Of a DNA stretch of 64,000 nucleotides, positions 1-64,000 are shown in pieces. The notes beneath the pieces are model-generated. The model was not told where the DNA came from. It did no database searches and worked only from the letters and a program-made list of their open reading frames with translations. The first letter of the stretch is position 1, and each line of letters begins with the position of its first letter. The position numbers were made by a program, and so were the translations under genes. Origin of the DNA: Candidatus Electrothrix scaldis (GTDB lineage Bacteria; Desulfobacterota; Desulfobulbia; Desulfobulbales; Desulfobulbaceae); contig CP138355.1 in NCBI GenBank assembly GCA_033584155.1, positions 248,001 through 312,000 on the forward strand, written 5' to 3'.

Positions 1-92
1 AAAATAATCTCGTTACCTTGGCGAACACTATGCAGGTATCTGCTCAGATTCGCCTTTGCTTCCCGTATACCTACTCGTTGAGGGGTTGCCAT
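1..92 (-). CDS. Phd/YefM-type antitoxin, N-terminal part (runs off the window edge)
   Basis: The minus strand reads ATG at 92-90 and stays open to the window edge, giving 30 residues beginning MATPQRVGIREAKANLSRYL. The REAKANLSRYL and QGNEII stretch is the classic N-terminal signature of Phd/YefM antitoxins, which bind DNA and neutralise a partner toxin, usually a PIN or RelE/Doc protein. A GAGGT Shine-Dalgarno lies 8 bases upstream of the ATG, which fixes the start. The cognate toxin would lie outside the window to the left. The gene is too short for ordinary ORF calling here because only its first codons are present. The family call is fairly firm; the toxin partner is unknown. Confidence 0.7.
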   Translation of the reverse strand, partial: MATPQRVGIREAKANLSRYLHSVRQGNEII

Positions 93-245
93 GATGAGTA
101 CCTCATTGGTTTATAGTTCGGATACTATATGTAGTCATTGTAGTCACAAGAAATGGTGATATCAAGCCCTGTTCCGTTTATCGGAGAAAAGAAATCGGTC
201 GGCCTGATTTGGAAAACGAATTTCGATAGACACCTTTCTATGTGT

Positions 246-305
246 AAAATTTTCAGGTTGACCAGAAAATTTATCGAGATATAATTCGATCAACCCGAAA
301 ATTTT
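246..305 (+). promoter_or_regulatory. Palindromic sigma-70-like promoter of the first DUF4143 ATPase gene
   Basis: Inverted arms at 246-265 and 287-305 (AAAATTTTCRGGTTGAYC) flank a promoter-like pair: TTGACC at 258-263 and TATAAT at 280-285, spaced by 16 bases. The same arrangement precedes the paralogous ATPase gene at 23022-23078, with the right arm about 33-34 bases before each ATG. The shape suggests a self-regulated operator overlapping the core promoter. The sequence is seen directly; repressor binding is inference. Confidence 0.65.
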
Positions 306-338
306 CCACTCGCAATAAGCTCTCACCACACCGCCCCT

Positions 339-1469
339 ATGGACAGATATATCCAGCCCGCAATCATTGATGACCTGCACAAAAAGATGGTCTTCATCGG
401 CGGCCCACGCCAGGTCGGCAAGACCACGGTGGCCCTGAACATCCTGGGCGGCGATGAACTGCATCCCGCCTATTTCAACTGGGACTATGCCGAGGACAAG
501 CGGATACTCCTGCAGGGCGGTCTGCCGACAGGACAGCCCTTGCTGATCCTTGACGAAATCCATAAATACAAAGAATGGCGGAATTTCGTCAAGGGCTTGT
601 ATGACAAGAACAAATCCCGCACCTCCTTTCTCGTTACCGGTTCAGCCCGGCTGGATTATTACCGCAAGGGCGGGGATTCTCTCCAGGGCCGTTATCATTA
701 TTATCGTCTCCACCCCCTGTCGCTGTATGAACTGAACCGCAACCCGTCTGCCCAGGACCTGGAGCTGCTCCTCCGCTTTGGCGGTTTCCCGGAACCCCTT
801 CTGGCGCAGTCGAAACGGGACTGGAAACGATGGCAGCGGGAACGGATTGCTCGGGTGATTCATGAGGATCTTGTCTCCCTGGAACAGGTGCGGGAGGTGA
901 GCCAGCTGGACCTGCTCGCCGTACTGCTCCAGGACAGGGTGGCCTCGCTCCTGTCCATCAACTCTCTGCGGGAGGATCTCTCTGCCTCCCACGAGGCGGT
1001 CGAGCGCTGGGTCTCCATCCTGGAAAACCTGTACTATTGTTTTCGCATCAGGCCCTTTGCGGCCAACCGGATAAAGGCCCTGAAAAAAGACAAGAAGCTC
1101 TACCTCTGGGACTGGTCCCTCTGTCCTGATTCCGGAGCGCGTTTCGAGAACCTGGTGGCTTCCAATCTCCTCAAGTATTGCCATTTTCAGGAAGACACCC
1201 TTGGCGACACGATGGAGTTATGCTTTCTCCGGGATCAGTTGAAGCGGGAGGTCGATTTCGTGGTATTACGGAATAAAGTGCCCCTCTTTGCGGTGGAATG
1301 CAAGGCCGGGGCAAAATCGCTGAGCAAGCATCTTACCTATTTTTCCGAGCGGACAGAGATCCCCTGTTTTTACCAGGTGCATAACGGACAGGCGGATTAT
1401 GAGCTGGCTGATCTGCGTGTACGAGTGCTACCCTTTACCCGCTTTGTGGAAGAGGTGTTGCAGGTGTAG
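339..1469 (+). CDS. DUF4143-type AAA+ ATPase (first copy)
   Basis: This 376-residue protein has a Walker A motif near residues 21-30 (GGPRQVGKTT), a Walker B LILDEIHKY near residue 70, and the sensor-like TGSARLDYYRKGGDSLQGRY. The C-terminal half carries the nuclease-like DUF4143 region with KREVDFVV and AVECK, where the acidic and Lys residues resemble a PD-(D/E)xK core. These ATPases are common in bacteria and archaea, often many per genome. Their role is not established, though defence or mobile-element functions have been suggested. A paralog of identical length, closely matching along the whole protein, lies at 23113-24243. Both genes share a palindromic promoter just upstream. There is no obvious partner gene. 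Start: ATG 339, in the same context as the paralog. Confidence 0.85.
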   Translation: MDRYIQPAIIDDLHKKMVFIGGPRQVGKTTVALNILGGDELHPAYFNWDYAEDKRILLQGGLPTGQPLLILDEIHKYKEWRNFVKGLYDKNKSRTSFLVTGSARLDYYRKGGDSLQGRYHYYRLHPLSLYELNRNPSAQDLELLLRFGGFPEPLLAQSKRDWKRWQRERIARVIHEDLVSLEQVREVSQLDLLAVLLQDRVASLLSINSLREDLSASHEAVERWVSILENLYYCFRIRPFAANRIKALKKDKKLYLWDWSLCPDSGARFENLVASNLLKYCHFQEDTLGDTMELCFLRDQLKREVDFVVLRNKVPLFAVECKAGAKSLSKHLTYFSERTEIPCFYQVHNGQADYELADLRVRVLPFTRFVEEVLQV

Positions 1470-1503
1470 CATGATGTCCTTTTCAGGACAGAGAAAATTC
1501 TTT

Positions 1504-2088
1504 TCAGGCCACCGGATGATATCGCCCCTCCCTCAACACCCGGATCAAATCAGCCCGGCTCTGGATTGGAACAGTAAACTGCGTGGGAACCTTGCCGAGT
1601 TCATCTAAGGTATGGGCATCGCTGCCCCCAACCGCACCGACCTGGTAACGCTCAGGCCAGTGGCGAACCTCCTGATTAGCCTCTGGCGTATTCCTGCCGT
1701 TTACGCCCTCAATAATCTGACAGAGTCCCTTTTCCAACAAGGAGATATCTGTGGATCTGCCGGGACGGCAGGGATGGGCAGCTATTGCGATACCGCCAGC
1801 CTTCCGCACGGTTGCCAGGACGGCCTCGGCAGGAAGTCCTATCGGAAGTCGTTCAAAAGGCCCAAAAAGGAGAAGGTCCCCGCCCTTGGTAGCGTATTCC
1901 ATGCCGACAAGAACACAGAGACCGTTTTCCTGCATGCCTTCTTTGAGCAGGCCAACAGCGCCCATAGTATCGTGGTCCGTGATGCAAACCCCGTCCAGCC
2001 CTTTGGCCTGGGCATTATTGAGGACTTGCTCCAGGGTCAGTTGACTACAGGATGAGAGCGTGGTATGAACATGAAGATCGAATTTCAT
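1504..2088 (-). CDS. PHP-domain phosphoesterase
   Basis: The protein starts MKFDLHVHTTLSSCS, the metal-binding HxH motif of the PHP superfamily. CITDHDT (residues about 35-41), GMEYAT and IAAHPCRPG further on, and a late GGSDAH motif, supply the other metal ligands. PHP proteins hydrolyse phosphoesters, for example histidinol phosphate, 3',5'-nucleotide phosphates or oligonucleotides. The substrate cannot be read from the sequence. It ends about 35 bases beyond the convergent ATPase gene. An in-frame ATG at 2106 would add six residues (MENIRG). I prefer 2088 because the family starts there. A possible promoter (TTGACA at 2124-2119, AATATT at 2100-2095, 18-base spacer) would put the transcript start near 2088, so translation could be nearly leaderless if that promoter is real. 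Confidence 0.85.
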   Translation of the reverse strand: MKFDLHVHTTLSSCSQLTLEQVLNNAQAKGLDGVCITDHDTMGAVGLLKEGMQENGLCVLVGMEYATKGGDLLLFGPFERLPIGLPAEAVLATVRKAGGIAIAAHPCRPGRSTDISLLEKGLCQIIEGVNGRNTPEANQEVRHWPERYQVGAVGGSDAHTLDELGKVPTQFTVPIQSRADLIRVLREGRYHPVA

Positions 2089-2180
2089 GCCCCGAATATT
2101 TTCCATTCTGCCGGGAATGTCAACCCGTTTCTCGGAAGGAAGAAGATCGCCTTGCCAACACCCCTTGAACCGGAAAGATT

Positions 2181-3527
2181 ATGAGCACGAGTCGAAGCGC
2201 AGAACGTTGTCTCCTTATCCTCCTTGATGGCCTGGGTGATCGTGCCTACCCAGAGCTGGGCAACCGCACTCCCTTGCAGGCTGCTCACACCCCGAACCTG
2301 AACGTCTTTGCTCAAAGTGGTTCCTGCGGTCTCCTCCATGCTGCCCGTCCCGGCATTGCCCTGCCTAGTGAAAACGCCCATTTTGCCCTATTCGGTTATC
2401 AGGAACAGGAATTCCCCGGTCGGGGGTTGTTTGAAGCTTTGGGGGCTGGATTGGATATCAGGCCTGGAGATATTGCCTTTCTGGTTCATTTCGGCGCGGC
2501 TGAGGTTCGGGAGCGCACCCTTATTCTGAGAAAACATCGCCCTCAAACCTCTGCGGAAGAAACAAGGGCCTTTATAGAGGCAATCTCCTCATATACCTGG
2601 TACGGGAAGGATGATGACGAAACAGAGCCTGTGCAGATTGATTATCTACCGACCAAGGGCTTAGATGGTATCCTCCGCCTACGCGGAAAAGGACTCAGCC
2701 GTCAGGTCACCGATACCAGCCCGCCTCAGCATGATCATCCGCTGCTCATGGCCCTGCCCTATCGCAAGACTGAGGATCCCATCGCAGCTCAACGCACCGC
2801 CGCTACTCTGAACAGCTATATAGCTTGGTCGCATACCACGCTGAGCAAGCATCCCCTGAACCTGAAACGACAGAAAAACAAACAGGAGCTCGTCAATATC
2901 CTGGTTACTCAACGCCCAGGGACTCTTGGACAGATTCAGCCCTTTGCAGAGCGTTGGGGAATCCAGGGAGCCTCCCTGTCTTCAGGCCTGATGTACTGGG
3001 GTCTGGCAAGCTATCTGGAGATGCGGGTGGAGAAGGTGAAGGATAGTGATGATCCGGGACGTGATTTGGCGGAGCGGCTTGCTCAAGCCGTCTCCCTTGG
3101 CAAGGAATACGAGTTTATTCATGTTCACACCAAGGCCCCGGACGCAGCAGCGCATACCAAGGATCCCAACAAAAAAGTCGCTGCCATCGAGTCTCTGGAC
3201 AAAGGTATCGGCCAAATGCTGCCGAACTTGCTTGATGGACGGACCGTTGTTATCATAACAGCTGATCATTCCACCCCCAGTGCCGGTCCTCAGATCCACT
3301 CGGGAGAACCGGTCCCCATTACCGTAGCCGGGCCGGGTATTCGCCGTGATCTGGTGACCGGGTTTGATGAGGTGCAATGTGCGCCCGGAGCTTTGGGCTG
3401 GGTACAGGGACGAGACCTCATGCCGATGGTGCTCAACTTTCTTGATCGGGCAAAGCTGGTCGGCTTGATGGATACCCCAGACGATCAACCCTATTGGCCG
3501 GGCAAAAGGGTATCATTTCAACTATAG
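2181..3527 (+). CDS. apgM: 2,3-bisphosphoglycerate-independent phosphoglycerate mutase, archaeal type
   Basis: This 448-residue alkaline-phosphatase-superfamily protein begins with CLLILLDGLGDRAYPEL, where the Asp binds metal. It then has the TPLQAAHTPNLN stretch and PSENAHFALFGY, where the Ser serves as the phospho-acceptor. Later metal ligands appear in HTKAPDAAAHTKDP and ITADHSTP, and the HSGEPVPI motif is typical of ApgM. The enzyme interconverts 3- and 2-phosphoglycerate in glycolysis and gluconeogenesis in the cytoplasm without the 2,3-BPG cofactor. It lies divergently from the PHP gene and 31 bases before an NMN adenylyltransferase-like gene in the same direction, so the two are probably co-transcribed. 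The length agrees with the usual ApgM size of slightly over 400 residues. Confidence 0.88.
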   Translation: MSTSRSAERCLLILLDGLGDRAYPELGNRTPLQAAHTPNLNVFAQSGSCGLLHAARPGIALPSENAHFALFGYQEQEFPGRGLFEALGAGLDIRPGDIAFLVHFGAAEVRERTLILRKHRPQTSAEETRAFIEAISSYTWYGKDDDETEPVQIDYLPTKGLDGILRLRGKGLSRQVTDTSPPQHDHPLLMALPYRKTEDPIAAQRTAATLNSYIAWSHTTLSKHPLNLKRQKNKQELVNILVTQRPGTLGQIQPFAERWGIQGASLSSGLMYWGLASYLEMRVEKVKDSDDPGRDLAERLAQAVSLGKEYEFIHVHTKAPDAAAHTKDPNKKVAAIESLDKGIGQMLPNLLDGRTVVIITADHSTPSAGPQIHSGEPVPITVAGPGIRRDLVTGFDEVQCAPGALGWVQGRDLMPMVLNFLDRAKLVGLMDTPDDQPYWPGKRVSFQL

Positions 3528-3558
3528 CCCACCTTCCTCACCATATCAGGAGAAAGCT

Positions 3559-4080
3559 ATGATTCCTACAGGCGTTATTCACGGTCGTTTTCAGATTCTC
3601 CATAATGATCACCTGAAATATCTCCTGGCTGGCAAGGCCAGATGCGAACACCTGGTGGTGGGCATCACCAACCCTGATCCCTGCCAAACCAAAGATGATG
3701 CAGCGGACCCGAAACGAAGCTCGGATCAGGCCAATCCCTTTACCTATTTCCAGCGCTACCAGATGATCCGTGCGGCTCTGACCCGAAGCGGCCTAGAGGA
3801 TAAGGAATTTTCCGTAGTCCCCTTTCCCATTAATTTCCCGGAACGCTATCGCTATTATGTTCCCCTGGATGCCACCTTCTTCCTGACGATTTATGATGAT
3901 TGGGGAGAGAGAAAGCTGGAGATGTTTCAGTCCCTGGGCCTGCGCACAGAGGTGCTTTGGCGCAGGACACCAGCCACCAAGGGCTTATCAGCCACTGATA
4001 TCCGGGCAAAGATGCGAGAGGGAGAGCCTTGGCTGCATCTTGTTCCACCCGGTGTTGCTGAGATTATTACGGGGCACTGA
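3559..4080 (+). CDS. Nicotinamide-nucleotide adenylyltransferase-like nucleotidyltransferase
   Basis: The 173-residue protein opens with GVIHGRFQILHNDHLKYL, the HxGH-like nucleotide-binding signature of the cytidylyltransferase fold. It closes with LSATDIRAKMREG, matching the ISSTxxR phosphate-binding motif. The VVGITNPDP segment and the short length fit archaeal-type NadM enzymes, which join NMN and ATP to form NAD. A pantetheine-phosphate or other adenylyltransferase activity cannot be excluded. A Shine-Dalgarno (CAGGAGAAAGCT) sits right before the ATG. It follows apgM by 31 bases and probably shares its transcript. Confidence 0.75.
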   Translation: MIPTGVIHGRFQILHNDHLKYLLAGKARCEHLVVGITNPDPCQTKDDAADPKRSSDQANPFTYFQRYQMIRAALTRSGLEDKEFSVVPFPINFPERYRYYVPLDATFFLTIYDDWGERKLEMFQSLGLRTEVLWRRTPATKGLSATDIRAKMREGEPWLHLVPPGVAEIITGH

Positions 4081-4173
4081 AGTAGGGCACAGATACCAAA
4101 CGCCTCTGTCTCCACTGATCCCGCCGTTGTCTACAGATCGGCTGCAGCAGATAAGGTGGCAATTCTTTTCCTT

Positions 4174-5511
4174 TCAGAATGAACCGGTTGAAAAACCTAT
4201 CTGATACGGAATTTCATCCTGTCCGCTGTATTCAATAACATGATTATTCGCCAGCAATGACGTAATGGTCTGTTGGCTGACCTCAAAGTGTTCCGCTGCA
4301 TCATCAAGAGCCTCATCCGAAAAATCATCCTGCAGAAAATCAATCAATCCTTGAATGGGGCATAAAAACTCGGCACCGAATGCTCTTTGATATTTCTGTC
4401 GGGCTGTCCCCAAATCCGTATTTGTCAGCCAGCGGTTTACTCCGGCATAACAAAAATCACCTATATAGCGTGACAGCTCGAACCTCCTGCTGACAGGATG
4501 TTTTTTACGAGGTACAAATTTTATATGACGGTTTCCTGTCGGTATACCGACGGAAACACTGACTCGACCTTTCGGCTCCCACTTTTCGATATCACTTGAT
4601 GCAACACCCAAAAAATCGAAAAGATCACCGGTACTGATCGGTCGCGTTTCATTCCCGATTTCCTTTCGCAACCGGTGAGCGTCCTCCACAGCAAGCTTCC
4701 ACGGAGCCGAAAATGTCATGGCTCGCTCTGGATCTCTCGTGATTGAAAATGTCGGCTTTCCAAAAATTCCTGTTGTCGTTATAAAGTCCTCAATCGGCTT
4801 AAGCGGTGTGTCGCAGGTATTTTTTCCGTACATCGGGGCTAACTCCGATAAGGTATCTTCACCGTAATCCCGCAGTAATCCGACAGCATAATGCATCGTC
4901 TCCAAGGGGCATTCATCAGGATCAAAGCCCATGAGCGCTTCCAGCTTTCTGTAAATAAACGATTCTCCGTCCTGCTGCTCATCCTGAAGAATTTTAAACA
5001 GCTCTGAAAGATCAGACGCCGACACTCCGACTGCATCTAGCCTGCTGATGACGGTAGATACAAAGTCGAACAAAACGTTCTCGAATTCAGCAACAGGAAC
5101 AGCAACAGGAGAATGCAACCCATTAAGATATCTCACGGACTGCTGACAGCGCATATCTGAAGGCGATGCCCATATCTGAACATTTTCGCTGTCACTGGCA
5201 AATATTACCTTGGGCCAAACAAAACCGTGACCGACCGCCCCTAATTCGTGGGCCATGCGCCAGTGGGTAGCGGGCCTCCCTCGGACAGGGAGAGGTTCAT
5301 AAAGAAGCCTCCACCAAGACTGCAACATCCAGAGTGCTAATGGATACGTTGATACGACGATGCTCTCCTGAACTGATTGAGACCAGATATTTTCGTTTTT
5401 TGTCAGGGAACAATTCTCGGCATATATTGCAAGCTGCGCCGTTGTCTGACTGCATTCGGGAGCTCCACAGCCGGAATACAGCCATTTTTGTCGCAATTCA
5501 AAGAGGTTCAT
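4174..5511 (-). CDS. ImmA/IrrE-like protein with a degenerate protease site
   Basis: The last third resembles an ImmA/IrrE metallopeptidase: an AHRLRKEIG-type helix, then RRFELSRYIGDF where the family has RRFTLAHELGH, then GAEFLCP and a C-terminal winged-helix-like segment (DAAEHFEVSQQTITSLL). The zinc-binding HEXXH is replaced by RYIGD, and the usual third-ligand Glu before the FAAELLxP motif is also absent. Proteolysis is therefore unlikely. The N-terminal 250 residues are not recognised; they include WRMAHELGAVGHGFVWP. The gene overlaps the 3' end of the upstream 146-residue gene by 14 bases, so the two are translated as a unit. Members of the ImmA/IrrE family often work with DNA-binding repressors or toxins. 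Here a scaffold or sensing role is inference. Confidence 0.6.
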   Translation of the reverse strand: MNLFELRQKWLYSGCGAPECSQTTAQLAIYAENCSLTKNENIWSQSVQESIVVSTYPLALWMLQSWWRLLYEPLPVRGRPATHWRMAHELGAVGHGFVWPKVIFASDSENVQIWASPSDMRCQQSVRYLNGLHSPVAVPVAEFENVLFDFVSTVISRLDAVGVSASDLSELFKILQDEQQDGESFIYRKLEALMGFDPDECPLETMHYAVGLLRDYGEDTLSELAPMYGKNTCDTPLKPIEDFITTTGIFGKPTFSITRDPERAMTFSAPWKLAVEDAHRLRKEIGNETRPISTGDLFDFLGVASSDIEKWEPKGRVSVSVGIPTGNRHIKFVPRKKHPVSRRFELSRYIGDFCYAGVNRWLTNTDLGTARQKYQRAFGAEFLCPIQGLIDFLQDDFSDEALDDAAEHFEVSQQTITSLLANNHVIEYSGQDEIPYQIGFSTGSF

Positions 5512-5938
5512 GACGGGCCTTCCATTCTTTTATGACTTCATGCGCAAACGGATCAGATTCCGGCATCGGATAGCCGTGGTACACCCCTGTCTCGGAGTTT
5601 TCCAGCTGTGCCTCCAAAGGTTCTCCCGCTTCGGTGACCGCCCATATATTCTGCGGCCATTTCCCCTTCATCCGGTCGCTGATCATCCCTCTTTTTAAAC
5701 CGTTTCGGAGACAGTTGACAGCAACTTTCCTGGAAAATATCTGAACCGTATCGCAAAGAGACTTCGCCAGTCTCGGTGCTGACGGCGGTGTTAAATTAAA
5801 ATCACCGGGATTTTTCTTGTGTTCAGGATTGCCGCCATATTTGACCTTGCTAATCAAATACTCGCACTGCCCTGTATTTTGGTCAATGGGAGGACGAATT
5901 TTTCTCTTTGTGTTAAATCGATCAGGTCTTCTTTGCAT
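5498..5938 (-). CDS. Unknown protein, partner of the ImmA/IrrE-like gene
   Basis: This 146-residue, basic, hydrophilic protein has no signal peptide or membrane segment. Distinctive stretches are KYGGNPEHKKNPGDFNLTPP (about residues 33-52), KSLCDTVQIF, and a C-terminal GVYHGYPMPESDPFA. An aromatic-rich WPQNIWAV segment lies between. I do not recognise the family. Its 3' end overlaps the start of the ImmA/IrrE-like gene by 14 bases, which implies coupled translation and a two-gene system. The gene-poor 343 bases upstream contain the divergent pst promoter. Small-protein/ImmA pairs can be toxin-antitoxin-like or phage-related, but nothing in this protein identifies a toxin. Confidence 0.6.
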   Translation of the reverse strand: MQRRPDRFNTKRKIRPPIDQNTGQCEYLISKVKYGGNPEHKKNPGDFNLTPPSAPRLAKSLCDTVQIFSRKVAVNCLRNGLKRGMISDRMKGKWPQNIWAVTEAGEPLEAQLENSETGVYHGYPMPESDPFAHEVIKEWKARHEPL

Positions 5939-6120
5939 AACTTTTTATAAGAATAGTAAATAGAAGTTCGCACAGCAAGACATAAACTTATTCGTCTGTA
6001 CAGTAGCAACAAAAAAAACAGCTTGTCAACAGATCTCGCGATCCTCCTCCAAAACGAAAGAGAACCTTCGTCCATCGCCCCATCCCAATCGCTACTCATC
6101 AAGCCCAGCGCACACACCAG

Positions 6121-6158
6121 CTAACAAACTTCTAACAATACCCTAACCCCGCTATAAT
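6121..6158 (+). promoter_or_regulatory. Pho-box-like promoter of the pst operon
   Basis: Three heptamers, CTAACAA (6121-6127), CTAACAA (6132-6138) and CTAACCC (6143-6149), are separated by exactly 4 bases, giving the 11-base period of PhoB-binding Pho boxes. A perfect TATAAT follows at 6153-6158. The spacing and the phosphate-uptake genes downstream fit PhoB control under phosphate starvation. The heptamer differs from the E. coli CTGTCAT consensus, so PhoB recognition is inferred. The transcript leader to pstA would be about 115 bases. Confidence 0.6.
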
Positions 6159-6281
6159 TGCTGCTCGGTATAAACTGCGTACACGAGAAAGAGAATACGC
6201 AAAATGCGTACAGATCGTCTGGTCGGCTCACGCAAGAGACCAGGAAAATCTGAATAATCCGATCTGCAACACAAAGGAAAG

Positions 6282-7574
6282 ATGAGCACCACAGAGAAGA
6301 AGAAAAAAGCGAAGAAGCCCTCAGCTATGACAAGAGTTGAACTCGGCTTGGCGCGTCGTCGCCGGAGAGAAGAACGTTTTCGTAAACTCAGCCTTTCTGC
6401 CGTGGTGTTGAGCATCAGCTTCCTGGTACTCCTCTTCGCCTCAATTATCTCCAATGGCTGGTCTGCCTTTCTCCGCACCGACATCCAGCTTGACGTCCAT
6501 TTTGATCCCGAGGTTCTTGATGTCAACAGTTTGGTGAATGCCAATTACGGCAAACTGATCAAGCAATCCATGCGAGAGATGCTGCCGGAGGTCAAGTCCC
6601 GAAAAGATAAACGGGAAATGTACAGACTGGTCAGTTCCGGTGCATCCTATGAATTACAAAAAATGGTGACGGAAAATCCGGCTCTCATCGGAACAATAGT
6701 CTCGCTGTGGCTGCCTGCTGACGATCTGCCTGACATGCTGCTTAAGGGCAATATAGACAGGACAACCCGTGAAACTGACCGTGCTATGTCAGACAAACAG
6801 ATCCAGTGGGTTGACCAGCTTATCGCTCAGGGGCGCATGAAGAAACGCTTCAATACTGCTTTTTTTCAAGCGGGCGACTCCCGAGAGCCTGAATTAGCAG
6901 GTATCAGAGGGGCTGTTATGGGATCTCTGTTGACCCTGCTGGTCACTCTGATTCTCTCCTTTCCGGTGTCAGTTGCTGCTGCTATATATTTAGAGGAATT
7001 TGCTCCGAAAAATAAATGGACCGATCTGGTTGAGGTCAATATTAATAATCTGGCTGCGGTACCCTCTATCGTCTTCGGTTTACTGGGCCTGGCGGTTTTC
7101 CTCAACTTTTTCGGAATGCCCCGCTCTTCCCCCTTGGTCGGTGGCCTGGTCCTGTCGCTTATGACCCTGCCCACCATCATCATTGCCAGCCGAGCATCCT
7201 TGCAGGCAGTTCCACCTTCAATTCGTGAGGCAGCTCTGGGCGTGGGCGCATCCAAGATGCAGACCGTGTTCCATCATGTTCTGCCCCTGGCCATGCCCGG
7301 CATGATGACCGGAACCATTATCGGCCTTTCAAGGGCCTTGGGGGAAACAGCCCCGCTGCTGATGATCGGTATGGTGGCCTTTATCGTCGATGTACCGGGG
7401 AGCATCACTGATCCGGCCACGGGCCTACCTGTCCAGATCTTTCTCTGGGCTGATTCTCCGGAACGGGCCTTTGTTGAACGAACATCTGCCGCCATCCTGG
7501 TATTATTAACGGTCCTGATTTCCATGAATGGACTGGCGGTATATTTACGCATGAAATTTGAGCGACGGTGGTAG
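6282..7574 (+). CDS. pstA: Phosphate ABC transporter permease PstA
   Basis: This 430-residue inner-membrane permease has a charged N-terminal cytoplasmic stretch and one membrane span near residues 38-60. A soluble, probably periplasmic segment of roughly 140 residues follows, then the MetI-type core (from about residue 208). The core contains the EAA loop REAALGVGASKMQTVF and LGETAPLLMIG, typical of PstA. It is longer than E. coli PstA because of the periplasmic insert. It should pair with PstC to pass phosphate from PstS through the membrane, but no pstC lies at this locus. A Shine-Dalgarno (AAAGGAAAG) precedes the ATG. It leads the operon pstA-pstS-pstB-arsC-porin behind a Pho-box-like promoter. 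Confidence 0.88.
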   Translation: MSTTEKKKKAKKPSAMTRVELGLARRRRREERFRKLSLSAVVLSISFLVLLFASIISNGWSAFLRTDIQLDVHFDPEVLDVNSLVNANYGKLIKQSMREMLPEVKSRKDKREMYRLVSSGASYELQKMVTENPALIGTIVSLWLPADDLPDMLLKGNIDRTTRETDRAMSDKQIQWVDQLIAQGRMKKRFNTAFFQAGDSREPELAGIRGAVMGSLLTLLVTLILSFPVSVAAAIYLEEFAPKNKWTDLVEVNINNLAAVPSIVFGLLGLAVFLNFFGMPRSSPLVGGLVLSLMTLPTIIIASRASLQAVPPSIREAALGVGASKMQTVFHHVLPLAMPGMMTGTIIGLSRALGETAPLLMIGMVAFIVDVPGSITDPATGLPVQIFLWADSPERAFVERTSAAILVLLTVLISMNGLAVYLRMKFERRW

Positions 7575-7605
7575 AAACACTCCCAGACCTTTATGAAGCA
7601 CCAAT

Positions 7606-7655
7606 GTGAATCAGGGGGCTATCCATCTCCTAAAAAACAACGCCCCCTGGCTCAC
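7606..7655 (+). other. Stem-loop between pstA and pstS
   Basis: The arms 7606-7619 and 7642-7655 pair over 12 of 14 positions around a GC-rich CAGGGGGC/GCCCCCTG core, with a 22-base loop. There is no clear T-tract. It could act as an mRNA-processing or stabilising hairpin that raises PstS levels relative to the permease, as intercistronic hairpins do in other binding-protein operons, or as a weak terminator. Confidence 0.5.
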
Positions 7656-7793
7656 ATCTTTCACAAAACATTCATTCATCCTACCTGGGGTTGGATAAGA
7701 AAACATACAAAGAGTTTCTTGAGTTTGCCCATGAATGGGTAAAAAGCGAAAGACTTCAAAAAAAGTAAAGAGAAAGAAATCTAAGGAGAAACG

Positions 7794-8828
7794 ATGAAGA
7801 AAGCGTTGTTTGTTGCAGCTTGTATGCTGCTGGCTTCTGATGTTTGGGCAGGGGGAAGAGACTTTGTCTCTATTGTGGGATCCTCCACGGTATATCCCTT
7901 TGCCACAACTGTGGCGGAACGATTCGGCAAGACCAGTTCCTTCAAGACTCCCAAAATCGAATCAACCGGTTCCGGTGGTGGTATGAAGCTGTTCTGTGCC
8001 GGTGCTGGCATTGACACCCCGGATGTCACCAACTGCTCCCGCAGAATTAAAAAATCCGAATACGATACCTGCATGACAAGCGGCGTAAAGGAAATCGTTG
8101 AGGTAAAGATTGGTTATGACGGAATAGTCCTGGCCAACTCTAAAAAAGCAGAGCGCTTTAAACTGAGCAAAAAAGACATCTACCTTGCCTTGGCTCGTTC
8201 CGTACCGGATCCCAAGGGAAGCCAAACCTTTGTTGATAACCCCTACAAAACCTGGAAAGAAGTCAACGCTTCCTTACCTGAGGTAAAAATTGAGGTTATG
8301 GGACCTCCTCCCACCTCCGGTACCCGCGATGCCTTTGATGAATTAGCAATGGAAGGCGGTTGCAAGACTTTTCCCTGGATTAAGGACCTGAAAAAAAGCG
8401 ATAAGAAGCAGTTCAAATCCGTTTGCCAGGCTCTGCGTGAAGATGGCGCCTATATTGAGGCTGGTGAAAACGATAACCTGATCGTGCAGAAGCTGGAAGC
8501 TAATCCCAACTCCCTGGGTATCTTCGGTTTCAGCTACCTGGATCAGAATGCAGATAAAATTCAGGGTGCCATTGTTGATGGTATAGAGCCTGATTTTGAC
8601 CATATCGCAGACGGAAGCTATTCTATTTCCCGTCCGCTGTATATGTACGTGAAAAAAGCCCATGTCGGCTCAGTGCCTGGTTTGGAAGAATTTTTGGCGG
8701 AGTTTACCAGTGATCGTGCTTGGGGTGATGAGGGATATCTTTCTGAAAAGGGCCTTATTCCCATGCCAGAAGAAGAACGTGCTCAGGTCGAAAAAGCTGT
8801 CAAGCAATTGACGCCATTGCAGTTGTAA
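7794..8828 (+). CDS. pstS: Periplasmic phosphate-binding protein PstS family
   Basis: The protein has 344 residues with a signal peptide (MKKALFVAACMLLASDVWAG). The mature start, DFVSIVGSSTVYPFA, is the phosphate-binding loop of PstS/SphX proteins. STGSGGGMKLFCAG and PTSGTRDAF supply further phosphate-contacting Ser, Gly and Arg residues. It captures inorganic phosphate in the periplasm and delivers it to the permease. The start is backed by a strong TAAGGAGA Shine-Dalgarno 5 bases before the ATG. It lies between pstA and pstB, an unusual order, since pstS normally leads the operon. Confidence 0.9.
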   Translation: MKKALFVAACMLLASDVWAGGRDFVSIVGSSTVYPFATTVAERFGKTSSFKTPKIESTGSGGGMKLFCAGAGIDTPDVTNCSRRIKKSEYDTCMTSGVKEIVEVKIGYDGIVLANSKKAERFKLSKKDIYLALARSVPDPKGSQTFVDNPYKTWKEVNASLPEVKIEVMGPPPTSGTRDAFDELAMEGGCKTFPWIKDLKKSDKKQFKSVCQALREDGAYIEAGENDNLIVQKLEANPNSLGIFGFSYLDQNADKIQGAIVDGIEPDFDHIADGSYSISRPLYMYVKKAHVGSVPGLEEFLAEFTSDRAWGDEGYLSEKGLIPMPEEERAQVEKAVKQLTPLQL

Positions 8829-8857
8829 CATTACCTGCAAGCTGTTAGAAATAATCC

Positions 8858-8895
8858 TTGTTATGCATAACAAAGCATCCGGAAGAGTATTCCGG
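8858..8895 (+). other. Palindrome and small hairpin before pstB
   Basis: A perfect 16-base palindrome TTGTTATGCATAACAA lies at 8858-8873. A hairpin CCGGAA/TTCCGG (8879-8884 and 8890-8895, 5-base loop) follows it. They occupy most of the pstS-pstB gap and could be an operator or an RNA-processing site. No role can be assigned from sequence alone. Confidence 0.4.
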
Positions 8896-8912
8896 CGGTT
8901 TGAGGAATCGAT

Positions 8913-9839
8913 ATGATCACCGCAGAACATACGTCCACGATGAACAAAAAAGTACCCTACCTTGTCGACTACGGAGAGAAAGAGCGAGATCTCCTCGCCA
9001 CCTCATCTGTCCTTGCCAGCGGTAATACTCTCTCAGAGGGTGAGGCTATAACCGATGAAACCGTCGGCGAGCCCTTTGTTGATACCCCCCGCATGACCTG
9101 TCGAGGGGTTGACGTCTGGTACGGCGACAAACAAGCCATTATGGACGTAAATATTGACATCGGCGAAAATGAAGTCCTCGCCATGATCGGCCCGTCTGGC
9201 TGCGGTAAATCAACGTTCCTCCGCTGTCTAAACAGGATGAATGATACAATTCCTGTTTGTCGGGTCACAGGCGATATCATCCTGGACAGCATGAATATCT
9301 ACGACAAGAACATAGACGTCGTACCTCTTCGGGCTCAGGTAGGTATGGTCTTTCAGAAACCAAACCCCTTCCCCAAGTCCATCTACGATAATATTGCTTA
9401 CGGCCCAAAGATTCACGGACTTGTCGAAAACAGGACAGAACTTGATGAAGTTGTCGAGTACTCTCTGACCAAGGCTGGGCTCTGGGATGAGGTAAAAGAT
9501 CGACTTGACCAGCCAGGAACCGGTCTCTCTGGTGGCCAGCAGCAACGCCTTTGCATCGCACGCGCCATTGCTGTCCGACCGGAGGTCATCCTGATGGACG
9601 AACCTTGCTCAGCATTGGACCCGATTGCTACAGCCACGGTTGAAGATCTGATCGACGAACTGCGAGGACAATACACCATTGTCATAGTGACCCATAATAT
9701 GCAGCAGGCCGCACGAGTATCCCAGCGTACCGCCTATTTTCATCTTGGTCGATTGATTGAAGTTGGTATTACGGATCAGCTCTTTACCAACCCAAGACAT
9801 CGCTTAACCGAAGATTATATCACTGGTCGCTTCGGCTGA
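8913..9839 (+). CDS. pstB: Phosphate ABC transporter ATP-binding protein PstB
   Basis: This 308-residue ABC ATPase has Walker [10 protein letters not shown], the PstB-typical [10 protein letters not shown], a Q-loop [14 protein letters not shown], the ABC signature LSGGQQQR, Walker [14 protein letters not shown], and the switch His in VTHNMQQA. It powers phosphate import through the Pst permease on the cytoplasmic face. It carries an N-terminal extension of about 60 residues beyond the usual start ([11 protein letters not shown]). An internal ATG at 8941 is possible, but TGAGGAA before 8913 supports the longer form. It lies 84 bases after pstS and 12 bases before arsC. Confidence 0.92.
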
Positions 9840-9851
9840 TTTACTTCAAAT

Positions 9852-10298
9852 ATGACAAAAAAATATTCGGTTCTCTTCGTCTGCATCCACAATTCTGCGC
9901 GTAGCCAAATGGCAGAAGCTTTCTTACGCCAAATCGGTGGAAATTCGTTCACAGCAGCAAGTGCTGGTCTGGAGGCCGGAGTCCTCAACCCCCTGGTTAT
10001 AGGGGTTATGGGGGAAATTGGCCTTGACATACGAAATCAATCCACCGATACTGTAAAGGACATTATTGATCAAAAAAGCCAATTCGATTATGTCATTACG
10101 GTTTGCGATGCCGCCAATGCACAACGTTGTCCTCTGATTCCAGGGACCATGCATACATTGCATTGGGGTTTTGATGATCCGGCAACAGTATCTGGTGATG
10201 CTCAAGAAAAAGTAGCACAGATACGAGTCATTCGGGATCAGATTCGAGAACAGGTTTGCGATTTTGTCCAGAGTTTTGGTTTACCTATTACTCCATAG
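9852..10298 (+). CDS. arsC: Arsenate reductase, thioredoxin-coupled low-molecular-weight phosphatase type
   Basis: The 148-residue protein begins KYSVLFVCIHNSARSQMAEA, the CX5R phosphate/arsenate loop plus the SQMAEA helix typical of ArsC. A second Cys pair appears in VCDAANAQRCPL, as in thioredoxin-dependent arsenate reductases that form a disulfide cascade. It would reduce arsenate, taken up by the phosphate importer, to arsenite. No arsenite efflux pump or ArsR regulator is nearby. It lies 12 bases after pstB and probably depends on translational coupling, since no good Shine-Dalgarno is visible. A protein phosphatase role is the main alternative. Confidence 0.82.
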   Translation: MTKKYSVLFVCIHNSARSQMAEAFLRQIGGNSFTAASAGLEAGVLNPLVIGVMGEIGLDIRNQSTDTVKDIIDQKSQFDYVITVCDAANAQRCPLIPGTMHTLHWGFDDPATVSGDAQEKVAQIRVIRDQIREQVCDFVQSFGLPITP

Positions 10299-10442
10299 CT
10301 GGTCTGGCAAAAAACAGCTGTCTCGATAATATTCCACTGAGCATATCTGCTCGAACATGTTTTTTAATCAGCCTCCTCCGCTCACAGAAGAAAGGGATTG
10401 GCTGTATTTAATACAAAAAAAGAAGGAACGGAGAAAGAGAGA

Positions 10443-11585
10443 ATGAAAAAATATTACTCAACAGGTGCAATCACCATGGCTGTTGGCGCAATGCTCCTGG
10501 GCGCTACTGTATCAGCCTCAGCCCTTGAAGTCAAATCAGGCAATGATAACGTAAGCCTGAAACTCTACGGTCATATCAACAGGGCGGTTATGTCTGTTGA
10601 TGATGGTAACGACAGCAAGGTCTTCCATGTTGACAATACCCACTCTGAGAGTCGGGTTGGCCTGAAAGGAAAGGTAAAAGCTTCTGACAACCTGACCATC
10701 GGTGCTGATGTTGAGGTACAATGGCAGGCCAACCCCTCTGAGCAGGTCTCTATGGATGAAGAGAGCATCTCGGCTGAGCTCAAAGAGCGTAAGATGGAAG
10801 TTTACTTCGATTTCAGCAATATCGGAAAGGTTTCTCTCGGAACAGGTAAAATGGCTTCTGATGAGACTTCTGAGGTGGACCTCTCCGGTACTGCCTTGGC
10901 TGGCAACTCAGGTATGGCTGATGCCGGTGGTGGTTTCGCCTTTTATGATAATAATCCAGCTGTGGTTGCAGAGGGTGAGGAAGCTGAAAGCATCACCATC
11001 AAAAATGTATTTGATCAGATGGATGGCTTAAGCAAAAAGGACCGTGTACGCTACGACACCCCAAAATTTGCTGGTTTCTCCCTCGGCGTATCTTCCGGTG
11101 AAAAAGAAATGGCTGACGCAGCACTCGTATACTCTGGCGAGTTTGCCGGTGGTACCAAACTGAAAGCCGCTGTAGCCTACTCTGATCCGGGCAATGGCAA
11201 GGATTACACTCAGATTAATGGTTCTGCTTCTCTCCTGCTTGGTTTTGGCCTCAACTTCACTGTTGCTGGTGGTACCCGCGATTTGGATGATATGCCTGCT
11301 GGTGGTGATGATCCGACCTTTATGTACGGCAAGATTGGTTACAAGGCCAAAATCTTCCCTGCTGGTTCGACTGCCTGCTCCTTTGACTACGGTGTATTCG
11401 AGAATATTGAGAACCAGGATACCGAAGAAGAAGGTACAGCTTTTGGTGTACAGGTTGTACAGAAATTCTCTGATTACAATACCGAGCTGTTTGCTGCGTA
11501 TCGTAATTTTGAGCTCGAAGACAATTCCAGCTCTGATTACGAGGCAATCACCTTAGCTATGGCCGGTGCTCGGGTAAAATTCTAA
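10443..11585 (+). CDS. Outer-membrane porin (general Gram-negative type)
   Basis: A signal peptide (MKKYYSTGAITMAVGAMLLG...ASA) precedes a mature protein starting LEVKSGNDNVSLKLYGHINRAV. This is followed by HSESRVGLKGKVKASDNLTIG, the start typical of trimeric 16-strand porins. The C-terminus ends in AMAGARVKF, with the terminal Phe used for barrel insertion. The mature part is acidic, and alternating strands are visible throughout. The start at 10443 is chosen over 10398 because the signal peptide begins there. As the last gene of the pst operon, it probably provides phosphate or anion diffusion across the outer membrane. A strong terminator follows. Confidence 0.8.
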   Translation: MKKYYSTGAITMAVGAMLLGATVSASALEVKSGNDNVSLKLYGHINRAVMSVDDGNDSKVFHVDNTHSESRVGLKGKVKASDNLTIGADVEVQWQANPSEQVSMDEESISAELKERKMEVYFDFSNIGKVSLGTGKMASDETSEVDLSGTALAGNSGMADAGGGFAFYDNNPAVVAEGEEAESITIKNVFDQMDGLSKKDRVRYDTPKFAGFSLGVSSGEKEMADAALVYSGEFAGGTKLKAAVAYSDPGNGKDYTQINGSASLLLGFGLNFTVAGGTRDLDDMPAGGDDPTFMYGKIGYKAKIFPAGSTACSFDYGVFENIENQDTEEEGTAFGVQVVQKFSDYNTELFAAYRNFELEDNSSSDYEAITLAMAGARVKF

Positions 11586-11619
11586 TCCTGAGTTTCTGTA
11601 GCTATTGTTGAGTGTTGAG

Positions 11620-11654
11620 AAGGGGTGTTCTGCAAGAATATCCCTTCCTTTTTT
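11620..11654 (+). terminator. Intrinsic terminator after the porin gene
   Basis: A 12-base-pair stem (11620-11631 with 11635-11646, two G-T pairs) with a 3-base loop is followed by CCTTTTTT. It ends the pst-arsC-porin transcript just before the convergent molybdopterin oxidoreductase gene. Confidence 0.8.
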
Positions 11655-11665
11655 GCCAGCGCCTC

Positions 11666-14458
11666 TCACACCTTTTCAATTCGCGTTTTGATGTACTTCA
11701 GTGGCGGGGTACCCGACCAGGTACAGGCTACATTGGGCGGCAGCAAAACATTGGTATTGAAGCCCCCAATCTGCGGATACTTCGGATCACCTTCCAGGCC
11801 GTATTTCCCACCAAATCCTCCAGCTGTTGCTAAAACCCCCTGCCGAATTCCCCAAGTCACCTGAGCCCTTGCTGTGGCTTCTCCCCAGGGAGAAGAAATC
11901 AGCACCTTATCCCCATCAGTAATATTGAGCTGCCGAGCATCCTGATAATTGATCCAGACCGGATTGGAGCCATATTTTTTCATCAAGGCCGCGTTCCAAT
12001 TGGTTGAACAATGCTCATGCTCGTTTATCCTGAAATACCCTATAATCATGGGGTATTTATGATCAGGCTGAAGCTCAGGCCAATCCACGAAGGGAGGAAT
12101 ATAGTCAGGCAGGGCATTGAGTCCGCTCTCTTTCGCCACTGGATTGATAAAATTATACTTCCCCGTCACCGTGTGCCCTGACGATCCATATCCAGCTGGC
12201 GGATTAAACGAACCCCACTCCCGGTACTTATAAAATTGCTGCGAATCCGTCACAAAATAGCCGCTTTCACGCAACAGATCCAACGTAATCCCCATACCTC
12301 GAAGCTGATTCTTCATATACTCTTCTTCAGTCTTCCAGGGAAAATACTCACCATAGCCAAGACGCTCCGCCAGCCCAGTAAAAATGTCCACCACAGATCG
12401 GGAATCGTACAGCGGAGCAATGGCCCTCTGCCCCAAAGAGAGAAAGGATTCATACATCCAATCTGATATCACCCGGCTCTGTTCAAGATAGGTACAATCC
12501 GGCAGGATGACATCACAAAGCTCTGTGGTATTGCTCATGAAGCAATCAATGGCGCAGGAAAACTCCAATTGCCGCATAGCATGACGGGTTGAGGGTTCGG
12601 AGCCATCGGACATAACGGGGTTACCGAAATAACAGAGCATGGCCTTGAGTCGCCCGGCCTGAACATCCTCTTCAAAATAGGCAGGAATCCATCCCTGCCA
12701 AAGTTTGCTGTTATTCAGCTTGAATTTTTCTGCATTATTGGGCGGACTTTTTTGCTCATCCCCCCAGGGAGAAGAGAGCTTCCGCTTGCTAACCAAGCTG
12801 GGGCCCCCAGGAGCGTCAAAGCTCCCAACAAGGGCGTTCAAGGCTTGAATAGCCTGGGTCGCATGCACAGCATTAGGGACCTGGGCCACACCAGTCCAGG
12901 ACAAGACCCCAACAGAGGGGGCCGCAGCGGCAAATTCCCTAGCCAGACGCTCAATGGTCGCAGCAGGCACCCCGCAAATACCTTCGGCCCAAAAAGGCGT
13001 ACGCAGAATGCCATCCTCCTCGCCAAGTAGGCGTCTCTTCAAGGCGGCAAAACCATAGCACCACTCCTTAACAAATTCCTTATCATAGAGCCCCTCCGTG
13101 ACTAACACATAGGCCATTGCCAGAGCCATTGCTCCGTCGGTTCCCGGAAGAATAGATATCCATTCAGTAGATGCTTCTGCGGTTTCGCTTTGGCGGGGAT
13201 CCACGGTGACCAGCTTGGCGCCCCGCTTTATAGCCTGCTTCAGCAAAGCCAGCTTCCGTTGCCCGGCAGAGGTTACCAATTCATTGATACCGAAAAGCAA
13301 AATGAATTCAGAATGGGCATAATCAATCCACGGACGTTTATCATTCAGGCAATGCTCATTGGCCATGCGGTTGGGATTATCACACATCTGGCGATGGGTG
13401 GTCTTATTCGGGGTGCCATAGGCTGCCATCACCGCATCATGGCACCAGCTATTAAAATCATTCCCCTGGTGAAACCCCACGGTTTTGGGATCAAAACTTT
13501 TCAGGCGGGCAGAAGTCAGATCCAGTGCTTCGTCCCACGACGCCTTTCTGAAGCGACCATTTTCCCGGATCAGAGGCGTCTTGAGACGATAGGCGGAATA
13601 GGTGTTTTTATGGGCATTGGCGCCCTTGATGCAGAGTCACCCACCGCCCTTAGGGTCACCAACCAAGCCACTGAGACCGGTGATCACCTGATCCTTCACC
13701 TTGACCTCCTGGCCGCAGAGTCCGGCGCAGATATAACAATGGGTCTTGATTGACTGAGTTCCTCTCTCAATTTCCTGGTGCTCTTCCCTTGGGGATAAGG
13801 TCCGTGACCAGGAGTTAAGATCCAGAACCATCAGGGCCTGAGCAAGCGGTTCCAGGTCTGTACTGTTCATGCCTGTTCGAGCCGCTTCAAGTACAGCTAG
13901 GGTCAAATCCGCCAAACTCTGGTACCATTCTGTCTGCGCGGCAGAATGCAGCATCTCACAAAAAGCACCTGCCCATCCCAGCTGCTGAACCAGAAAGTCT
14001 TGCTGCTGTTGTTCTGTTCCTTGCTGGCCAGCCAGATGGGCCATGAATTCCAGCTCAACCGCGATATGATCGTCCAGATCCGGGTAGGCAAGGTTCTTAT
14101 GCACTCCACTGTCATAATAAAGCTGGCGAACCTCAAAGACAGGCTTTTGCATAACCAAGGGTTCCTCGCTGACATGACAGGAGGCATAGGGAAACACAGG
14201 ATTCTTACCCGCATTAAGGAAGAGTTCCGCGTATTCATAACGGAGTTCGTTATACATATCCTGTGCTACGTTTCCTTGCAAAGAGGCCAGCAGATTACTC
14301 AAGCTGGAGCGGAACAGGGCCGATGAAGCCCCCCTAGCGGCTTCACGCAATCGGTCAAGGAATGCCTTTGCACGCATTGCCTCAATAAGGGCAAGCGAAA
14401 TTTCATCCTGATACAGGAGAGAAAGAAAACGGTATATAGCTGCGTTTACGTTATGCAT
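11666..14458 (-). CDS. TorD-domain/molybdopterin oxidoreductase fusion with an in-frame TGA
   Basis: Read on the minus strand from ATG 14458, a TorD/DmsD-like chaperone domain (about residues 1-200; PVFPYASCH and the DLDDHIAVELEFMAHL helix) runs into a Mo/W-bisMGD oxidoreductase. That part has a 4Fe-4S motif CYICAGLC at about 241-248 and LCIKG at 275. A TGA at 13639-13637 replaces residue 274, directly before LCIKG. The frame then stays open for 656 more codons, giving 930 in all. The later part has a GNDFNSWCHDA segment, a likely Mo-ligand Cys in RQMCDNPNR, and the C-terminal MopB fold (EHEHCSTNWNA, CTWSGTPPLKY). No signal peptide or partner subunit is present. The TGA is selenocysteine, a nonsense mutation or an error; the cluster still needs both halves. 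The substrate is unknown. Confidence 0.65.
13637..13639 (-). other. In-frame TGA codon inside the molybdopterin oxidoreductase gene
   Basis: The codon lies between GDPKGGG and LCIKG, next to the fourth cysteine of the 4Fe-4S motif. The position normally carries variable residues such as Arg, so a CGA to TGA transition would explain it. A modest hairpin (GGGC, 6-base loop, GCCC) begins 11 bases after the TGA, about where a bacterial SECIS element would lie. It is too weak to prove selenocysteine. Confidence 0.5.
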
Positions 14459-14664
14459 TTGTCCAATCCTTAAACCCTTGGTAAAAATTTCCGGCTTGTT
14501 GACTCTAATTTTCCATGCTATTAATAACTTAAAAAATCAGCACGATATACAAGAGACTTTCTGGTATATCACGCCACATGTTTTTTTGTCAACTTGATTT
14601 TCCTGGTAAAACAGAGGAGTTGCAGGGGCATTCGCAAAGAAATAAGGAAAGAAGAGCAGGATTT

Positions 14665-15177
14665 ATGACAGAGATAATCAAAGCAGGCATACTTTCAGAT
14701 ACCCACCTCAGTCGACCAAGCAGGGAATATATTGATGCTATCCAGCAATGCTTTGCCGACTGCCATGTGATTATCCACGCTGGCGACCTGACGGACATAT
14801 CAGTGCTTGATGTTTTTTCAGACAAGACCGTGTATGCGGTCCACGGCAATTGCTGTGACAGGAACGCCCATACCAGCCTCCCGAGAGAACGCACCTTCCA
14901 GCTCGGTAAATTCACCATAGGCCTGCTGCATGGCTATAGCCTGGGAAGATATGCTGACAGTATAGAATCTGGGTTCTGGAATGTCTTCCCAGAGGCAGAT
15001 TGTGTTATCTACGGTCATACCCACAATCCCGTCTGTAAACACGTAGCAGGGAAGCTCATCATTAATCCGGGAGCCTTTCAGGTCAACAGCTGGTATAGCA
15101 CCCCCGCCCCCTATGTCGTTCTGGAGGCAGGCCAAGAACTCAAAGGGAAAATTTGCGAATATCGCCCTACATCATAA
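14665..15177 (+). CDS. YfcE/MJ0936-family metallophosphoesterase
   Basis: The protein starts MTEIIKAGILSDTHLSRPS; the DTH motif, HAGDLTD, VHGNCD-like VHGNCC, LLHGYSLG and YGHTHNP together give the five metal-binding blocks of calcineurin-like phosphodiesterases. At about 170 residues it fits the compact YfcE/MJ0936 type, which act on phosphodiesters with unknown natural substrates. One usual motif residue is altered: GNCC where GNCD is common. The start at 14665 follows a purine-rich AAGAAGAGCAGG; the open frame back to 14578 has no homology-like content. It is divergent from the oxidoreductase gene. Confidence 0.8.
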   Translation: MTEIIKAGILSDTHLSRPSREYIDAIQQCFADCHVIIHAGDLTDISVLDVFSDKTVYAVHGNCCDRNAHTSLPRERTFQLGKFTIGLLHGYSLGRYADSIESGFWNVFPEADCVIYGHTHNPVCKHVAGKLIINPGAFQVNSWYSTPAPYVVLEAGQELKGKICEYRPTS

Positions 15178-15243
15178 GCTGTCATACGGCATAACCGTAG
15201 CCCTATATCTTACCCCATCATCCCAAGAGAAAAGGAGGATTCT

Positions 15244-16023
15244 ATGGAGTCTCGAAAAATCATCATGGTACTGAGCGCTGCGCTCTGTTTATTGCTAACA
15301 AGCTGCGCACTCATCGGATCAGGAGGAATTTCCACAGCATTGGATAACACCAGCTGGGTGCTGGAACGTCTGCATGACCAACCGGTAATGCAAGGCCGTC
15401 AACTCACGCTTAATTTTGAAAAAGAAAACATTAACGGCTCAGCAGGCTGCAACAGCTATTCCGGGTCATATAGAGGGGATAACGATGGCGCATGGCATAT
15501 CACAAATCTCAGCTTCACAGAGATGGCGTGCAGCCCCAATCAGGTCATGGTGCAGGAGGGACGATTTCTGGACACTCTGCAGGTAGCAACATCCTACGAG
15601 ATTATGGATGATAAATTGACCTTGAAAAACGTGGACCACCAGATTCTGGCCGTCTTTATGGTACCGAAACAAGGTTTACAAGGCACGTCATGGCTGGTAA
15701 CCGAATATGATAGCGGTGCAGGTCTCACCAGTATCATCCCCGGCTCTGACGTCACCGCCACCTTTGGGACTAACGGTCGAGTGATTGGCTCTGCTGGCTG
15801 TAATAGTTATTTTGCTGGCTATACAACCAGTGCTTCCGATATGAGTGTCAAAGTCGCCCAGGTCGGCCTGACTCGCAGGCTCTGTCAACCAGCTGATGCA
15901 ATGATACAGGAAGGCAATTTTATCACAGCATTAAAGTCTGCCAGCAACTATCAGATTGCGGGGCGTTTCCTGACACTGAAGAAAGCAGATGGATCTGTGG
16001 TTATGCGTCTGAAGAGGAATTAA
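15244..16023 (+). CDS. Lipoprotein with two META (HslJ/DUF306) domains
   Basis: A lipoprotein signal peptide ends in LLLTSC, with Cys near residue 21. Two tandem META domains follow. The first contains NTSWVLERL and GSAGCNSYSGSYR (about residues 35-130). The second has GTSWLVTEYD and GSAGCNSYFAGY (about 145-255). HslJ-type META proteins are envelope proteins linked to heat-shock or antibiotic tolerance in E. coli. The exact activity is unknown. An AAAAGGAGG Shine-Dalgarno marks the start. It follows the metallophosphoesterase gene by 66 bases on the same strand. Confidence 0.82.
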   Translation: MESRKIIMVLSAALCLLLTSCALIGSGGISTALDNTSWVLERLHDQPVMQGRQLTLNFEKENINGSAGCNSYSGSYRGDNDGAWHITNLSFTEMACSPNQVMVQEGRFLDTLQVATSYEIMDDKLTLKNVDHQILAVFMVPKQGLQGTSWLVTEYDSGAGLTSIIPGSDVTATFGTNGRVIGSAGCNSYFAGYTTSASDMSVKVAQVGLTRRLCQPADAMIQEGNFITALKSASNYQIAGRFLTLKKADGSVVMRLKRN

Positions 16024-16135
16024 GCCAGGACTGTATCTGTATCTATGGTAGGTTGTTGCTCGGCACTAAACTCGAACTGCTGTGACTGATTTCACCAGAC
16101 AGACTTTTGTACTGGAGACTGAGGAGAAACTGCCG

Positions 16136-16168
16136 GATACGCTCCATGCTCTTTCTTTGGAGCGTATC
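16136..16168. other. Perfect 11-bp hairpin between convergent genes
   Basis: GATACGCTCCA (16136-16146) and TGGAGCGTATC (16158-16168) pair perfectly around an 11-base loop. It sits between the META lipoprotein and the convergent glycosyltransferase-like gene and could end transcription from either side, although no T-tract follows on either strand. Confidence 0.5.
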
Positions 16169-16304
16169 TCCGCATTATAGAATAGACTTGTTCTTTCATA
16201 ACCTTGTTAACTACAACCTGCCCTTCTTCGTTAAAACAGGTAAAACATCTAAACAAATTAGCGTACTATCTCTTAACTAATCATAGAAGAATCAAATTTC
16301 CATG

Positions 16305-18599
16305 TCATCTTATAGGTTTTAATTCCGCGCTATGAAGAATATACTCTTCGTTTGATAATCCAAAATCAAGCCGAATCTGTCCCTTGAGACGTTCCACAGG
16401 CAGAAAAAAATAGAGTTTATTTCTTCCTTGCTGAACACCTCTAATTATACTGTGCTGTTGAGAATATCGTTTTTCGTTATCAATCAAATAAAAAAGTTGA
16501 ACCGCTGATTTCAATGGACTAGTTACAATCAACTGCAATACTGCAGATTGATGATAAGTGTGGACAAAACTTGGCAGCAGGAGATACGGATCCTCCCCTA
16601 CAACCTGGATAGAAATTCCACCATCAATTTGCGAAACTTTTACCGAGTGTTGAGCTATAACTCTTGATAAATCCAGTCGTTCTTCACTCCTTTTATTCAC
16701 GTCGTCATCATGGTTAAATTCGTACTCCAAGTTGCGATACCATATACGACTCTTCCGAACTTGGAGCCATCTTTCTCCCTTCAAGGGGATCGGCCTGTCT
16801 TCAGCTTGATACATAATACACGACCATTTATCTTCATATTGGGAATTGATATGCCTTACTTCCGTTCCCTGCCTCATTAATCTCCACGTAAGGGGATAGT
16901 CGCAAGTATCCCCGAAAGACAATAATCCCACCTGACGACATTGAAGCCTGTCAGACATTTTAATTATAAGGTCATGCTCTTTCTTTAGGGCGGGAGATGA
17001 ATAATATCTATCCTCCCTGGATTCTATCCCCTGAAAAAAATTTGATAATGGCAAAGATCTCGATTTATTACGTGCAACAGCGGTAAAGCTAAACATGAGT
17101 GAAAAAACCGCCACTACAGAAAAGACAGTTCGAAACAAATAAAACGTTTTTTTGTTATTTTTTAACAAGCTGGACAATAAAACAGATGAGCAGGGAAGCA
17201 AGATAAAAAGAGGGAGCTGGAGCCTACTAATCCAAGGTTGATTTCTCACAATAAGACCAAACAACAACCAGCTAATGAGCGGTGATATAGAAACACAGAA
17301 TAGAGCTATCCTTTCTTTCATCCTGAAAAAAACAAACGGAAAGGACAGTAGGGTAAGCAAGAACACAAAAGCCATGGTGAGTAGCTGAACAGGGTTGCCA
17401 ATAAAATCCTGATGAGGATGAAAGACGTTAGCAACGTAACCTAAGTCCCTTGTATACCCAATCTGCCGCAGTACCTTTTGGGTTACTACAGGCCATGACA
17501 AATGTTGTCCTGTTATTGTAAGTGGATTACTCAAACGCTCTGCATTCCAACCTGAGAATAGCGGATAAACTTCAGGACGAGGATTAGAATACTGTACTTT
17601 TCTCCAAAGATCAGGCCCCGCAACAACTGCAATAACGGCTACCAAGATAAGCGCTCCGATAAAAGTTTTTTTCCTTTGAGGGGAGGCTGTCAGCTGAAAT
17701 ATCTGAAGAAAAATTCCAAAAAAAACAAAAGGGAAAGCAACAATAAGACTCGTTGGTTTAACAAGAAATCCAGATGCCAAACAGAGACCAAGAAGAAAAT
17801 AGTCTTTCAAACCTATGTTCCTCGCTTCGCCTCGTAACAAACGGATACTTGCAATTATTATCGCCAAGACCATCACAGAGCATACTAAATCATTTTGAGT
17901 AGTTACAGCCTGAAACAAAAGCATTGGAGTCGTAAGCGTTACCAAGACAATTGGAGTAATTAACTTTCCAGAAACTCTACAAACTTTAAGTAAATAAAAA
18001 ACAGATGAGGCAAGAACGACATAAGAAAAAAGTTGGACAAAATTAGCAAGATAATCTCCAGAAACCAATAATTGAAGAAAAAGTATCAAGTACTCGGCAC
18101 CTGGTCCCATTTCATTCTGTCTATTGATATTTGTAGGAAAATACTCTACGCTTTGAAAGTGTATCCAATGTGCAACCCGTCCCATATGATATGTCATGCT
18201 GTCCCAAGTATTAGGAGGACACATAAATGTCTGGTAACATAACAAAATAAAGATGGGAGCCAAAACTATGATACTGGTTTGTGACCGCAATAATTTAGAG
18301 ACGTTAGACAATCTTTTTACTAATCGGAATAAAAAATATTTATCATTACGTCTTAACCAGCTTCCCCAAAGCACAAGCAAAAAAAGGTGTGATCCTAACA
18401 CTGTCTCCCTGTTTACTAAGCTGAAGAGGCTCAATATATTAAAGAGAACTGTTTCCAATGCGATAAAACAGGCCAGAGCTGGTGCAGCCGCCCCTAGCAC
18501 CGGAGTTGGACGTAATTTCACGACAAATGCCATGCTTGAAAAAAACACCGCAAAAAACATAAAAAATGAAAAAACAATTACCAACATAACGTTACCCAC
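16305..18599 (-). CDS. Large polytopic membrane protein, GT-C glycosyltransferase-like
   Basis: This 764-residue protein has around twelve hydrophobic segments between residues 1 and 520 and a soluble C-terminal part of about 250 residues. The first large loop carries NTWDSMTYHMGRVAHWIHFQ, with an Asp in the position typical of GT-C glycosyltransferases (PMT/ArnT-like) that use lipid-linked sugars. It would act in the inner membrane on a periplasmic acceptor. The substrate is not predictable. The gene is clearly more AT-rich than its neighbours and has no adjacent polysaccharide genes, which hints at acquisition by transfer. A plain polymer-processing membrane protein is an alternative. Confidence 0.6.
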   Translation of the reverse strand: MGNVMLVIVFSFFMFFAVFFSSMAFVVKLRPTPVLGAAAPALACFIALETVLFNILSLFSLVNRETVLGSHLFLLVLWGSWLRRNDKYFLFRLVKRLSNVSKLLRSQTSIIVLAPIFILLCYQTFMCPPNTWDSMTYHMGRVAHWIHFQSVEYFPTNINRQNEMGPGAEYLILFLQLLVSGDYLANFVQLFSYVVLASSVFYLLKVCRVSGKLITPIVLVTLTTPMLLFQAVTTQNDLVCSVMVLAIIIASIRLLRGEARNIGLKDYFLLGLCLASGFLVKPTSLIVAFPFVFFGIFLQIFQLTASPQRKKTFIGALILVAVIAVVAGPDLWRKVQYSNPRPEVYPLFSGWNAERLSNPLTITGQHLSWPVVTQKVLRQIGYTRDLGYVANVFHPHQDFIGNPVQLLTMAFVFLLTLLSFPFVFFRMKERIALFCVSISPLISWLLFGLIVRNQPWISRLQLPLFILLPCSSVLLSSLLKNNKKTFYLFRTVFSVVAVFSLMFSFTAVARNKSRSLPLSNFFQGIESREDRYYSSPALKKEHDLIIKMSDRLQCRQVGLLSFGDTCDYPLTWRLMRQGTEVRHINSQYEDKWSCIMYQAEDRPIPLKGERWLQVRKSRIWYRNLEYEFNHDDDVNKRSEERLDLSRVIAQHSVKVSQIDGGISIQVVGEDPYLLLPSFVHTYHQSAVLQLIVTSPLKSAVQLFYLIDNEKRYSQQHSIIRGVQQGRNKLYFFLPVERLKGQIRLDFGLSNEEYILHSAELKPIR

Positions 18600-18643
18600 A
18601 CCCAGAAAAGTTAATCTCTACAAATAACTAGGCTATCATAATA

Positions 18644-18678
18644 TAAAAAAACAGCCATCAGCTTTAACAGCTGATGGC
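18644..18678 (-). terminator. Intrinsic terminator after the tyrosine-phosphatase gene
   Basis: On the minus strand a perfect 10-base stem (GCCATCAGCT/AGCTGATGGC, 18678-18654, 5-base loop) is followed by TGTTTTTTTATA. It lies about 60 bases after the phosphatase stop and before the glycosyltransferase-like gene. Confidence 0.8.
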
Positions 18679-18736
18679 ATCGTACAGGGCGATAAGCACA
18701 AGGATAAAAGCTAAGCACGAACTAAGACAAGAGTGC

Positions 18737-19267
18737 TCAGCTCTTCAGCAAGGTGTTCCTTAAGAAGGCTATGAGATCTTTTTCATAAAGGTATTCTTCG
18801 ACTTCTCCGAATTCCTTCAAGGCCAGGCGGACATCTCCGTCAGATGTCAGGCCCTCTGTCTGCATATATTCCTCAATGATCACAGACCGCTCTATGCCTA
18901 TCGCCAGGAGAATCAGGGCGGTAATGATACCGGTTCTGTCCTTACCGTAGGTACAATGGAGCAAGAGTGGGAATGCCCCCTCTTCGCAGATACTGGCAGT
19001 GACCTTGTTGACCCAATCCCGCACAGTGCCGTTGAGGGTCAGATAATTACCAGCCGAATCAATGGCCGGAATATGGAGCTGATTTTTTGACGGGAAGACC
19101 TGGTCTTCTTCTGTCCGCAGATTGAGAATGGTCTGCACATCCGGCAACTCGCTTTCATCAGCGAGCTTATTGACCGTTCCTCCACGATACAGCATGCCCT
19201 CACGCATGATCTCCTGACCACAAATATGGTTTACGGTTTTCCCGACATCTCGTAAATTAGGTATCAC
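18737..19267 (-). CDS. Tyrosine/serine-type protein phosphatase (Y_phosphatase3-like)
   Basis: The 176-residue protein has the signature LLLHCTYGKDRTGI, the CX5R catalytic loop of cysteine-dependent phosphatases with the KDRTG form typical of bacterial Tyr/Ser phosphatases. MIPNLRDVGKTVNHI and MLYRGGTVNKL match the family's N-terminal FRDxGG and RSG-type motifs. A general acid Asp probably lies before the loop. It would hydrolyse phosphotyrosine, phosphoserine or phosphoinositides in the cytoplasm. A broken fragment of a second copy lies at 24321-24411, beside polA, indicating a duplication of this region. It ends at a strong terminator. Confidence 0.8.
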   Translation of the reverse strand: MIPNLRDVGKTVNHICGQEIMREGMLYRGGTVNKLADESELPDVQTILNLRTEEDQVFPSKNQLHIPAIDSAGNYLTLNGTVRDWVNKVTASICEEGAFPLLLHCTYGKDRTGIITALILLAIGIERSVIIEEYMQTEGLTSDGDVRLALKEFGEVEEYLYEKDLIAFLRNTLLKS

Positions 19268-19342
19268 AATGCGATTACACCAGTGTTGACATAGAATCTG
19301 TCTGTTGTTTTACTCTCTGAAGAGAAACGGCAAGGCTTCCCA

Positions 19343-19654
19343 TTATTCTCCATCCCAAGGATTGACCAGTACGGCTCCTCCGGCTTCCATATCAGATATA
19401 TTCCGTGTAGCCACCGCAAAACTATGTCGTATTGCGGTGGCTGCGATCATACCGTCTATGATCGGCATGGTTTTCCCGGACATTTCCGCCTTTGCCTGCA
19501 TTTTTCCCCAGACAGCGGCTACCTGGAGATCAAAGGGGATAATCCTTCCCCTGAACCGTTCCTGAAGGTCTTCATCAACCCATTGTAACAGCATTTTTCG
19601 TCTTCCGTTATTGTCCGGTTTTACGGTTTTACGATTACAGCAGGCGACAGTCAT
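19343..19654 (-). pseudogene. C-terminal half of a FitB/VapC-type PIN toxin
   Basis: Residues from about 20 on (LLQWVDEDLQERFRGRIIPF, then VWGKMQAKAEMSGKTMP, IDGMIAATA, ATRNISDME and VNPWDGE) match the C-terminal half of FitB-like PIN ribonucleases. The N-terminal part with the first catalytic Asp is missing, replaced by unrelated sequence overlapping the end of the intact vapC. The remnant cannot form an active nuclease. Its missing half and its antitoxin were probably lost when the vapBC module came in: a broken Phd antitoxin lies on the other side at 20369-20497. Confidence 0.75.
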
Positions 19655-20006
19655 AGGCTGAAAACTTACTGTCTTCTGTCATGAGATAATACCCGTTGGC
19701 AATGGACTGGGCTATCAGCATTCGGTCAAAGGGATCTTTATGATGAAAGGGCATATTTTTCAGCAGTAAGGCATCCTGCCCTCGAAACTCAAGGAGTTCG
19801 AAACCGCTCTGTCGCACCATTTCAACAGGGTCATATTCCACTTTTAATTTACCTATTGATGATTTGATCATGATCTCGGCAATGGAAATAGAACTCACAT
19901 AAATCGTGTTTGCCAGGGTCTCCAGCTCAGCTCTTTTGTCATCGTTGATTCTGGAAGGGTCGGCAAGCGCCCAGAGAAAGATATGGGTGTCGATAAGGAG
20001 CTTCAT
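19635..20006 (-). CDS. vapC: PIN-domain toxin VapC
   Basis: The 123-residue protein begins MKLLIDTHIFLWALADPSRI, with the first PIN Asp. It has SSISIAEIMIK with the Glu, and HHKDPFDRMLIAQS with the third acidic cluster, then MTEDSKFSAYDC with the last Asp. All acidic residues of the PIN ribonuclease site are present, so it should cleave RNA (tRNA or rRNA in known VapCs) when not bound by antitoxin. Its start overlaps the antitoxin stop by 4 bases (ATGA), the typical VapBC coupling. Confidence 0.85.
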   Translation of the reverse strand: MKLLIDTHIFLWALADPSRINDDKRAELETLANTIYVSSISIAEIMIKSSIGKLKVEYDPVEMVRQSGFELLEFRGQDALLLKNMPFHHKDPFDRMLIAQSIANGYYLMTEDSKFSAYDCRLL

Positions 20007-20257
20007 GAAGCATCGTTCTCGCCAGGTGTCTCTTGACCATAAAACATTTCGTTGATGATTTTACTTTCCTCCATGATGTCATCAGGTACTTCCATTTTCC
20101 CTGCCAGTATCCCCAGAGTTCGCTTTCCTTTCGGTTTATGCGGCACGAGTTCCACAAGCGGTAGGTTGTTTTTCGCAATGATGATTTCTTCACCGTAACA
20201 GGCCCTGGTAACCAGTTTGGAAAGGTTTGTTTTTGCCTCAGAAATATTAACAATCAT
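20003..20257 (-). CDS. vapB: Phd/YefM-family antitoxin VapB
   Basis: Translation from ATG 20257 gives 84 residues beginning MIVNISEAKTNLSKLV and GEEIIIAKNNLPLVELVP, the Phd/YefM DNA-binding fold, and ending in a charged toxin-binding tail. A perfect AGGAGG lies before this ATG, so the longer frame from 20326 is rejected. It neutralises the downstream VapC and should repress its own promoter. Confidence 0.85.
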   Translation of the reverse strand: MIVNISEAKTNLSKLVTRACYGEEIIIAKNNLPLVELVPHKPKGKRTLGILAGKMEVPDDIMEESKIINEMFYGQETPGENDAS

Positions 20258-20294
20258 GCCGTCCTCCTGTAAATAAATATGTTTATCATGGCTT

Positions 20295-20323
20295 ATTGTA
20301 CCAAAGTAGACCAGGTTGGTCAA
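20295..20323 (-). promoter_or_regulatory. Promoter/operator of vapBC
   Basis: On the minus strand TTGACC (20323-20318) and TACAAT (20300-20295) are spaced by 17 bases. An inverted repeat GACCA-ACC-TGGTC (20321-20309) overlaps the -35 and spacer, a fitting place for autoregulation by the VapB antitoxin. Confidence 0.6.
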
Positions 20324-20368
20324 CATGACAGGACAACGGATCCTACGCCGCGTAAAAAGAGAACATTT

Positions 20369-20497
20369 TCAAAAATAGCGGGTCTCTCTGCCGTGCTTGG
20401 TGACTATCTGCGGGCCGTTATGCTGCGCCTGTTCAACCAGTCTACTGAACCTGTTTTTCGCATCCTGAAGCTGCCAGTGTTTTTGTTTTTCGAGCAT
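20369..20497 (-). pseudogene. Truncated Phd-type antitoxin (42 codons)
   Basis: From ATG 20497, behind a perfect AGGAGG, the frame reads MLEKQKHWQLQDAKNRFSRL and ends after GPQIVTKHGRETRYF. WQLQDAKNRFSRLVEQA and GPQIVTKHG are the usual Phd N-terminus. The normal second half, the dimer and toxin-binding part, is gone. Together with the PIN fragment at 19343-19654 it looks like a split antitoxin-toxin pair. Confidence 0.7.
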
Positions 20498-20706
20498 GAT
20501 GTTTCCTCCTGCCGGGGATTTGCTAATTCTGGCCTATCTAGACAGATTGTATAGATTTGAGAGTGTTATGTCAATTAGGAAGGGGGAAGCGAGGTTTGAG
20601 CTACGTCCCCTATTATTCGCGTCCATTATATAACATATAATTATGTGAAATAAATAGGGAGCTGACATAATGCCAGCCCCCTATTTTTAGCGCGATAAGT
20701 GCAATC

Positions 20707-20799
20707 CTACTCCCCCTTATCCAAACTCGGCCCAGTCTCGGTATTGACCTTGAACGGCACATCCAACTCCATAACCAATTCTATAGTCTCCTTCACCAT
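20707..20799 (-). pseudogene. Duplicated 3' end of polA (last 30 codons)
   Basis: The minus strand encodes MVKETIELVMELDVPFKVNT...SLDKGE followed by TAG. It matches the last 30 residues of the intact polA at 24412-27141 with several substitutions and a different stop codon. The remainder of the gene is absent. The divergence suggests the copy came from another strain or is old. It marks one edge of a segmental duplication that now contains the group II intron and the second ATPase. Confidence 0.85.
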
Positions 20800-20930
20800 T
20801 ATAAATTAGGACAGAGACCCCGATTGACTTTTCCTGTTTATTTTCCGTTTCATTGGGCCACCTCTCCTCTTTTGCTCAATTTGTCAGGAGTTAATCGGGT
20901 CAGAGGGAGCCGAAGCTCCCGTCTGCCCAC

Positions 20931-20961
20931 AGAACCGTGCGTACGGGTCCGTACACGGCTC
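20931..20961 (-). ncRNA. Group II intron domain V
   Basis: The folded hairpin GAGCCGTGTACGG...CGTACGCACGGTTC has the catalytic AGC-type triad near its base and the expected size of about 34 bases. It lies just before domain VI and downstream of the maturase ORF, as required for a functional intron core. Confidence 0.8.
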
Positions 20962-20967
20962 CTCATG

Positions 20968-22293
20968 TTATACTCTTATCCATCGATGAAGAGGTAACCA
21001 GTGCGAATGCTTTTGATTTGACCGTATCTCTTGTCCCTTTTCCTGGATGAACCAAGCAACAGGGTATGCTTTTTCTAACGCAAAAGTATGAGATAAGGCC
21101 CATCGACCATTATTCGAAAATGCCGCGTTTGCTGCACTCTTTCGGCTCACCCCTCTTTTCTTCAGCTTCTTGAACAGATGGCGACGCCTTTTCTGTTGAT
21201 CCACCAGACGCGCACGGAGTCTTCTCCGTATATGCGCTTCGATTTTGCTGAGTTGAGATGGATATTCCGTCATCCGATAATACCCGGCCCAACCGACATA
21301 CCAACGGTTTATCCGCTTAATCGTTTTCTCCAGCGGCAGATACGTGCCTCGCGGTGTCAACTCTTTGACTTTCTGCATGGCCGTTTTCATCGATTTCGCT
21401 GAAATAGCCAGCGTTCCTTCAATGATAGTCATTCCGAGAAATTTTACCTCGCTGGAATGAGCGACCCTGCTCTTATCACGGTTGATCTTCAGCTTGAGTT
21501 TCTTTTCAATAAATTTACTGATACTGCTCATGACACGCTCTGCCGCTTTGGGCGAGCGAACATAAATATTGCAATCATCAGCAAAGCGGCAAAACTCAAG
21601 CCCCCGCCGTTCAAGCTCTTTATCCAGTTCATCAAGCACTACATTGCTCAACAGCGGACTCAGAGGGCTTCCCTGGGGAGTGCCTTTCTCACTGAGCATC
21701 ACATCACCGTCCTTCATTATCCCGCTCCGCAGAATCATGCCGATTAAACGGAGTACCCGTTTATCATCCACATGCCCTGAAAGAAGATAAATCAAACGAT
21801 CATGGTTCACTCGGTCGAAAAATTTCGACAAGTCGATGTCCACCACATACTCTTTCCCGCTCTTCACAATCCGCTGGCCGGATTCCACCGCCTGACGTTG
21901 ACTACGTCCGGGACGAAAACCAAAGCTGTGATCGGAAAATCCCGGATCAAGTATGGGCTCCAAAAGCTGTTTGATCGTCGCATGAACAACCCTGTCTTTT
22001 ACGCAGGGTACTCCAAGCAAACGAACGCCTGCACCTTTGCCCGGCTTGGGTATTTCAACCCGTCGCACCGGACTCGGTTTATACCTCCAGCCTGCAAGTT
22101 CTTTCGCAAGCTGTTCTATCTCTTCTTTCAGGCTGCTGCCGAATTCTTCGACCGTTACCCCGTCTACTCCCGGGGAGCCGCCGTTCTTCTTCACTGCCTT
22201 GAAACCTGCACGCAAAAATCGCACGTCGCAGAGTTTCTCAAAGAGACTTCTATCATCAACAAACAGTTCCCTTTGTCTCATTTCACCTTCCAT
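20968..22293 (-). CDS. ltrA: Group II intron reverse transcriptase/maturase
   Basis: This 441-residue protein contains RT blocks: KNGGSPGVDGVTVEEF, RPVRRVEIPKPGKG-like VRRVEIPKPGKG, GTPQGSPLSPLLSN, and RFADDCNIYV with the catalytic Asp pair (FADD). A maturase X domain follows near residues 310-400 (INRWYVGWAGYYRM). No HNH endonuclease domain is seen at the C-terminus. The protein assists splicing and would retrohome the intron by reverse transcription, priming without its own endonuclease. It appears intact. The start is ATG 22293, or 22281 (MRQREL). Confidence 0.9.
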   Translation of the reverse strand: MEGEMRQRELFVDDRSLFEKLCDVRFLRAGFKAVKKNGGSPGVDGVTVEEFGSSLKEEIEQLAKELAGWRYKPSPVRRVEIPKPGKGAGVRLLGVPCVKDRVVHATIKQLLEPILDPGFSDHSFGFRPGRSQRQAVESGQRIVKSGKEYVVDIDLSKFFDRVNHDRLIYLLSGHVDDKRVLRLIGMILRSGIMKDGDVMLSEKGTPQGSPLSPLLSNVVLDELDKELERRGLEFCRFADDCNIYVRSPKAAERVMSSISKFIEKKLKLKINRDKSRVAHSSEVKFLGMTIIEGTLAISAKSMKTAMQKVKELTPRGTYLPLEKTIKRINRWYVGWAGYYRMTEYPSQLSKIEAHIRRRLRARLVDQQKRRRHLFKKLKKRGVSRKSAANAAFSNNGRWALSHTFALEKAYPVAWFIQEKGQEIRSNQKHSHWLPLHRWIRV

Positions 22294-23021
22294 TTTGCGC
22301 TGTTATTTCATCACTCCGCACAGTCTCTGTTGTCATCGGAAGTATACGTATCCGCTTCAAAGACAGTTCCTAAGGCTGAGCTCATAACAACATCTATTCT
22401 GAGAGTCCGGTTCTGATAACATGTTCCGCCCTTCGGCTCCGGCATTGCTGCCACTTTCCGATAGTTTTACCCTCAGATACGTCACCGCATCCTCATCGGC
22501 TATCGATTTTACGCCTACTATGGCTTCATCTGAAAACCCTCTGTCCATAACAGAAACATTGCTGCTCCGCTTAGGGCACGGCTGTCGCAGTTACAACCGG
22601 CCCAGCATACAGACGGCTCTTCACCGGGTAAGATCACGAGCTTTCATTGCCCACCCACCTCCTCTACTCTACGGAATACGGAAAGGATATCGGGCTTCGG
22701 CAGTCGAGGTTGCCTCGCCCTTTCCGTAAAGCCTACCAGAGGTTCGCACCGAGCTTGGGTGACAAGTTTGATTCAGGCTTCCTTCAGATCCGTCATTGGC
22801 TCACAGTTACCGGGTTATCCCTCCTCGGGCAGCTCCTGTGAGTTTCTTCAGGCACCCTCGGAGTCTGCGCTTACCTGCCATCATCTACATATTCCCTCCT
22901 TTCAGGGGTTATGGCTGGACTTCCACCAGCTAGTTCGTGACCATGCCGGTCACACCTCTACAGCTCCGCGTAGAGCCGGGTGAGGAAGCAAGGGCGACAG
23001 GGCGCGTAGCTTTCTTTGATT

Positions 23022-23078
23022 AATTTTCAGGTTGACCAGAAAATTTATCGAGATATATTTCGATTGACCCGAAAATTT
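23022..23078 (+). promoter_or_regulatory. Palindromic promoter of the second DUF4143 ATPase gene
   Basis: Arms AATTTTCAGGTTGACCAG (23022-23039) and CGATTGACCCGAAAATTT (23061-23078) flank TTGACC (23032-23037) and TATATT (23054-23059), spaced by 16 bases. It is the counterpart of the element at 246-305, conserved in sequence, geometry and distance to the ATG. Confidence 0.65.
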
Positions 23079-23112
23079 CACAGACTAATGAGTTTACGAT
23101 CCATAACGCCTT

Positions 23113-24243
23113 ATGAACAGATATATTAAATCCTCGGTTATTGATGACCTGCACAAAAAAATGGTCTTTATTGGCGGTCCTCGTCAGGTTGGCAAGACCA
23201 CTCTTGCCTTGGATATTCTCGGAGGTGATGAGCAGCATCCTGCCTATTTTAACTGGGATCATGCTGACGATAAAAAAATGCTCCTTCAGGGAGGATTGCC
23301 TGCTCGTCAGTCCTTAGTGATTCTGGATGAGATTCATAAGTACAAAAAATGGCGGAATTTTGTCAAGGGGCTCTACGATAAAAATAAATCCCGTACTTCT
23401 TTCTTAATCACAGGTTCAGCACGGTTGGATTATTACCGTAAAGGTGGAGATTCTCTCCAGGGCCGGTATCATTATTATCGCCTCCATCCTTTGTCTCTCT
23501 ATGAACTGAACCAAAACCCTTCTTCTCAGGATCTGGAGTACCTGCTTAAATTTGGTGGTTTCCCGGAACCTTTTTTTGCCCACTCAGAACGGGATTGGAA
23601 GCGTTGGCAGCGGGAAAGAATTTCCCGGGTGATTCATGAGGATCTTGTCTCCTTGGAACAGGTGAAAGAAATCGGGCAGCTGGATTTACTTGCTGTGCTC
23701 TTGCAGAGTCGGGTTGCCTCACTCCTGTCCATAAATTCTCTGCGGGAGGATTTATCTGCTTCCCATGAGGCGGTGGATCGCTGGGTACGGATCCTGGAAA
23801 ACCTGTACTATTGTTTTCGGATCAGACCCTTTGCAGCGAACCGGATAAAGGCTTTGAAAAAAGATAAAAAGCTCTATCTTTGGGACTGGTCTCTTTGCCC
23901 TGATCCTGGAGCACGGTTTGAGAATTTGGTTGCAGCAAATCTGCTCAAGTATTGCCATTACTGTGAAGACACCCTTGGTGACAGCATGGAGTTATGCTTT
24001 TTGCGTGATCAGCTGAAACGGGAAGTTGATTTTGTGGTGTTGCGGGATAATGTTCCAATCTTTGCGGTTGAATGCAAAAACGGGGCACAGTCTTTGAGCA
24101 AGCATCTTGCTTATTTTTCCAAACGGACAGATATCCCCTATTTTTATCAGGTACATACCGAAAAGGATGACTATGAAATGGCTGATCTGCGGGCGCGGGT
24201 GTTGCCGTTGACTCGGTTTGTTGAGGAGGTGTTGCAGGTGTGA
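23113..24243 (+). CDS. DUF4143-type AAA+ ATPase (second copy)
   Basis: This paralog of the 339-1469 gene has the same length (376 residues), Walker A GGPRQVGKTT, Walker B VILDEIHKY and C-terminal KREVDFVV/AVECK nuclease-like part. Third-codon positions are more A+T rich than in the first copy, so the two have drifted apart for some time. It lies between the group II intron and a phosphatase fragment next to polA. Both strands' flanking genes are fragments, so it is probably the cargo of a duplicated or transferred segment. No function is assigned. Confidence 0.85.
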   Translation: MNRYIKSSVIDDLHKKMVFIGGPRQVGKTTLALDILGGDEQHPAYFNWDHADDKKMLLQGGLPARQSLVILDEIHKYKKWRNFVKGLYDKNKSRTSFLITGSARLDYYRKGGDSLQGRYHYYRLHPLSLYELNQNPSSQDLEYLLKFGGFPEPFFAHSERDWKRWQRERISRVIHEDLVSLEQVKEIGQLDLLAVLLQSRVASLLSINSLREDLSASHEAVDRWVRILENLYYCFRIRPFAANRIKALKKDKKLYLWDWSLCPDPGARFENLVAANLLKYCHYCEDTLGDSMELCFLRDQLKREVDFVVLRDNVPIFAVECKNGAQSLSKHLAYFSKRTDIPYFYQVHTEKDDYEMADLRARVLPLTRFVEEVLQV

Positions 24244-24320
24244 CGGGCGGTTCCGACCTTGTCGTAACCATAGGCTACGGTCCGACCACAGATCAAAGGG
24301 CTTAGAGTCGATTGATTTTT

Positions 24321-24411
24321 GTTCTGTCCTTACCATAGTACAGTGGAGTAAGAGCGGGAATGTTTCACTCTCACAAATACTGGCAACTACCTTATTTGCC
24401 CAACCTCTCAC
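24321..24411 (-). pseudogene. Fragment of a tyrosine-type phosphatase gene
   Basis: About 30 codons, VRGWANKVVASICE then TFPLLLHCT, match the middle of the phosphatase at 18737-19267 (VRDWVNKVTASICE, AFPLLLHCT). A one-base deletion then breaks the catalytic loop. The fragment begins directly after the polA stop codon, so it is a scar of rearrangement rather than a gene. Confidence 0.8.
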
Positions 24412-27141
24412 TCACTCCCCCTTATCCAAACTCCCTCCAACCTCAGTATTGACCTTGAGCGGCACATCCAGCGCCATAACCGACTCCATCGTCTCCTTCA
24501 CCATAGCAGAAACAGACTCCAGCTCATCCTCTGGCACTTCCAGCACCAGCTCATCATGAATTTGGAGCAACAACTTAGCCTTGGCCTGTTGTTTCAGTAA
24601 TTCCTCATGCACCTTAATCATAGCCAGCTTGATGATGTCCGAGGCTGTACCCTGGATCGGGGTATTAATAGCCATGCGCTCGGCAAATTGCCGCCGATTA
24701 CGATTCGAGGCATTGATCTCCGGCAGCTGTCTACGCCTGCCCAATAGAGTGGTGACATAACCGTCCACCCGGGCCTGATCCATGATGCTGTCCATGAACT
24801 CCTGAATCCCTGGATAATGGACAAAATAGCGATCAATAAAGGTCTGTGCTTCCTTACGACTGATACCCAGCTGCTCTGACAAGCCAAAGGCGGACATACC
24901 GTAAACAATGCCAAAGTTGATGCTCTTGGCCACCCGCCGCATCTCCCCGGTAATCAGGGGCAAAGATACCTGAAAAATCTCCGCTGCGGTCTGGCTGTGA
25001 ATATCCTGCTCGCCTCGGAAGGCCTCCAGCAAAGCTGGATCCTGGCTGTAATGGGCCATAACCCGCAGATCAATCTGCGAGTAATCGGCTGAAAGCAACA
25101 GACTCCCCGGCTGAGCAATAAAGGCAGAGCGAATCCGCCGCCCTTCCTCGGTACGGATAGGGATATTCTGGAGATTTGGATTACTGGAACTGAGACGACC
25201 AGTTGCCGTGCCCCACTGGTTAAACGAGGAATGCACCCGACCGGTTCTCGGGCTGATATGGGTTTGCAATTTATCCACATAGGTGGATTTGAGTTTCGCT
25301 AAATTTCGGAAGCGGAGGATTTTAGCTGGCAGCTCATGTTTATGGGAAAGCTTTTCCAGCACCTTCACATCAGTGGAATAACCGGTCTTGGTCTTGCGAC
25401 CCTTGGGCAGATCAAGCTCCTCAAAGAGCACCTCTGCCAGCTGCTGCGATGAGTTGATATTAAAGGAATGACCTGCAAGCGTATAAATTTCCTGCTCCAA
25501 CTCATCCAGCCGGGCACCAAATTCCTTGGTCAGGCCTTGCAGCACCTCTTTATCCAGCAGGATCCCGGTCTCTTCCATCGCAGCCAGCACCGGGATCAAG
25601 AGCCCCTCCACCTCAGCAAAGAGCGTCCATAACTCCTGTTTTTCCAACTCGGGACGTTGTTCCTCAAAAAGGCGCAGGCTACCAAAGACATCCTCACAGC
25701 TGTAATTTTTAGCAATCTCGGGAGCAACCCGGCAAAAGGCATCTGGTGCTTTATCTCCGTCCACCACCTCGCTGAAGGGAGTGAGTTTCAGGTCGATTTC
25801 CTGGCAGAGATCATCCAGCTTATAGGAACGCCGACCGGGATCAAGGAGCCAAGCCCCGAGCATGGTATCATAGAGCGGACCAGCTAAACGGATGCCTCCA
25901 TTCTGCGGAGCAGCCAGAATAGCATAATCGTATTTGAGATTATGGCCGATCTTGGCGAGTTTTGGATCCACCAATAAAGGGCCAACACAATCGACAATAT
26001 CCTGTACCGTCAACTGATCTGGCAGCAGAGCCCCTTCCCCATCCCGATGACCGCAGGCCAGATACCAGGCCTGTTTTGTCTCTGTGCAAAGAGAAACCCC
26101 GACCAGTTCCGCCTCCAGGGGATCAAGGGAGGTGGTTTCTGTATCCACTACCAGCTGCCCAGCTCCTTGAAGCTGCTCACTAAGTTGTTCTACAAGCTGT
26201 TCCAGCTCCTCCCGCTGCCGAATCAAGGTAAAACCCTCTGTTGTCACCTTTGCAGCGGGCACATCAGACTTGAGTAGGGTGAAAAACTCCAGCTCAGTAA
26301 GCAATTCCCGCAGGGCCTCGGGGTCTGCTTCCGTTACCTGATAAGCCTGCAAATCTGCTGCAACCTCTGCCTTCTCCTGAAGGCGTACCAAGTCCCGAGA
26401 AAGAAAGGCATCCGTCTTATGGGCAATAAGCCGTTCCTTCATCTTGGACTTTTTTAGACCATCGATCTGCTCATAGAGCCCTTCCAGGGTCTCATATTCT
26501 GCGAGCAGTTTTTGGGCAGTCTTGGGCCCAACCCCAGGCACACCGGAGATATTATCCGCCGAATCCCCGGTGAGCGAGAGATAATCAAGAAGCTGTTCCG
26601 GCTGAAGGCCGTATTTCTCCTCCACCGCCGCCACATCCATGAGTCGATCATTCATGGGATCCCACATGGTGATGTCCTCGGAGACTAACTGCAAAAGGTC
26701 CTTATCTCCTGAGACAATCACCACCTTGCACCCTTGTTCAACCAACAAACGAGCTGCGGAGGCGATCAGGTCATCCGCCTCCAAGTCATCCGCCGCCATA
26801 CTGAGCAGGTTATAGGCAGCAACCATCTTGTGGATATAGGGGATCTGGGGTACCAAATCCTCAGGCATGGGCGGACGATTAGCCTTATAATCCGCCGAGA
26901 TTGCATGGCGAAATACCGGGCCCTTAGTATCAAAGGCCACGGCAAGATACTCCGGCTCCTTTTCCCGCAAAATACGGCGCAAGGTGGTAATAAACCCATA
27001 GACCGCATGGGTTGGGAGCCCGCGGCTGTTCGTCAAAGGTCTGATGGCATGATAGGCCCGATAAATATAGGCACTACCATCAATAAGATAGACTTCTTTC
27101 TTTTTCGGAGCAGCAGGAAACAGCTCTGTTTGTTGACTCAT
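24412..27141 (-). CDS. polA: DNA polymerase I
   Basis: This 909-residue protein has the three Pol I parts. The N-terminal 5'-3' exonuclease (about 1-290) carries YLIDGSAYIYRAYHA and the GVPGVGPKTA helix-hairpin-helix. The proofreading exonuclease (about 310-510) has VVDTETTSLDP with the DxE pair intact. The polymerase region has motif A DYSQIDLRVMAHYS, motif B RRVAKSINFGIVYG and motif C IHDELVLEVP. It fills gaps and removes RNA primers. The C-terminal 30 codons are duplicated at 20707-20799, and a phosphatase fragment abuts the stop. It lies 15 bases after a thioredoxin-like gene on the same strand. Confidence 0.97.
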   Translation of the reverse strand: MSQQTELFPAAPKKKEVYLIDGSAYIYRAYHAIRPLTNSRGLPTHAVYGFITTLRRILREKEPEYLAVAFDTKGPVFRHAISADYKANRPPMPEDLVPQIPYIHKMVAAYNLLSMAADDLEADDLIASAARLLVEQGCKVVIVSGDKDLLQLVSEDITMWDPMNDRLMDVAAVEEKYGLQPEQLLDYLSLTGDSADNISGVPGVGPKTAQKLLAEYETLEGLYEQIDGLKKSKMKERLIAHKTDAFLSRDLVRLQEKAEVAADLQAYQVTEADPEALRELLTELEFFTLLKSDVPAAKVTTEGFTLIRQREELEQLVEQLSEQLQGAGQLVVDTETTSLDPLEAELVGVSLCTETKQAWYLACGHRDGEGALLPDQLTVQDIVDCVGPLLVDPKLAKIGHNLKYDYAILAAPQNGGIRLAGPLYDTMLGAWLLDPGRRSYKLDDLCQEIDLKLTPFSEVVDGDKAPDAFCRVAPEIAKNYSCEDVFGSLRLFEEQRPELEKQELWTLFAEVEGLLIPVLAAMEETGILLDKEVLQGLTKEFGARLDELEQEIYTLAGHSFNINSSQQLAEVLFEELDLPKGRKTKTGYSTDVKVLEKLSHKHELPAKILRFRNLAKLKSTYVDKLQTHISPRTGRVHSSFNQWGTATGRLSSSNPNLQNIPIRTEEGRRIRSAFIAQPGSLLLSADYSQIDLRVMAHYSQDPALLEAFRGEQDIHSQTAAEIFQVSLPLITGEMRRVAKSINFGIVYGMSAFGLSEQLGISRKEAQTFIDRYFVHYPGIQEFMDSIMDQARVDGYVTTLLGRRRQLPEINASNRNRRQFAERMAINTPIQGTASDIIKLAMIKVHEELLKQQAKAKLLLQIHDELVLEVPEDELESVSAMVKETMESVMALDVPLKVNTEVGGSLDKGE

Positions 27142-27156
27142 AAAAATTAATCGGAT

Positions 27157-27711
27157 TTAACGTTTAATCTCGGCCTGCGCGTTCTGCATCAGGCCCAGTA
27201 GGTTGTCGGAATCAAGCCCGATAAAATACTTATATCGCTTCGATGGGTAGAGATGATGCATTATCTTGCCATCAGGAAAAACAGCAAAGGTCCTCGGCAC
27301 ATATCTGCCATCAAACAAATATTCTCGGCTGAGTTTGGGCTGCTGGCGGGTATTCACCCGGATCATAACAAAGGATTTTGACGCTTCAACAACACTCTCT
27401 TCCCGCAAGACATTCTTATACTTCTTACAAGCAGAACAGGATTCCGAATAAAAGATAATAATTGCAGGCTTTCCCTCTCTCTTGGCCTGCGCCAATCCAT
27501 CCTGGTATTCTTTCCAGGCGATCTCATCCCCACCGGAAGAAAATCCGATCAAGGCCAAACTCTCCTTGCCAAAGCCCAACAGCAAAAAAACAAGCAGAAA
27601 TGATGTAATGATGTATCGGTGGCTACCTGCCCCCTTCCCTCTTTTTCCTCTTTGTTCTGTACAGTACAACGTCTTCAATGGAACTCTTCCTCTTTCTTTT
27701 CTTCTTTTCAT
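27157..27711 (-). CDS. Exported thioredoxin-fold protein
   Basis: The 184-residue protein has a charged N-terminus, a hydrophobic signal anchor or signal peptide (SFLLVFLLLGFGKESLALI, about residues 37-55) and a thioredoxin-like domain with CSACKKYKNVL as the CxxC active site. The conserved cis-Pro region is YVPRTFAVFPDG. It resembles thiol-disulfide proteins that act in the periplasm to reduce or deliver thiols. Its partner is unknown. The gene runs between cysE and polA in the same direction. The first 30 residues are very basic, so the true start may lie slightly downstream. Confidence 0.72.
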   Translation of the reverse strand: MKRRKERGRVPLKTLYCTEQRGKRGKGAGSHRYIITSFLLVFLLLGFGKESLALIGFSSGGDEIAWKEYQDGLAQAKREGKPAIIIFYSESCSACKKYKNVLREESVVEASKSFVMIRVNTRQQPKLSREYLFDGRYVPRTFAVFPDGKIMHHLYPSKRYKYFIGLDSDNLLGLMQNAQAEIKR

Positions 27712-27750
27712 CTTCTAAGCAGTGCAGGTCTCCTCACCAGACCTGAAGCA

Positions 27751-28710
27751 CTACTCATCCTTTCCTCTATACACAAGCTCTGGCTGCTTCACCAGAACCT
27801 TAGTGTCTGGACCAATGCTCTTGGTCAACCAAACATTACCGCCCACAATGGATCGAGCCCCAACCACTGTATCGCCACCAAGAATAATCGCACTGGCATA
27901 GACAATCACATCATCCTCGATAGTTGGATGACGCTTGATGTCTCTCATCTTCCTGCCTGCTCCTTTGGGAAGCGACAAAGCGCCAAGAGTCACGCCCTGG
28001 TACAAACGCACCCGATTGCCAATGACACAGGTCTCTCCAATGACCACGCCTGCGCCATGATCAATAAAAAAAGACTCACCTATCTTTGCACCAGGATGGA
28101 TATCAATAGCGGTTCGATGATAAGCGTATTCGCTAAGGATTCTAGGCAGGAGAGGAATGCCTAAGATAAACAGGGCATGGGCCAAGCGGTAAACAAACAC
28201 GGCAAAAAAGCCGGGATAACTAAAAATTACCTCATCTGCATTACGGGCTGCCGGATCGCCCTCAAGGGTTGCCTGAATATCCGACTCCAAGTACTCACGA
28301 ATTTTTGGCAATTCTTTAATAAATCGGCTCGCAAGGGCATGGCTACGAGCATTGCAATTGGAACAGGGCTGATTATGGCGAAAGCAGTCATGGCGAATGG
28401 CAGAGCTGATCTGCCTGTTCAAATTCCTAAAAAAAATCGTCAGATTATGCCCCAAATGATACTCCAGACTGGAGGAATTGAGCATAGTTGAGCTGAAATA
28501 TCCAGGAAACATGACCCGCTGGGCCTGGAGCACCAGATCAACCACCTCTTTTTTGGTGGGAATAGCAACCGGTTCAATATGGCAGGACCACCTTTTTGAG
28601 GTAAACCCTTCTGTCAGCTGGCTGACAATAGAAGGGATATAATCATCTTCCAAGGTGACTGTTTGTCTATGCCCTTCGCATCCGCAGGATTCTTCGTCTT
28701 TAAAAGACAT
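27751..28710 (-). CDS. cysE: Serine O-acetyltransferase
   Basis: The 319-residue protein has an all-helical N-terminal region and the left-handed beta-helix with HPGAKIGESFFIDHGAGVVI, the CysE/EpsC acetyl-CoA and serine pocket (His and Asp catalytic). It continues with VRLYQGVTLGALSLPKG and ILGGDTVVGARSIVGGNVWL. It makes O-acetylserine from serine and acetyl-CoA, the first step of cysteine synthesis. It is longer than E. coli CysE because of the N-terminal extension, as in anaerobe EpsC-type enzymes, and it has a Cys-rich CSNCNAR segment. It lies 35 bases after galE. Confidence 0.88.
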   Translation of the reverse strand: MSFKDEESCGCEGHRQTVTLEDDYIPSIVSQLTEGFTSKRWSCHIEPVAIPTKKEVVDLVLQAQRVMFPGYFSSTMLNSSSLEYHLGHNLTIFFRNLNRQISSAIRHDCFRHNQPCSNCNARSHALASRFIKELPKIREYLESDIQATLEGDPAARNADEVIFSYPGFFAVFVYRLAHALFILGIPLLPRILSEYAYHRTAIDIHPGAKIGESFFIDHGAGVVIGETCVIGNRVRLYQGVTLGALSLPKGAGRKMRDIKRHPTIEDDVIVYASAIILGGDTVVGARSIVGGNVWLTKSIGPDTKVLVKQPELVYRGKDE

Positions 28711-28745
28711 TTTTTCTTCTTACTCCCTGATAAGAGATTGGTAGA

Positions 28746-29765
28746 TTATCCAGCATATCCCTGGGGATTCTTAGACTGCCAATTCCAGGTATCCGCGCAC
28801 ATCGCATCAAGGTCCAGTTCAGCCTTCCAGCCCAGCTCCTGGGCGGCAAGGGAGGGATCTGCATAGCATTGGGCGATATCACCCTGCCGACGCGGGGTAA
28901 TGGTATAGGGGACCTTTTTCCCTGATGCTTTTTCAAAGGCCCTGATCATCTCCAACACAGAGTATCCCCGGCCAGTGCCCAGATTATAGGTAACCACCCC
29001 TGGATTCTCTGTCAGCTTCTCCAGGGCACAGAGATGCCCCTTGGCCAGATCAACCACGTGGATATAATCACGAACCCCGGTTCCGTCGGGGGTGGGGTAA
29101 TCATCACCGAACACAGAAAGCTGCTCCAGCCTGCCCACAGCCACCTGGGAGATATAGGGCATCAAATTATTGGGAAGACCGTTCGGGTCTTCGCCGATCT
29201 CCCCGCTTACATGGGCACCGACAGGATTAAAGTAGCGGAGCAGGCTGATATTCCATTCGTTATCTGCGATATAGAGGTCCCGAAGGATCTCCTCAATCAT
29301 GGCCTTGGTGCGACCATAGGGATTGGTGCAGGCAAGCAAGGGAAAATCCTCGGTGATGGGCACAGAGGCCGGATCACCGTACACGGTGGCGGAAGAGCTG
29401 AAAACCATACTCTTTACTCCGTTCCGCTGCATACATTGGCAAAGGTTAATGGTGCCGGTGAGGTTATTTTGGTAGTAGAGCAGAGGCTTAGCCACAGATT
29501 CCCCCACTGCCTTAAGACCGGCAAAATGGATAACCGCCCTAGCATCCTCGCTCTGGCGAAAGACTAAATCCAGGGCATCCGCATCAAGAAGATCAACCTG
29601 AAAAAAACGCACTCTCTTGCCGGTGAGTTTCTCCACCCGCCGCAAGCCTTCCCGACTCGCGTTGCAGAGATTATCAATCACGGTGACATCATGACCGCTT
29701 TCCAGGAGCTCCAGACAGGTGTGACTGCCGATATATCCGGCTCCGCCGGTAACAAGAATATGCAT
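28746..29765 (-). CDS. galE: UDP-glucose 4-epimerase
   Basis: From ATG 29765 the protein reads [17 protein letters not shown], the NAD-binding GxxGxxG of the SDR epimerases. It has the catalytic Ser in [12 protein letters not shown], the YGRTK motif (Tyr/Lys) and [12 protein letters not shown] typical of GalE. It interconverts UDP-glucose and UDP-galactose for envelope sugars. The frame from 29795 is rejected because the Rossmann motif fixes the start. It is followed by cysE, probably on the same transcript. Confidence 0.95.
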
Positions 29766-29855
29766 GAATTTCTCCACAAATCTTTGGCCCGCCATTACAA
29801 CGATGGGCTATGGTCAATCGTCCTTGCGGGACGAGGGTGTATCTATGGTTTGGTA

Positions 29856-29966
29856 TGGTTGAACCTATCCCTGGGTATGCTTCAAGGTATCAGCGGATAG
29901 GAAGAACCTATTATCAGGTATGCTTCGACGTATCCTTTGGAGTGCTTCAACCTATCGCGGGATAGG
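29856..29966. repeat. Four degenerate copies of a roughly 22-base repeat
   Basis: Copies resembling TGGTTGAACCTATCCCTGGG lie at 29856, 29879, 29921 and 29943. Each has a TGSTTSRASSTATC core and most end in a GGATAGG-like tail that can pair with CTATC. They occupy the gap between galE and the unknown gene at 30003. Their purpose is unclear; regulatory or transposon-related origins are both possible. Confidence 0.4.
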
Positions 29967-30002
29967 TTTTCTACCACATCAACAACCTCAACCTTATGTA
30001 GC

Positions 30003-30440
30003 TCACTCGCCTCTCGGCTCACCAGATTGAACGTTTTCTTCATGTTCATCAGGGTATGGAGCATAAGGATAAACAGTTACACCTATCCTCGCTTTGAGAT
30101 CTGCCAGAATACAAATCGTTCTTTCTCGTAATTCCGAATAACAAACAAATTTGCTGTTTCCAGATTCAAACCCGATATCAAATATCTTGGAAAAACAAGA
30201 ATCGTACAACGATTTTTCTTCTTCATTAAGATAAGTTACAAGTTCATTGAAATACGAGATGATATCATTTGGATCACTAGAACCATCATACGGCGATTCA
30301 AATGACGCTTTATAGTATTTTCCCCACTTACCGTTGTACAATACAAGAGCATCTTCACCAAACGCCTCAACAAGAGGAGTCAAATCGACTGAAGCCATCA
30401 ACTCAAAGTCTGTATTGAGATACCGTAGATCTCTATCCAT
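30003..30440 (-). CDS. Hypothetical cytoplasmic protein, 145 residues
   Basis: The protein is acidic and soluble with no signal peptide or membrane segment. It starts MDRDLRYLNTDFELMASVD, contains LVLYNGKWGKYYKASFES and a Cys- and Glu-rich middle (SELRERTICILADLKARIG), and ends in a proline-rich EHEENVQSGEP tail. I do not recognise the family. It could be an immunity-like protein judging from size and composition, but no toxin is nearby. It stands alone on the minus strand, flanked by a repeat cluster and 413 bases without genes. Confidence 0.6.
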   Translation of the reverse strand: MDRDLRYLNTDFELMASVDLTPLVEAFGEDALVLYNGKWGKYYKASFESPYDGSSDPNDIISYFNELVTYLNEEEKSLYDSCFSKIFDIGFESGNSKFVCYSELRERTICILADLKARIGVTVYPYAPYPDEHEENVQSGEPRGE

Positions 30441-30853
30441 TTCATCCAGCTGTAAATACGTCCTTACCTTATTCCCCTTACCCCATTTCAGACATCAGAA
30501 AAAGGACTGAGCCACAACACTTTCCGCCAACAGAGATATAGCGCATAAAGATGTATAACAGAGATTCCCAGCGACTTCAAACGAAACAACAACGACAGGA
30601 AGACGCCCTAAAACGTAGCATCACACTGAAGCTCGGTATTTTCTCTCCCCTTCCACCCTTTCGCTCGCCGTAATCCACTTGCTATTTCTGAGGTCATACG
30701 ATAACATCACGGCTTATATCACAGTGGAAGCCCTGCTGGTATATACAACAGACAACGTACACTATATATCAGCTCCGCCCTTGCAAACAGCGACTTCCAT
30801 TTTTCCATATAAGCTGAAAATTATATCAACACAATATCATATCGACGTTCTTC
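30441..30853. other. Gene-free stretch, 413 bases
   Basis: The stretch is moderately AT-rich with no open frame of convincing composition, no hairpin with a T-tract and no tRNA-like fold that I can see. It lies between divergent genes, so it must hold their promoters, but none stands out. Confidence 0.5.
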
Positions 30854-31135
30854 ATGAGTGAAAAAATACCACAGCAGGCATTAGAAGGCTGCAAACCAGA
30901 GATTGACTATCCCTGTGTCTGGCAGTACAAGGTTATCGGCATGGAACGAAAGGCTGTGCAGGCAGCTCTTTCCGAACAACTGGGGGATGCGCCCTATTCG
31001 CTGTCCGAATCCCGGACCTCCAGAAAGGGAAAGTATATCAGTCTCAATCTGGAACTGACCGTGCATAATGAGGAGCAGCGGCTCCAACTGTACAGCTCGC
31101 TGACCGCCCACCCCTCGATTAAGCTGGTCCTATGA
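30854..31135 (+). CDS. DUF493 (YbeD-like) protein
   Basis: The 93-residue protein has the ferredoxin-like fold typical of DUF493: YPCVWQYKVIGMERKAVQAA in the first half and SRKGKYISLNLELTVHNEEQ in the second. E. coli YbeD sits beside the lipoate genes and is of unclear function. Here the neighbours are an unknown gene and ispH. The stop overlaps the next start by 4 bases (ATGA). No Shine-Dalgarno is evident at ATG 30854. Confidence 0.85.
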   Translation: MSEKIPQQALEGCKPEIDYPCVWQYKVIGMERKAVQAALSEQLGDAPYSLSESRTSRKGKYISLNLELTVHNEEQRLQLYSSLTAHPSIKLVL

Positions 31136-31674
31136 ACCAGGCGGTACAGAACGCCCTTGAAAAAGCCTCTCCAGCCCTTGATTCAAAAATCATCCCGGTT
31201 ATGCGAGAGGCTATTACCACGGTGCAGATGGTTCTTTTTCAGCAGCTGAAAGAGAGCGTTTCCCGGCGTTATCCCCAATACGCCGAGGAAGAACGAATCC
31301 GTCTGACCGGTGCCGTGGTCAATAATCTCTACGGCACCGAGGCGCTTGATCCACAGGTGAATCATTTTGCCCGTGATCACCGGGAGCTCATCGAAGAGGA
31401 ACTGCGAGGTCTCCGCACCCAGGTACCGGAGCTGATCCCCCATATCACCGACAGCCTGCGTATGCAGACCCTTTGCGACAACCACGAAGGAGTGCATTCC
31501 ATTCCCTGCCTTTTACTCGCCAGGGAGCTAGGCCTTCTAGAAGAAAATCGAGAGCTCCCCCTCCCCTCCACCTTTATGCTCTCGGTGCGAAAACTCGGCG
31601 CAACAAGTGGCCTGGTCAAACCTCTGCAAACGAATCCTCCATCAGCAGGGCAGGAAACAAAACAAGGAGAGTAA
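31132..31674 (+). CDS. Hypothetical protein, 180 residues
   Basis: The protein is helical and soluble. Recognisable stretches are VMREAITTVQMVLFQQLKES, IRLTGAVVNNLYGTE, and LIPHITDSLRMQTLCDNHEG. A proline-rich tail follows. No family is recognised. It is coupled to the DUF493 gene (4-base overlap) and lies 2 bases before ispH, so it is part of a DUF493-unknown-ispH unit. Confidence 0.7.
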   Translation: MNQAVQNALEKASPALDSKIIPVMREAITTVQMVLFQQLKESVSRRYPQYAEEERIRLTGAVVNNLYGTEALDPQVNHFARDHRELIEEELRGLRTQVPELIPHITDSLRMQTLCDNHEGVHSIPCLLLARELGLLEENRELPLPSTFMLSVRKLGATSGLVKPLQTNPPSAGQETKQGE

Positions 31675-31676
31675 TC

Positions 31677-32597
31677 ATGGAAATAATCCTTGCCCAACCA
31701 AGAGGATTCTGCGCTGGTGTCAACAGAGCTATCAATGTGGTGAACAGGGCCTTAGAGGTCTATAAGCCTCCTGTCTATGTCCTACATGAGATCGTCCACA
31801 ACACCCATGTCATCAGAGAACTAGAAAAAAAAGGTGCCGTTTTTGTTGAACAACTTGAAGACATCCCCACTGGTGCAATCGCTATTTTCAGCGCCCACGG
31901 AGTCTCCCAGGAAACCAAAAAGCAGGCCAGTGCTCTCAAACTGAAGACGATAAACGCGACCTGCCCCTTGGTTTCCAAGGTGCATCGCCGTGTAAGCCTC
32001 TTAAATAAAATTAATTATGACGTGGTGGTTATCGGTCATAAAGGACATCCTGAGGTTGAGGGCACCTGTGGTCATGCCTCTGGAGCTGTGCATGTGGTTT
32101 CTTCACCAGAGGAAGTTCAGCGTCTTCAGGTTAACGATCCAAGCCGCGTAGGCTATGTGACGCAGACCACGCTCAGTGTTGATGATACGGCGGTAATGCT
32201 GGAGGCTCTGCGCAAACAGTTCCCTGAAATCAGCGAACCCTCCCGCACAGACATCTGCTTTGCTACCAGCAACCGACAGAGCGCTGTTCGCGAACTCAGC
32301 GAATCAGTAGATCTCCTCCTGGTTGTCGGCTCAAAAAACAGCTCAAACTCCAACAGACTCCGTGAGGTCGCGAAAAACAATAATATCTCTGCTTACCTGA
32401 TTGATCATGCAGAAGAAATTGATCCCGATTGGCTGGTTGGAAGCAAGCGAATAGGTATAACAGCCGGGGCTTCGGCACCGGAATATCTTGTTACGGAGCT
32501 GATCACTTGGCTGCAGGAAAGATACGACGTGGCAAAGGTGCAGGAAATGGACGGAGTGGATGAGACCATCTGTTTCCAGATGCCTGAGATAGAATGA
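31677..32597 (+). CDS. ispH: 4-hydroxy-3-methylbut-2-enyl diphosphate reductase
   Basis: From ATG 31677, behind AAGGAGAG, the 306-residue protein reads MEIILAQPRGFCAGVNRAI, with the first cluster Cys. It then has HEIVHNTHVI, ATCPLVSKVH with the second Cys, HKGHPEVEGTCG, and DICFATSNRQ with the third Cys, the three ligands of the 4Fe-4S cluster. It makes isopentenyl and dimethylallyl diphosphate at the end of the MEP pathway. The longer frame back to 31473 is a read-in through the preceding gene's tail and is rejected. Confidence 0.96.
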   Translation: MEIILAQPRGFCAGVNRAINVVNRALEVYKPPVYVLHEIVHNTHVIRELEKKGAVFVEQLEDIPTGAIAIFSAHGVSQETKKQASALKLKTINATCPLVSKVHRRVSLLNKINYDVVVIGHKGHPEVEGTCGHASGAVHVVSSPEEVQRLQVNDPSRVGYVTQTTLSVDDTAVMLEALRKQFPEISEPSRTDICFATSNRQSAVRELSESVDLLLVVGSKNSSNSNRLREVAKNNNISAYLIDHAEEIDPDWLVGSKRIGITAGASAPEYLVTELITWLQERYDVAKVQEMDGVDETICFQMPEIE

Positions 32598-32605
32598 CAA
32601 CCCCA

Positions 32606-32656
32606 TCCCGCCCCATAAGAAGCGGGACAAATAAAGCATACGAGTCAGGCGACTCG
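32606..32656. terminator. Paired hairpins between convergent ispH and the outer-membrane protein gene
   Basis: TCCCGC/GCGGGA (32606-32611 and 32622-32627) and CGAGTC/GACTCG (32641-32646 and 32651-32656, 4-base loop) lie between the two stop codons. T-tracts are weak, so termination is plausible but not firm. Confidence 0.4.
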
Positions 32657-32686
32657 AAGAGCAGCCTGTAACACACGAAAAAAAAA

Positions 32687-33721
32687 TTAAAAAGAGTAGC
32701 CCATACTTATATAGGCCGAAGCCTGATTGCTCTCAACCTCCTGATCAATCTGCCCCAAGGGTTCTCCTGCGAGCACCTGATACTGATCCCCATCAACTGA
32801 GATATAGGCAAGCTGTACACCTCCCTTCACGAACCACCAGGGTGTAATCAAAAACTTTCCACTCATCTCAAGCATTGTAGCCATCCCTTCCATATCTCCG
32901 GTGGAAACCTTACCTGAGTAGAGATGATGCAGTTCATCTTCTGAAGAGGCAAAGGGTGCCACGGAAAATTTCCCTGCAAGCTCAAACTGTGGGGTCAACT
33001 GCATGTTCGCTCCCAACAGGAAATAAAACATAGAAAAGGTATTATCATAGGTAACAGCTGTGGAGCCGTTTCCTATATAATTATATCCCGAAATGCCCGT
33101 AGGAGAGTACTGTATGATCAGATCGCCCTCATACTCAAATTCCTGCTGGAGATACCCCACACCGGCCGATAAACTCCAAGGGCCCTGCTGGAAATAGGTC
33201 CATTCCAGGTCAATAGCCAGAATAAAGGCATCTGAAGAGGAAATACTGCTTTCCGAGTAGATATCTGCCGGTCCACCAGCAGAAAACCAATCCCGATCAA
33301 TCATATTTTCTTCTGGGTCACCCAAAGCTGTTTTCATAGTGGCGTTGATGCGCCACAGGGGATTCAGCTCCAACGAACCATCAAAACGGGCCAAGGTGAT
33401 ATCCATCGGCCACTCAAGCTCACTAATCGGAAAAAAGGTCGCCTCATTTTCTCCATTGGCATGATTAATTTCGCCACCGATAGAAGATGTCAGGTCACCG
33501 TTCATCCCTTCAAAGCCAAAGAAAAAATCAAGATGTATAGGACCGGCCTGGTAATACGGATCAAGAGAAGCAGCAGCCTGGGCCTGCGATAGCAGCATAC
33601 CAGTACCGATGACTCCTGCAGCCAAGCCAAGAAGCCCTTTCCCTTTTCTTCCCCTCTGTATAATCTTACTCTGCATTTCTTTTCTCATTCTTTTTTCTTT
33701 TCTCCCGTTCCCGTTGAACAT
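32687..33721 (-). CDS. Outer-membrane beta-barrel-like protein
   Basis: A basic N-terminus and a signal peptide (LLGLAAGVIGTGMLLSQAQAAA, about residues 30-51) precede about 295 residues of alternating hydrophobic and aromatic strands. It ends in ASAYISMGYSF with a C-terminal Phe, the outer-membrane insertion signal. Aromatic-rich stretches such as IHLDFFFGFEG and DLEWTYFQQGPW support a barrel. The ligand is unknown. It follows the radical SAM gene by 12 bases, so it is probably the last gene of the ftsZ-radical SAM transcript. Confidence 0.65.
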   Translation of the reverse strand: MFNGNGRKEKRMRKEMQSKIIQRGRKGKGLLGLAAGVIGTGMLLSQAQAAASLDPYYQAGPIHLDFFFGFEGMNGDLTSSIGGEINHANGENEATFFPISELEWPMDITLARFDGSLELNPLWRINATMKTALGDPEENMIDRDWFSAGGPADIYSESSISSSDAFILAIDLEWTYFQQGPWSLSAGVGYLQQEFEYEGDLIIQYSPTGISGYNYIGNGSTAVTYDNTFSMFYFLLGANMQLTPQFELAGKFSVAPFASSEDELHHLYSGKVSTGDMEGMATMLEMSGKFLITPWWFVKGGVQLAYISVDGDQYQVLAGEPLGQIDQEVESNQASAYISMGYSF

Positions 33722-33733
33722 ATTCTCACGCCC

Positions 33734-35464
33734 TTAATCTCCACACACACCGCAACGGCGGCAGCGGCTGGTGTCGCAGGGCGGGGTTATTTTTCCAGTT
33801 AAAGAACGCTCCAGCTCCTTGGCAAGATATCCCGTCTCAATGCCATGATCAAGCACCTGCCAGCAGAAGAGCTCGTCATTCTCTCGCGGCCGGACGGCAT
33901 ATTGCCAGGAAGAGAGTTTATGCTTTTTCATGGCCTGCTTAAAAGAACACTTTCCCATGCCGATATCCAATAAGGCTGGGGCAATACGACGATCTGCCCG
34001 GGAAAAAACCGCCTGGGCAAGGACCTTCTCTGGACGATCGACCTTGATGTGCAGGTTATCCATCTTGGTAAAGGCCTTTTTTAGATATTTAATTTTCTTT
34101 TTCAGATGCAGGATGGCCTCTGTACAGTCCTGATCCTGTACAGCCTGCGCCCTCTCCTGCCCACCAAAAGAAAGGTACTGAAACGGAGTCCAGGGCTTGG
34201 GAACAAAAGAATTCACCGAGAGGATCAGCTCGCAAAGACGTCCTTTTTGCTGCCCAAGAGGCAAGATCGCCGCCCGGATTTTTTGCACCAGCTGAACAAA
34301 CTCTTCTAGATCCTGCTCAGTTTCCGTAGGCAGACCGACCATCACATAAAGCTTCAGGGTATAGATTCCGGCCTCCACAAGGGCGACTGCTGCTGCAAGT
34401 AAATCTTCTTCTGACAAGCCCTTATTAATGATTCTCCTGAGGCGCTCTGAGCAGCCATCAGGGGCAATAGCAACCGACTTCAGGCCTGAATGCGCAAGGA
34501 GCTCAAGCAATCGGGGAGATATCCGATCAGCGCGCAACGAGGAAAAGGAAAGGGAGCAGGAGTTTGCTTGCAAAAAATTGGCAATCTCATCCAACAGCGT
34601 AGGGTCTGCCATCTCCATCCCAAGCAGCCCCACCCGATCGCTCTCAGGAGGACGTTGGGCAAGGCCATCCAGCACAGCCTCTGCTGACCACAGTCGTGGA
34701 GGACGATAGATAAAGCCCGCTGCACAGAAACGGCAACCACGGCTACAGCCTCGCCCCAATTCGGCCATGTACATCCCCAGTTCCGCCTCTGGGGACAGGA
34801 GTTCAGAATGAGCTGCTAAGGGAGATTGTTCCAGAAAAACACGCCGAACCTGTGGAGGAACGTCGTCTGAGGCCGCTATCTCCTGCACCCGTCCGTCACT
34901 ATCATAGCTGAAGCGATAGGCTGATGGAACATAGCAGCCAGGAATGGTTGCTCCAATTTCTTTTAGCGCACGCCTATCGGTCAACTCGACCAATACAGGC
35001 AATAAGCGGGGAAAGATAGCCTCAGCCTCACCGATCACCATCAGGTCGGCAAAAAGCGCTAAGGGCTCTGGATTCATAAAGACAGCAACCCCACCCAGTA
35101 CGACTAAAGGTGAGCCCGCAGCTATTTCCAGGGGACGATCTGCCGCATAGGGCGCTACCCCACCAGCGGCCAACATAGCTGTCAGATGGGCATAATCGTG
35201 CTCAAAACTGATTGAGCCAAAAACGAGGGGAAAGTCTGCTAAAGGACGGCTGGATTCCAGAGAGCGGAAAGGCTCTTGACCTTGGGGGTAGACAAAACGC
35301 TCACAAACAATGTCTTCTGAAGCGTTCAGAAGGCGATAAAGGAGTTGAAAACCAAGGTTGGAGACCGCAAGAGGGTAGGTGTTGGGATACAGAAGGGCCA
35401 CTGGTAAGCGGCCCTTCCATTTTTTACGGACTGTCCCGGTCTCTGTTTGAAGCAGGGGATGCAA
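33734..35464 (-). CDS. Radical SAM protein with N-terminal cobalamin-binding-like region
   Basis: The 576-residue protein starts with a Rossmann-like segment (LPVALLYPNTYPLAVSNLGF, GSISFEHDYAHL). It then has the radical SAM cluster motif GCSRGCRFCAAGF (CxxxCxxC), a TIM-barrel region with GLLGMEMADPTLL and a C-terminal Cys cluster CDTSRCRRCGVCGD that could bind another Fe-S cluster. It matches the family often annotated as TIGR03960, whose substrate is not established. It follows ftsZ by 56 bases. The start is TTG at 35464 or an internal codon; no clear Shine-Dalgarno helps. Confidence 0.8.
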   Translation of the reverse strand: MHPLLQTETGTVRKKWKGRLPVALLYPNTYPLAVSNLGFQLLYRLLNASEDIVCERFVYPQGQEPFRSLESSRPLADFPLVFGSISFEHDYAHLTAMLAAGGVAPYAADRPLEIAAGSPLVVLGGVAVFMNPEPLALFADLMVIGEAEAIFPRLLPVLVELTDRRALKEIGATIPGCYVPSAYRFSYDSDGRVQEIAASDDVPPQVRRVFLEQSPLAAHSELLSPEAELGMYMAELGRGCSRGCRFCAAGFIYRPPRLWSAEAVLDGLAQRPPESDRVGLLGMEMADPTLLDEIANFLQANSCSLSFSSLRADRISPRLLELLAHSGLKSVAIAPDGCSERLRRIINKGLSEEDLLAAAVALVEAGIYTLKLYVMVGLPTETEQDLEEFVQLVQKIRAAILPLGQQKGRLCELILSVNSFVPKPWTPFQYLSFGGQERAQAVQDQDCTEAILHLKKKIKYLKKAFTKMDNLHIKVDRPEKVLAQAVFSRADRRIAPALLDIGMGKCSFKQAMKKHKLSSWQYAVRPRENDELFCWQVLDHGIETGYLAKELERSLTGKITPPCDTSRCRRCGVCGD

Positions 35465-35520
35465 GAGATTAACGGTAGATCATGCGAAGAGGGGAAGCAT
35501 GAAGACAGTCCGAAAAAATT

Positions 35521-36735
35521 CTAGTTAGCTTTTTTGCGGATATACGCAGGCTCATCCCATTCTGCCAGATCATTCTGTTCATCAAAGATCGGGGTCGGCA
35601 TGGGACGTAATCCTTTGGGTACCGGATTAGGGCGAGCAAAGCTGGTCGGCTGATTACGCGGTGGACGTTGTTGGTCCAAATCAATTCCCCCTTTGCTCCC
35701 AGTATTGAGAGATTTCACCTTATTCTTACCAGCGCGACTCACTACATCAAACTCAGAAATAGTCTCCGCAGAATCCTCAAAATTCGCAATACCCGTAGCG
35801 ATGACGGTTACGCGCAACTCATCCCCCATATTCTCATCAAACAGGGCACCGATAATGATATTGGCATCCTCATGGGCCTTCTCCTGAATCAGGGCAGAAG
35901 CCTCCATGAACTCACCCATAGTCAGAGAGTTGGTGGCGGAAATATTGATCAGGATACCTAAGGCACCATCAATCCCCACATCTTCCAGCAACTGGTTATC
36001 AATAGCTCGTTTGGCAGCCTCAGTGGCACGATTTTCTCCAGAAGCTGAGCCAGAGCCCATAATGGCCGGACCAACTTCCTTCATAACGGTCTTCAAGTCG
36101 GCAAAGTCGACATTGATATGACCGGGCAGGTTAATAAGATCAGTGATACCCTTAACTGCTTGCAAAAGGACATCATCCACCATCTTCATCATATCCACCA
36201 AGGTGGAATTTTTTTGCATCAGGCCGAGCAGACGATCATTGGGAACCGTGATAATGGTATCAGAGTTTTTCTTTAACTCCTCCCAACCAGCCTCAGCATT
36301 ATGCATGCGTTTCTTGGCTTCAAAATAAAACGGTTTGGTGACAACAGAAACCGTCAGCGCGCCCTGCTCTTTACTGAGCTTGGCAATAATCGGTGCTGCT
36401 CCTGTTCCGGTTCCACCGCCGAGACCGGCGGTAACAAAGACCATATCCGCACCGGATATGGCATTGGCCAAGTCATCCAGACTTTCCTGAGCTGCATCTC
36501 GTCCCATAGAGGGATCAGCACCAGCCCCCATACCCTTCGTAATAGTCGGTCCCAATTGGATACGAATATCCGCTTTGGAGTTTTCCAATGCCTGCATATC
36601 TGTGTTTGCAGCGACAAATTGCACACCGGTCAGCCGATTATCGACCATAGTGTTAATGGCATTACCTCCGCCACCACCAACTCCGATCACCTTAATAGTC
36701 GCCACCGATTCTTCTTCTGCCATTCTATATGACAT
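35521..36735 (-). CDS. ftsZ: Cell division GTPase FtsZ
   Basis: The protein shows IKVIGVGGGGGNAIN, the tubulin signature GLGGGTGTGAAP, PNDRLLGL and the T7-loop NVDFADLKTVM (activating Asp). It ends with a linker and the C-terminal peptide DEPAYIRKKAN, which binds FtsA and ZipA-type partners. It polymerises at midcell to place the divisome. The start is ATG 36735 because GAGGGGG precedes it; the longer reading to 36765 lacks one. It lies 88 bases after ftsA at the downstream end of the dcw cluster. Confidence 0.97.
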   Translation of the reverse strand: MSYRMAEEESVATIKVIGVGGGGGNAINTMVDNRLTGVQFVAANTDMQALENSKADIRIQLGPTITKGMGAGADPSMGRDAAQESLDDLANAISGADMVFVTAGLGGGTGTGAAPIIAKLSKEQGALTVSVVTKPFYFEAKKRMHNAEAGWEELKKNSDTIITVPNDRLLGLMQKNSTLVDMMKMVDDVLLQAVKGITDLINLPGHINVDFADLKTVMKEVGPAIMGSGSASGENRATEAAKRAIDNQLLEDVGIDGALGILINISATNSLTMGEFMEASALIQEKAHEDANIIIGALFDENMGDELRVTVIATGIANFEDSAETISEFDVVSRAGKNKVKSLNTGSKGGIDLDQQRPPRNQPTSFARPNPVPKGLRPMPTPIFDEQNDLAEWDEPAYIRKKAN

Positions 36736-36853
36736 GCTTTCCCCCTCAAGCACTTTGCTCCCCACAGCAAATCAAATAATTAACTTTTGGTAAAATACAA
36801 CGACTCTTTGTAAACACTTTAACTATAAAGCTGTCGCAGAATCTTTTCCAGTA

Positions 36854-38152
36854 CTAAATAATATTTTTCAGAAAACTCCTCAGCCTACTCAAAATGCCAT
36901 CATGTTCAACTGGGATTATTTCCTTATTATTACTTCCATATAAGACAAGGCCGACAGCGGTCGTACAGCGCGGCGATTCAACATCTTCTATTCTCCCCCC
37001 GACTCCACGGGGAAAGCTGACCCGTACCGGCATATCAAACACCTGCTCTGCCATATCAACAACATTGGCCAACAGGGCGGTTCCGCCGGTGATAACCATA
37101 CCTGCATTAATCCGGTTTCTATACCCGGATCCACAGATTTTTTTATTCACCACCTGAAGTATTTCTTCCATTCGGGCCTCAAGGATCTCCACCATCACCC
37201 GCTGCGAGACCTTACGGGCCTTGCGATCACCGACAGTGGGCACCTCGATGATATGATTTTCCTTGACCAAAGAAGAAACAGCACCGCCGTAGCGATATTT
37301 GAGCATCTCCGCCTCCTGCAAAGGGGTACGGAGCCCTACGGAAAGATCATTGGTCAGATTATTACCGCCCAAAGCCAGTTCCCAGGTATATTTGATCGTA
37401 CCATTACAGAACACGGCCAAATCTGTGGTTCCTCCACCGATATCCAGCAAGGCCACACCGAGTTCCATTTCATCTTGAGTCAGGACCGCCCGGGCTGAAG
37501 CCACGGACTCCAGGACCACCTCAGCAACATTCAGGCCAGCCCGACTACAACTGGTAACCAAGTTATGCAATGAGGTGACATCAGCCGTCACAATATGAAC
37601 ATTAGTCGCCAACCGAACCCCGGTCATTCCCAAAGGATTCTGAATACCAGTGTGGTCATCAACCATGTATTCCTGGGGCAGAACATGAATGATTTGCTGA
37701 TTATCAGAGATCTTCACAGTCTGGGCAGCGTGAATAACAGCCTGGATCTCTTTCTGCCGGATCTGCTGATTATTAATCGCGATGATTCCCGGCGAGTTGA
37801 AGCCCTTAATATGGGTTCCGGCTATACCGACATAGACCGTCTCGATATCGCAACCAGCCATATCAGAAGCACTATCAATGGCCTGACGAATCGCTTTGAC
37901 CGTGGCTTCAATATTGACCACAACGCCCTTCTTCATCCCTGAAGAGGCAGCAGTCCCCACCCCAATAATATTTACACAGCCGTCTTCAAAAACCTCACCG
38001 ATGACTGCACATATTTTGGTGGTACCGATATCCAGCCCGGCAACCAGTTCTCCGGTGCCACGACTCGGTTCGACTCTCTTGGGTTCTTGCGGCTGCTCCG
38101 TTTCCTCCACTTCAGCTGCAACCTTTATATCCAGCTCTTCCATTGCGCACAT
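36854..38152 (-). CDS. ftsA: Cell division actin-like ATPase FtsA
   Basis: The 432-residue protein has the actin-type phosphate-1 loop VAGLDIGTTKICAVIGE, the phosphate-2 loop ALLDIGGGTTDLAVF and the adenosine motif VITGGTALLANV. It ends in a C-terminal amphipathic helix (SRLRSFLKNI) for membrane binding. It tethers FtsZ to the membrane and recruits later division proteins. It follows ftsQ by 3 bases. An N-terminal extension of about 30 residues rich in Glu and Pro precedes the core. Confidence 0.95.
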   Translation of the reverse strand: MCAMEELDIKVAAEVEETEQPQEPKRVEPSRGTGELVAGLDIGTTKICAVIGEVFEDGCVNIIGVGTAASSGMKKGVVVNIEATVKAIRQAIDSASDMAGCDIETVYVGIAGTHIKGFNSPGIIAINNQQIRQKEIQAVIHAAQTVKISDNQQIIHVLPQEYMVDDHTGIQNPLGMTGVRLATNVHIVTADVTSLHNLVTSCSRAGLNVAEVVLESVASARAVLTQDEMELGVALLDIGGGTTDLAVFCNGTIKYTWELALGGNNLTNDLSVGLRTPLQEAEMLKYRYGGAVSSLVKENHIIEVPTVGDRKARKVSQRVMVEILEARMEEILQVVNKKICGSGYRNRINAGMVITGGTALLANVVDMAEQVFDMPVRVSFPRGVGGRIEDVESPRCTTAVGLVLYGSNNKEIIPVEHDGILSRLRSFLKNII

Positions 38153-38155
38153 CGC

Positions 38156-39091
38156 CTAAGGCTCTGATCTGGCCACAAGAATACGGCCATCATGATAATC
38201 CATTCGAATTTCTTTAATCCCCTCTATTGTTTTCTTTCGATAAAACCGCCCAAGCAATTTCACGAGCTGATAATATCTTTTTTCGACATTACCATATCCT
38301 ATATAAATAGGAAAGGGATGTTCAACAAGATAAACAATAATTCCTTTTTCCTGCCTCGCATGTATTTCAGAGATTGATTGCAGAGGCAGGATAGGATTGC
38401 CTCTCGCAGCAACATGCAAAAAGTCACACACCTCTCTTGTCCGTGCGTCCTCGCCCAGCTGAAACGCTCCTTCTTCATCCACCCCGTCCGGTGGCGCTAT
38501 CCCGGTGACAACGGGATAGTCAATATCTTGCAAAGGATCCACAGGCACAAAAACCTCACCCTGATAATCAAGATAATACAGTCCCTGCTGCTCACCTTCG
38601 ACATTAATCATCGCCAGTGGTCGGTGCTCAATAACCCGTACGGTCAGCGTATCCGGCCAAACACGCTCTACCTCGACCTGGTCAATCCAGGGATGCTGGA
38701 GAATACGCTCTGCAACTTCCTCGGCAGTTACATCAAAAAGCTGAACGCCTGGTTGAATATCAGCAAGGCTACGTATCTGAGCCTCGTTGCTCATGCGATT
38801 TCCCTGCACCGTCACCCGGCGCACAGAAAAAACTCCTGAGCTCTCCAAGGTGCGAAAACTCCAACGAGCAGCAAAAAGAAGCTGTAGAATCAGTATCAGC
38901 GCCAAAATGCCTTTCCTGATCAGAAGGCGATTCAGCTCAGGCTTATGGGCAGCAGAGCTTGTTTGCTGATAACGCCCAATATTAACCCGAATCCGCAACT
39001 GGGAAGGTCGTACATAATTGGAGCGAAATTGGCGCAGCATAGGAGAACGCCCTGCTCTCTGTCGCCTATATCGTATTTTTTTTCGAGCCAC
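38156..39091 (-). CDS. ftsQ: Cell division protein FtsQ
   Basis: The 311-residue protein has a long basic cytoplasmic N-terminus, one membrane span (ILALILILQLLFAARW, about residues 62-77) and a POTRA domain starting with VRRVTVQGNRMSNEAQIRSL. The FtsQ beta domain then follows (VRVIEHRPLAMI, YLDYQGEVFVPV). It links early and late division proteins in the periplasm. The start is GTG 39091; an ATG 18 codons inside (MLRQF) is an alternative. It follows murB by 79 bases. Confidence 0.88.
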   Translation of the reverse strand: MARKKIRYRRQRAGRSPMLRQFRSNYVRPSQLRIRVNIGRYQQTSSAAHKPELNRLLIRKGILALILILQLLFAARWSFRTLESSGVFSVRRVTVQGNRMSNEAQIRSLADIQPGVQLFDVTAEEVAERILQHPWIDQVEVERVWPDTLTVRVIEHRPLAMINVEGEQQGLYYLDYQGEVFVPVDPLQDIDYPVVTGIAPPDGVDEEGAFQLGEDARTREVCDFLHVAARGNPILPLQSISEIHARQEKGIIVYLVEHPFPIYIGYGNVEKRYYQLVKLLGRFYRKKTIEGIKEIRMDYHDGRILVARSEP

Positions 39092-39170
39092 GAATTCCCG
39101 CTTTTATCCTCCTGCTTCTCCTGTTCCTCCTTCCTGTCAGACTGCTTCAAATGCCCACAGCAGAGGTCAC

Positions 39171-40121
39171 CTAGATAATTTCCACTTCCGGCTCCAACCT
39201 GACAGCGAACTTCTGAAAAACCCTGTCCTGCACCAGTTCCATCAAATTCAGGATGTCTGTTACTGTCCCTTTCCCGGTATTGACAATAAAATTTGCATGC
39301 ACCGGAGACACCATCGCCTCTCCACAACAATGTCCCTTCAGACCAGCAGCCTCAATCAGACGGCCAGCAGCATCCCCGCTCGGATTCTTAAAAAACGAAC
39401 CTGCCGAAGCCACTCCAGCAGGCTGCTTTCCTTTCCTCTGCGCTAGAAGTCCCGCACAGCGGGAACGTATTTCTTCCTGTGTATCAGGGCGCAGAACAAA
39501 ACAGGCAAAAGCAATAATCAATGCATCAAGATCCTTGTCGGCAAGCTCAGCCTTGCGATACGAGAGATGCAGGTCCGACCTTGGCACCGTGATAATCTTG
39601 CCCTGACCATCAAGCAACACAAGACTCTGCAGACGATCTCCAATCTCTCCACCCAGGGCCCCGGCATTCATCCGCACTGCACCGCCCACCGACCCTGGAA
39701 TACCCGTCATAAACTCCAGCCCAGCCAGCCCCTGTTGAGTACACCAGGAGAGAAATCGGGCCAGCGAACAACCGCCTCCTACCTTGAGCAGCGGTCCCTC
39801 CTGAACGACATCTCCCCTTCGGGCATCTTCGGCAAGCTCAATCTGTTCAAATTCTCCTTTCAGGCGAATAATCACCCCAGGAAAACCCTTATCTGTGACC
39901 AGAATATTGGAGCCGCGCCCTATCACCCGAAAGACAAGTTGCTCTTCATGCAGTTGTTCAAGAAAAAACCGCAAATCGGCAAGACTATACACATCAATCA
40001 AGGCTGCAGCCTTCCCCCCTGCTCGCAGAGTGGAATACGAGGCCATAGACACATCAAACTGCATCGCTGTGGGCCAACCTTTTACTAACTCAGCCAAGAG
40101 TTCTCGCTGCTGCTGGTTCAT
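39171..40121 (-). CDS. murB: UDP-N-acetylenolpyruvoylglucosamine reductase
   Basis: The 316-residue FAD protein shows YSTLRAGGKAAALIDV, VIGRGSNILVTDKGF, GLEFMTGIPGSVGGAVRMNAGA and the short substrate loop GSFFKNPSGDAAGRLIEAAG. It reduces enolpyruvyl-UDP-GlcNAc to UDP-MurNAc with NADPH. The SFFKNP form indicates the Ser-containing active site. It ends 79 bases before ftsQ and starts 17 bases after murC. Confidence 0.96.
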   Translation of the reverse strand: MNQQQRELLAELVKGWPTAMQFDVSMASYSTLRAGGKAAALIDVYSLADLRFFLEQLHEEQLVFRVIGRGSNILVTDKGFPGVIIRLKGEFEQIELAEDARRGDVVQEGPLLKVGGGCSLARFLSWCTQQGLAGLEFMTGIPGSVGGAVRMNAGALGGEIGDRLQSLVLLDGQGKIITVPRSDLHLSYRKAELADKDLDALIIAFACFVLRPDTQEEIRSRCAGLLAQRKGKQPAGVASAGSFFKNPSGDAAGRLIEAAGLKGHCCGEAMVSPVHANFIVNTGKGTVTDILNLMELVQDRVFQKFAVRLEPEVEII

Positions 40122-40138
40122 ACCGGACGTCCCCTCTT

Positions 40139-41521
40139 TTACCCCAGCAGATTCAGTAACTTTTCACCAATATGCACGACGCTTCCTGCCCCGAGGGTCA
40201 GCACCAAATCCCCTTCCAGGATAAAGTCAAGCAAGCCATGCGGAAGCGTCGACAAATCAGCATGATAATAGGCATTCCGCTGACCATGTTGCTTAATCGC
40301 CCCCAGCAGGGCCTCACTCGTCACCCCTTCTATGGGCTGTTCACTGGCAGCATAGATATCCGTCAAAATCAGGACATCGGCCCGATAAAATGCAGTGGCA
40401 AACTCCTCAAAAAGCCCCTGGGTCCTGGTGTAACGATGGGGCTGAAAAACCACAACCAAACGCCGATCCGGCCAACCGTCCCGGATAGCATCCAGGGTTG
40501 CACGGATCTCCGTGGGATGATGTCCGTAATCATCAATCACCATGATGCCCTGCTTCTCCCCTTTCACCTCCAGTCTCCTCTGGACCCCCTCAAAATGCTC
40601 AATAGCATGGGCGACTACCGGAAACTCTATTTCCAGCTCCAGGGCAACAGCAATGGCGGCCAGAGTGTTGTACACGGTATGGCGACCCGGCGCATTGCGC
40701 CTGATGACGCCCAGCTCTTTGCCCTGGTACATGACCGTGAACTCGTTGGTACGTCCTTGCACCGAGATCTTTGTCGCCTGAAGGTCTGCCTGTTCCGTCA
40801 GGCCATAGGTGATCTTCCTTCGTTGGATCTGCGGAAGCAGGCTGGCAAGATTATTATCATCAAGACAAACCACCGCAACCCCATAAAAGGGTATTTTATT
40901 AATAAATTCAATAAAGGTTTCCTTGATATGATCCAGATCGCGGTAATAATCCAGATGCTCCAGGTCAATATTGGTGATGACCTCAATAACCGGAGAAAGC
41001 TTCAGAAAGGAGCCATCACTCTCATCAGCCTCAGCCACCAGGAATTCACCATCACCCAGATGGGCATTACTGCCGCCAAAGCAGTCAATCTTGCCCCCCA
41101 CCACAACGGTGGGGTCTAAACCAGCCTCATCAAGAATAGCGGCAACCAAGGAAGAGGTCGAGGTCTTGCCGTGGCTGCCAGCAATGGCGATGCCGAATCG
41201 CTTCAGGCGCATAAGCTCGGAAAGCATTTCCGCACGTTGAATGATTGGAATCTGCTCTTCCCGGGCCGCCAAGACCTCAGGATTATCCTCACTCACAGCG
41301 TTTGAAACCACCACCACATCAGCCCCGGATACCCTGTTCCCCTGATGTCCTTGGTACACCGTTGCCCCGGCCACCTCCAGGCGATAGGTGAGATCTGTTT
41401 TGTGCAGATCAGAGCCCGTGACCTTATAGCCCAAATGCAGCAGCAGTTCGGCAATTCCTGACATGCCGATGCCACCTATTCCAACAAAGTGGATATGTTT
41501 ATGTTTCTTTGTCTTATACAT
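40139..41521 (-). CDS. murC: UDP-N-acetylmuramate--L-alanine ligase
   Basis: The 460-residue protein starts HIHFVGIGGIGMSGIAELL and has the ATP loop IAGSHGKTSTSSLV, EADESDGSFL and LEHLDYYRDL, with the C-terminal DDYGHHPTEI signature. It adds L-Ala to UDP-MurNAc, the first peptide step of peptidoglycan synthesis. It directly abuts murG, with a one-base gap, so the two are translated in series. Confidence 0.97.
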   Translation of the reverse strand: MYKTKKHKHIHFVGIGGIGMSGIAELLLHLGYKVTGSDLHKTDLTYRLEVAGATVYQGHQGNRVSGADVVVVSNAVSEDNPEVLAAREEQIPIIQRAEMLSELMRLKRFGIAIAGSHGKTSTSSLVAAILDEAGLDPTVVVGGKIDCFGGSNAHLGDGEFLVAEADESDGSFLKLSPVIEVITNIDLEHLDYYRDLDHIKETFIEFINKIPFYGVAVVCLDDNNLASLLPQIQRRKITYGLTEQADLQATKISVQGRTNEFTVMYQGKELGVIRRNAPGRHTVYNTLAAIAVALELEIEFPVVAHAIEHFEGVQRRLEVKGEKQGIMVIDDYGHHPTEIRATLDAIRDGWPDRRLVVVFQPHRYTRTQGLFEEFATAFYRADVLILTDIYAASEQPIEGVTSEALLGAIKQHGQRNAYYHADLSTLPHGLLDFILEGDLVLTLGAGSVVHIGEKLLNLLG

Positions 41522-41522
41522 G

Positions 41523-42620
41523 TCAGTTTCCGATAAGTTCCATGCAGCTGTCCAGAATTCTTTGGGTGGCCTCAGGCTGCCCCATGTCTCTCATAGCAAG
41601 AGCCATTTTTTTCAGCTTATCAATATCACCTAATAATTGCGAAAGGATTTTACCCAATATCTCTGCATTCAGTTCAGATTCACGATACATTACAGCCCCG
41701 CCACCAGCAACATAGTATTCAGCATTCTTGGCCTGATGATCGTCGGCTGCATAGGGGTAGGGAATCAGCACCGCAGGCAGGCCCATCACGGACAGCTCAG
41801 CCAAGGAGGTCGCGCCTGCCCTGGCCAGGACCAGATCTGCCTGGCTGTACAGGGAGGCCATATCAGTAAAAAATGCCCGCACTTCAGCCTGAACCTTGGC
41901 TGCCTCATATCCGTCCCGAACCTTTTCCTCATCCGCTGTACCGGTTTGATGAATCAGTCGCACAGCCTTTTTCTGCTCATCATCAAGTTGCGCTGCTACA
42001 TCAAGCATCAGCATATTAATGCGATGGGCCCCGAGACTACCGCCCATGACCAGCAAGGTCAAGGGCTGGTCGTCTGTTTTATTATCGTTTTCCTGTTGTC
42101 GACGCTCTGCTGCGGCCAAAATTTCCTGCCGAACCGGGTTTCCTGAGACTACGGTTTTCTCTTCTGGGAAGGGATACTCTCCTGGAATGGAAACAAAGAT
42201 CCTACTGACAAAACGAGAGATCATCCTGTTGGCCAGCCCAGGAATAGAATTCTGCTCGTGGATGCAAGTAGGTACGGAACGCAGGCGTGCGGCCAGCAAA
42301 ACCGGCCCGGTGACATAGCCTCCCACGCCGAAAACCAAATCCGGCTGAAAACGCCGTATAATCTTCCATGATTCCAGCACCGCTGTGGGCAGACTGAGCA
42401 GGCTCTTGAGGCGATTCTTCAGCCCCATGCCCTTTAATCCCATGCAGGCGATGGACTCCTGCTGAAAATTACGTCCGGCCAGGGCCTTTTGGTCAAGCTG
42501 CCGCTGCGTTCCGATGAAGAGTATTTCGCAGCCGGGATATTTTTGCTGCAAGGCGGTTCCCAAGGCAATACCGGGGAAAAGATGGCCGCCGGTTCCGCCG
42601 CCGGTGATGATTATGCGCAT
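41523..42620 (-). CDS. murG: UDP-GlcNAc:undecaprenyl-PP-MurNAc-pentapeptide GlcNAc transferase
   Basis: The 365-residue GT-B enzyme shows IITGGGTGGHLFPGIAL for the lipid I site, VGGYVTGPVLLAARL, HEQNSIPGLANR and the UDP-GlcNAc loop RAGATSLAELSVMGLPAVLIP. It forms lipid II at the inner face of the membrane. The gene following on its 5' side, where ftsW is usual, is a GH5 glycosidase. Confidence 0.97.
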   Translation of the reverse strand: MRIIITGGGTGGHLFPGIALGTALQQKYPGCEILFIGTQRQLDQKALAGRNFQQESIACMGLKGMGLKNRLKSLLSLPTAVLESWKIIRRFQPDLVFGVGGYVTGPVLLAARLRSVPTCIHEQNSIPGLANRMISRFVSRIFVSIPGEYPFPEEKTVVSGNPVRQEILAAAERRQQENDNKTDDQPLTLLVMGGSLGAHRINMLMLDVAAQLDDEQKKAVRLIHQTGTADEEKVRDGYEAAKVQAEVRAFFTDMASLYSQADLVLARAGATSLAELSVMGLPAVLIPYPYAADDHQAKNAEYYVAGGGAVMYRESELNAEILGKILSQLLGDIDKLKKMALAMRDMGQPEATQRILDSCMELIGN

Positions 42621-42628
42621 ACGTTACC

Positions 42629-43774
42629 TTACAGAAGTAAAAGAAAAAGAGGTGCAAGAGATAACCTCCTTAAATACGGTTGCAACACAGCCATTGCAGC
42701 ACGATCTGGACCTTGAGTTGCCTGTCCCAGATTGATCGGTTCCAATGTAAACATGTACTCACCCCACCAGGGCCCAGAAGCCCACCAGGTCCAGCCAAGC
42801 CATACATCAGAATTTTCTTCCATATAGCTCAGCATATTATCTATCACCTCATCGCCCACGTCCTCTGTTCCCGTTCCGACTCTCGAATTTGCCACAGCAA
42901 ACTCGCCGAGAAAACCCTTCCGATTGTTCGTTTTTAACCAATCGGTAAAATTAGTCAGCCGCGTGACACCTATCATGGGATCGTTATTGGTGATACCCTC
43001 CGAACCCCCAGAATAATCATCATCCATATACTGATGCACCTCAAAGGCAAAGTTATTTCCAGAATCGACGATATTCAGCATATGCTCAGCATTGGCACCA
43101 TTATACCAGGTTTCATTCCAGGCCCATGCGCCGGACCACTGATTACCTGAGACGAGAATCAAATTACTCGCTCCGGCTTCACGAATAGCTTCGATGGCGG
43201 CGTTCTCAGAAGTAACCAAGTCTGCTGTTTCCATCGTATTCGGCTCATTCATAAGGCCGAAGATAACCCAAGCATTCCCCTTATAATGCGCAGCAAGTTT
43301 ACCCCAAAGGTCGGCAAATGCCGTATTCGGGACAGCTTCCGTCCCTATCAACCCTTGCGTGGAGCTCTGATGATTATTGGGATCAGGGTCATATCTGTGA
43401 AAATTATGCGGGTCAATGATCACGTAGGCTCCTTTTCCCGTTGCATAATCGACAAAAGCATCCATGCGATTCAACTCATCGGCATCGAAATCAGCAAGTA
43501 GGGAGCGCTGAAGCCGTTCCCAACGAAAAGGAAGACGAAAGGTATTCATCCCTTTGCTCATGTAATAATCAACCTCAGCTGAAGTTGGGTAGATGTAGTC
43601 AGTTTCGTAAACTCCAGGAAGCTTGACATTACCGTCCCACACCCCGAATTCAGCACCAGCTAGATTTACCCCCACATACTTGAGCTTCGCATGAAGACGT
43701 GATGGTGATGACAATAAACAGATAACAGCAATTAAAGAAAACAAGATCAGATTATAGCGGTTCGTTACTTTCAT
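42629..43774 (-). CDS. Secreted GH5-family glycoside hydrolase (endoglucanase-like)
   Basis: The 381-residue protein has a signal peptide (ILFSLIAVICLLSSPSRLHA). The (beta/alpha)8 barrel has GMNTFRLPFRWERLQ, YVIIDPHNFHRY, the acid/base Glu in FGLMNEPNTM and the nucleophile Glu in GFLGEFAVAN, giving an intact retaining GH5 site. It ends with a hydrophobic LSLAPLFLLLL tail after an RR pair. The enzyme should cleave beta-1,4-glucan outside the cytoplasm. It lies 8 bases before murG and 70 bases after murD, in the place of ftsW, which makes transcription with the wall genes likely. Confidence 0.85.
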   Translation of the reverse strand: MKVTNRYNLILFSLIAVICLLSSPSRLHAKLKYVGVNLAGAEFGVWDGNVKLPGVYETDYIYPTSAEVDYYMSKGMNTFRLPFRWERLQRSLLADFDADELNRMDAFVDYATGKGAYVIIDPHNFHRYDPDPNNHQSSTQGLIGTEAVPNTAFADLWGKLAAHYKGNAWVIFGLMNEPNTMETADLVTSENAAIEAIREAGASNLILVSGNQWSGAWAWNETWYNGANAEHMLNIVDSGNNFAFEVHQYMDDDYSGGSEGITNNDPMIGVTRLTNFTDWLKTNNRKGFLGEFAVANSRVGTGTEDVGDEVIDNMLSYMEENSDVWLGWTWWASGPWWGEYMFTLEPINLGQATQGPDRAAMAVLQPYLRRLSLAPLFLLLL

Positions 43775-43844
43775 AAGCTCTCCTTTTGTTTTTCTTTTTT
43801 GCCTTAAAGGTTCATCTTACTACTCTACCTGACAGCGTGGTTAC

Positions 43845-45227
43845 TTATGCAAGCAACTGCACACACCGCCCAAACTCCTCCCCCCGCTGCTCATAACTCC
43901 TGAACATATCAAAACTGGCGCAGGCCGGAGCCAGCAGCACCGTATCGCCTCGACTTGCAGCGGCAAAGGCCTTTGCAACCGCCTCTTCCATATGTCGGGC
44001 AAATTGATACCCGACACCGGCTTCCTCAACAACGGCGGCTAAATCCGGCGCAGACTCACCGATCAGCACGACGTGTTTGACATGCTGACGAAATACCGGC
44101 ACCAAGGCATCAAAATCGCCCCCTTTATTCCTTCCCCCGGCAATCAGGATGACCTCTTTTTCAGCACCCATCCCAAAGCCTGCTAAGGCCGCAACCACGG
44201 CCCCCACATTGGTCGCCTTAGAATCGTTAACAAAACGAACGCCGTTTATCTCACCTACAGGAGTCATCCTATGCTGGGGCGGTTGAAAATCGGTCAGTCC
44301 GGCCTTAATATCCTGCTCGTTGCAGCCAAAGGCCCGTATTGCAAGGATAGCTGCAGCGGCATTGTACAGATTCACCCTGGAATGCAGCCGCGTCTCTGCA
44401 AGCTCGTACAACTCGCCCTCACCTTCCGAACTAAATTCGGGCTCTAGGTGAACGACGGTTCCCTTCACCCTTGCGCGACAACCGGGCTGGGTACCAAAGC
44501 TATATAATTTCTCACCAGCCGTGGGTGGTGCTGCCGCAAGCAGCACATCGTCCGTGCCAATAATCGCTGTATCGCCCCTGCCTTGACAGGCAAAGAGCTG
44601 CATCTTCGCGGCAACGTACTCCTCAAAACTGCCGTGGCGGTCAATATGATCCGGGGAAAGATTAAGGAGCAGACCGATATTAGGCCGAAAATCGCCAGCC
44701 GCTTCCAGCTGAAAACTGGACAACTCCAGCACCACGACCTCAGCGTCTCCCGGCTCCAGAAGGTACTCCAGGATCGGGGTGCCGATATTACCGCCCACAA
44801 AGACCTTTTTGCCGCAAGTCCGCAAGAGATGACCAATCAGGCTGGTCACGGTGGTCTTGCCGTTGGACCCGGTCACGGCAATCACCGGCACCTGGATACG
44901 TCCGGCAGCCAAGGCCAGTTCTCCAAGTACCGGCACGCCCCGCGTCCGGGCCGCTGTTAAGATCGGCAAATCTGCAGGCACCCCAGGACTGGGCACGATC
45001 AGATCCGCATCAGCAAAAAAGGCAGCTGTATGGCCTCCTGTCTCCAGCCCTGTGCCTGGATCTACATTGCATTGCTCCAGCATAGCCCGCTCTTCCTCCG
45101 GGATCTGCTCCCGAAACTCAGAAACCATAACCTCCAGCCCCTGCTGGTGCAGATAGCGTACTGCTGCCAACCCGGATTTCCCCAGACCAACCACTACGGA
45201 CTTCATGCCCGCCTTTAATTCAATCAT
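43845..45227 (-). CDS. murD: UDP-N-acetylmuramoylalanine--D-glutamate ligase
   Basis: The protein reads MIELKAGMKSVVVGLGKSGL, then the ATP loop AVTGSNGKTTVTSLI, NIGTPILEYL, LNLSPDHIDRHGS and NDSKATNVGAV, the standard MurD set. It adds D-Glu to UDP-MurNAc-L-Ala. The start is ATG 45227, as in other MurDs; the reading to 45281 overlaps the antiporter's 3' end. It lies 31 bases after the antiporter gene. Confidence 0.96.
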   Translation of the reverse strand: MIELKAGMKSVVVGLGKSGLAAVRYLHQQGLEVMVSEFREQIPEEERAMLEQCNVDPGTGLETGGHTAAFFADADLIVPSPGVPADLPILTAARTRGVPVLGELALAAGRIQVPVIAVTGSNGKTTVTSLIGHLLRTCGKKVFVGGNIGTPILEYLLEPGDAEVVVLELSSFQLEAAGDFRPNIGLLLNLSPDHIDRHGSFEEYVAAKMQLFACQGRGDTAIIGTDDVLLAAAPPTAGEKLYSFGTQPGCRARVKGTVVHLEPEFSSEGEGELYELAETRLHSRVNLYNAAAAILAIRAFGCNEQDIKAGLTDFQPPQHRMTPVGEINGVRFVNDSKATNVGAVVAALAGFGMGAEKEVILIAGGRNKGGDFDALVPVFRQHVKHVVLIGESAPDLAAVVEEAGVGYQFARHMEEAVAKAFAAASRGDTVLLAPACASFDMFRSYEQRGEEFGRCVQLLA

Positions 45228-45258
45228 AATTGAGTAACCGAGATAATCTCTCTTACAT

Positions 45259-47109
45259 TCAAGATACAATCTGCCCCGCATCCGAACCCTGGATCGGCAC
45301 CAAACTCTGCGACGTCTGTTGGATAATACTGATCAGCACATCCCCGGCAACCGGGTCTACCGGACTGTCAATAGTGCAAACCTCTATCGAACGATTCGGC
45401 TTGAGAACAAACAACACGATTGCTGTATCACCGTACTCGGCCCTGAAAGCCTGATAATCAAACTCCTTGGTCAACTCAGTCCGTTTGATTTTCGGATCAC
45501 TGCCAAAAGCATCATTGAGCCGAAAATACCCCAGCCCCTCGCCAAAGAGCAGACGACCATGCTGCTCCTGCGGAATTGCTTCATGTCGGCTATCCTCTTC
45601 CACAAAAGGAAAGGACAATTGATAGACCTCCTGCCGACCAAAATCTTCCAGAAAATGGGAACAGGTCAAGGCATTGACCGCATCATTGGCTGTCATGGCA
45701 AGCATACGGCCCAAGCCGCCGTAATCAATTTCCTCCCGGGTCTTTTTCGCCAAAGCATTTCCATAGATAGCAGGCATACCCGCCATCCGGGAAAGGGCGA
45801 CATTCTCCCGATCAGTGTCGATCAGCACAACAGAGAAACCTTCATTCATGATAGCCTGAGCCATTGCCCTTGCCCCCTTATGGGCACCAACAAAAAGAAT
45901 CCCCTGTGGATTGGCCCGCGACAGACCGAACTTTCGTGACAGCGGTACCGCAGAAAGACCGTAAATCAGCACGGTGGCAAAAACCATCAGAAAGGTAACA
46001 GGAACAAGCTCAAGCGCCTCTGGATACCCTTTATCCGCCAGCTCCAGCGCAAACACAGAGGCCACTGCCGCAGCCACAATACCGCGTGGGGCCATCCAGG
46101 CCATAAACACCCGTTCCCGGCAAGGCAAAAACGAACCAGCTGTGCCCGCCAGAATAGAAAGCGGACGCACTACCAGAATCATAAACGCGACAAAAAGAAA
46201 GCTCTCCCAACCAAGCCCTCTGATATCCTCCGGCTGGAGACGAGCCGCAAGAACCACAAAAAGACAGGAAATCAGTAAGGTTGTCAAGGTTTCCTTAAAC
46301 TCGATAACATGCCGGATGGAAACCCAGTTCTGATTAGCAAGGGTGATCCCCATGACGGTCACCGCTAACAAACCAGCCTCATCCTGAACAACATTGGCTG
46401 CGGCAAAGGAGGCAAACATCAGCATCAGAGAGACGGGGTTATGCAAGGCATCAGGCAACCAAAATTTCCGGAGCACCAAGATCAGCACCGCAGCGGCAAT
46501 AAAACCGAAAGACACACCCACCACAAATGTGACTCCGAAATCGATGAGTGCCTCTTCAAGGCCATCACGTAGCCTGCTGTGCCGCACTACCGTGAAGACC
46601 AGGACCGCCAGGGTTGCACCCAGAGGGTCAACAACAATGCCCTCCCATTTCAGGAGCGAGCTGACGCGACCACGGAGCCGAAGATGCCGCAGCATAGGCC
46701 CGATAACTGTCGGACCGGTCACGACAAGGATTGCCGCTAACAGAGCCGCGACCGGCCAGGGAAAACCGATAATATAATGGGCTGCAACCGTACCCAGCAC
46801 TAAGGATATCAGCACCGCAAGGGTCAATATCTGGAATAAAACGCCCTGGATTTTCTGCTTACGCAGCTCCCGAAAACGCAGATTCATACCGCCTTCGTAG
46901 AGTATCACCGCAACTGCAAGAGAAACCATAGGAAAGAGCAAATCCCCGAAGAGCTGGTCAGGATGGAGCAGACCGAACCCAGGCCCGACAAGCAGGCCAG
47001 CAACCAGCAGGAAAAGGATAGATGGCAGGTGCAGCTTCCATGCTGTCCACTGGGCCATGATACCCAGGATAAAAATTCCGGTAAGTTGTATGAGTATATC
47101 GTGCGACAA
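45259..47109 (-). CDS. Sodium/proton antiporter of the CPA1 type with a C-terminal TrkA-N domain
   Basis: From TTG 47109, behind a GAGGT Shine-Dalgarno 5 bases away, the protein has about 617 residues. Twelve or so membrane segments follow ILIQLTGIFILGIMAQW, including VILYEGGMNLRFREL and GPTVIGPMLRHLRLRGR with the conserved Asp/Glu/Pro transport residues. After about residue 400 comes a TrkA-N-like domain (GILFVGAHKGARAMAQAIMN, VVLIDTDRENVALSRMAGMP, YGNA) that would bind NAD(H). It should exchange sodium or potassium for protons and be gated by nucleotide. The frame upstream to 47262 enters IS sequence and is not part of the gene. Confidence 0.8.
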   Translation of the reverse strand: MSHDILIQLTGIFILGIMAQWTAWKLHLPSILFLLVAGLLVGPGFGLLHPDQLFGDLLFPMVSLAVAVILYEGGMNLRFRELRKQKIQGVLFQILTLAVLISLVLGTVAAHYIIGFPWPVAALLAAILVVTGPTVIGPMLRHLRLRGRVSSLLKWEGIVVDPLGATLAVLVFTVVRHSRLRDGLEEALIDFGVTFVVGVSFGFIAAAVLILVLRKFWLPDALHNPVSLMLMFASFAAANVVQDEAGLLAVTVMGITLANQNWVSIRHVIEFKETLTTLLISCLFVVLAARLQPEDIRGLGWESFLFVAFMILVVRPLSILAGTAGSFLPCRERVFMAWMAPRGIVAAAVASVFALELADKGYPEALELVPVTFLMVFATVLIYGLSAVPLSRKFGLSRANPQGILFVGAHKGARAMAQAIMNEGFSVVLIDTDRENVALSRMAGMPAIYGNALAKKTREEIDYGGLGRMLAMTANDAVNALTCSHFLEDFGRQEVYQLSFPFVEEDSRHEAIPQEQHGRLLFGEGLGYFRLNDAFGSDPKIKRTELTKEFDYQAFRAEYGDTAIVLFVLKPNRSIEVCTIDSPVDPVAGDVLISIIQQTSQSLVPIQGSDAGQIVS

Positions 47110-47210
47110 AATTGACCTCAGATTGTACCAAGAATTTGTACATCTGGCAGGTTCTCTACAACCTCCAGATATGTTTTCGAAGCTTCGAGCACCTGCACAA
47201 TACAGTGTAA

Positions 47211-48761
47211 CTCGACTATCAAGTTTTTTGAGCCTTTTTCGGGTTTCGTCTAACAATGGCAAGCTCTGTAGGATAATGAAGGCGTTGCCTCCAGTCTTCC
47301 GAGATCCCGCCCACTCATATGTTTGCTAGAAGGAACAAGCTGAAAAAACTCTTTGACTTTTTTGCCTAACTTTTCAAGCTGTTTTCCGGCATTGTCCTGC
47401 TGAAGCAGAAACTGGATAAATTCAAGCAATCCTTCCATTTGAGTTCTTCGTCGTAGGCTGCCTACGGTAAACGCAGGCAGTTTGTTATCTATGCGGGCTA
47501 CTTGCTCTGGATGAAGAAGGAGGCAGTGGTCGAACAGTAGACTCAGAATCAGGCTTCGGCTTGATCCCTTCTCGTCAAACTGTCGGGCCTCCTGCCCCCA
47601 ACCCTCGTAAAGCTTCCAGTCCTCAAAGAAAACCTCCACAAGCCATCTCAAGGTATAGGCGCGAATAATATCCTCTGTTCGCCAGCTCATATCAGTGGCA
47701 ACAAGATAACGGTAGTCTTTTTCATTTTCATATTTAACAGCAATAACAAAGCGTTTTTTACCATGCGCTTTAACATGGAGGCGAGCACTGGCCACAGTCA
47801 TTGTGATTTCTTCACCGCCCCGGACACGCACTTTACGTATTGTCCCTTTGCAGGTTACATTAAAAAAATCAGACAGATTCTTCTTTCGCCCTCGGTAATA
47901 TATAATTTGGTTGGAATGAAGCTGACTTATAACCTGGCTTGTACCGAGTATGCTGCACCCCTTATCCATGAAATCACCGGTTCCGTACAAGGCATCGGCC
48001 AGCAGGCATTGTACAGAGATTTCCGGGTGATTTTGTTTGAATTCTTTAAGCAGCTCCAGTGCCAGACTCTGTTTTGTCGGATATTCCGGATCAGGATCGG
48101 GGCTCACTGGTCTTTTCTCCTTTGGAACCCCTTTCTTGCGAAGTTTTTTATCCTCTTTCTTCCAGGCAGTTTGAACAGGATCGGGCATATAGAATTTGAA
48201 ACCAACCGGAAAAGTAATGCTGTCCGTCACCAGAAGTAAGAGAACAACAGTTTGGCCATTAACGTAACCACCTGTTTTCTTATCTTTCTGTTTGTATGCC
48301 TTATGGATCCTTTTTGTTTTTTTACAACGGGCCCGGTCCAGCTCATCCAACACAGCAATGCCTTCTTTTATATCGTATTGTCGCAAAACAAGCTTGACAC
48401 TTGCGATCAGCAGATGATCCCAGAATATTTTGCCGTGACGAAACATCCACGAAAGAGCGGCTTTTTTATATCCGCCAAAACCGGCACGTTCAAAGCTCGC
48501 CCAGTTTATAGAGTTCATCATCAATATGCCGAAGATACAAAATGATAGCCATTTTCTCTGAATACGGGAAAGTCCGGCTTCAGGGTCATGTTTTTTCAAA
48601 CTGCTGTCAAGCTCATCGACAAATGTTTTAATAAATGCAGGGGAATCGTGAAGTATGATAAGGCAATGTCATGTAAAAAGTTAATGGGATAAATGAAGAA
48701 ATCCATCAACTATAACAGTTCATGCCCAACGTTGCCTAACTTTAAAAACTTGATAGTCGAG
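47211..48761 (-). mobile_element. IS element with perfect ends and 5-bp target duplication
   Basis: The ends are inverted copies of CTCGACTATCAAGTTTTT (47211 onward and 48761 downward). TGTAA flanks both sides (47206-47210 and 48762-48766), a clean 5-base target-site duplication. The 1551-bp element carries one transposase gene. It has split a transglutaminase gene. Exact ends and duplication suggest recent insertion. Confidence 0.9.
47250..48599 (-). CDS. DDE transposase, IS4/IS701-like
   Basis: The 449-residue protein is basic, with DELDRARCKKTKR and LLADALYGTGDF carrying the first two acidic residues. The YTLRWLVEVFFEDWK motif is the YREK-type region with the third Glu. It catalyses cut-and-paste movement of the IS. 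The start is TTG 48599 or a nearby non-ATG codon; an in-frame stop lies roughly 80 bases upstream, so the N-terminus may be slightly longer. The reading frame is intact. The family placement within IS4/IS701 is by motif only. Confidence 0.82.
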   Translation of the reverse strand: MKKHDPEAGLSRIQRKWLSFCIFGILMMNSINWASFERAGFGGYKKAALSWMFRHGKIFWDHLLIASVKLVLRQYDIKEGIAVLDELDRARCKKTKRIHKAYKQKDKKTGGYVNGQTVVLLLLVTDSITFPVGFKFYMPDPVQTAWKKEDKKLRKKGVPKEKRPVSPDPDPEYPTKQSLALELLKEFKQNHPEISVQCLLADALYGTGDFMDKGCSILGTSQVISQLHSNQIIYYRGRKKNLSDFFNVTCKGTIRKVRVRGGEEITMTVASARLHVKAHGKKRFVIAVKYENEKDYRYLVATDMSWRTEDIIRAYTLRWLVEVFFEDWKLYEGWGQEARQFDEKGSSRSLILSLLFDHCLLLHPEQVARIDNKLPAFTVGSLRRRTQMEGLLEFIQFLLQQDNAGKQLEKLGKKVKEFFQLVPSSKHMSGRDLGRLEATPSLSYRACHC

Positions 48762-49302
48762 TGTAAGGGCTCATGCCATATTTCCGGCAGGTCCGCCTCT
48801 CCCTCTGTCTGGATGGGAAAGGCAAGTTGCTCCCGAGGCGGGTGAATGCTGCGGATACGCCCTCCTTATTTCCGCGAGCATCAAGACGATACCAACCATG
48901 CTCTTCAAGGAACAGAGCATTCAGACCATGCAGGCAAAAGGGTGCAACACCGTTTTTGACTGTCAGACGCTGATAGCACAGGCCTGCCGGGATATTATTT
49001 GCCCGCAATAAGGCCGCGAGCAGATGACTCTTGGCATAGCAAAATCCGGTTCCATGCAACAGAACATCAGAGGCCTTGCAGGTCACAGGATTCAGCTGAA
49101 AGTCTGAGCTATGCTTTATCTGGTCCCGGACAAACTCAAAGCAGTTCAGGGCAATAGCCTCTTGAGAATCTAACCCTGCGGCCAGCTCTTCGGCCTTCTC
49201 TCTGACAGATGAAGTGTGCCAATCAATATACTCAGAGGATTCAAGATATCGTTTCATTGTGCTCAATGCGCTAAAGAAAGACTTACCGTGCCCTCGCTTA
49301 AC

Positions 49303-50118
49303 TTAGCCCAGAGCCACATCAAGAATCATCATGACCGTAAAACCAAGCATTGTCATCATAGTAACTAAGTCGATATTCTCATTAACTCGCTGCGACTCAG
49401 GAATGAGTTCTTCGACAACAACAAAGATCATTGATCCTGCGGCAAAACAGAGGGCATAGGGCAGGATATGTTGCATTTTGAGAACAAAATAGGCCCCGAT
49501 AACTCCGGCAATAGGCTCCACCATTCCAGATGCCTGCCCCAGCATAAAACTTTTGCCCCGACTCATCCCCTCACGCCGCAAAGGCATTGCCACGGCTGTT
49601 CCTTCTGGAATATTTTGAATCCCGATACCAAGGGCCAGTGCCAACGCCCCACCAATGGTCGCAGAAGGAAGATCCGCTGCAACAGCACCAAAGGCAACAC
49701 CAACAGCAAGGCCTTCAGGAAAATTATGAAAGGTTATGGCAAGCACCAAGAGGGTACTCCGTTGCCATGACGTTTTGACCCCTTCCCTTTTATCCATGCT
49801 GAGACCTGGATGGAGATGGGGAAGAAACTTATCAATCACGCGCATGAAAACGCCGCCACCCAAAAAACCGATGGTCGCTGTTAACCAGGAAATCTGCCCC
49901 ATCTGCTCGGCCATATCAATTCCAGGTGCAAGCAGAGACCAAAAACTCGCAGCAATCATAACTCCGGCGGCAGAACCAAGCAGAGAATCCATTAATTTGT
50001 GATTCACTTTCTTGGTGAAAAAAACAAGGGTTGCACCGAGGGCCGTCATTGCCCAGGTGAAAAGCGTTGCAAGCAAGGCCTGGGTTACAGGGCTATACTG
50101 CTGAATAAATTCAATCAT
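49303..50118 (-). CDS. ZIP-family metal transporter (ZupT/GufA-like)
   Basis: The 271-residue membrane protein has eight predicted spans. HNFPEGLAVGVAFGA (span 4) and QNIPEGTAVAMPLRREG (span 5) form the metal-binding pair of ZIP transporters. VEELIPES and GMVEPIAGVIGAY are further family marks. It probably brings zinc or another divalent metal into the cytoplasm. It lies 62 bases after the acidic repeat gene. Confidence 0.85.
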   Translation of the reverse strand: MIEFIQQYSPVTQALLATLFTWAMTALGATLVFFTKKVNHKLMDSLLGSAAGVMIAASFWSLLAPGIDMAEQMGQISWLTATIGFLGGGVFMRVIDKFLPHLHPGLSMDKREGVKTSWQRSTLLVLAITFHNFPEGLAVGVAFGAVAADLPSATIGGALALALGIGIQNIPEGTAVAMPLRREGMSRGKSFMLGQASGMVEPIAGVIGAYFVLKMQHILPYALCFAAGSMIFVVVEELIPESQRVNENIDLVTMMTMLGFTVMMILDVALG

Positions 50119-50180
50119 GACCGTCTTATCCTTTCATACGATTTATTGCAAGGAGATGGTGAGAGATATTCATCCAAGAA

Positions 50181-50999
50181 CTACTCACCCGCAGCAGCGC
50201 CTTCGGGCTCCACTTCTTCCGTATCTTCTGGCACATCAGGAGCTTCTTCATCCACTATAGACTCTTCCTGCTCAACCTCTTCTTGCCCAGTGCTAACCTC
50301 ATCATTCACGGCAGAATCTTCCTGTTCTACATCCTCTTGCTCTGCGGTAACTTCCTCGTCGACAACAGGCCCTTCCTGTTCTACCGACTCTTGCTCAGCA
50401 CCCATTTCTTCATTCACGACAGAGTCTTCCTGTTCTGCATCCTCCTGCTCAGTACTCATTTCTTCATCATCTATGGCAGAATCCTCTTGATCTACAGCCT
50501 CTTGCTCCGCAGTAGTTTCTTCATTCACAGCAGGAGTACTCTCATCTATATTCTCTTGATCCGCACCAACGTTCTCATTTCCACCAGGATCGTTCTGGTC
50601 TATGAACTCTTGTGTCACGGCGACGTCTTGATTCACAGTAGGACTGTTCTGTTGTCCAGCGGGGTTTATCTTTTTTTCAGCTCGTTTCATTTTGCGATAC
50701 AAGCTGAACCGACCATAAACAAAGTCATAGAGCTCTGATTTATCCTCAAGATACTTAAACCCTTTTTCAGCAACCACCCCACTTTTCTTCCAGTCTCCCT
50801 GAGCATAGTAAAAATCACTCATGATCAGATATCTATGAAAATAGGCATCAACTGAGGCATAGCAAATCGCTATAAGCGCTACAGCGAGGAACACCTTCTT
50901 ATTTTTGCTGCCTTTGGGGGCCTTGATAAAAAGAATGAAAAAGAGAGGGACAAAGAGGAAAAACTGCACAAGGAAAACAATCAAATGAGTTATAGACAT
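50181..50999 (-). CDS. Membrane-anchored protein with an acidic 18-residue repeat domain
   Basis: The 272-residue protein has two membrane segments (LIVFLVQFFLFVPLFFILF, VFLAVALIAICYASVDAYF). A short helical part follows (DWKKSGVVAEKGFKYLEDKS), then eight tandem 18-residue repeats (residues about 121-265), each like VVDEEVTAEQEDVEQEDS and rich in Glu, Gln and Asp. The repeats may form an extended, highly negative domain that could bind cations or wall components. I do not recognise the family. The DNA repeat makes the length prone to change between strains. Confidence 0.6.
   Translation of the reverse strand: MSITHLIVFLVQFFLFVPLFFILFIKAPKGSKNKKVFLAVALIAICYASVDAYFHRYLIMSDFYYAQGDWKKSGVVAEKGFKYLEDKSELYDFVYGRFSLYRKMKRAEKKINPAGQQNSPTVNQDVAVTQEFIDQNDPGGNENVGADQENIDESTPAVNEETTAEQEAVDQEDSAIDDEEMSTEQEDAEQEDSVVNEEMGAEQESVEQEGPVVDEEVTAEQEDVEQEDSAVNDEVSTGQEEVEQEESIVDEEAPDVPEDTEEVEPEGAAAGE
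50205..50639 (-). repeat. Eight imperfect 54-base coding repeats
   Basis: Each unit encodes an 18-residue block; one has 19 residues. The units begin near residues 121, 139, 157, 175, 194, 212, 230 and 248 of the acidic repeat protein. Divergence grows toward the ends, as expected from unequal exchange. Confidence 0.75.
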
Positions 51000-51083
51000 T
51001 TCTTCTTACCTCAAAAATTAAATTATTATCTCTCAAGATGGCGTAGGGTAACCTATCAACACCACGGAGATAGTTACATCCAC

Positions 51084-51425
51084 TTACGCTTTTTTCACAA
51101 ACTCTGATTTGAGCTTCATCGCGCCTATTCCCGGAATCTTACAATCAATATCATGGTCACCGTCGACCAGGCGGATATTCTTCACCTTGGTTCCAACCTT
51201 TACGACAGAGGAGGAGCCTTTCACTTTGAGGTCTTTTATCACCACGACTGCATCACCATCGCTCAGAGGGGTGCCATTGGCATCCTTTACTGCGGCTTCG
51301 TTTTCTTCTCCCCTTTCTGCGGCGTTGAGCACCCATTCGTGGCCGCATTCCGGGCAGACCAGCATTGCTCCGTCTTCATAGGTATATTGGGAGTTGCATT
51401 TGGGACAAGGGGGGAGTTGACTCAT
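51084..51425 (-). CDS. yjdM: Zinc-ribbon PhnA/YjdM-type protein
   Basis: The 113-residue protein has an N-terminal zinc ribbon ([25 protein letters not shown], two CxxC pairs) and a C-terminal beta domain with [20 protein letters not shown] and [20 protein letters not shown]. It matches YjdM/PhnA, whose activity is unclear despite the old phosphonate name. No phosphonate genes are nearby, so that link is not supported here. It ends 85 bases before the acidic repeat gene. Confidence 0.9.
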
Positions 51426-51497
51426 AGGTATGTCTCTTTTTTATTGCTTAACAAGTAGTAATGAATTTTCTCTGCTATAAACCGAAATGAAATCTAA

Positions 51498-52061
51498 TTA
51501 ACCTTTTAAAATCATTTCAAACTTCTCTGTATCAGGGTTAGCGTTTCCTGGCATACGACTATATTTCCCATCACTCCTTAACGTAAATACATCACCAGAA
51601 GGCTCATAAAGAAGCCACTGTTCGGCATCTTTCTCATACGCTTCCGAGTTAGGAAGAGTTTCTAACCTGCCTCCCAAATCAAATTCAAATCGGCATGAAT
51701 AATCAGGATTAATAGTCACTTGAACCAATGCTTGTCCATCGAGTTCAGAGATGGCCTTCTTGATTTTTTTCCCTTTGGACTCGCTGTTGGCAATGACCTT
51801 CCCCCAGGATAGTATCTGCCAATCACAAAGATATACCCATAGATGCCATTCACCATATATACTCACCGTACGTTTTGCCAAAAACTCCCTCACCTTCATC
51901 GGAGTTTGCACAGAAACATACTTCGGTTCACGAATATGCAGATGTGGCGCACCAAATTCAAACGTCAAGAACGAGCCATGCCCTCTCCGAACATGCCAAC
52001 TTGGCTTCCCATATAGCGGTCCGAATACATCTTTGAGAATTGATCGTTGTGTAGTTTGCAT
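51498..52061 (-). CDS. Hypothetical protein, 187 residues
   Basis: The protein is soluble and beta-rich. Marked stretches are SWHVRRGHGSFLTFEFGAP, HLHIREPKYVSV, GEWHLWVYLCDWQILSWGKV and FEFDLGGRLETLPN. The ending EPSGDVFTLRSDGKYS suggests an immunity-like or regulatory fold. I do not recognise the family. It lies between the MITE-like element and yjdM. Confidence 0.65.
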   Translation of the reverse strand: MQTTQRSILKDVFGPLYGKPSWHVRRGHGSFLTFEFGAPHLHIREPKYVSVQTPMKVREFLAKRTVSIYGEWHLWVYLCDWQILSWGKVIANSESKGKKIKKAISELDGQALVQVTINPDYSCRFEFDLGGRLETLPNSEAYEKDAEQWLLYEPSGDVFTLRSDGKYSRMPGNANPDTEKFEMILKG

Positions 52062-52090
52062 TCAACAACTATAGAATCCAGAGTTATTAA

Positions 52091-52289
52091 GAGCCTGTTT
52101 AAAAACTATTTTGATCTGATTTTCTGATATTATCCATAAGCTTCAACTGGCTGAATCTGTTAATAATAAAGAAGAAAGGGTAACTGGTTAGCGAGCTGGA
52201 AAATATGCGCCCGACAACAGGCGGCCCCTTCAACTATACGACTTTACGGAGTCGGAGGATGCCCTGCTCGGAGTTTTTAAACAGGCTCT
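52091..52289. mobile_element. MITE-like element with 18-bp terminal inverted repeats
   Basis: AGAGCCTGTTTAAAAACT (52091-52108) and its exact complement (52272-52289) bound a 199-base stretch with no open frame. The ends resemble those of IS5-type elements, so it may be a non-autonomous derivative. A target duplication is not evident. Confidence 0.65.
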
Positions 52290-52398
52290 AAATTGACCAC
52301 AATCCCATTTTTTTTTTTTGGGGGGGTAAAATTAATGGACGGCCAAACATGAGCTATGTTGTCAAGTTGCGGTTCCATCGTCAACCCTATCTTGCTAT

Positions 52399-52680
52399 CT
52401 ACTCTTTATCGTAATAATTTTGAAACGGAAAAACCCATTTTGCTGAAAGCTCAATACCATACATGTTCTTGACTTTACTACCATCCTCTCTCTTCACGTA
52501 CGAGTACCATATGGTATCCAGATCCTCATCATACCTCTCAATTTTCAATTCTTTCAGAGTAGGATCCAACATAGCTTTATGTTCAATAAATTCGTTCGGG
52601 GTTGGCAGTCGATAGCATGCAAAATAAAAAAGAATGAGAAGAAGCGAAGCAACCAAAGATGCTATCAACACCCTCCTCAT
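52399..52680 (-). CDS. Small membrane-anchored or lipoprotein-like protein coupled to mraY
   Basis: From ATG 52680, which overlaps the mraY stop as ATGA, the 93-residue protein has a hydrophobic N-terminus ([18 protein letters not shown]) that could be a lipoprotein signal ending at Cys 20 or a membrane anchor. A charged domain follows ([20 protein letters not shown]) and ends [20 protein letters not shown]. The longer frame starting at 52764 lies inside mraY and is rejected. The family is unknown, but the direct coupling to mraY argues for a wall-related job. Confidence 0.6.
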
Positions 52681-53756
52681 CGCAACTTCAATGTCGCCAA
52701 GGCCATCAACCCAAGAATGATAGAAATAATCCAGAACCGAATCACCACCCGAGGCTCTGCCCACCCCTTCTTCTCAAAATGATGATGAAACGGTGCCATG
52801 AGAAAGATGCGCTTGCCGCCGGTCATCTTGAAATACCCCACCTGCATAATCACCGACAGCACCTCCATCACAAAGATACCGCCAGCAATAGCGAGGAGAA
52901 ACTCCTGCTTAATGATGATCGCCACCGCGCCTAAGGCCCCGCCCAGGGCCAGCGAGCCCACATCACCCATGAAGATCTGCGCCGGATAGGAGTTGAACCA
53001 GAGAAAACCAAGACAGGCCCCGACAATGGTGCCGCAGAACACGGCCACCTCACCGGCACCCAGCACATAAGGAAGCTGAAGGTAATCCGAGATCAACACA
53101 TTACCCGCTGCATAAGCAAAGATAAAATAAACCGCCGCAGTGATCATCACCGTGCCGGTGGCCAAACCATCCAGTCCGTCAGTCAGATTCACCGCATTGG
53201 AGGAGCCAACAATCACGGCCACGGCAAAGGGGATATACCACCAGCCAAGGTCCGGCTGCACCCATTTAAAGAAAGGTAGACTCAGGTTCCCGTCATAGCC
53301 GGGATGCAGATGAAGGAAAAGCCCAACAATACAGGCACCAGTCACCTGAAGAATCAACTTACCACGGGGAGAGAGGCCATCGGTATTACTCTTAGTTATC
53401 TTTTTCCAATCATCAACCGAGCCTATCAAACCATAAAACAGAGTAAGGAGCAAACAGGTCCAGACCAGGCTATTGCTCAGGTCTGCCCAGAGGAGGGTTG
53501 AACCTGCAATGGCAACCAAAATTAGGAGCCCGCCCATCGTGGGTACGCCCTTCTTGCTGAAATGGCTTTCCGGCCCGTCATCGCGTACCACCTGCCCAAT
53601 CTGTTTGCTTTTTAACCAACGGATAAACAGCGGCCCGGAAAGAAAGAGGATAAGAAAGGCCGTGACTGCCGCACCAATGGAACGAAAAGTCAGATAACGG
53701 AAGACATTAAAGGCACTGAAATAAACGTGCAGGGGGTACAGCAAATGGTACAACAT
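52677..53756 (-). CDS. mraY: Phospho-N-acetylmuramoyl-pentapeptide transferase
   Basis: The 359-residue membrane enzyme has [46 protein letters not shown] with the catalytic Asp pair, [15 protein letters not shown] and the HHHFEKKGW loop. About ten membrane spans are visible. It forms lipid I from UDP-MurNAc-pentapeptide and undecaprenyl phosphate. The start is ATG 53756. It follows the murEF gene by 259 bases, which include a terminator. Confidence 0.97.
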
Positions 53757-53900
53757 GGTTAGAGAACTCCTATCCCGGCTCACCGGGCCGGAACAACAAA
53801 GTATGAAAGAAGGGAAGCTTAGCAGCTTTACCGATCATTTTCATATAAATATCCATCTCACCCCTGGGGTGAAACAACAAAAGATAACAAAAAATAAACG

Positions 53901-53922
53901 ACCCCGACCCAAGGGCCGGGGT
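53901..53922 (-). terminator. Intrinsic terminator between murEF and mraY
   Basis: On the minus strand ACCCCG (53922-53917) pairs with CGGGGT (53906-53901) around a GC-rich loop and is followed by CGTTTATTTTTTGTT. It would end or attenuate transcription before mraY and implies a separate promoter for mraY onward. Confidence 0.7.
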
Positions 53923-54015
53923 GTTGAAAAACATTCTGCTTTTACACCGCAAACAGCGGAGTATCAGACCCGAAATACCAGGCCAGGAACTTCGCCATGA
54001 AATGGAAACTATGAA

Positions 54016-57000
54016 TCAAGCCCCCACCGACTCACTTAATGCAAATTCCTTCTCATTGATGCCGGTGGCAAAGCGATGTTCTATCTCCTGCAACACCGCC
54101 TCCATCCGCATACCACGAGATCCCTTGAGCAAGAGCCAATCATCGGCCTTCACTCCGGCCTGAATCATCTCTTTATAGAGCCAATCCGCCATAGTATGGG
54201 TATCAGTAAAGACATGTACCTGCTCTTCTGCCATTCCTGCTTTCTGGGCGCCTTGGGCCACCTGGCCAGCAAAACTACCAGTAACCGCTAAATGATCATA
54301 GCCCAGTTCTGCGGCCTGGCGTCCGATCTCGGCATGGGCGGTCTCGGCCTCAGCACCCAGCTCCAGCATATCCCCCAATAGAGCGATGTGACAGCAATCA
54401 TGACCAAAACCACTCACCGTACGCAGAGCCGCAGACATAGAGCCGGGATTGGCGTTATAGCAATCATTGAGCACCCTCACCCCACCGGGCAGGGTCATCA
54501 TCTGCATCCGTTTATCCGCACTCTGAAATTCACTCAAAGAGGTGACGATGGTTGCCGGGGTAACGCCGCCTGCATGAGCCATTGCCGCAGCAGCCAGACA
54601 ATTACTCACATTATGCATACCCGGAGCCCGCACATTGATCCGCTCCTGCCAATCTCCGATATGAAGGGTAAAGCGCATGCCTTCTGCTCCGCGATCCTGA
54701 ATCCGGGTGGCCTTCACAGTGGGCTTATAGCGACGCCCGGCAGAAGTAGAGGCAAAGCCGATAATTTTCTCCGATTTTTTGGGGAGCCTGCGCACATGGG
54801 GATCATCGTAATTAACCACCGCCACCGTATCGGGCCGCATACCGGCAAAAAGCTCACCCTTGGCTTGGGCAACCCCTGCAATACTGCCCAGTCCCTCAAG
54901 ATGAGCTGCCTGCACATTGGTGATACAGGCGATATCCGGATCAGCAATAGCCGTGAGTCGTTCGATCTCACCGAACTGGTTCATGCCCATTTCCATGATC
55001 GCAATCTTATGCTGGGCGGTCACTGGCAGCAGGGACAGGGGCAGACCAATCAGGTTATTAAAATTGCCCTCGGTCTTGAGCACAGGGTCCACGCTACTTG
55101 GCGTGCCCTCAGCTGCCTTAAAATGGCGGTGATAAATCGCTGCGGTCATTTCCTTGACAGTGGTCTTGCCGCAGCTCCCGGTAATTCCGACAAGAGGAAG
55201 ATTTTGCCCCAGCAACCTGCGCCGATAGGCTGCCAGTTGCCCCAGGGCCACCAAAGTATCAGGAACCTTGAGGACAACAACGTGATTGGGTAGTAGGGGC
55301 GACCGGCCGGTCGCCCCTCCCCGCTCCTGCTGCACAATGACCACCGCAGCTCCGGCCTCAGCCGCAACACCCAGATAATCATGGCCATCAAAATTATCCC
55401 CAGCCAAGGCGACAAAGATATCTCCAGGGGCAATAGTTCTGGTATCTGTGGATATTTGCCCGAAAAGACCACGCTGTTTGCCCTGCTGAAGAACCTCTGC
55501 ATCCGGTAAAGCCCTGTGGAGATGAGAGACAGTCCAGCGCAGGAGACCATTGAGCCCCTCTATCCGGTCATCAAAAAAGATCCGTTCCTGACCAATCACC
55601 TGATAGTCCTCATGCCCTTTACCGGCCAGCAGAACCATATCACCCGGCCCAACCAAGGCACAGGCGAGATGCACAGCAAACTTTCTATCTTCTACACAGA
55701 CAAACCCGGGAAAACCACCGTCCAAAACTGGTTGATCACCGAAAAGCTCCTGCACTGTCCGCTCAACAGCACCGGCAGAACTGACGCCCTCCGCAACCTG
55801 CCGGATAATCTCTGCCGGGTCTTCTGAGCGAGGATTATCGGAGGTCACAATGGAAAGGTCGGCAAATTCTGTGGCAACAGCGCCCATCAAAGGACGTTTT
55901 CCCTGATCCCGATCCCCCCCGCAACCAAAGACACAGATCAACCGTCCCTCCACCAAAGGCCGAAGGGTCTGGAGGACGTTTTTCAGGGCATCCGGGGTAT
56001 GGGCATAATCAACTAAGACGCAGGGTTGCTCGTCAATGCTCAGGCCTGGAAGCTGCACCCTCTCCAGCCGACCCGGCACCTGACCAACCTCCTGCAGGCC
56101 ACGAAGAACATCCTGGGCCTTCATCTGTAAGGCCACACCTACTCCGGCTGCTGCCAACAAATTCAGGACATTATACTTGCCTGTCAAACGGGAGTGTAAA
56201 GACATCTGCTGACCGAGCAAAGTGAGTTCACAGGAAAAGCCATTGATATCCTGGCTCAGCTCACTGGCATTGACTGCTGCCTTGGAATGCAAAGCGCAAT
56301 CCGTCACCGCAACAGCATGCTTTTCAAGCAGTTCTTTTCGCAACCGCTCACCCCAATTTTCTCCTTCCCTGCCACTGGGTTCTGTGACAATAACGGCCCG
56401 CCCCTCTGGCTTGAGATAGCGGGTGAAAAGGAGTTTTTTCGCGGCGTAATACTCTTCCATGCCACCATGATAATCCAGATGATCCCGGCTCAGGTTGGTG
56501 AAGACAGCAACATCAAAGAAAAGACCTGCCAAACGCCCCTGTGCAATGGCATGAGAGGAGGTCTCCATAATCACATGGGTTACCCCCTGATCTACCATCT
56601 GGCGGAGAAGACGTTGGAGCTGAACTTGCCCCGGTGTGGTCAGGGGAGCCGGTTCAATAACCGTTCTGCCTTCCTCATCCTGATAGCGATAATTTACCGT
56701 GCCGATCACCCCAACTTGATGACCTGCACTGGTGAGCATCTGCTCAAGCATCCAGGAAATCGTGGTCTTGCCGTTAGTCCCGGTCAGGCCGATGAGGCAC
56801 AGGGATTGCACGGGAAAATCATAAAAAGCAGACGCCAGCCACCCCAAAGCCTCCGAAGTATCCTGCACCCGGACCACGGTGACATTGGCTAGAGGGCCTG
56901 GATCATCCTCGACCAGCAGAACCTGACTTCCTTGAGCCACGGCCTGGGGGATAAATTGATGCCCGTCTGCCTGCGCGCCTTTAATAGCCACAAACAAACT

Positions 57001-57138
57001 TCCTGGTCCGGCCTCTCTGGAGTCACAGGTAACTCCGGTACACATTCCCGAAGCCCCATTATAAAGAACCTCCGCAGCCAAATTGGCCGGGAGGCAGGAG
57101 AGTAAGGCATCAAGACCCTTTGTAACGGGCCTATTCAT
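54016..57138 (-). CDS. murEF: MurE-MurF fusion: tripeptide-forming and pentapeptide-forming ligase
   Basis: The 1040-residue protein has a complete MurE (about 1-515): GVTCDSREAGPGSLFVAIKG, ATP loop GLTGTNGKTTISW, RDHLDYHGGMEEYY and TSDNPRSEDP, whose DNPR indicates meso-diaminopimelate. A complete MurF follows (about 525-1040): STDTRTIAPGDIFVALAGDN, ATP loop GITGSCGKTTVKEM, and NDCYNANPGSM. It performs two successive peptide additions. Such fusions are known in several bacteria. The start is ATG 57138, inside the last codons of ftsI. A palindromic repeat encodes a short extra stretch in the MurF half (GATGRSPL). Confidence 0.93.
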   Translation of the reverse strand: MNRPVTKGLDALLSCLPANLAAEVLYNGASGMCTGVTCDSREAGPGSLFVAIKGAQADGHQFIPQAVAQGSQVLLVEDDPGPLANVTVVRVQDTSEALGWLASAFYDFPVQSLCLIGLTGTNGKTTISWMLEQMLTSAGHQVGVIGTVNYRYQDEEGRTVIEPAPLTTPGQVQLQRLLRQMVDQGVTHVIMETSSHAIAQGRLAGLFFDVAVFTNLSRDHLDYHGGMEEYYAAKKLLFTRYLKPEGRAVIVTEPSGREGENWGERLRKELLEKHAVAVTDCALHSKAAVNASELSQDINGFSCELTLLGQQMSLHSRLTGKYNVLNLLAAAGVGVALQMKAQDVLRGLQEVGQVPGRLERVQLPGLSIDEQPCVLVDYAHTPDALKNVLQTLRPLVEGRLICVFGCGGDRDQGKRPLMGAVATEFADLSIVTSDNPRSEDPAEIIRQVAEGVSSAGAVERTVQELFGDQPVLDGGFPGFVCVEDRKFAVHLACALVGPGDMVLLAGKGHEDYQVIGQERIFFDDRIEGLNGLLRWTVSHLHRALPDAEVLQQGKQRGLFGQISTDTRTIAPGDIFVALAGDNFDGHDYLGVAAEAGAAVVIVQQERGGATGRSPLLPNHVVVLKVPDTLVALGQLAAYRRRLLGQNLPLVGITGSCGKTTVKEMTAAIYHRHFKAAEGTPSSVDPVLKTEGNFNNLIGLPLSLLPVTAQHKIAIMEMGMNQFGEIERLTAIADPDIACITNVQAAHLEGLGSIAGVAQAKGELFAGMRPDTVAVVNYDDPHVRRLPKKSEKIIGFASTSAGRRYKPTVKATRIQDRGAEGMRFTLHIGDWQERINVRAPGMHNVSNCLAAAAMAHAGGVTPATIVTSLSEFQSADKRMQMMTLPGGVRVLNDCYNANPGSMSAALRTVSGFGHDCCHIALLGDMLELGAEAETAHAEIGRQAAELGYDHLAVTGSFAGQVAQGAQKAGMAEEQVHVFTDTHTMADWLYKEMIQAGVKADDWLLLKGSRGMRMEAVLQEIEHRFATGINEKEFALSESVGA
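55295..55318. repeat. Perfect 24-bp palindrome inside the MurF coding part
   Basis: The sequence AGGGGCGACCGG and its exact complement form a perfect 24-base palindrome at 55295-55318. Translated, it gives part of GGATGRSPL in a loop between conserved blocks. It resembles GC-rich REP-type palindromes normally found between genes. Confidence 0.7.
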
Positions 57139-59083
57139 GTTCTGTTTCAAGTATCAGCTCACAAATTTCTGTTTCATCAAGCGGCTCACCAGGAGCCGGT
57201 TTTTGTTCGATTATACGACCGCTTCCCTTAATCTGTATCTTGATATTATACCTGTTCAGCTGCTGTAAGCCCTTACGTAGACTGAGCCCAATTAAGGAAG
57301 GCATGACCAAATGAGCACGGGCAAGGGTTTCCTTGACCTCAGCAGCATTATGCTTCTTGCTGTAAAAGTACCGCTTCAGATTGGCAGGGTTTTTCTCCGC
57401 AGAGGGCGCCGTAAAGGTCTCAACCTGCCCGCCATATCCGACAAGAAGAGGTAACACATTTTTGCCTATCCCGAGCAATCCTTGTAAATCCCGTTTTTCC
57501 ACCTCAGAAGGATAAGGAGCAAGTGTATCGTAATTAGCCGTGAGGAGCAATAAAACCTCAGGTTTTTCTCGTGGGACAGCAACCACCAGGAGATCCTGAA
57601 CAAGCTGCCTACTCAATCCCTTTTCCTTGGAGACCTTCGTAATCATGTCTGCAAAGAGAAAACCTCCCTCGGCAGAAGAAAATGAAGCGCCAAGCAGCGT
57701 ATTCCCTAGGCGTTCTCCTTGCGCTGGAGAGAGTATTCGTGCCTCTGGAGATCCAGCAAAATCACGGAGGAAAAAGCGCTCTTCCGTATGATCATACAAT
57801 CCGTTGAGAAACCAAGGCACAACCCTATGTCCACCATTCAGCAAAGTTGCCAGCCCATACACAATCTGCACCGGACTCAGCAGATTGTTGTCTCCCATAT
57901 CCTGAGCCGAAGCCCTGCCCTGCGCCGATGAAAGCGGAAGAAAATCTGGAATCGGCAGCCCCATATCCAGCCGGAGCCAATATTCTTGCAGCAGATCATC
58001 GGACAGACCATAGTCAGGCACACTGAGCGTGACAGGGAGTAAATCCCTATCCATCCCCATCTCTAAGGTAGCGGCGGCCCGCACCAATAAAGGTCGTACT
58101 AATTCCTGGTCATAGCGGGGGGCAAACAGGGCTTTATGCGCCTGCAACTCATCTGTCTGCCAGAAATAATTGGGATCAAATCCCGGCTGACTGATCATGG
58201 CCAGAATTCGACCGGAATCAGGGGCGATGGCTATGGCACTCCCGCCACTTGCCCCTTTCCGTTGTCGGTACTCTGCAAGGATCTGGTCGAGCTGCCGCTG
58301 CAAGGCCATATCAATGGTCAGGACTATATCAGCAACTGTCTCGCCCAGGGCATCATGCCCGGCAAAATTCACCACAGGGATATTGATCTGCCTGAATTCA
58401 CCAGGCTCCAATACGGTATCATACAGGGCTTCAACACCGCTCAGACCAGCATTCCCACTAACAAAACCAAGTACTTGCCCCGCAACTCCATGATCTGGAT
58501 AATACCGTACCTCCACTGGTCGGCAATGAATACCCGGCAGGTGCAGGTCTTCTATGGCCTCAACCTGGTGCATTTCCAGGTTATCAGCCAGCTCTGTCAT
58601 CCCATCTGCATATTGAAGCTGTTGCAGAATTTCCTCTTTTTCCCGCTCCAGAATCAGGGCGAGCTGCTCAGCAACTTTATTCCTATCCGGTAATTCAGTG
58701 GGCTGAACCAAAAGGGAGAAGAGCCGATAAGAAACCGACATCTCCTCCATATTTCGATCATAAATTGTCCCACGCAGGATCGGACGATCCTGTTGTTCTT
58801 TAGCATTCTCCTCTCCGAGCACGTCCTGGTCAATTGCTTTGGAAATGCTGGCAGGCAGGCGCATAACCTTTGTCAGTCCCTGCCAGGAAAAGGGAGGGGA
58901 AAAAACGAGCCAGCAAAAGACAAGGATCAGCAGAATCAGCAGAAAAGTAAAGCAAGCATCTTTCCTGCTTCTTTGTAAAGGACGTCCCGGAAGTGTATAG
59001 TTATAGCCACTTCTCGGCAGCGCATCCTTTTTTTTACCGAAAATCTGGCGAAACAAGTTTGTTAAACGCCCTATCATCAACAT
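57131..59083 (-). CDS. ftsI: FtsI/PBP3-like protein lacking recognisable catalytic motifs
   Basis: The gene lies in the exact ftsI position and has the FtsI plan: one membrane span (FTFLLILLILVFCWLVF, about 49-65), a dimerisation domain (GTIYDRNMEEMSVSYRLF, RPVEVRYYPDHGVAGQVLGF), a transpeptidase-like domain (about 255-510) and a C-terminal PASTA domain (VMPSLIGLSLRKGLQQLN). Where PGSTFKP should carry the catalytic Ser, the sequence reads YDQELVRPLL. No SxN motif is seen, and GGFLFADMITKVS replaces KTGTA. The frame is open and conserved structural blocks such as LLSPVQIVYGLATLLNGG remain. It is probably a non-enzymatic divisome protein, or it pairs with a separate active PBP elsewhere. The start, ATG 59083, is preferred over TTG 59092. 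Confidence 0.85.
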   Translation of the reverse strand: MLMIGRLTNLFRQIFGKKKDALPRSGYNYTLPGRPLQRSRKDACFTFLLILLILVFCWLVFSPPFSWQGLTKVMRLPASISKAIDQDVLGEENAKEQQDRPILRGTIYDRNMEEMSVSYRLFSLLVQPTELPDRNKVAEQLALILEREKEEILQQLQYADGMTELADNLEMHQVEAIEDLHLPGIHCRPVEVRYYPDHGVAGQVLGFVSGNAGLSGVEALYDTVLEPGEFRQINIPVVNFAGHDALGETVADIVLTIDMALQRQLDQILAEYRQRKGASGGSAIAIAPDSGRILAMISQPGFDPNYFWQTDELQAHKALFAPRYDQELVRPLLVRAAATLEMGMDRDLLPVTLSVPDYGLSDDLLQEYWLRLDMGLPIPDFLPLSSAQGRASAQDMGDNNLLSPVQIVYGLATLLNGGHRVVPWFLNGLYDHTEERFFLRDFAGSPEARILSPAQGERLGNTLLGASFSSAEGGFLFADMITKVSKEKGLSRQLVQDLLVVAVPREKPEVLLLLTANYDTLAPYPSEVEKRDLQGLLGIGKNVLPLLVGYGGQVETFTAPSAEKNPANLKRYFYSKKHNAAEVKETLARAHLVMPSLIGLSLRKGLQQLNRYNIKIQIKGSGRIIEQKPAPGEPLDETEICELILETEHE

Positions 59084-59179
59084 AGGCCGCAACTGGGCAT
59101 CAGCTGTGACTGTGCCGTCCCCGAAAAAACACTCTTGTTTTTGCCGCTACCGAAAAAAAATCGACAGACGGCCTTTGCC

Positions 59180-59539
59180 TCAGTACAGATAATGTTCCTG
59201 ATCCTTTTCAGGAAGATGGAGATCTAATTGCACGGCACCAAGAGCCACGAGACGGGGCTTGGCAAGCAGGTGGTCTCGCCTGGACTCCAAGCGAGCCTTT
59301 TCACGGCTCAGGTTTTCGTAAACAAGCTGCTGCTGCGCAAAGCTCGCTTTTTCTCGACCTATATTCCAGGAAAAGAACAGGCTTACGATAAAGAAAACCA
59401 AGAAAACCGCACCCAAGGTATACACAGACAAACGAATAAAATCCTCTGAAAAACCGTCTCTCTTTCTGAACACTGTCATCTGCCTGCGCAGACTGAACGA
59501 GAGAGCAGGTGTTCGTATTGAGCGAACATTCTGATTCAC
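59180..59539 (-). CDS. ftsL: Cell division protein FtsL
   Basis: The 119-residue protein has a short basic N-terminus, one membrane span (LSVYTLGAVFLVFFIVSLFFSW, about 36-57) and a leucine-rich coiled coil (FAQQQLVYENLSREKARLESR). It ends with DLHLPEKDQEHY. With FtsB it forms a bridge between FtsQ and the FtsWI synthase. It lies 42 bases after rsmH and about 90 bases before ftsI. The family call rests on size, topology and position. Confidence 0.75.
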   Translation of the reverse strand: MNQNVRSIRTPALSFSLRRQMTVFRKRDGFSEDFIRLSVYTLGAVFLVFFIVSLFFSWNIGREKASFAQQQLVYENLSREKARLESRRDHLLAKPRLVALGAVQLDLHLPEKDQEHYLY

Positions 59540-59581
59540 ACCAGATCCTCCTTTTGTACCGACAGACTCCTCATCATGCCG

Positions 59582-60508
59582 TTATAATCTCTCAGCCACC
59601 CGCAATTTTGCACTGCGAGCCCGTGCATTGCTCCTCACCTCTTCCGCTGTCGGCAGGACAGGCTTATTGGTCAACACTCTGTAATAGGGTGTTTTGGCAA
59701 AGGCCTGTTTGACAATACGGTCCTCCAGTGAGTGAAACGTTATAATACAAAACCGTGCTCCCGGCTTGAGGAGCTTTGGCCCATCTGTCAATAAACGGGT
59801 CAGGTTCTCCAGCTCCCGGTTGACAGCAATACGCAAGGCCTGAAACACCTTGGTGGCAACATGAATCTTCTTGGGATGGTATTTTTTCGGTATTGACAAG
59901 GCGACAAGGTCTGCCAGCTGCCGAGTCGTCATGACCTTTTCCTTCTCCCGAGCCTCGACAAGAAAACGGGCCACCCGCCGGGCCTGCCGTTCTTCTCCAT
60001 AATGGAAAAAGATATCTGCAAGCTCATCCTGGGAAAGCCGGTTCACCAGTTGCTCCGCTGTCATTTCCCGCCTGGTGTCCATCCGCATATCCAGAGGTGC
60101 CTCTTCCCGAAAGCTGAACCCTCGTTCCGGGCAATCCAGTTGGAGAGAAGAAACACCAAGATCAACCAGAATACCGTCAACTAAGCCATCAACTCCGTTC
60201 TGCCCCTGATGCTGTATTTCTTCAGCCATGTCTGCATAGGAGGCGTGAATGAGCTGAAACCGCTCTCCAAACCCAGACAAACGCTTTGCCGCAAATTCGG
60301 CAGCCTGGGCGTCCCACTCAAACCCCAGCACCCTTCCTTCCGGTGCGGACTGCTCCAGAATCAGCTCGGTATGCCCACCCAGCCCCAAGGTCCCATCCAC
60401 GTAGCACCCGGGTGAACAGGGCTGAAGCCAATCCATGACCTCCTGAAAGAGCACCGGGATATGCAGATCCCTCGCATCTTGCTGAGCAAAAACAGACTGT
60501 GTGGTCAC
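59582..60508 (-). CDS. rsmH: 16S rRNA (cytosine1402-N4)-methyltransferase
   Basis: The 308-residue protein has DGTLGLGGHTELIL for SAM binding, LGVSSLQLDCPERGFSF, DMRMDTR, and the HSLEDRIVKQAFA signature. It methylates 16S rRNA C1402 in the ribosomal P site. It starts with GTG sharing one base with the mraZ stop (TAGTG). Confidence 0.96.
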   Translation of the reverse strand: MTTQSVFAQQDARDLHIPVLFQEVMDWLQPCSPGCYVDGTLGLGGHTELILEQSAPEGRVLGFEWDAQAAEFAAKRLSGFGERFQLIHASYADMAEEIQHQGQNGVDGLVDGILVDLGVSSLQLDCPERGFSFREEAPLDMRMDTRREMTAEQLVNRLSQDELADIFFHYGEERQARRVARFLVEAREKEKVMTTRQLADLVALSIPKKYHPKKIHVATKVFQALRIAVNRELENLTRLLTDGPKLLKPGARFCIITFHSLEDRIVKQAFAKTPYYRVLTNKPVLPTAEEVRSNARARSAKLRVAERL

Positions 60509-60978
60509 TACAAAATACCCAGTGAAGACAGGCCTTCACGAAAACTGGTAAAATCTTCCCTGGTACGGCGAACCTCATTCTGCCAGGCCCCTTTATCCCA
60601 GATCTCAAAATGATCTAACATACCGTTCAACACCACGTCCTTGCTGATACCGAACTCATTCCGCAGAGACGCGGGCAGGAGAATTCTGCCCTGTTTGTCC
60701 AAAGAACATTCAACAACACCGGAAATAACATAACGAATAAAGGCACTCATGCCTGGCTGGCTTCGCCCCTGGGTTAAGAGTTTCTCTTCCAGGGCCTCCC
60801 ACTCAGCAACAGGATAGGCCTTCAGGCTTTTCTGCCAATTGGTAACAATCAAGGTATTGCTATAGACCTCGGACAATACCTCCCGAAAGCGAGTAGGGAT
60901 ATTCAGGCGCCCTTTTACATCCAAAACATGCTCGGAACGGCTGCGAAAACGCAATCCAGCAATTTTTTCCTTTGTCAT
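60508..60978 (-). CDS. mraZ: Transcriptional regulator MraZ
   Basis: The 156-residue protein has two MraZ/AbrB-like units: FRSRSEHVLDVKGRLNIPTRFRE and ECSLDKQGRILLPASLRNEF, each with the DxKGRxxxP-type loop. It forms a ring that binds direct repeats upstream of its own gene and represses the dcw cluster. Such repeats are present 29-53 bases before its ATG. Confidence 0.95.
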   Translation of the reverse strand: MTKEKIAGLRFRSRSEHVLDVKGRLNIPTRFREVLSEVYSNTLIVTNWQKSLKAYPVAEWEALEEKLLTQGRSQPGMSAFIRYVISGVVECSLDKQGRILLPASLRNEFGISKDVVLNGMLDHFEIWDKGAWQNEVRRTREDFTSFREGLSSLGIL

Positions 60979-61006
60979 CCTACCGCCAAGAACGCTTTCG
61001 CCATCA

Positions 61007-61031
61007 ACCCATCTTTCCCCACCCTACACCA
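61007..61031 (-). promoter_or_regulatory. MraZ-binding repeats upstream of mraZ
   Basis: On the minus strand TGGTG, TGGGG and TGGGT start at 61031, 61021 and 61011, each separated by 5 bases. This exactly matches the TGGGN-5-TGGGN geometry of MraZ boxes. It should mediate autoregulation of the dcw operon. Confidence 0.75.
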
Positions 61032-61040
61032 CCTTTTATC

Positions 61041-61069
61041 TTTTTATCCCACCAAAACTTTTCCGTCAA
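61041..61069 (-). promoter_or_regulatory. Putative dcw promoter
   Basis: TTGACG (61069-61064) and TAAAAA (61046-61041) are spaced by 17 bases, just upstream of the MraZ repeats. The -35 is good and the -10 is poor, so the exact element is uncertain. Confidence 0.45.
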
Positions 61070-61250
61070 GAAGAATAAGGCAGAATATCAACAGGTTCGT
61101 ATAGGCAAAAACAAGACTATAAACAGGCTGAACAACGAGACTCTCGCGGCCTATCCAGCCCTCAAGGCACTGGATAAAGAATATGCTGAAATCAGAACAG
61201 AAGAGAGAGGGGAAAAATGTGGGGCAGAATGGAGGGAATGGAGCTCAAAC

Positions 61251-61291
61251 AGAAAAAGCGTAAGCCCGGCGAACAACCCGACTTACGCTTT
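61251..61291 (-). terminator. Intrinsic terminator after panB
   Basis: On the minus strand AAAGCGTAAG (61291-61282) pairs with CTTACGCTTT (61264-61255), with a 17-base loop, and runs into TTTTTCTGTTT. It lies about 50 bases after the panB stop and separates panB from the dcw promoter. Confidence 0.7.
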
Positions 61292-61342
61292 GACGAATCT
61301 ACTCCCTGTCTCTTCAGGAAATTAGTGGAGAGATCAACTCGG

Positions 61343-62173
61343 TCACTTCAGTAACCCGGAAAAATCTTCTTGGGCAGCGAAACTATGCTCTTCCGCCGGG
61401 AAGACTCCCTCCTGAAGCTCCCTAATATAGGCCTGCACGCCCTGTTTAATATCCGGGGCAAGATTGCAATACTGCTTAACAAACCTAGGGGTGAATTTCT
61501 CAAAAAGACTTAACATATCATTAACAACCAGCACTTGACCGTCACAATCAGGGCCCGCACCAATACCGATGATGGGCACTGTAACTTCCTGGGTAATAAT
61601 TTTTGCCAAGGGAGCCGGGACAGCCTCCAGGACGATAGAAAAAGCCCCGGCAGCTTCCAAGGCCTTGGCATCAGCAAGGAGCTGACGGGCTGTCTCCATA
61701 TCCTTTCCCTGCACTTTAAAGCCACCTAGCTGACCGGCTGTCTGGGGTGTTAAGCCGAGATGCCCCATAACCGGTACACCTGCCCGCACCATACCTCGCA
61801 CAGCATCGCAAACTTCTTCGCCGCCTTCCAGTTTCACGCAATCGCAGCCTGCCTCTTTAAGGAAACGGGTTCCGTTGGCTATGGCCTGCTCCACAGAAAC
61901 CTGATAAGAACCAAAGGGCATATCAGCGATGACCAAGGCCCGTTCTGTCCCCCGCCTGACTGCCGCAGCATGATGGAGCATCTCCTCCATTGTCACCGGA
62001 ACCGTGGAGTCGTAACCCAGCACCACCATACCCAGAGAATCTCCCACGAGCAAAGAATCCACTCCAGCTTGATCCAAAAGCCGGGCCATAGAGGCATCAT
62101 AGGCGGTAAGCATGGATATGGCATGATCACTGCCCTTCATTTCCCGAAAATCTTTCACTGTTATCTTCTTCAT
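61343..62173 (-). CDS. panB: 3-methyl-2-oxobutanoate hydroxymethyltransferase
   Basis: The 276-residue TIM-barrel protein has MLTAYDASMARLLDQAGVD, LLVGDSLGMVVLGYDSTVPV, MGHLGLTPQ and GIGAGPDCDGQVLVVNDMLS, the PanB signatures including the metal Asp pair. It adds a formaldehyde-derived hydroxymethyl group to ketoisovalerate, the first pantothenate step. No panC or panD is adjacent. Confidence 0.96.
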   Translation of the reverse strand: MKKITVKDFREMKGSDHAISMLTAYDASMARLLDQAGVDSLLVGDSLGMVVLGYDSTVPVTMEEMLHHAAAVRRGTERALVIADMPFGSYQVSVEQAIANGTRFLKEAGCDCVKLEGGEEVCDAVRGMVRAGVPVMGHLGLTPQTAGQLGGFKVQGKDMETARQLLADAKALEAAGAFSIVLEAVPAPLAKIITQEVTVPIIGIGAGPDCDGQVLVVNDMLSLFEKFTPRFVKQYCNLAPDIKQGVQAYIRELQEGVFPAEEHSFAAQEDFSGLLK

Positions 62174-62256
62174 ACCACTTTATATCTCCAATCTACGGGG
62201 TTCTTGATTCCACGCCAACTCGCGTCCCTTCCCTCCAGGAAGAACACATTGAGTCA

Positions 62257-62664
62257 CTACATTTTTTTAAATTTATTCGATTTTTTGCCATCAATCTTAT
62301 CAGCTTGCTGGATCCCAGCAACCTGAACCAACTGCGCACCAATACTGATAAATCCTTTCACGATAGCAGCGAATATATTCATGACGAGCAAGCCTATAAT
62401 CCCGAAAAAAACATATTGCAGGGCAGGTGACAGGTTAAACTCAAACTTTGTCGCCTCAAAAAAACCTCGCAGATAAAATTCATGCTTATCCGCCTGCGCT
62501 GCCAACCATTTTACAAGGGCAACCCCCTCAGGATCTCTGATAATATCAACAGCCACTATCGCCAGCCCCAGCAGAGCAATTACTCCAGTAACAATCAAAG
62601 CCACTCCTGTCCAGAAGATGGCATTCCTCATCTTATCAGCTCCACTTTCTTCCTGTTCCCACAT
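62257..62664 (-). CDS. Hypothetical small membrane protein
   Basis: The 135-residue protein starts at ATG 62664 behind a perfect AGGAGG. It has two to three membrane segments (IFWTGVALIVTGVIALLGLAIVAV, about 15-38; YVFFGIIGLLVMNIFAAIV, about 83-101) separated by a charged loop (AAQADKHEFYLRGFFEATKF), and a lysine-rich tail (DGKKSNKFKKM). I do not recognise the family. It lies just after a broken Rossmann-fold fragment and before panB. Confidence 0.65.
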   Translation of the reverse strand: MWEQEESGADKMRNAIFWTGVALIVTGVIALLGLAIVAVDIIRDPEGVALVKWLAAQADKHEFYLRGFFEATKFEFNLSPALQYVFFGIIGLLVMNIFAAIVKGFISIGAQLVQVAGIQQADKIDGKKSNKFKKM

Positions 62665-62673
62665 ACGACCTCC

Positions 62674-62877
62674 TCATTCATATGAAAAAATAGACGAAAC
62701 GCAACGCTCACTTTCTTCCCAGATCAGGATATCACGCATTCTCATCCTCGCTCTCCTCCGACAAAGTCGGATACGGTACCAGCAGCCTTTCCATCGTGTA
62801 AAAGCCTGCCGCGATTGGAGCAACACTGAAGCAACTGCTTTTCCTGTTTTGCCAAACCCGATGATACCAACATCCAT
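62674..62877 (-). pseudogene. Truncated Rossmann-fold (dihydrodipicolinate reductase-like) gene
   Basis: A strong AGGAGG 7 bases before ATG 62877 opens MDVGIIGFGKTGKAVASVLLQ, the NAD-binding start of DapB-like or related oxidoreductases. After about 24 residues the protein turns into Arg-rich sequence without homology-like features and stops at 67 residues. The normal catalytic half is missing, so it looks like a gene remnant, although a short expressed peptide is possible. Confidence 0.5.
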
Positions 62878-63108
62878 GCTGATTGCCTCCTTTTTCTTTC
62901 ACTTACCCATTCCAGCCACCTGACATTTCCTTCTTCATTCTTCCTCCCCTCTCCGTCGAGGTGGCTCCACAAGTCACCCCGGCACTTTCTTGCAGAACAA
63001 TCGAACAGAGAGAGAGTAAACAGCAAAAAAAACTTTCAATCCTCTGAACAGTTGTGTATCCTCAAAGTACAAATTATTTAACTTTCCATCTTAAAAGGAG
63101 GATACACC

Positions 63109-63501
63109 TTGAAAAAGCTTGTAATTATCAGCTTCTTAATATCTGCAAATCTAGTCTTCACCAGTGAACTTTTCGCTAAATGCCAAGCTAATTTAATCAA
63201 CTATGCCGATACAGTTCACATCTTTAAAGAAACAATGTGCAGCGAGGCAATGGGCAATTGTTACGTGCAGTTGGCTAAACTTCAATCATCTGATCCGGGT
63301 AAATATTCTTATGCCTACTGTGATATTGGGCCAACCAAGAGAGTTACTAAAAAATATGACCATTGCCAAAGTAAGGATATGGTGCGTTGCTCAATAGAAT
63401 GGTCTGACGGAACCATTGATAGTTATGATGAATTTTGCCAAGGCTGTATTGGCGAAGGCATGCCTGCTACAAGGCCTTGTGATTGGTCTTGTCCTTTTTA
63501 G
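63109..63501 (+). CDS. Secreted cysteine-rich protein
   Basis: The 130-residue protein has a signal peptide (LVIISFLISANLVFTSELFA) and a mature part with ten cysteines, including SKDMVRCSIEWSDGTIDSYD and the C-terminal ATRPCDWSCPF. It would be exported and held together by disulfide bonds. The start is TTG 63109 with AGGAGG at ideal spacing, a rare but well-supported choice. The family is unknown. Confidence 0.65.
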   Translation: MKKLVIISFLISANLVFTSELFAKCQANLINYADTVHIFKETMCSEAMGNCYVQLAKLQSSDPGKYSYAYCDIGPTKRVTKKYDHCQSKDMVRCSIEWSDGTIDSYDEFCQGCIGEGMPATRPCDWSCPF

Positions 63502-64000
63502 ACAATTCCTGATCCGTGACGCCAATGCGATCAACTTGACTCAAGCATGCAATCAGGGCACACTGGTTCCGTTTAGTTCCATAGCAAAATAAATCAGCCG
63601 GTTATGTTTCATTCCGGCAAGACCGGAACCCAATGGGAGCAATGGGAGCAATGGGAGCAATGGGAGCATTCCCAAAAAACAGGTCAAACGACACTTGCGG
63701 CCTTTAGGAAAAAAACATGCTCTCTCGACATGTTCCATCGGCCAGCTTTAATTCTAAATTCTACAACGTGACGTGCAGAATGTCGGTGGGAATGCTCCCT
63801 GTGGATATTTTTTCAGAAATAGGTGTTACTCTCCCAGAGGAGGGGTATTATCCACCGCCAGCATGGGAGCATTCCCTAATTCTTAAAATCAAAACGATGT
63901 TAAAGGCGGATAAATTTCAGCCCGTTTTCTTTCTTTATATTTTTCAATAATACGATCATATGTGCCGTTATATTTAGCACATCTGAGTTTTAAGATATTA
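63502..64000. other. Gene-poor end of the window
   Basis: Apart from the 9-bp repeat and the GGGAGCATTCCC-type palindromes, no gene stands out. The open frame at 63717-63950 has no Shine-Dalgarno and an unusual composition shaped by the repeats. Confidence 0.5.
63632..63667. repeat. Tandem 9-bp repeat (four copies)
   Basis: AATGGGAGC occurs four times in a row at 63632-63667 and ends in ATTCCC. A palindromic GGGAGCATTCCC follows from 63662 and recurs at 63865-63876. The complementary form GGGAATGCTCCC is at 63788-63799. Confidence 0.75.

Follow-up and report, generated by a model that had tools for sequence, protein, structure and literature searches.

Near its iron–sulfur ligands, a predicted molybdopterin oxidoreductase of Candidatus Electrothrix scaldis is interrupted by an in-frame TGA. 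Is this codon decoded, as selenocysteine (Sec) or otherwise, or does it mark a lost gene? We addressed this question in a window of 64,000 nucleotides (G000:C1:248001-312000), part of a single contig of 5,089,909 bases. The close relatives of the genome are Electrothrix and Desulfobulbaceae. Elsewhere in the window, group II intron RNA domains (Rfam RF00029, RF02001) were found at 20894-22806 on the minus strand.

The gene and its internal TGA

Reading the TGA as an amino acid, the minus strand from 14458 to 11666 gave 930 residues with one internal TGA and a normal TGA stop at the end. This translation confirmed the sequence-only reading, which had described an otherwise uninterrupted frame of 930 codons. 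Four Pfam domains, Nitrate_red_del (TorD), Molybdop_Fe4S4, Molybdopterin, and Molydop_binding, follow each other in this order across the internal stop, and the region is therefore one gene (Table 1). PhsA obtained the top NCBIfam score for the fusion, although its 288 bits (NF012032) did not reach the PhsA/PsrA family cut-off of 694. The top PDB sequence match was the thiosulfate/polysulfide reductase 2vpw. The fusion has the same order of the Fe4S4 and MopB domains as PhsA/PsrA (PDB 2vpw), and the internal TGA aligns with an Arg in the GRLCPRG segment of 2vpw. It differs from this family in the N-terminal TorD fusion and in having no apparent Tat signal.

The TGA, codon 274, is flanked by GDPKGGG and LCIKG. 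The Fe–S cluster cysteines Cys242, Cys245, and Cys249 precede it, and Cys276 lies two codons past it. The earlier placement of three cluster cysteines ahead of the TGA and the fourth behind it was thus correct, but the fourth does not follow directly, as Leu275 intervenes. We also considered whether an internal restart divides the gene into two functional proteins. The downstream OR​F starts at GTG 13480, past the fourth Fe–S cysteine; therefore, a restart product could not carry the cluster.

Table 1. Features of the interrupted gene (window positions)
Feature	Position	Strand	Basis
Broken gene of 930 codons plus stop: PhsA/PsrA-like molybdopterin oxidoreductase with a TorD-like chaperone domain fused to its N-terminus	11666..14458	-	Read-through translation, Pfam, NCBIfam, PDB match
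Translated part: 273 residues with the TorD domain and three of the four Fe–S cysteines	13640..14458	-	ORF list
In-frame TGA, codon 274	13637..13639	-	CGA (Arg) in the nearest relative, Arg in all orthologs
Remainder, probably untranslated: fourth Fe–S cysteine, Mo-ligand Cys region, cofactor-binding domains	11666..13636	-	Pfam; purifying selection vs. the sister genome
Weak GGGC/GCCC hairpin, not a SECIS	13604..13636	-	Folding; similar stems in Arg-coding orthologs

Arginine at codon 274 and the probable loss of the gene

A homolog search over 37 genomes, the window's own included, located orthologs in six further members of the genus, in one genome of the family, and in one of the order. In the sister genome G005, the nearest ortholog is intact, encodes an approximately 99% identical protein, and has the sense codon CGA (Arg) at position 274, one substitution away from TGA. 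In the 63 nt following this codon, it differs from the window gene at one base. The remaining orthologs specify Arg through CGG, CGC, AGA, AGG, or CGT, and Arg was also found at this position in G007. The retention of Arg through six different codons, CGA included, indicates that selection maintains the residue. The residue aligned with codon 274 in distant paralogs is Ala, Ser, Met, Lys, Thr, Asp, or Arg. Neither Cys nor TGA occurs there in the 40 other aligned loci, some of which represent the same genome twice. The sequence-only reading had left two origins for the TGA, Sec insertion and a CGA to TGA nonsense mutation. The exact CGA of the sister genome bears out the second, while the first is contradicted by orthologs that all have Arg and by a SECIS that was not found.

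Several rows of distant relatives showed one TAA, and a recoding of this codon was considered. It was discarded on the basis of L022, the locus checked, where the TAA terminates a separate torD that lies just before the MopB gene. In this locus (1507-3972), the counterpart of the window fusion consists of an unfused, adjacent torD and MopB gene in one frame, the latter with a Tat-like signal.

The window gene and its G005 ortholog show 46 single-base differences besides the stop. Downstream of the stop, dN was 0.0026 and dS 0.053 (a ratio of about 0.05), and no additional lesions were seen. Constraint therefore acted on the catalytic half during most of the period after the two genomes separated, and the stop is a recent change. 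The low dN/dS and the absence of further lesions fit a recent event, but they would also be compatible with an error in sequencing or with a gene that is still translated in full. The upstream TorD half (14458-13640, minus strand) evolved faster than the catalytic half, with a dN/dS of about 0.37 and several changes clustered at codons 39-43. The ortholog in the draft genome of Ca. Electrothrix aarhusensis MCF (L005, 6001-8785) is broken in frame near residues 308 and 449, which is either a second, independent loss or a draft-assembly error.

In our assessment, a conserved gene for a TorD–molybdopterin oxidoreductase fusion was very probably inactivated recently in this strain of cable bacterium, when a single C-to-T transition changed CGA (Arg) to TGA. 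The transition would turn Arg codon 274 into a stop, and translation most likely ends after residue 273. The gene probably yields a 273-residue fragment with no complete Fe–S site, in which the chaperone domain would be left with an incomplete motif. A working molybdoenzyme would then not be made, save for possible low-level misreading of the UGA. We infer that the cells really carry the TGA and no longer make the protein. If this is true, the TorD–molybdoenzyme gene is dispensable in the enrichment culture, and one conserved molybdoenzyme gene can be flagged as probably lost in this strain for cable-bacterium biology.

The mutation most likely represents an ordinary kind of event. Like other nonsense-mutated pseudogenes, the gene carries one CGA-to-TGA transition that its intact sister copy lacks, with no other damage, and nothing unusual sets it apart from them. 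Among approximately 240 gene pairs (300 kb) compared between the window's genome and G005, there are a few other mid-gene nonsense differences without frame gaps, for example, CAG to TAG at 132/228 and GAG to TAG at 99/194. Such events thus form a background, to which one more adds nothing remarkable.

Accuracy of the base and readthrough

A base-calling or consensus error, with CGA as the true codon and an intact gene, is unlikely, but it is the rival that survives best. It would account for a single-base change with no other lesions and with strong purifying selection downstream. The closed genome of Ca. Electrothrix scaldis GW3-3 was assembled first from Nanopore reads, with Racon and Medaka, and the site adjoins GACTC, a possible methylation context. 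Against an error, the assembly was then polished with MiSeq reads, and a polymorphic rate of 0% was reported for this genome (PMC10926707). Illumina polishing and the lack of polymorphic sites make a wrong base less likely. The signature of systematic error was not seen either. Over 332 kb compared with the sister genome, C>T and T>C differences were balanced (1520 vs. 1500), as they were in the GGxGA context (12 vs. 9), and only nine differences fell on positions just before GANTC. With no asymmetry over this length, a systematic methylation-linked error in the GANTC context was rejected.

We consider it very improbable that the UGA is translated at a useful level, as Sec, Trp, or another residue, so that a functional fusion is still made. 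Readthrough by a near-cognate tRNA-Trp or an opal suppressor, frequent enough to keep the enzyme functional, is by itself a remote prospect. The stop codon UGA is leaky when the next base is C, as it is here. The low dN/dS downstream would also agree with readthrough, but a recent mutation accounts for the same value.

Selenocysteine in the genome and at codon 274

Sec insertion at codon 274, which would create a new Sec position beside a 4Fe–4S ligand, is hardly credible: the genome has the machinery and true Sec genes, and the frame is open and conserved past the TGA, but every ortholog has Arg, and the weak stem behind the codon is common to CGA, CGG, and AGA orthologs and unlike the hairpins of the genome's Sec genes. 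A false lead for a new Sec position is thereby removed. Sec machinery together with an in-frame TGA is insufficient evidence unless homologs and a SECIS agree.

The small, weak hairpin noticed at SECIS distance in the sequence-only reading does exist. It is, however, no more stable than chance: folding of a 66-nt segment gave z = -0.72, 47 of 200 shuffles were equally stable, and the 44 nt past the TGA fold into only a 4-bp stem. Comparable stems appear in Arg-coding orthologs, in line with what the coding of KGAN-AH would predict. At the Rfam gathering cut-offs, no SECIS family was detected in the window, which argues weakly against Sec. No SECIS specific to Sec-coding copies was found just 3' of codon 274. 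The z-score of the Sec hairpin in the genome's formate-dehydrogenase-like gene was likewise not extreme; therefore, the case is built on conservation and on the fact that non-Sec orthologs have the weak stem too, and not on energy alone.

The search proposed in the sequence-only reading for selA, selB, selC, and selD found all four in the genome, with selA, selB, selD, and tRNA-Sec (selC) each above cut-off. A literature search for selenocysteine in Electrothrix returned no paper. Since both the machinery and true Sec genes exist, the Sec question hangs on the codon 274 site alone; the machinery serves genes other than the TorD–molybdoenzyme fusion. One of these is a 1,373-codon formate-dehydrogenase-like fusion (G000:C1:3030001-3036000) with a TGA in HCARL-U-HAPTV, which five further genomes of the genus retain; its Sec is presumably the Mo ligand. 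The window gene resembles Sec formate dehydrogenases of the FdhF/FdnG type in being a MopB enzyme with an in-frame TGA in a genome with Sec machinery. In those enzymes, however, Sec serves as the ligand of Mo within the MopB domain, whereas the TGA in the window stands at a conserved Arg with no SECIS. Another Sec gene is selD itself (G000:C1:3825501-3828500), which has an in-frame TGA and a strong downstream stem. Stems of approximately 8 bp follow the genuine Sec TGAs of both genes, and the stem of the formate-dehydrogenase-like fusion is maintained throughout the genus. The genome has a second selD-like gene at C1:3090502-3091443, which lacks a TGA.
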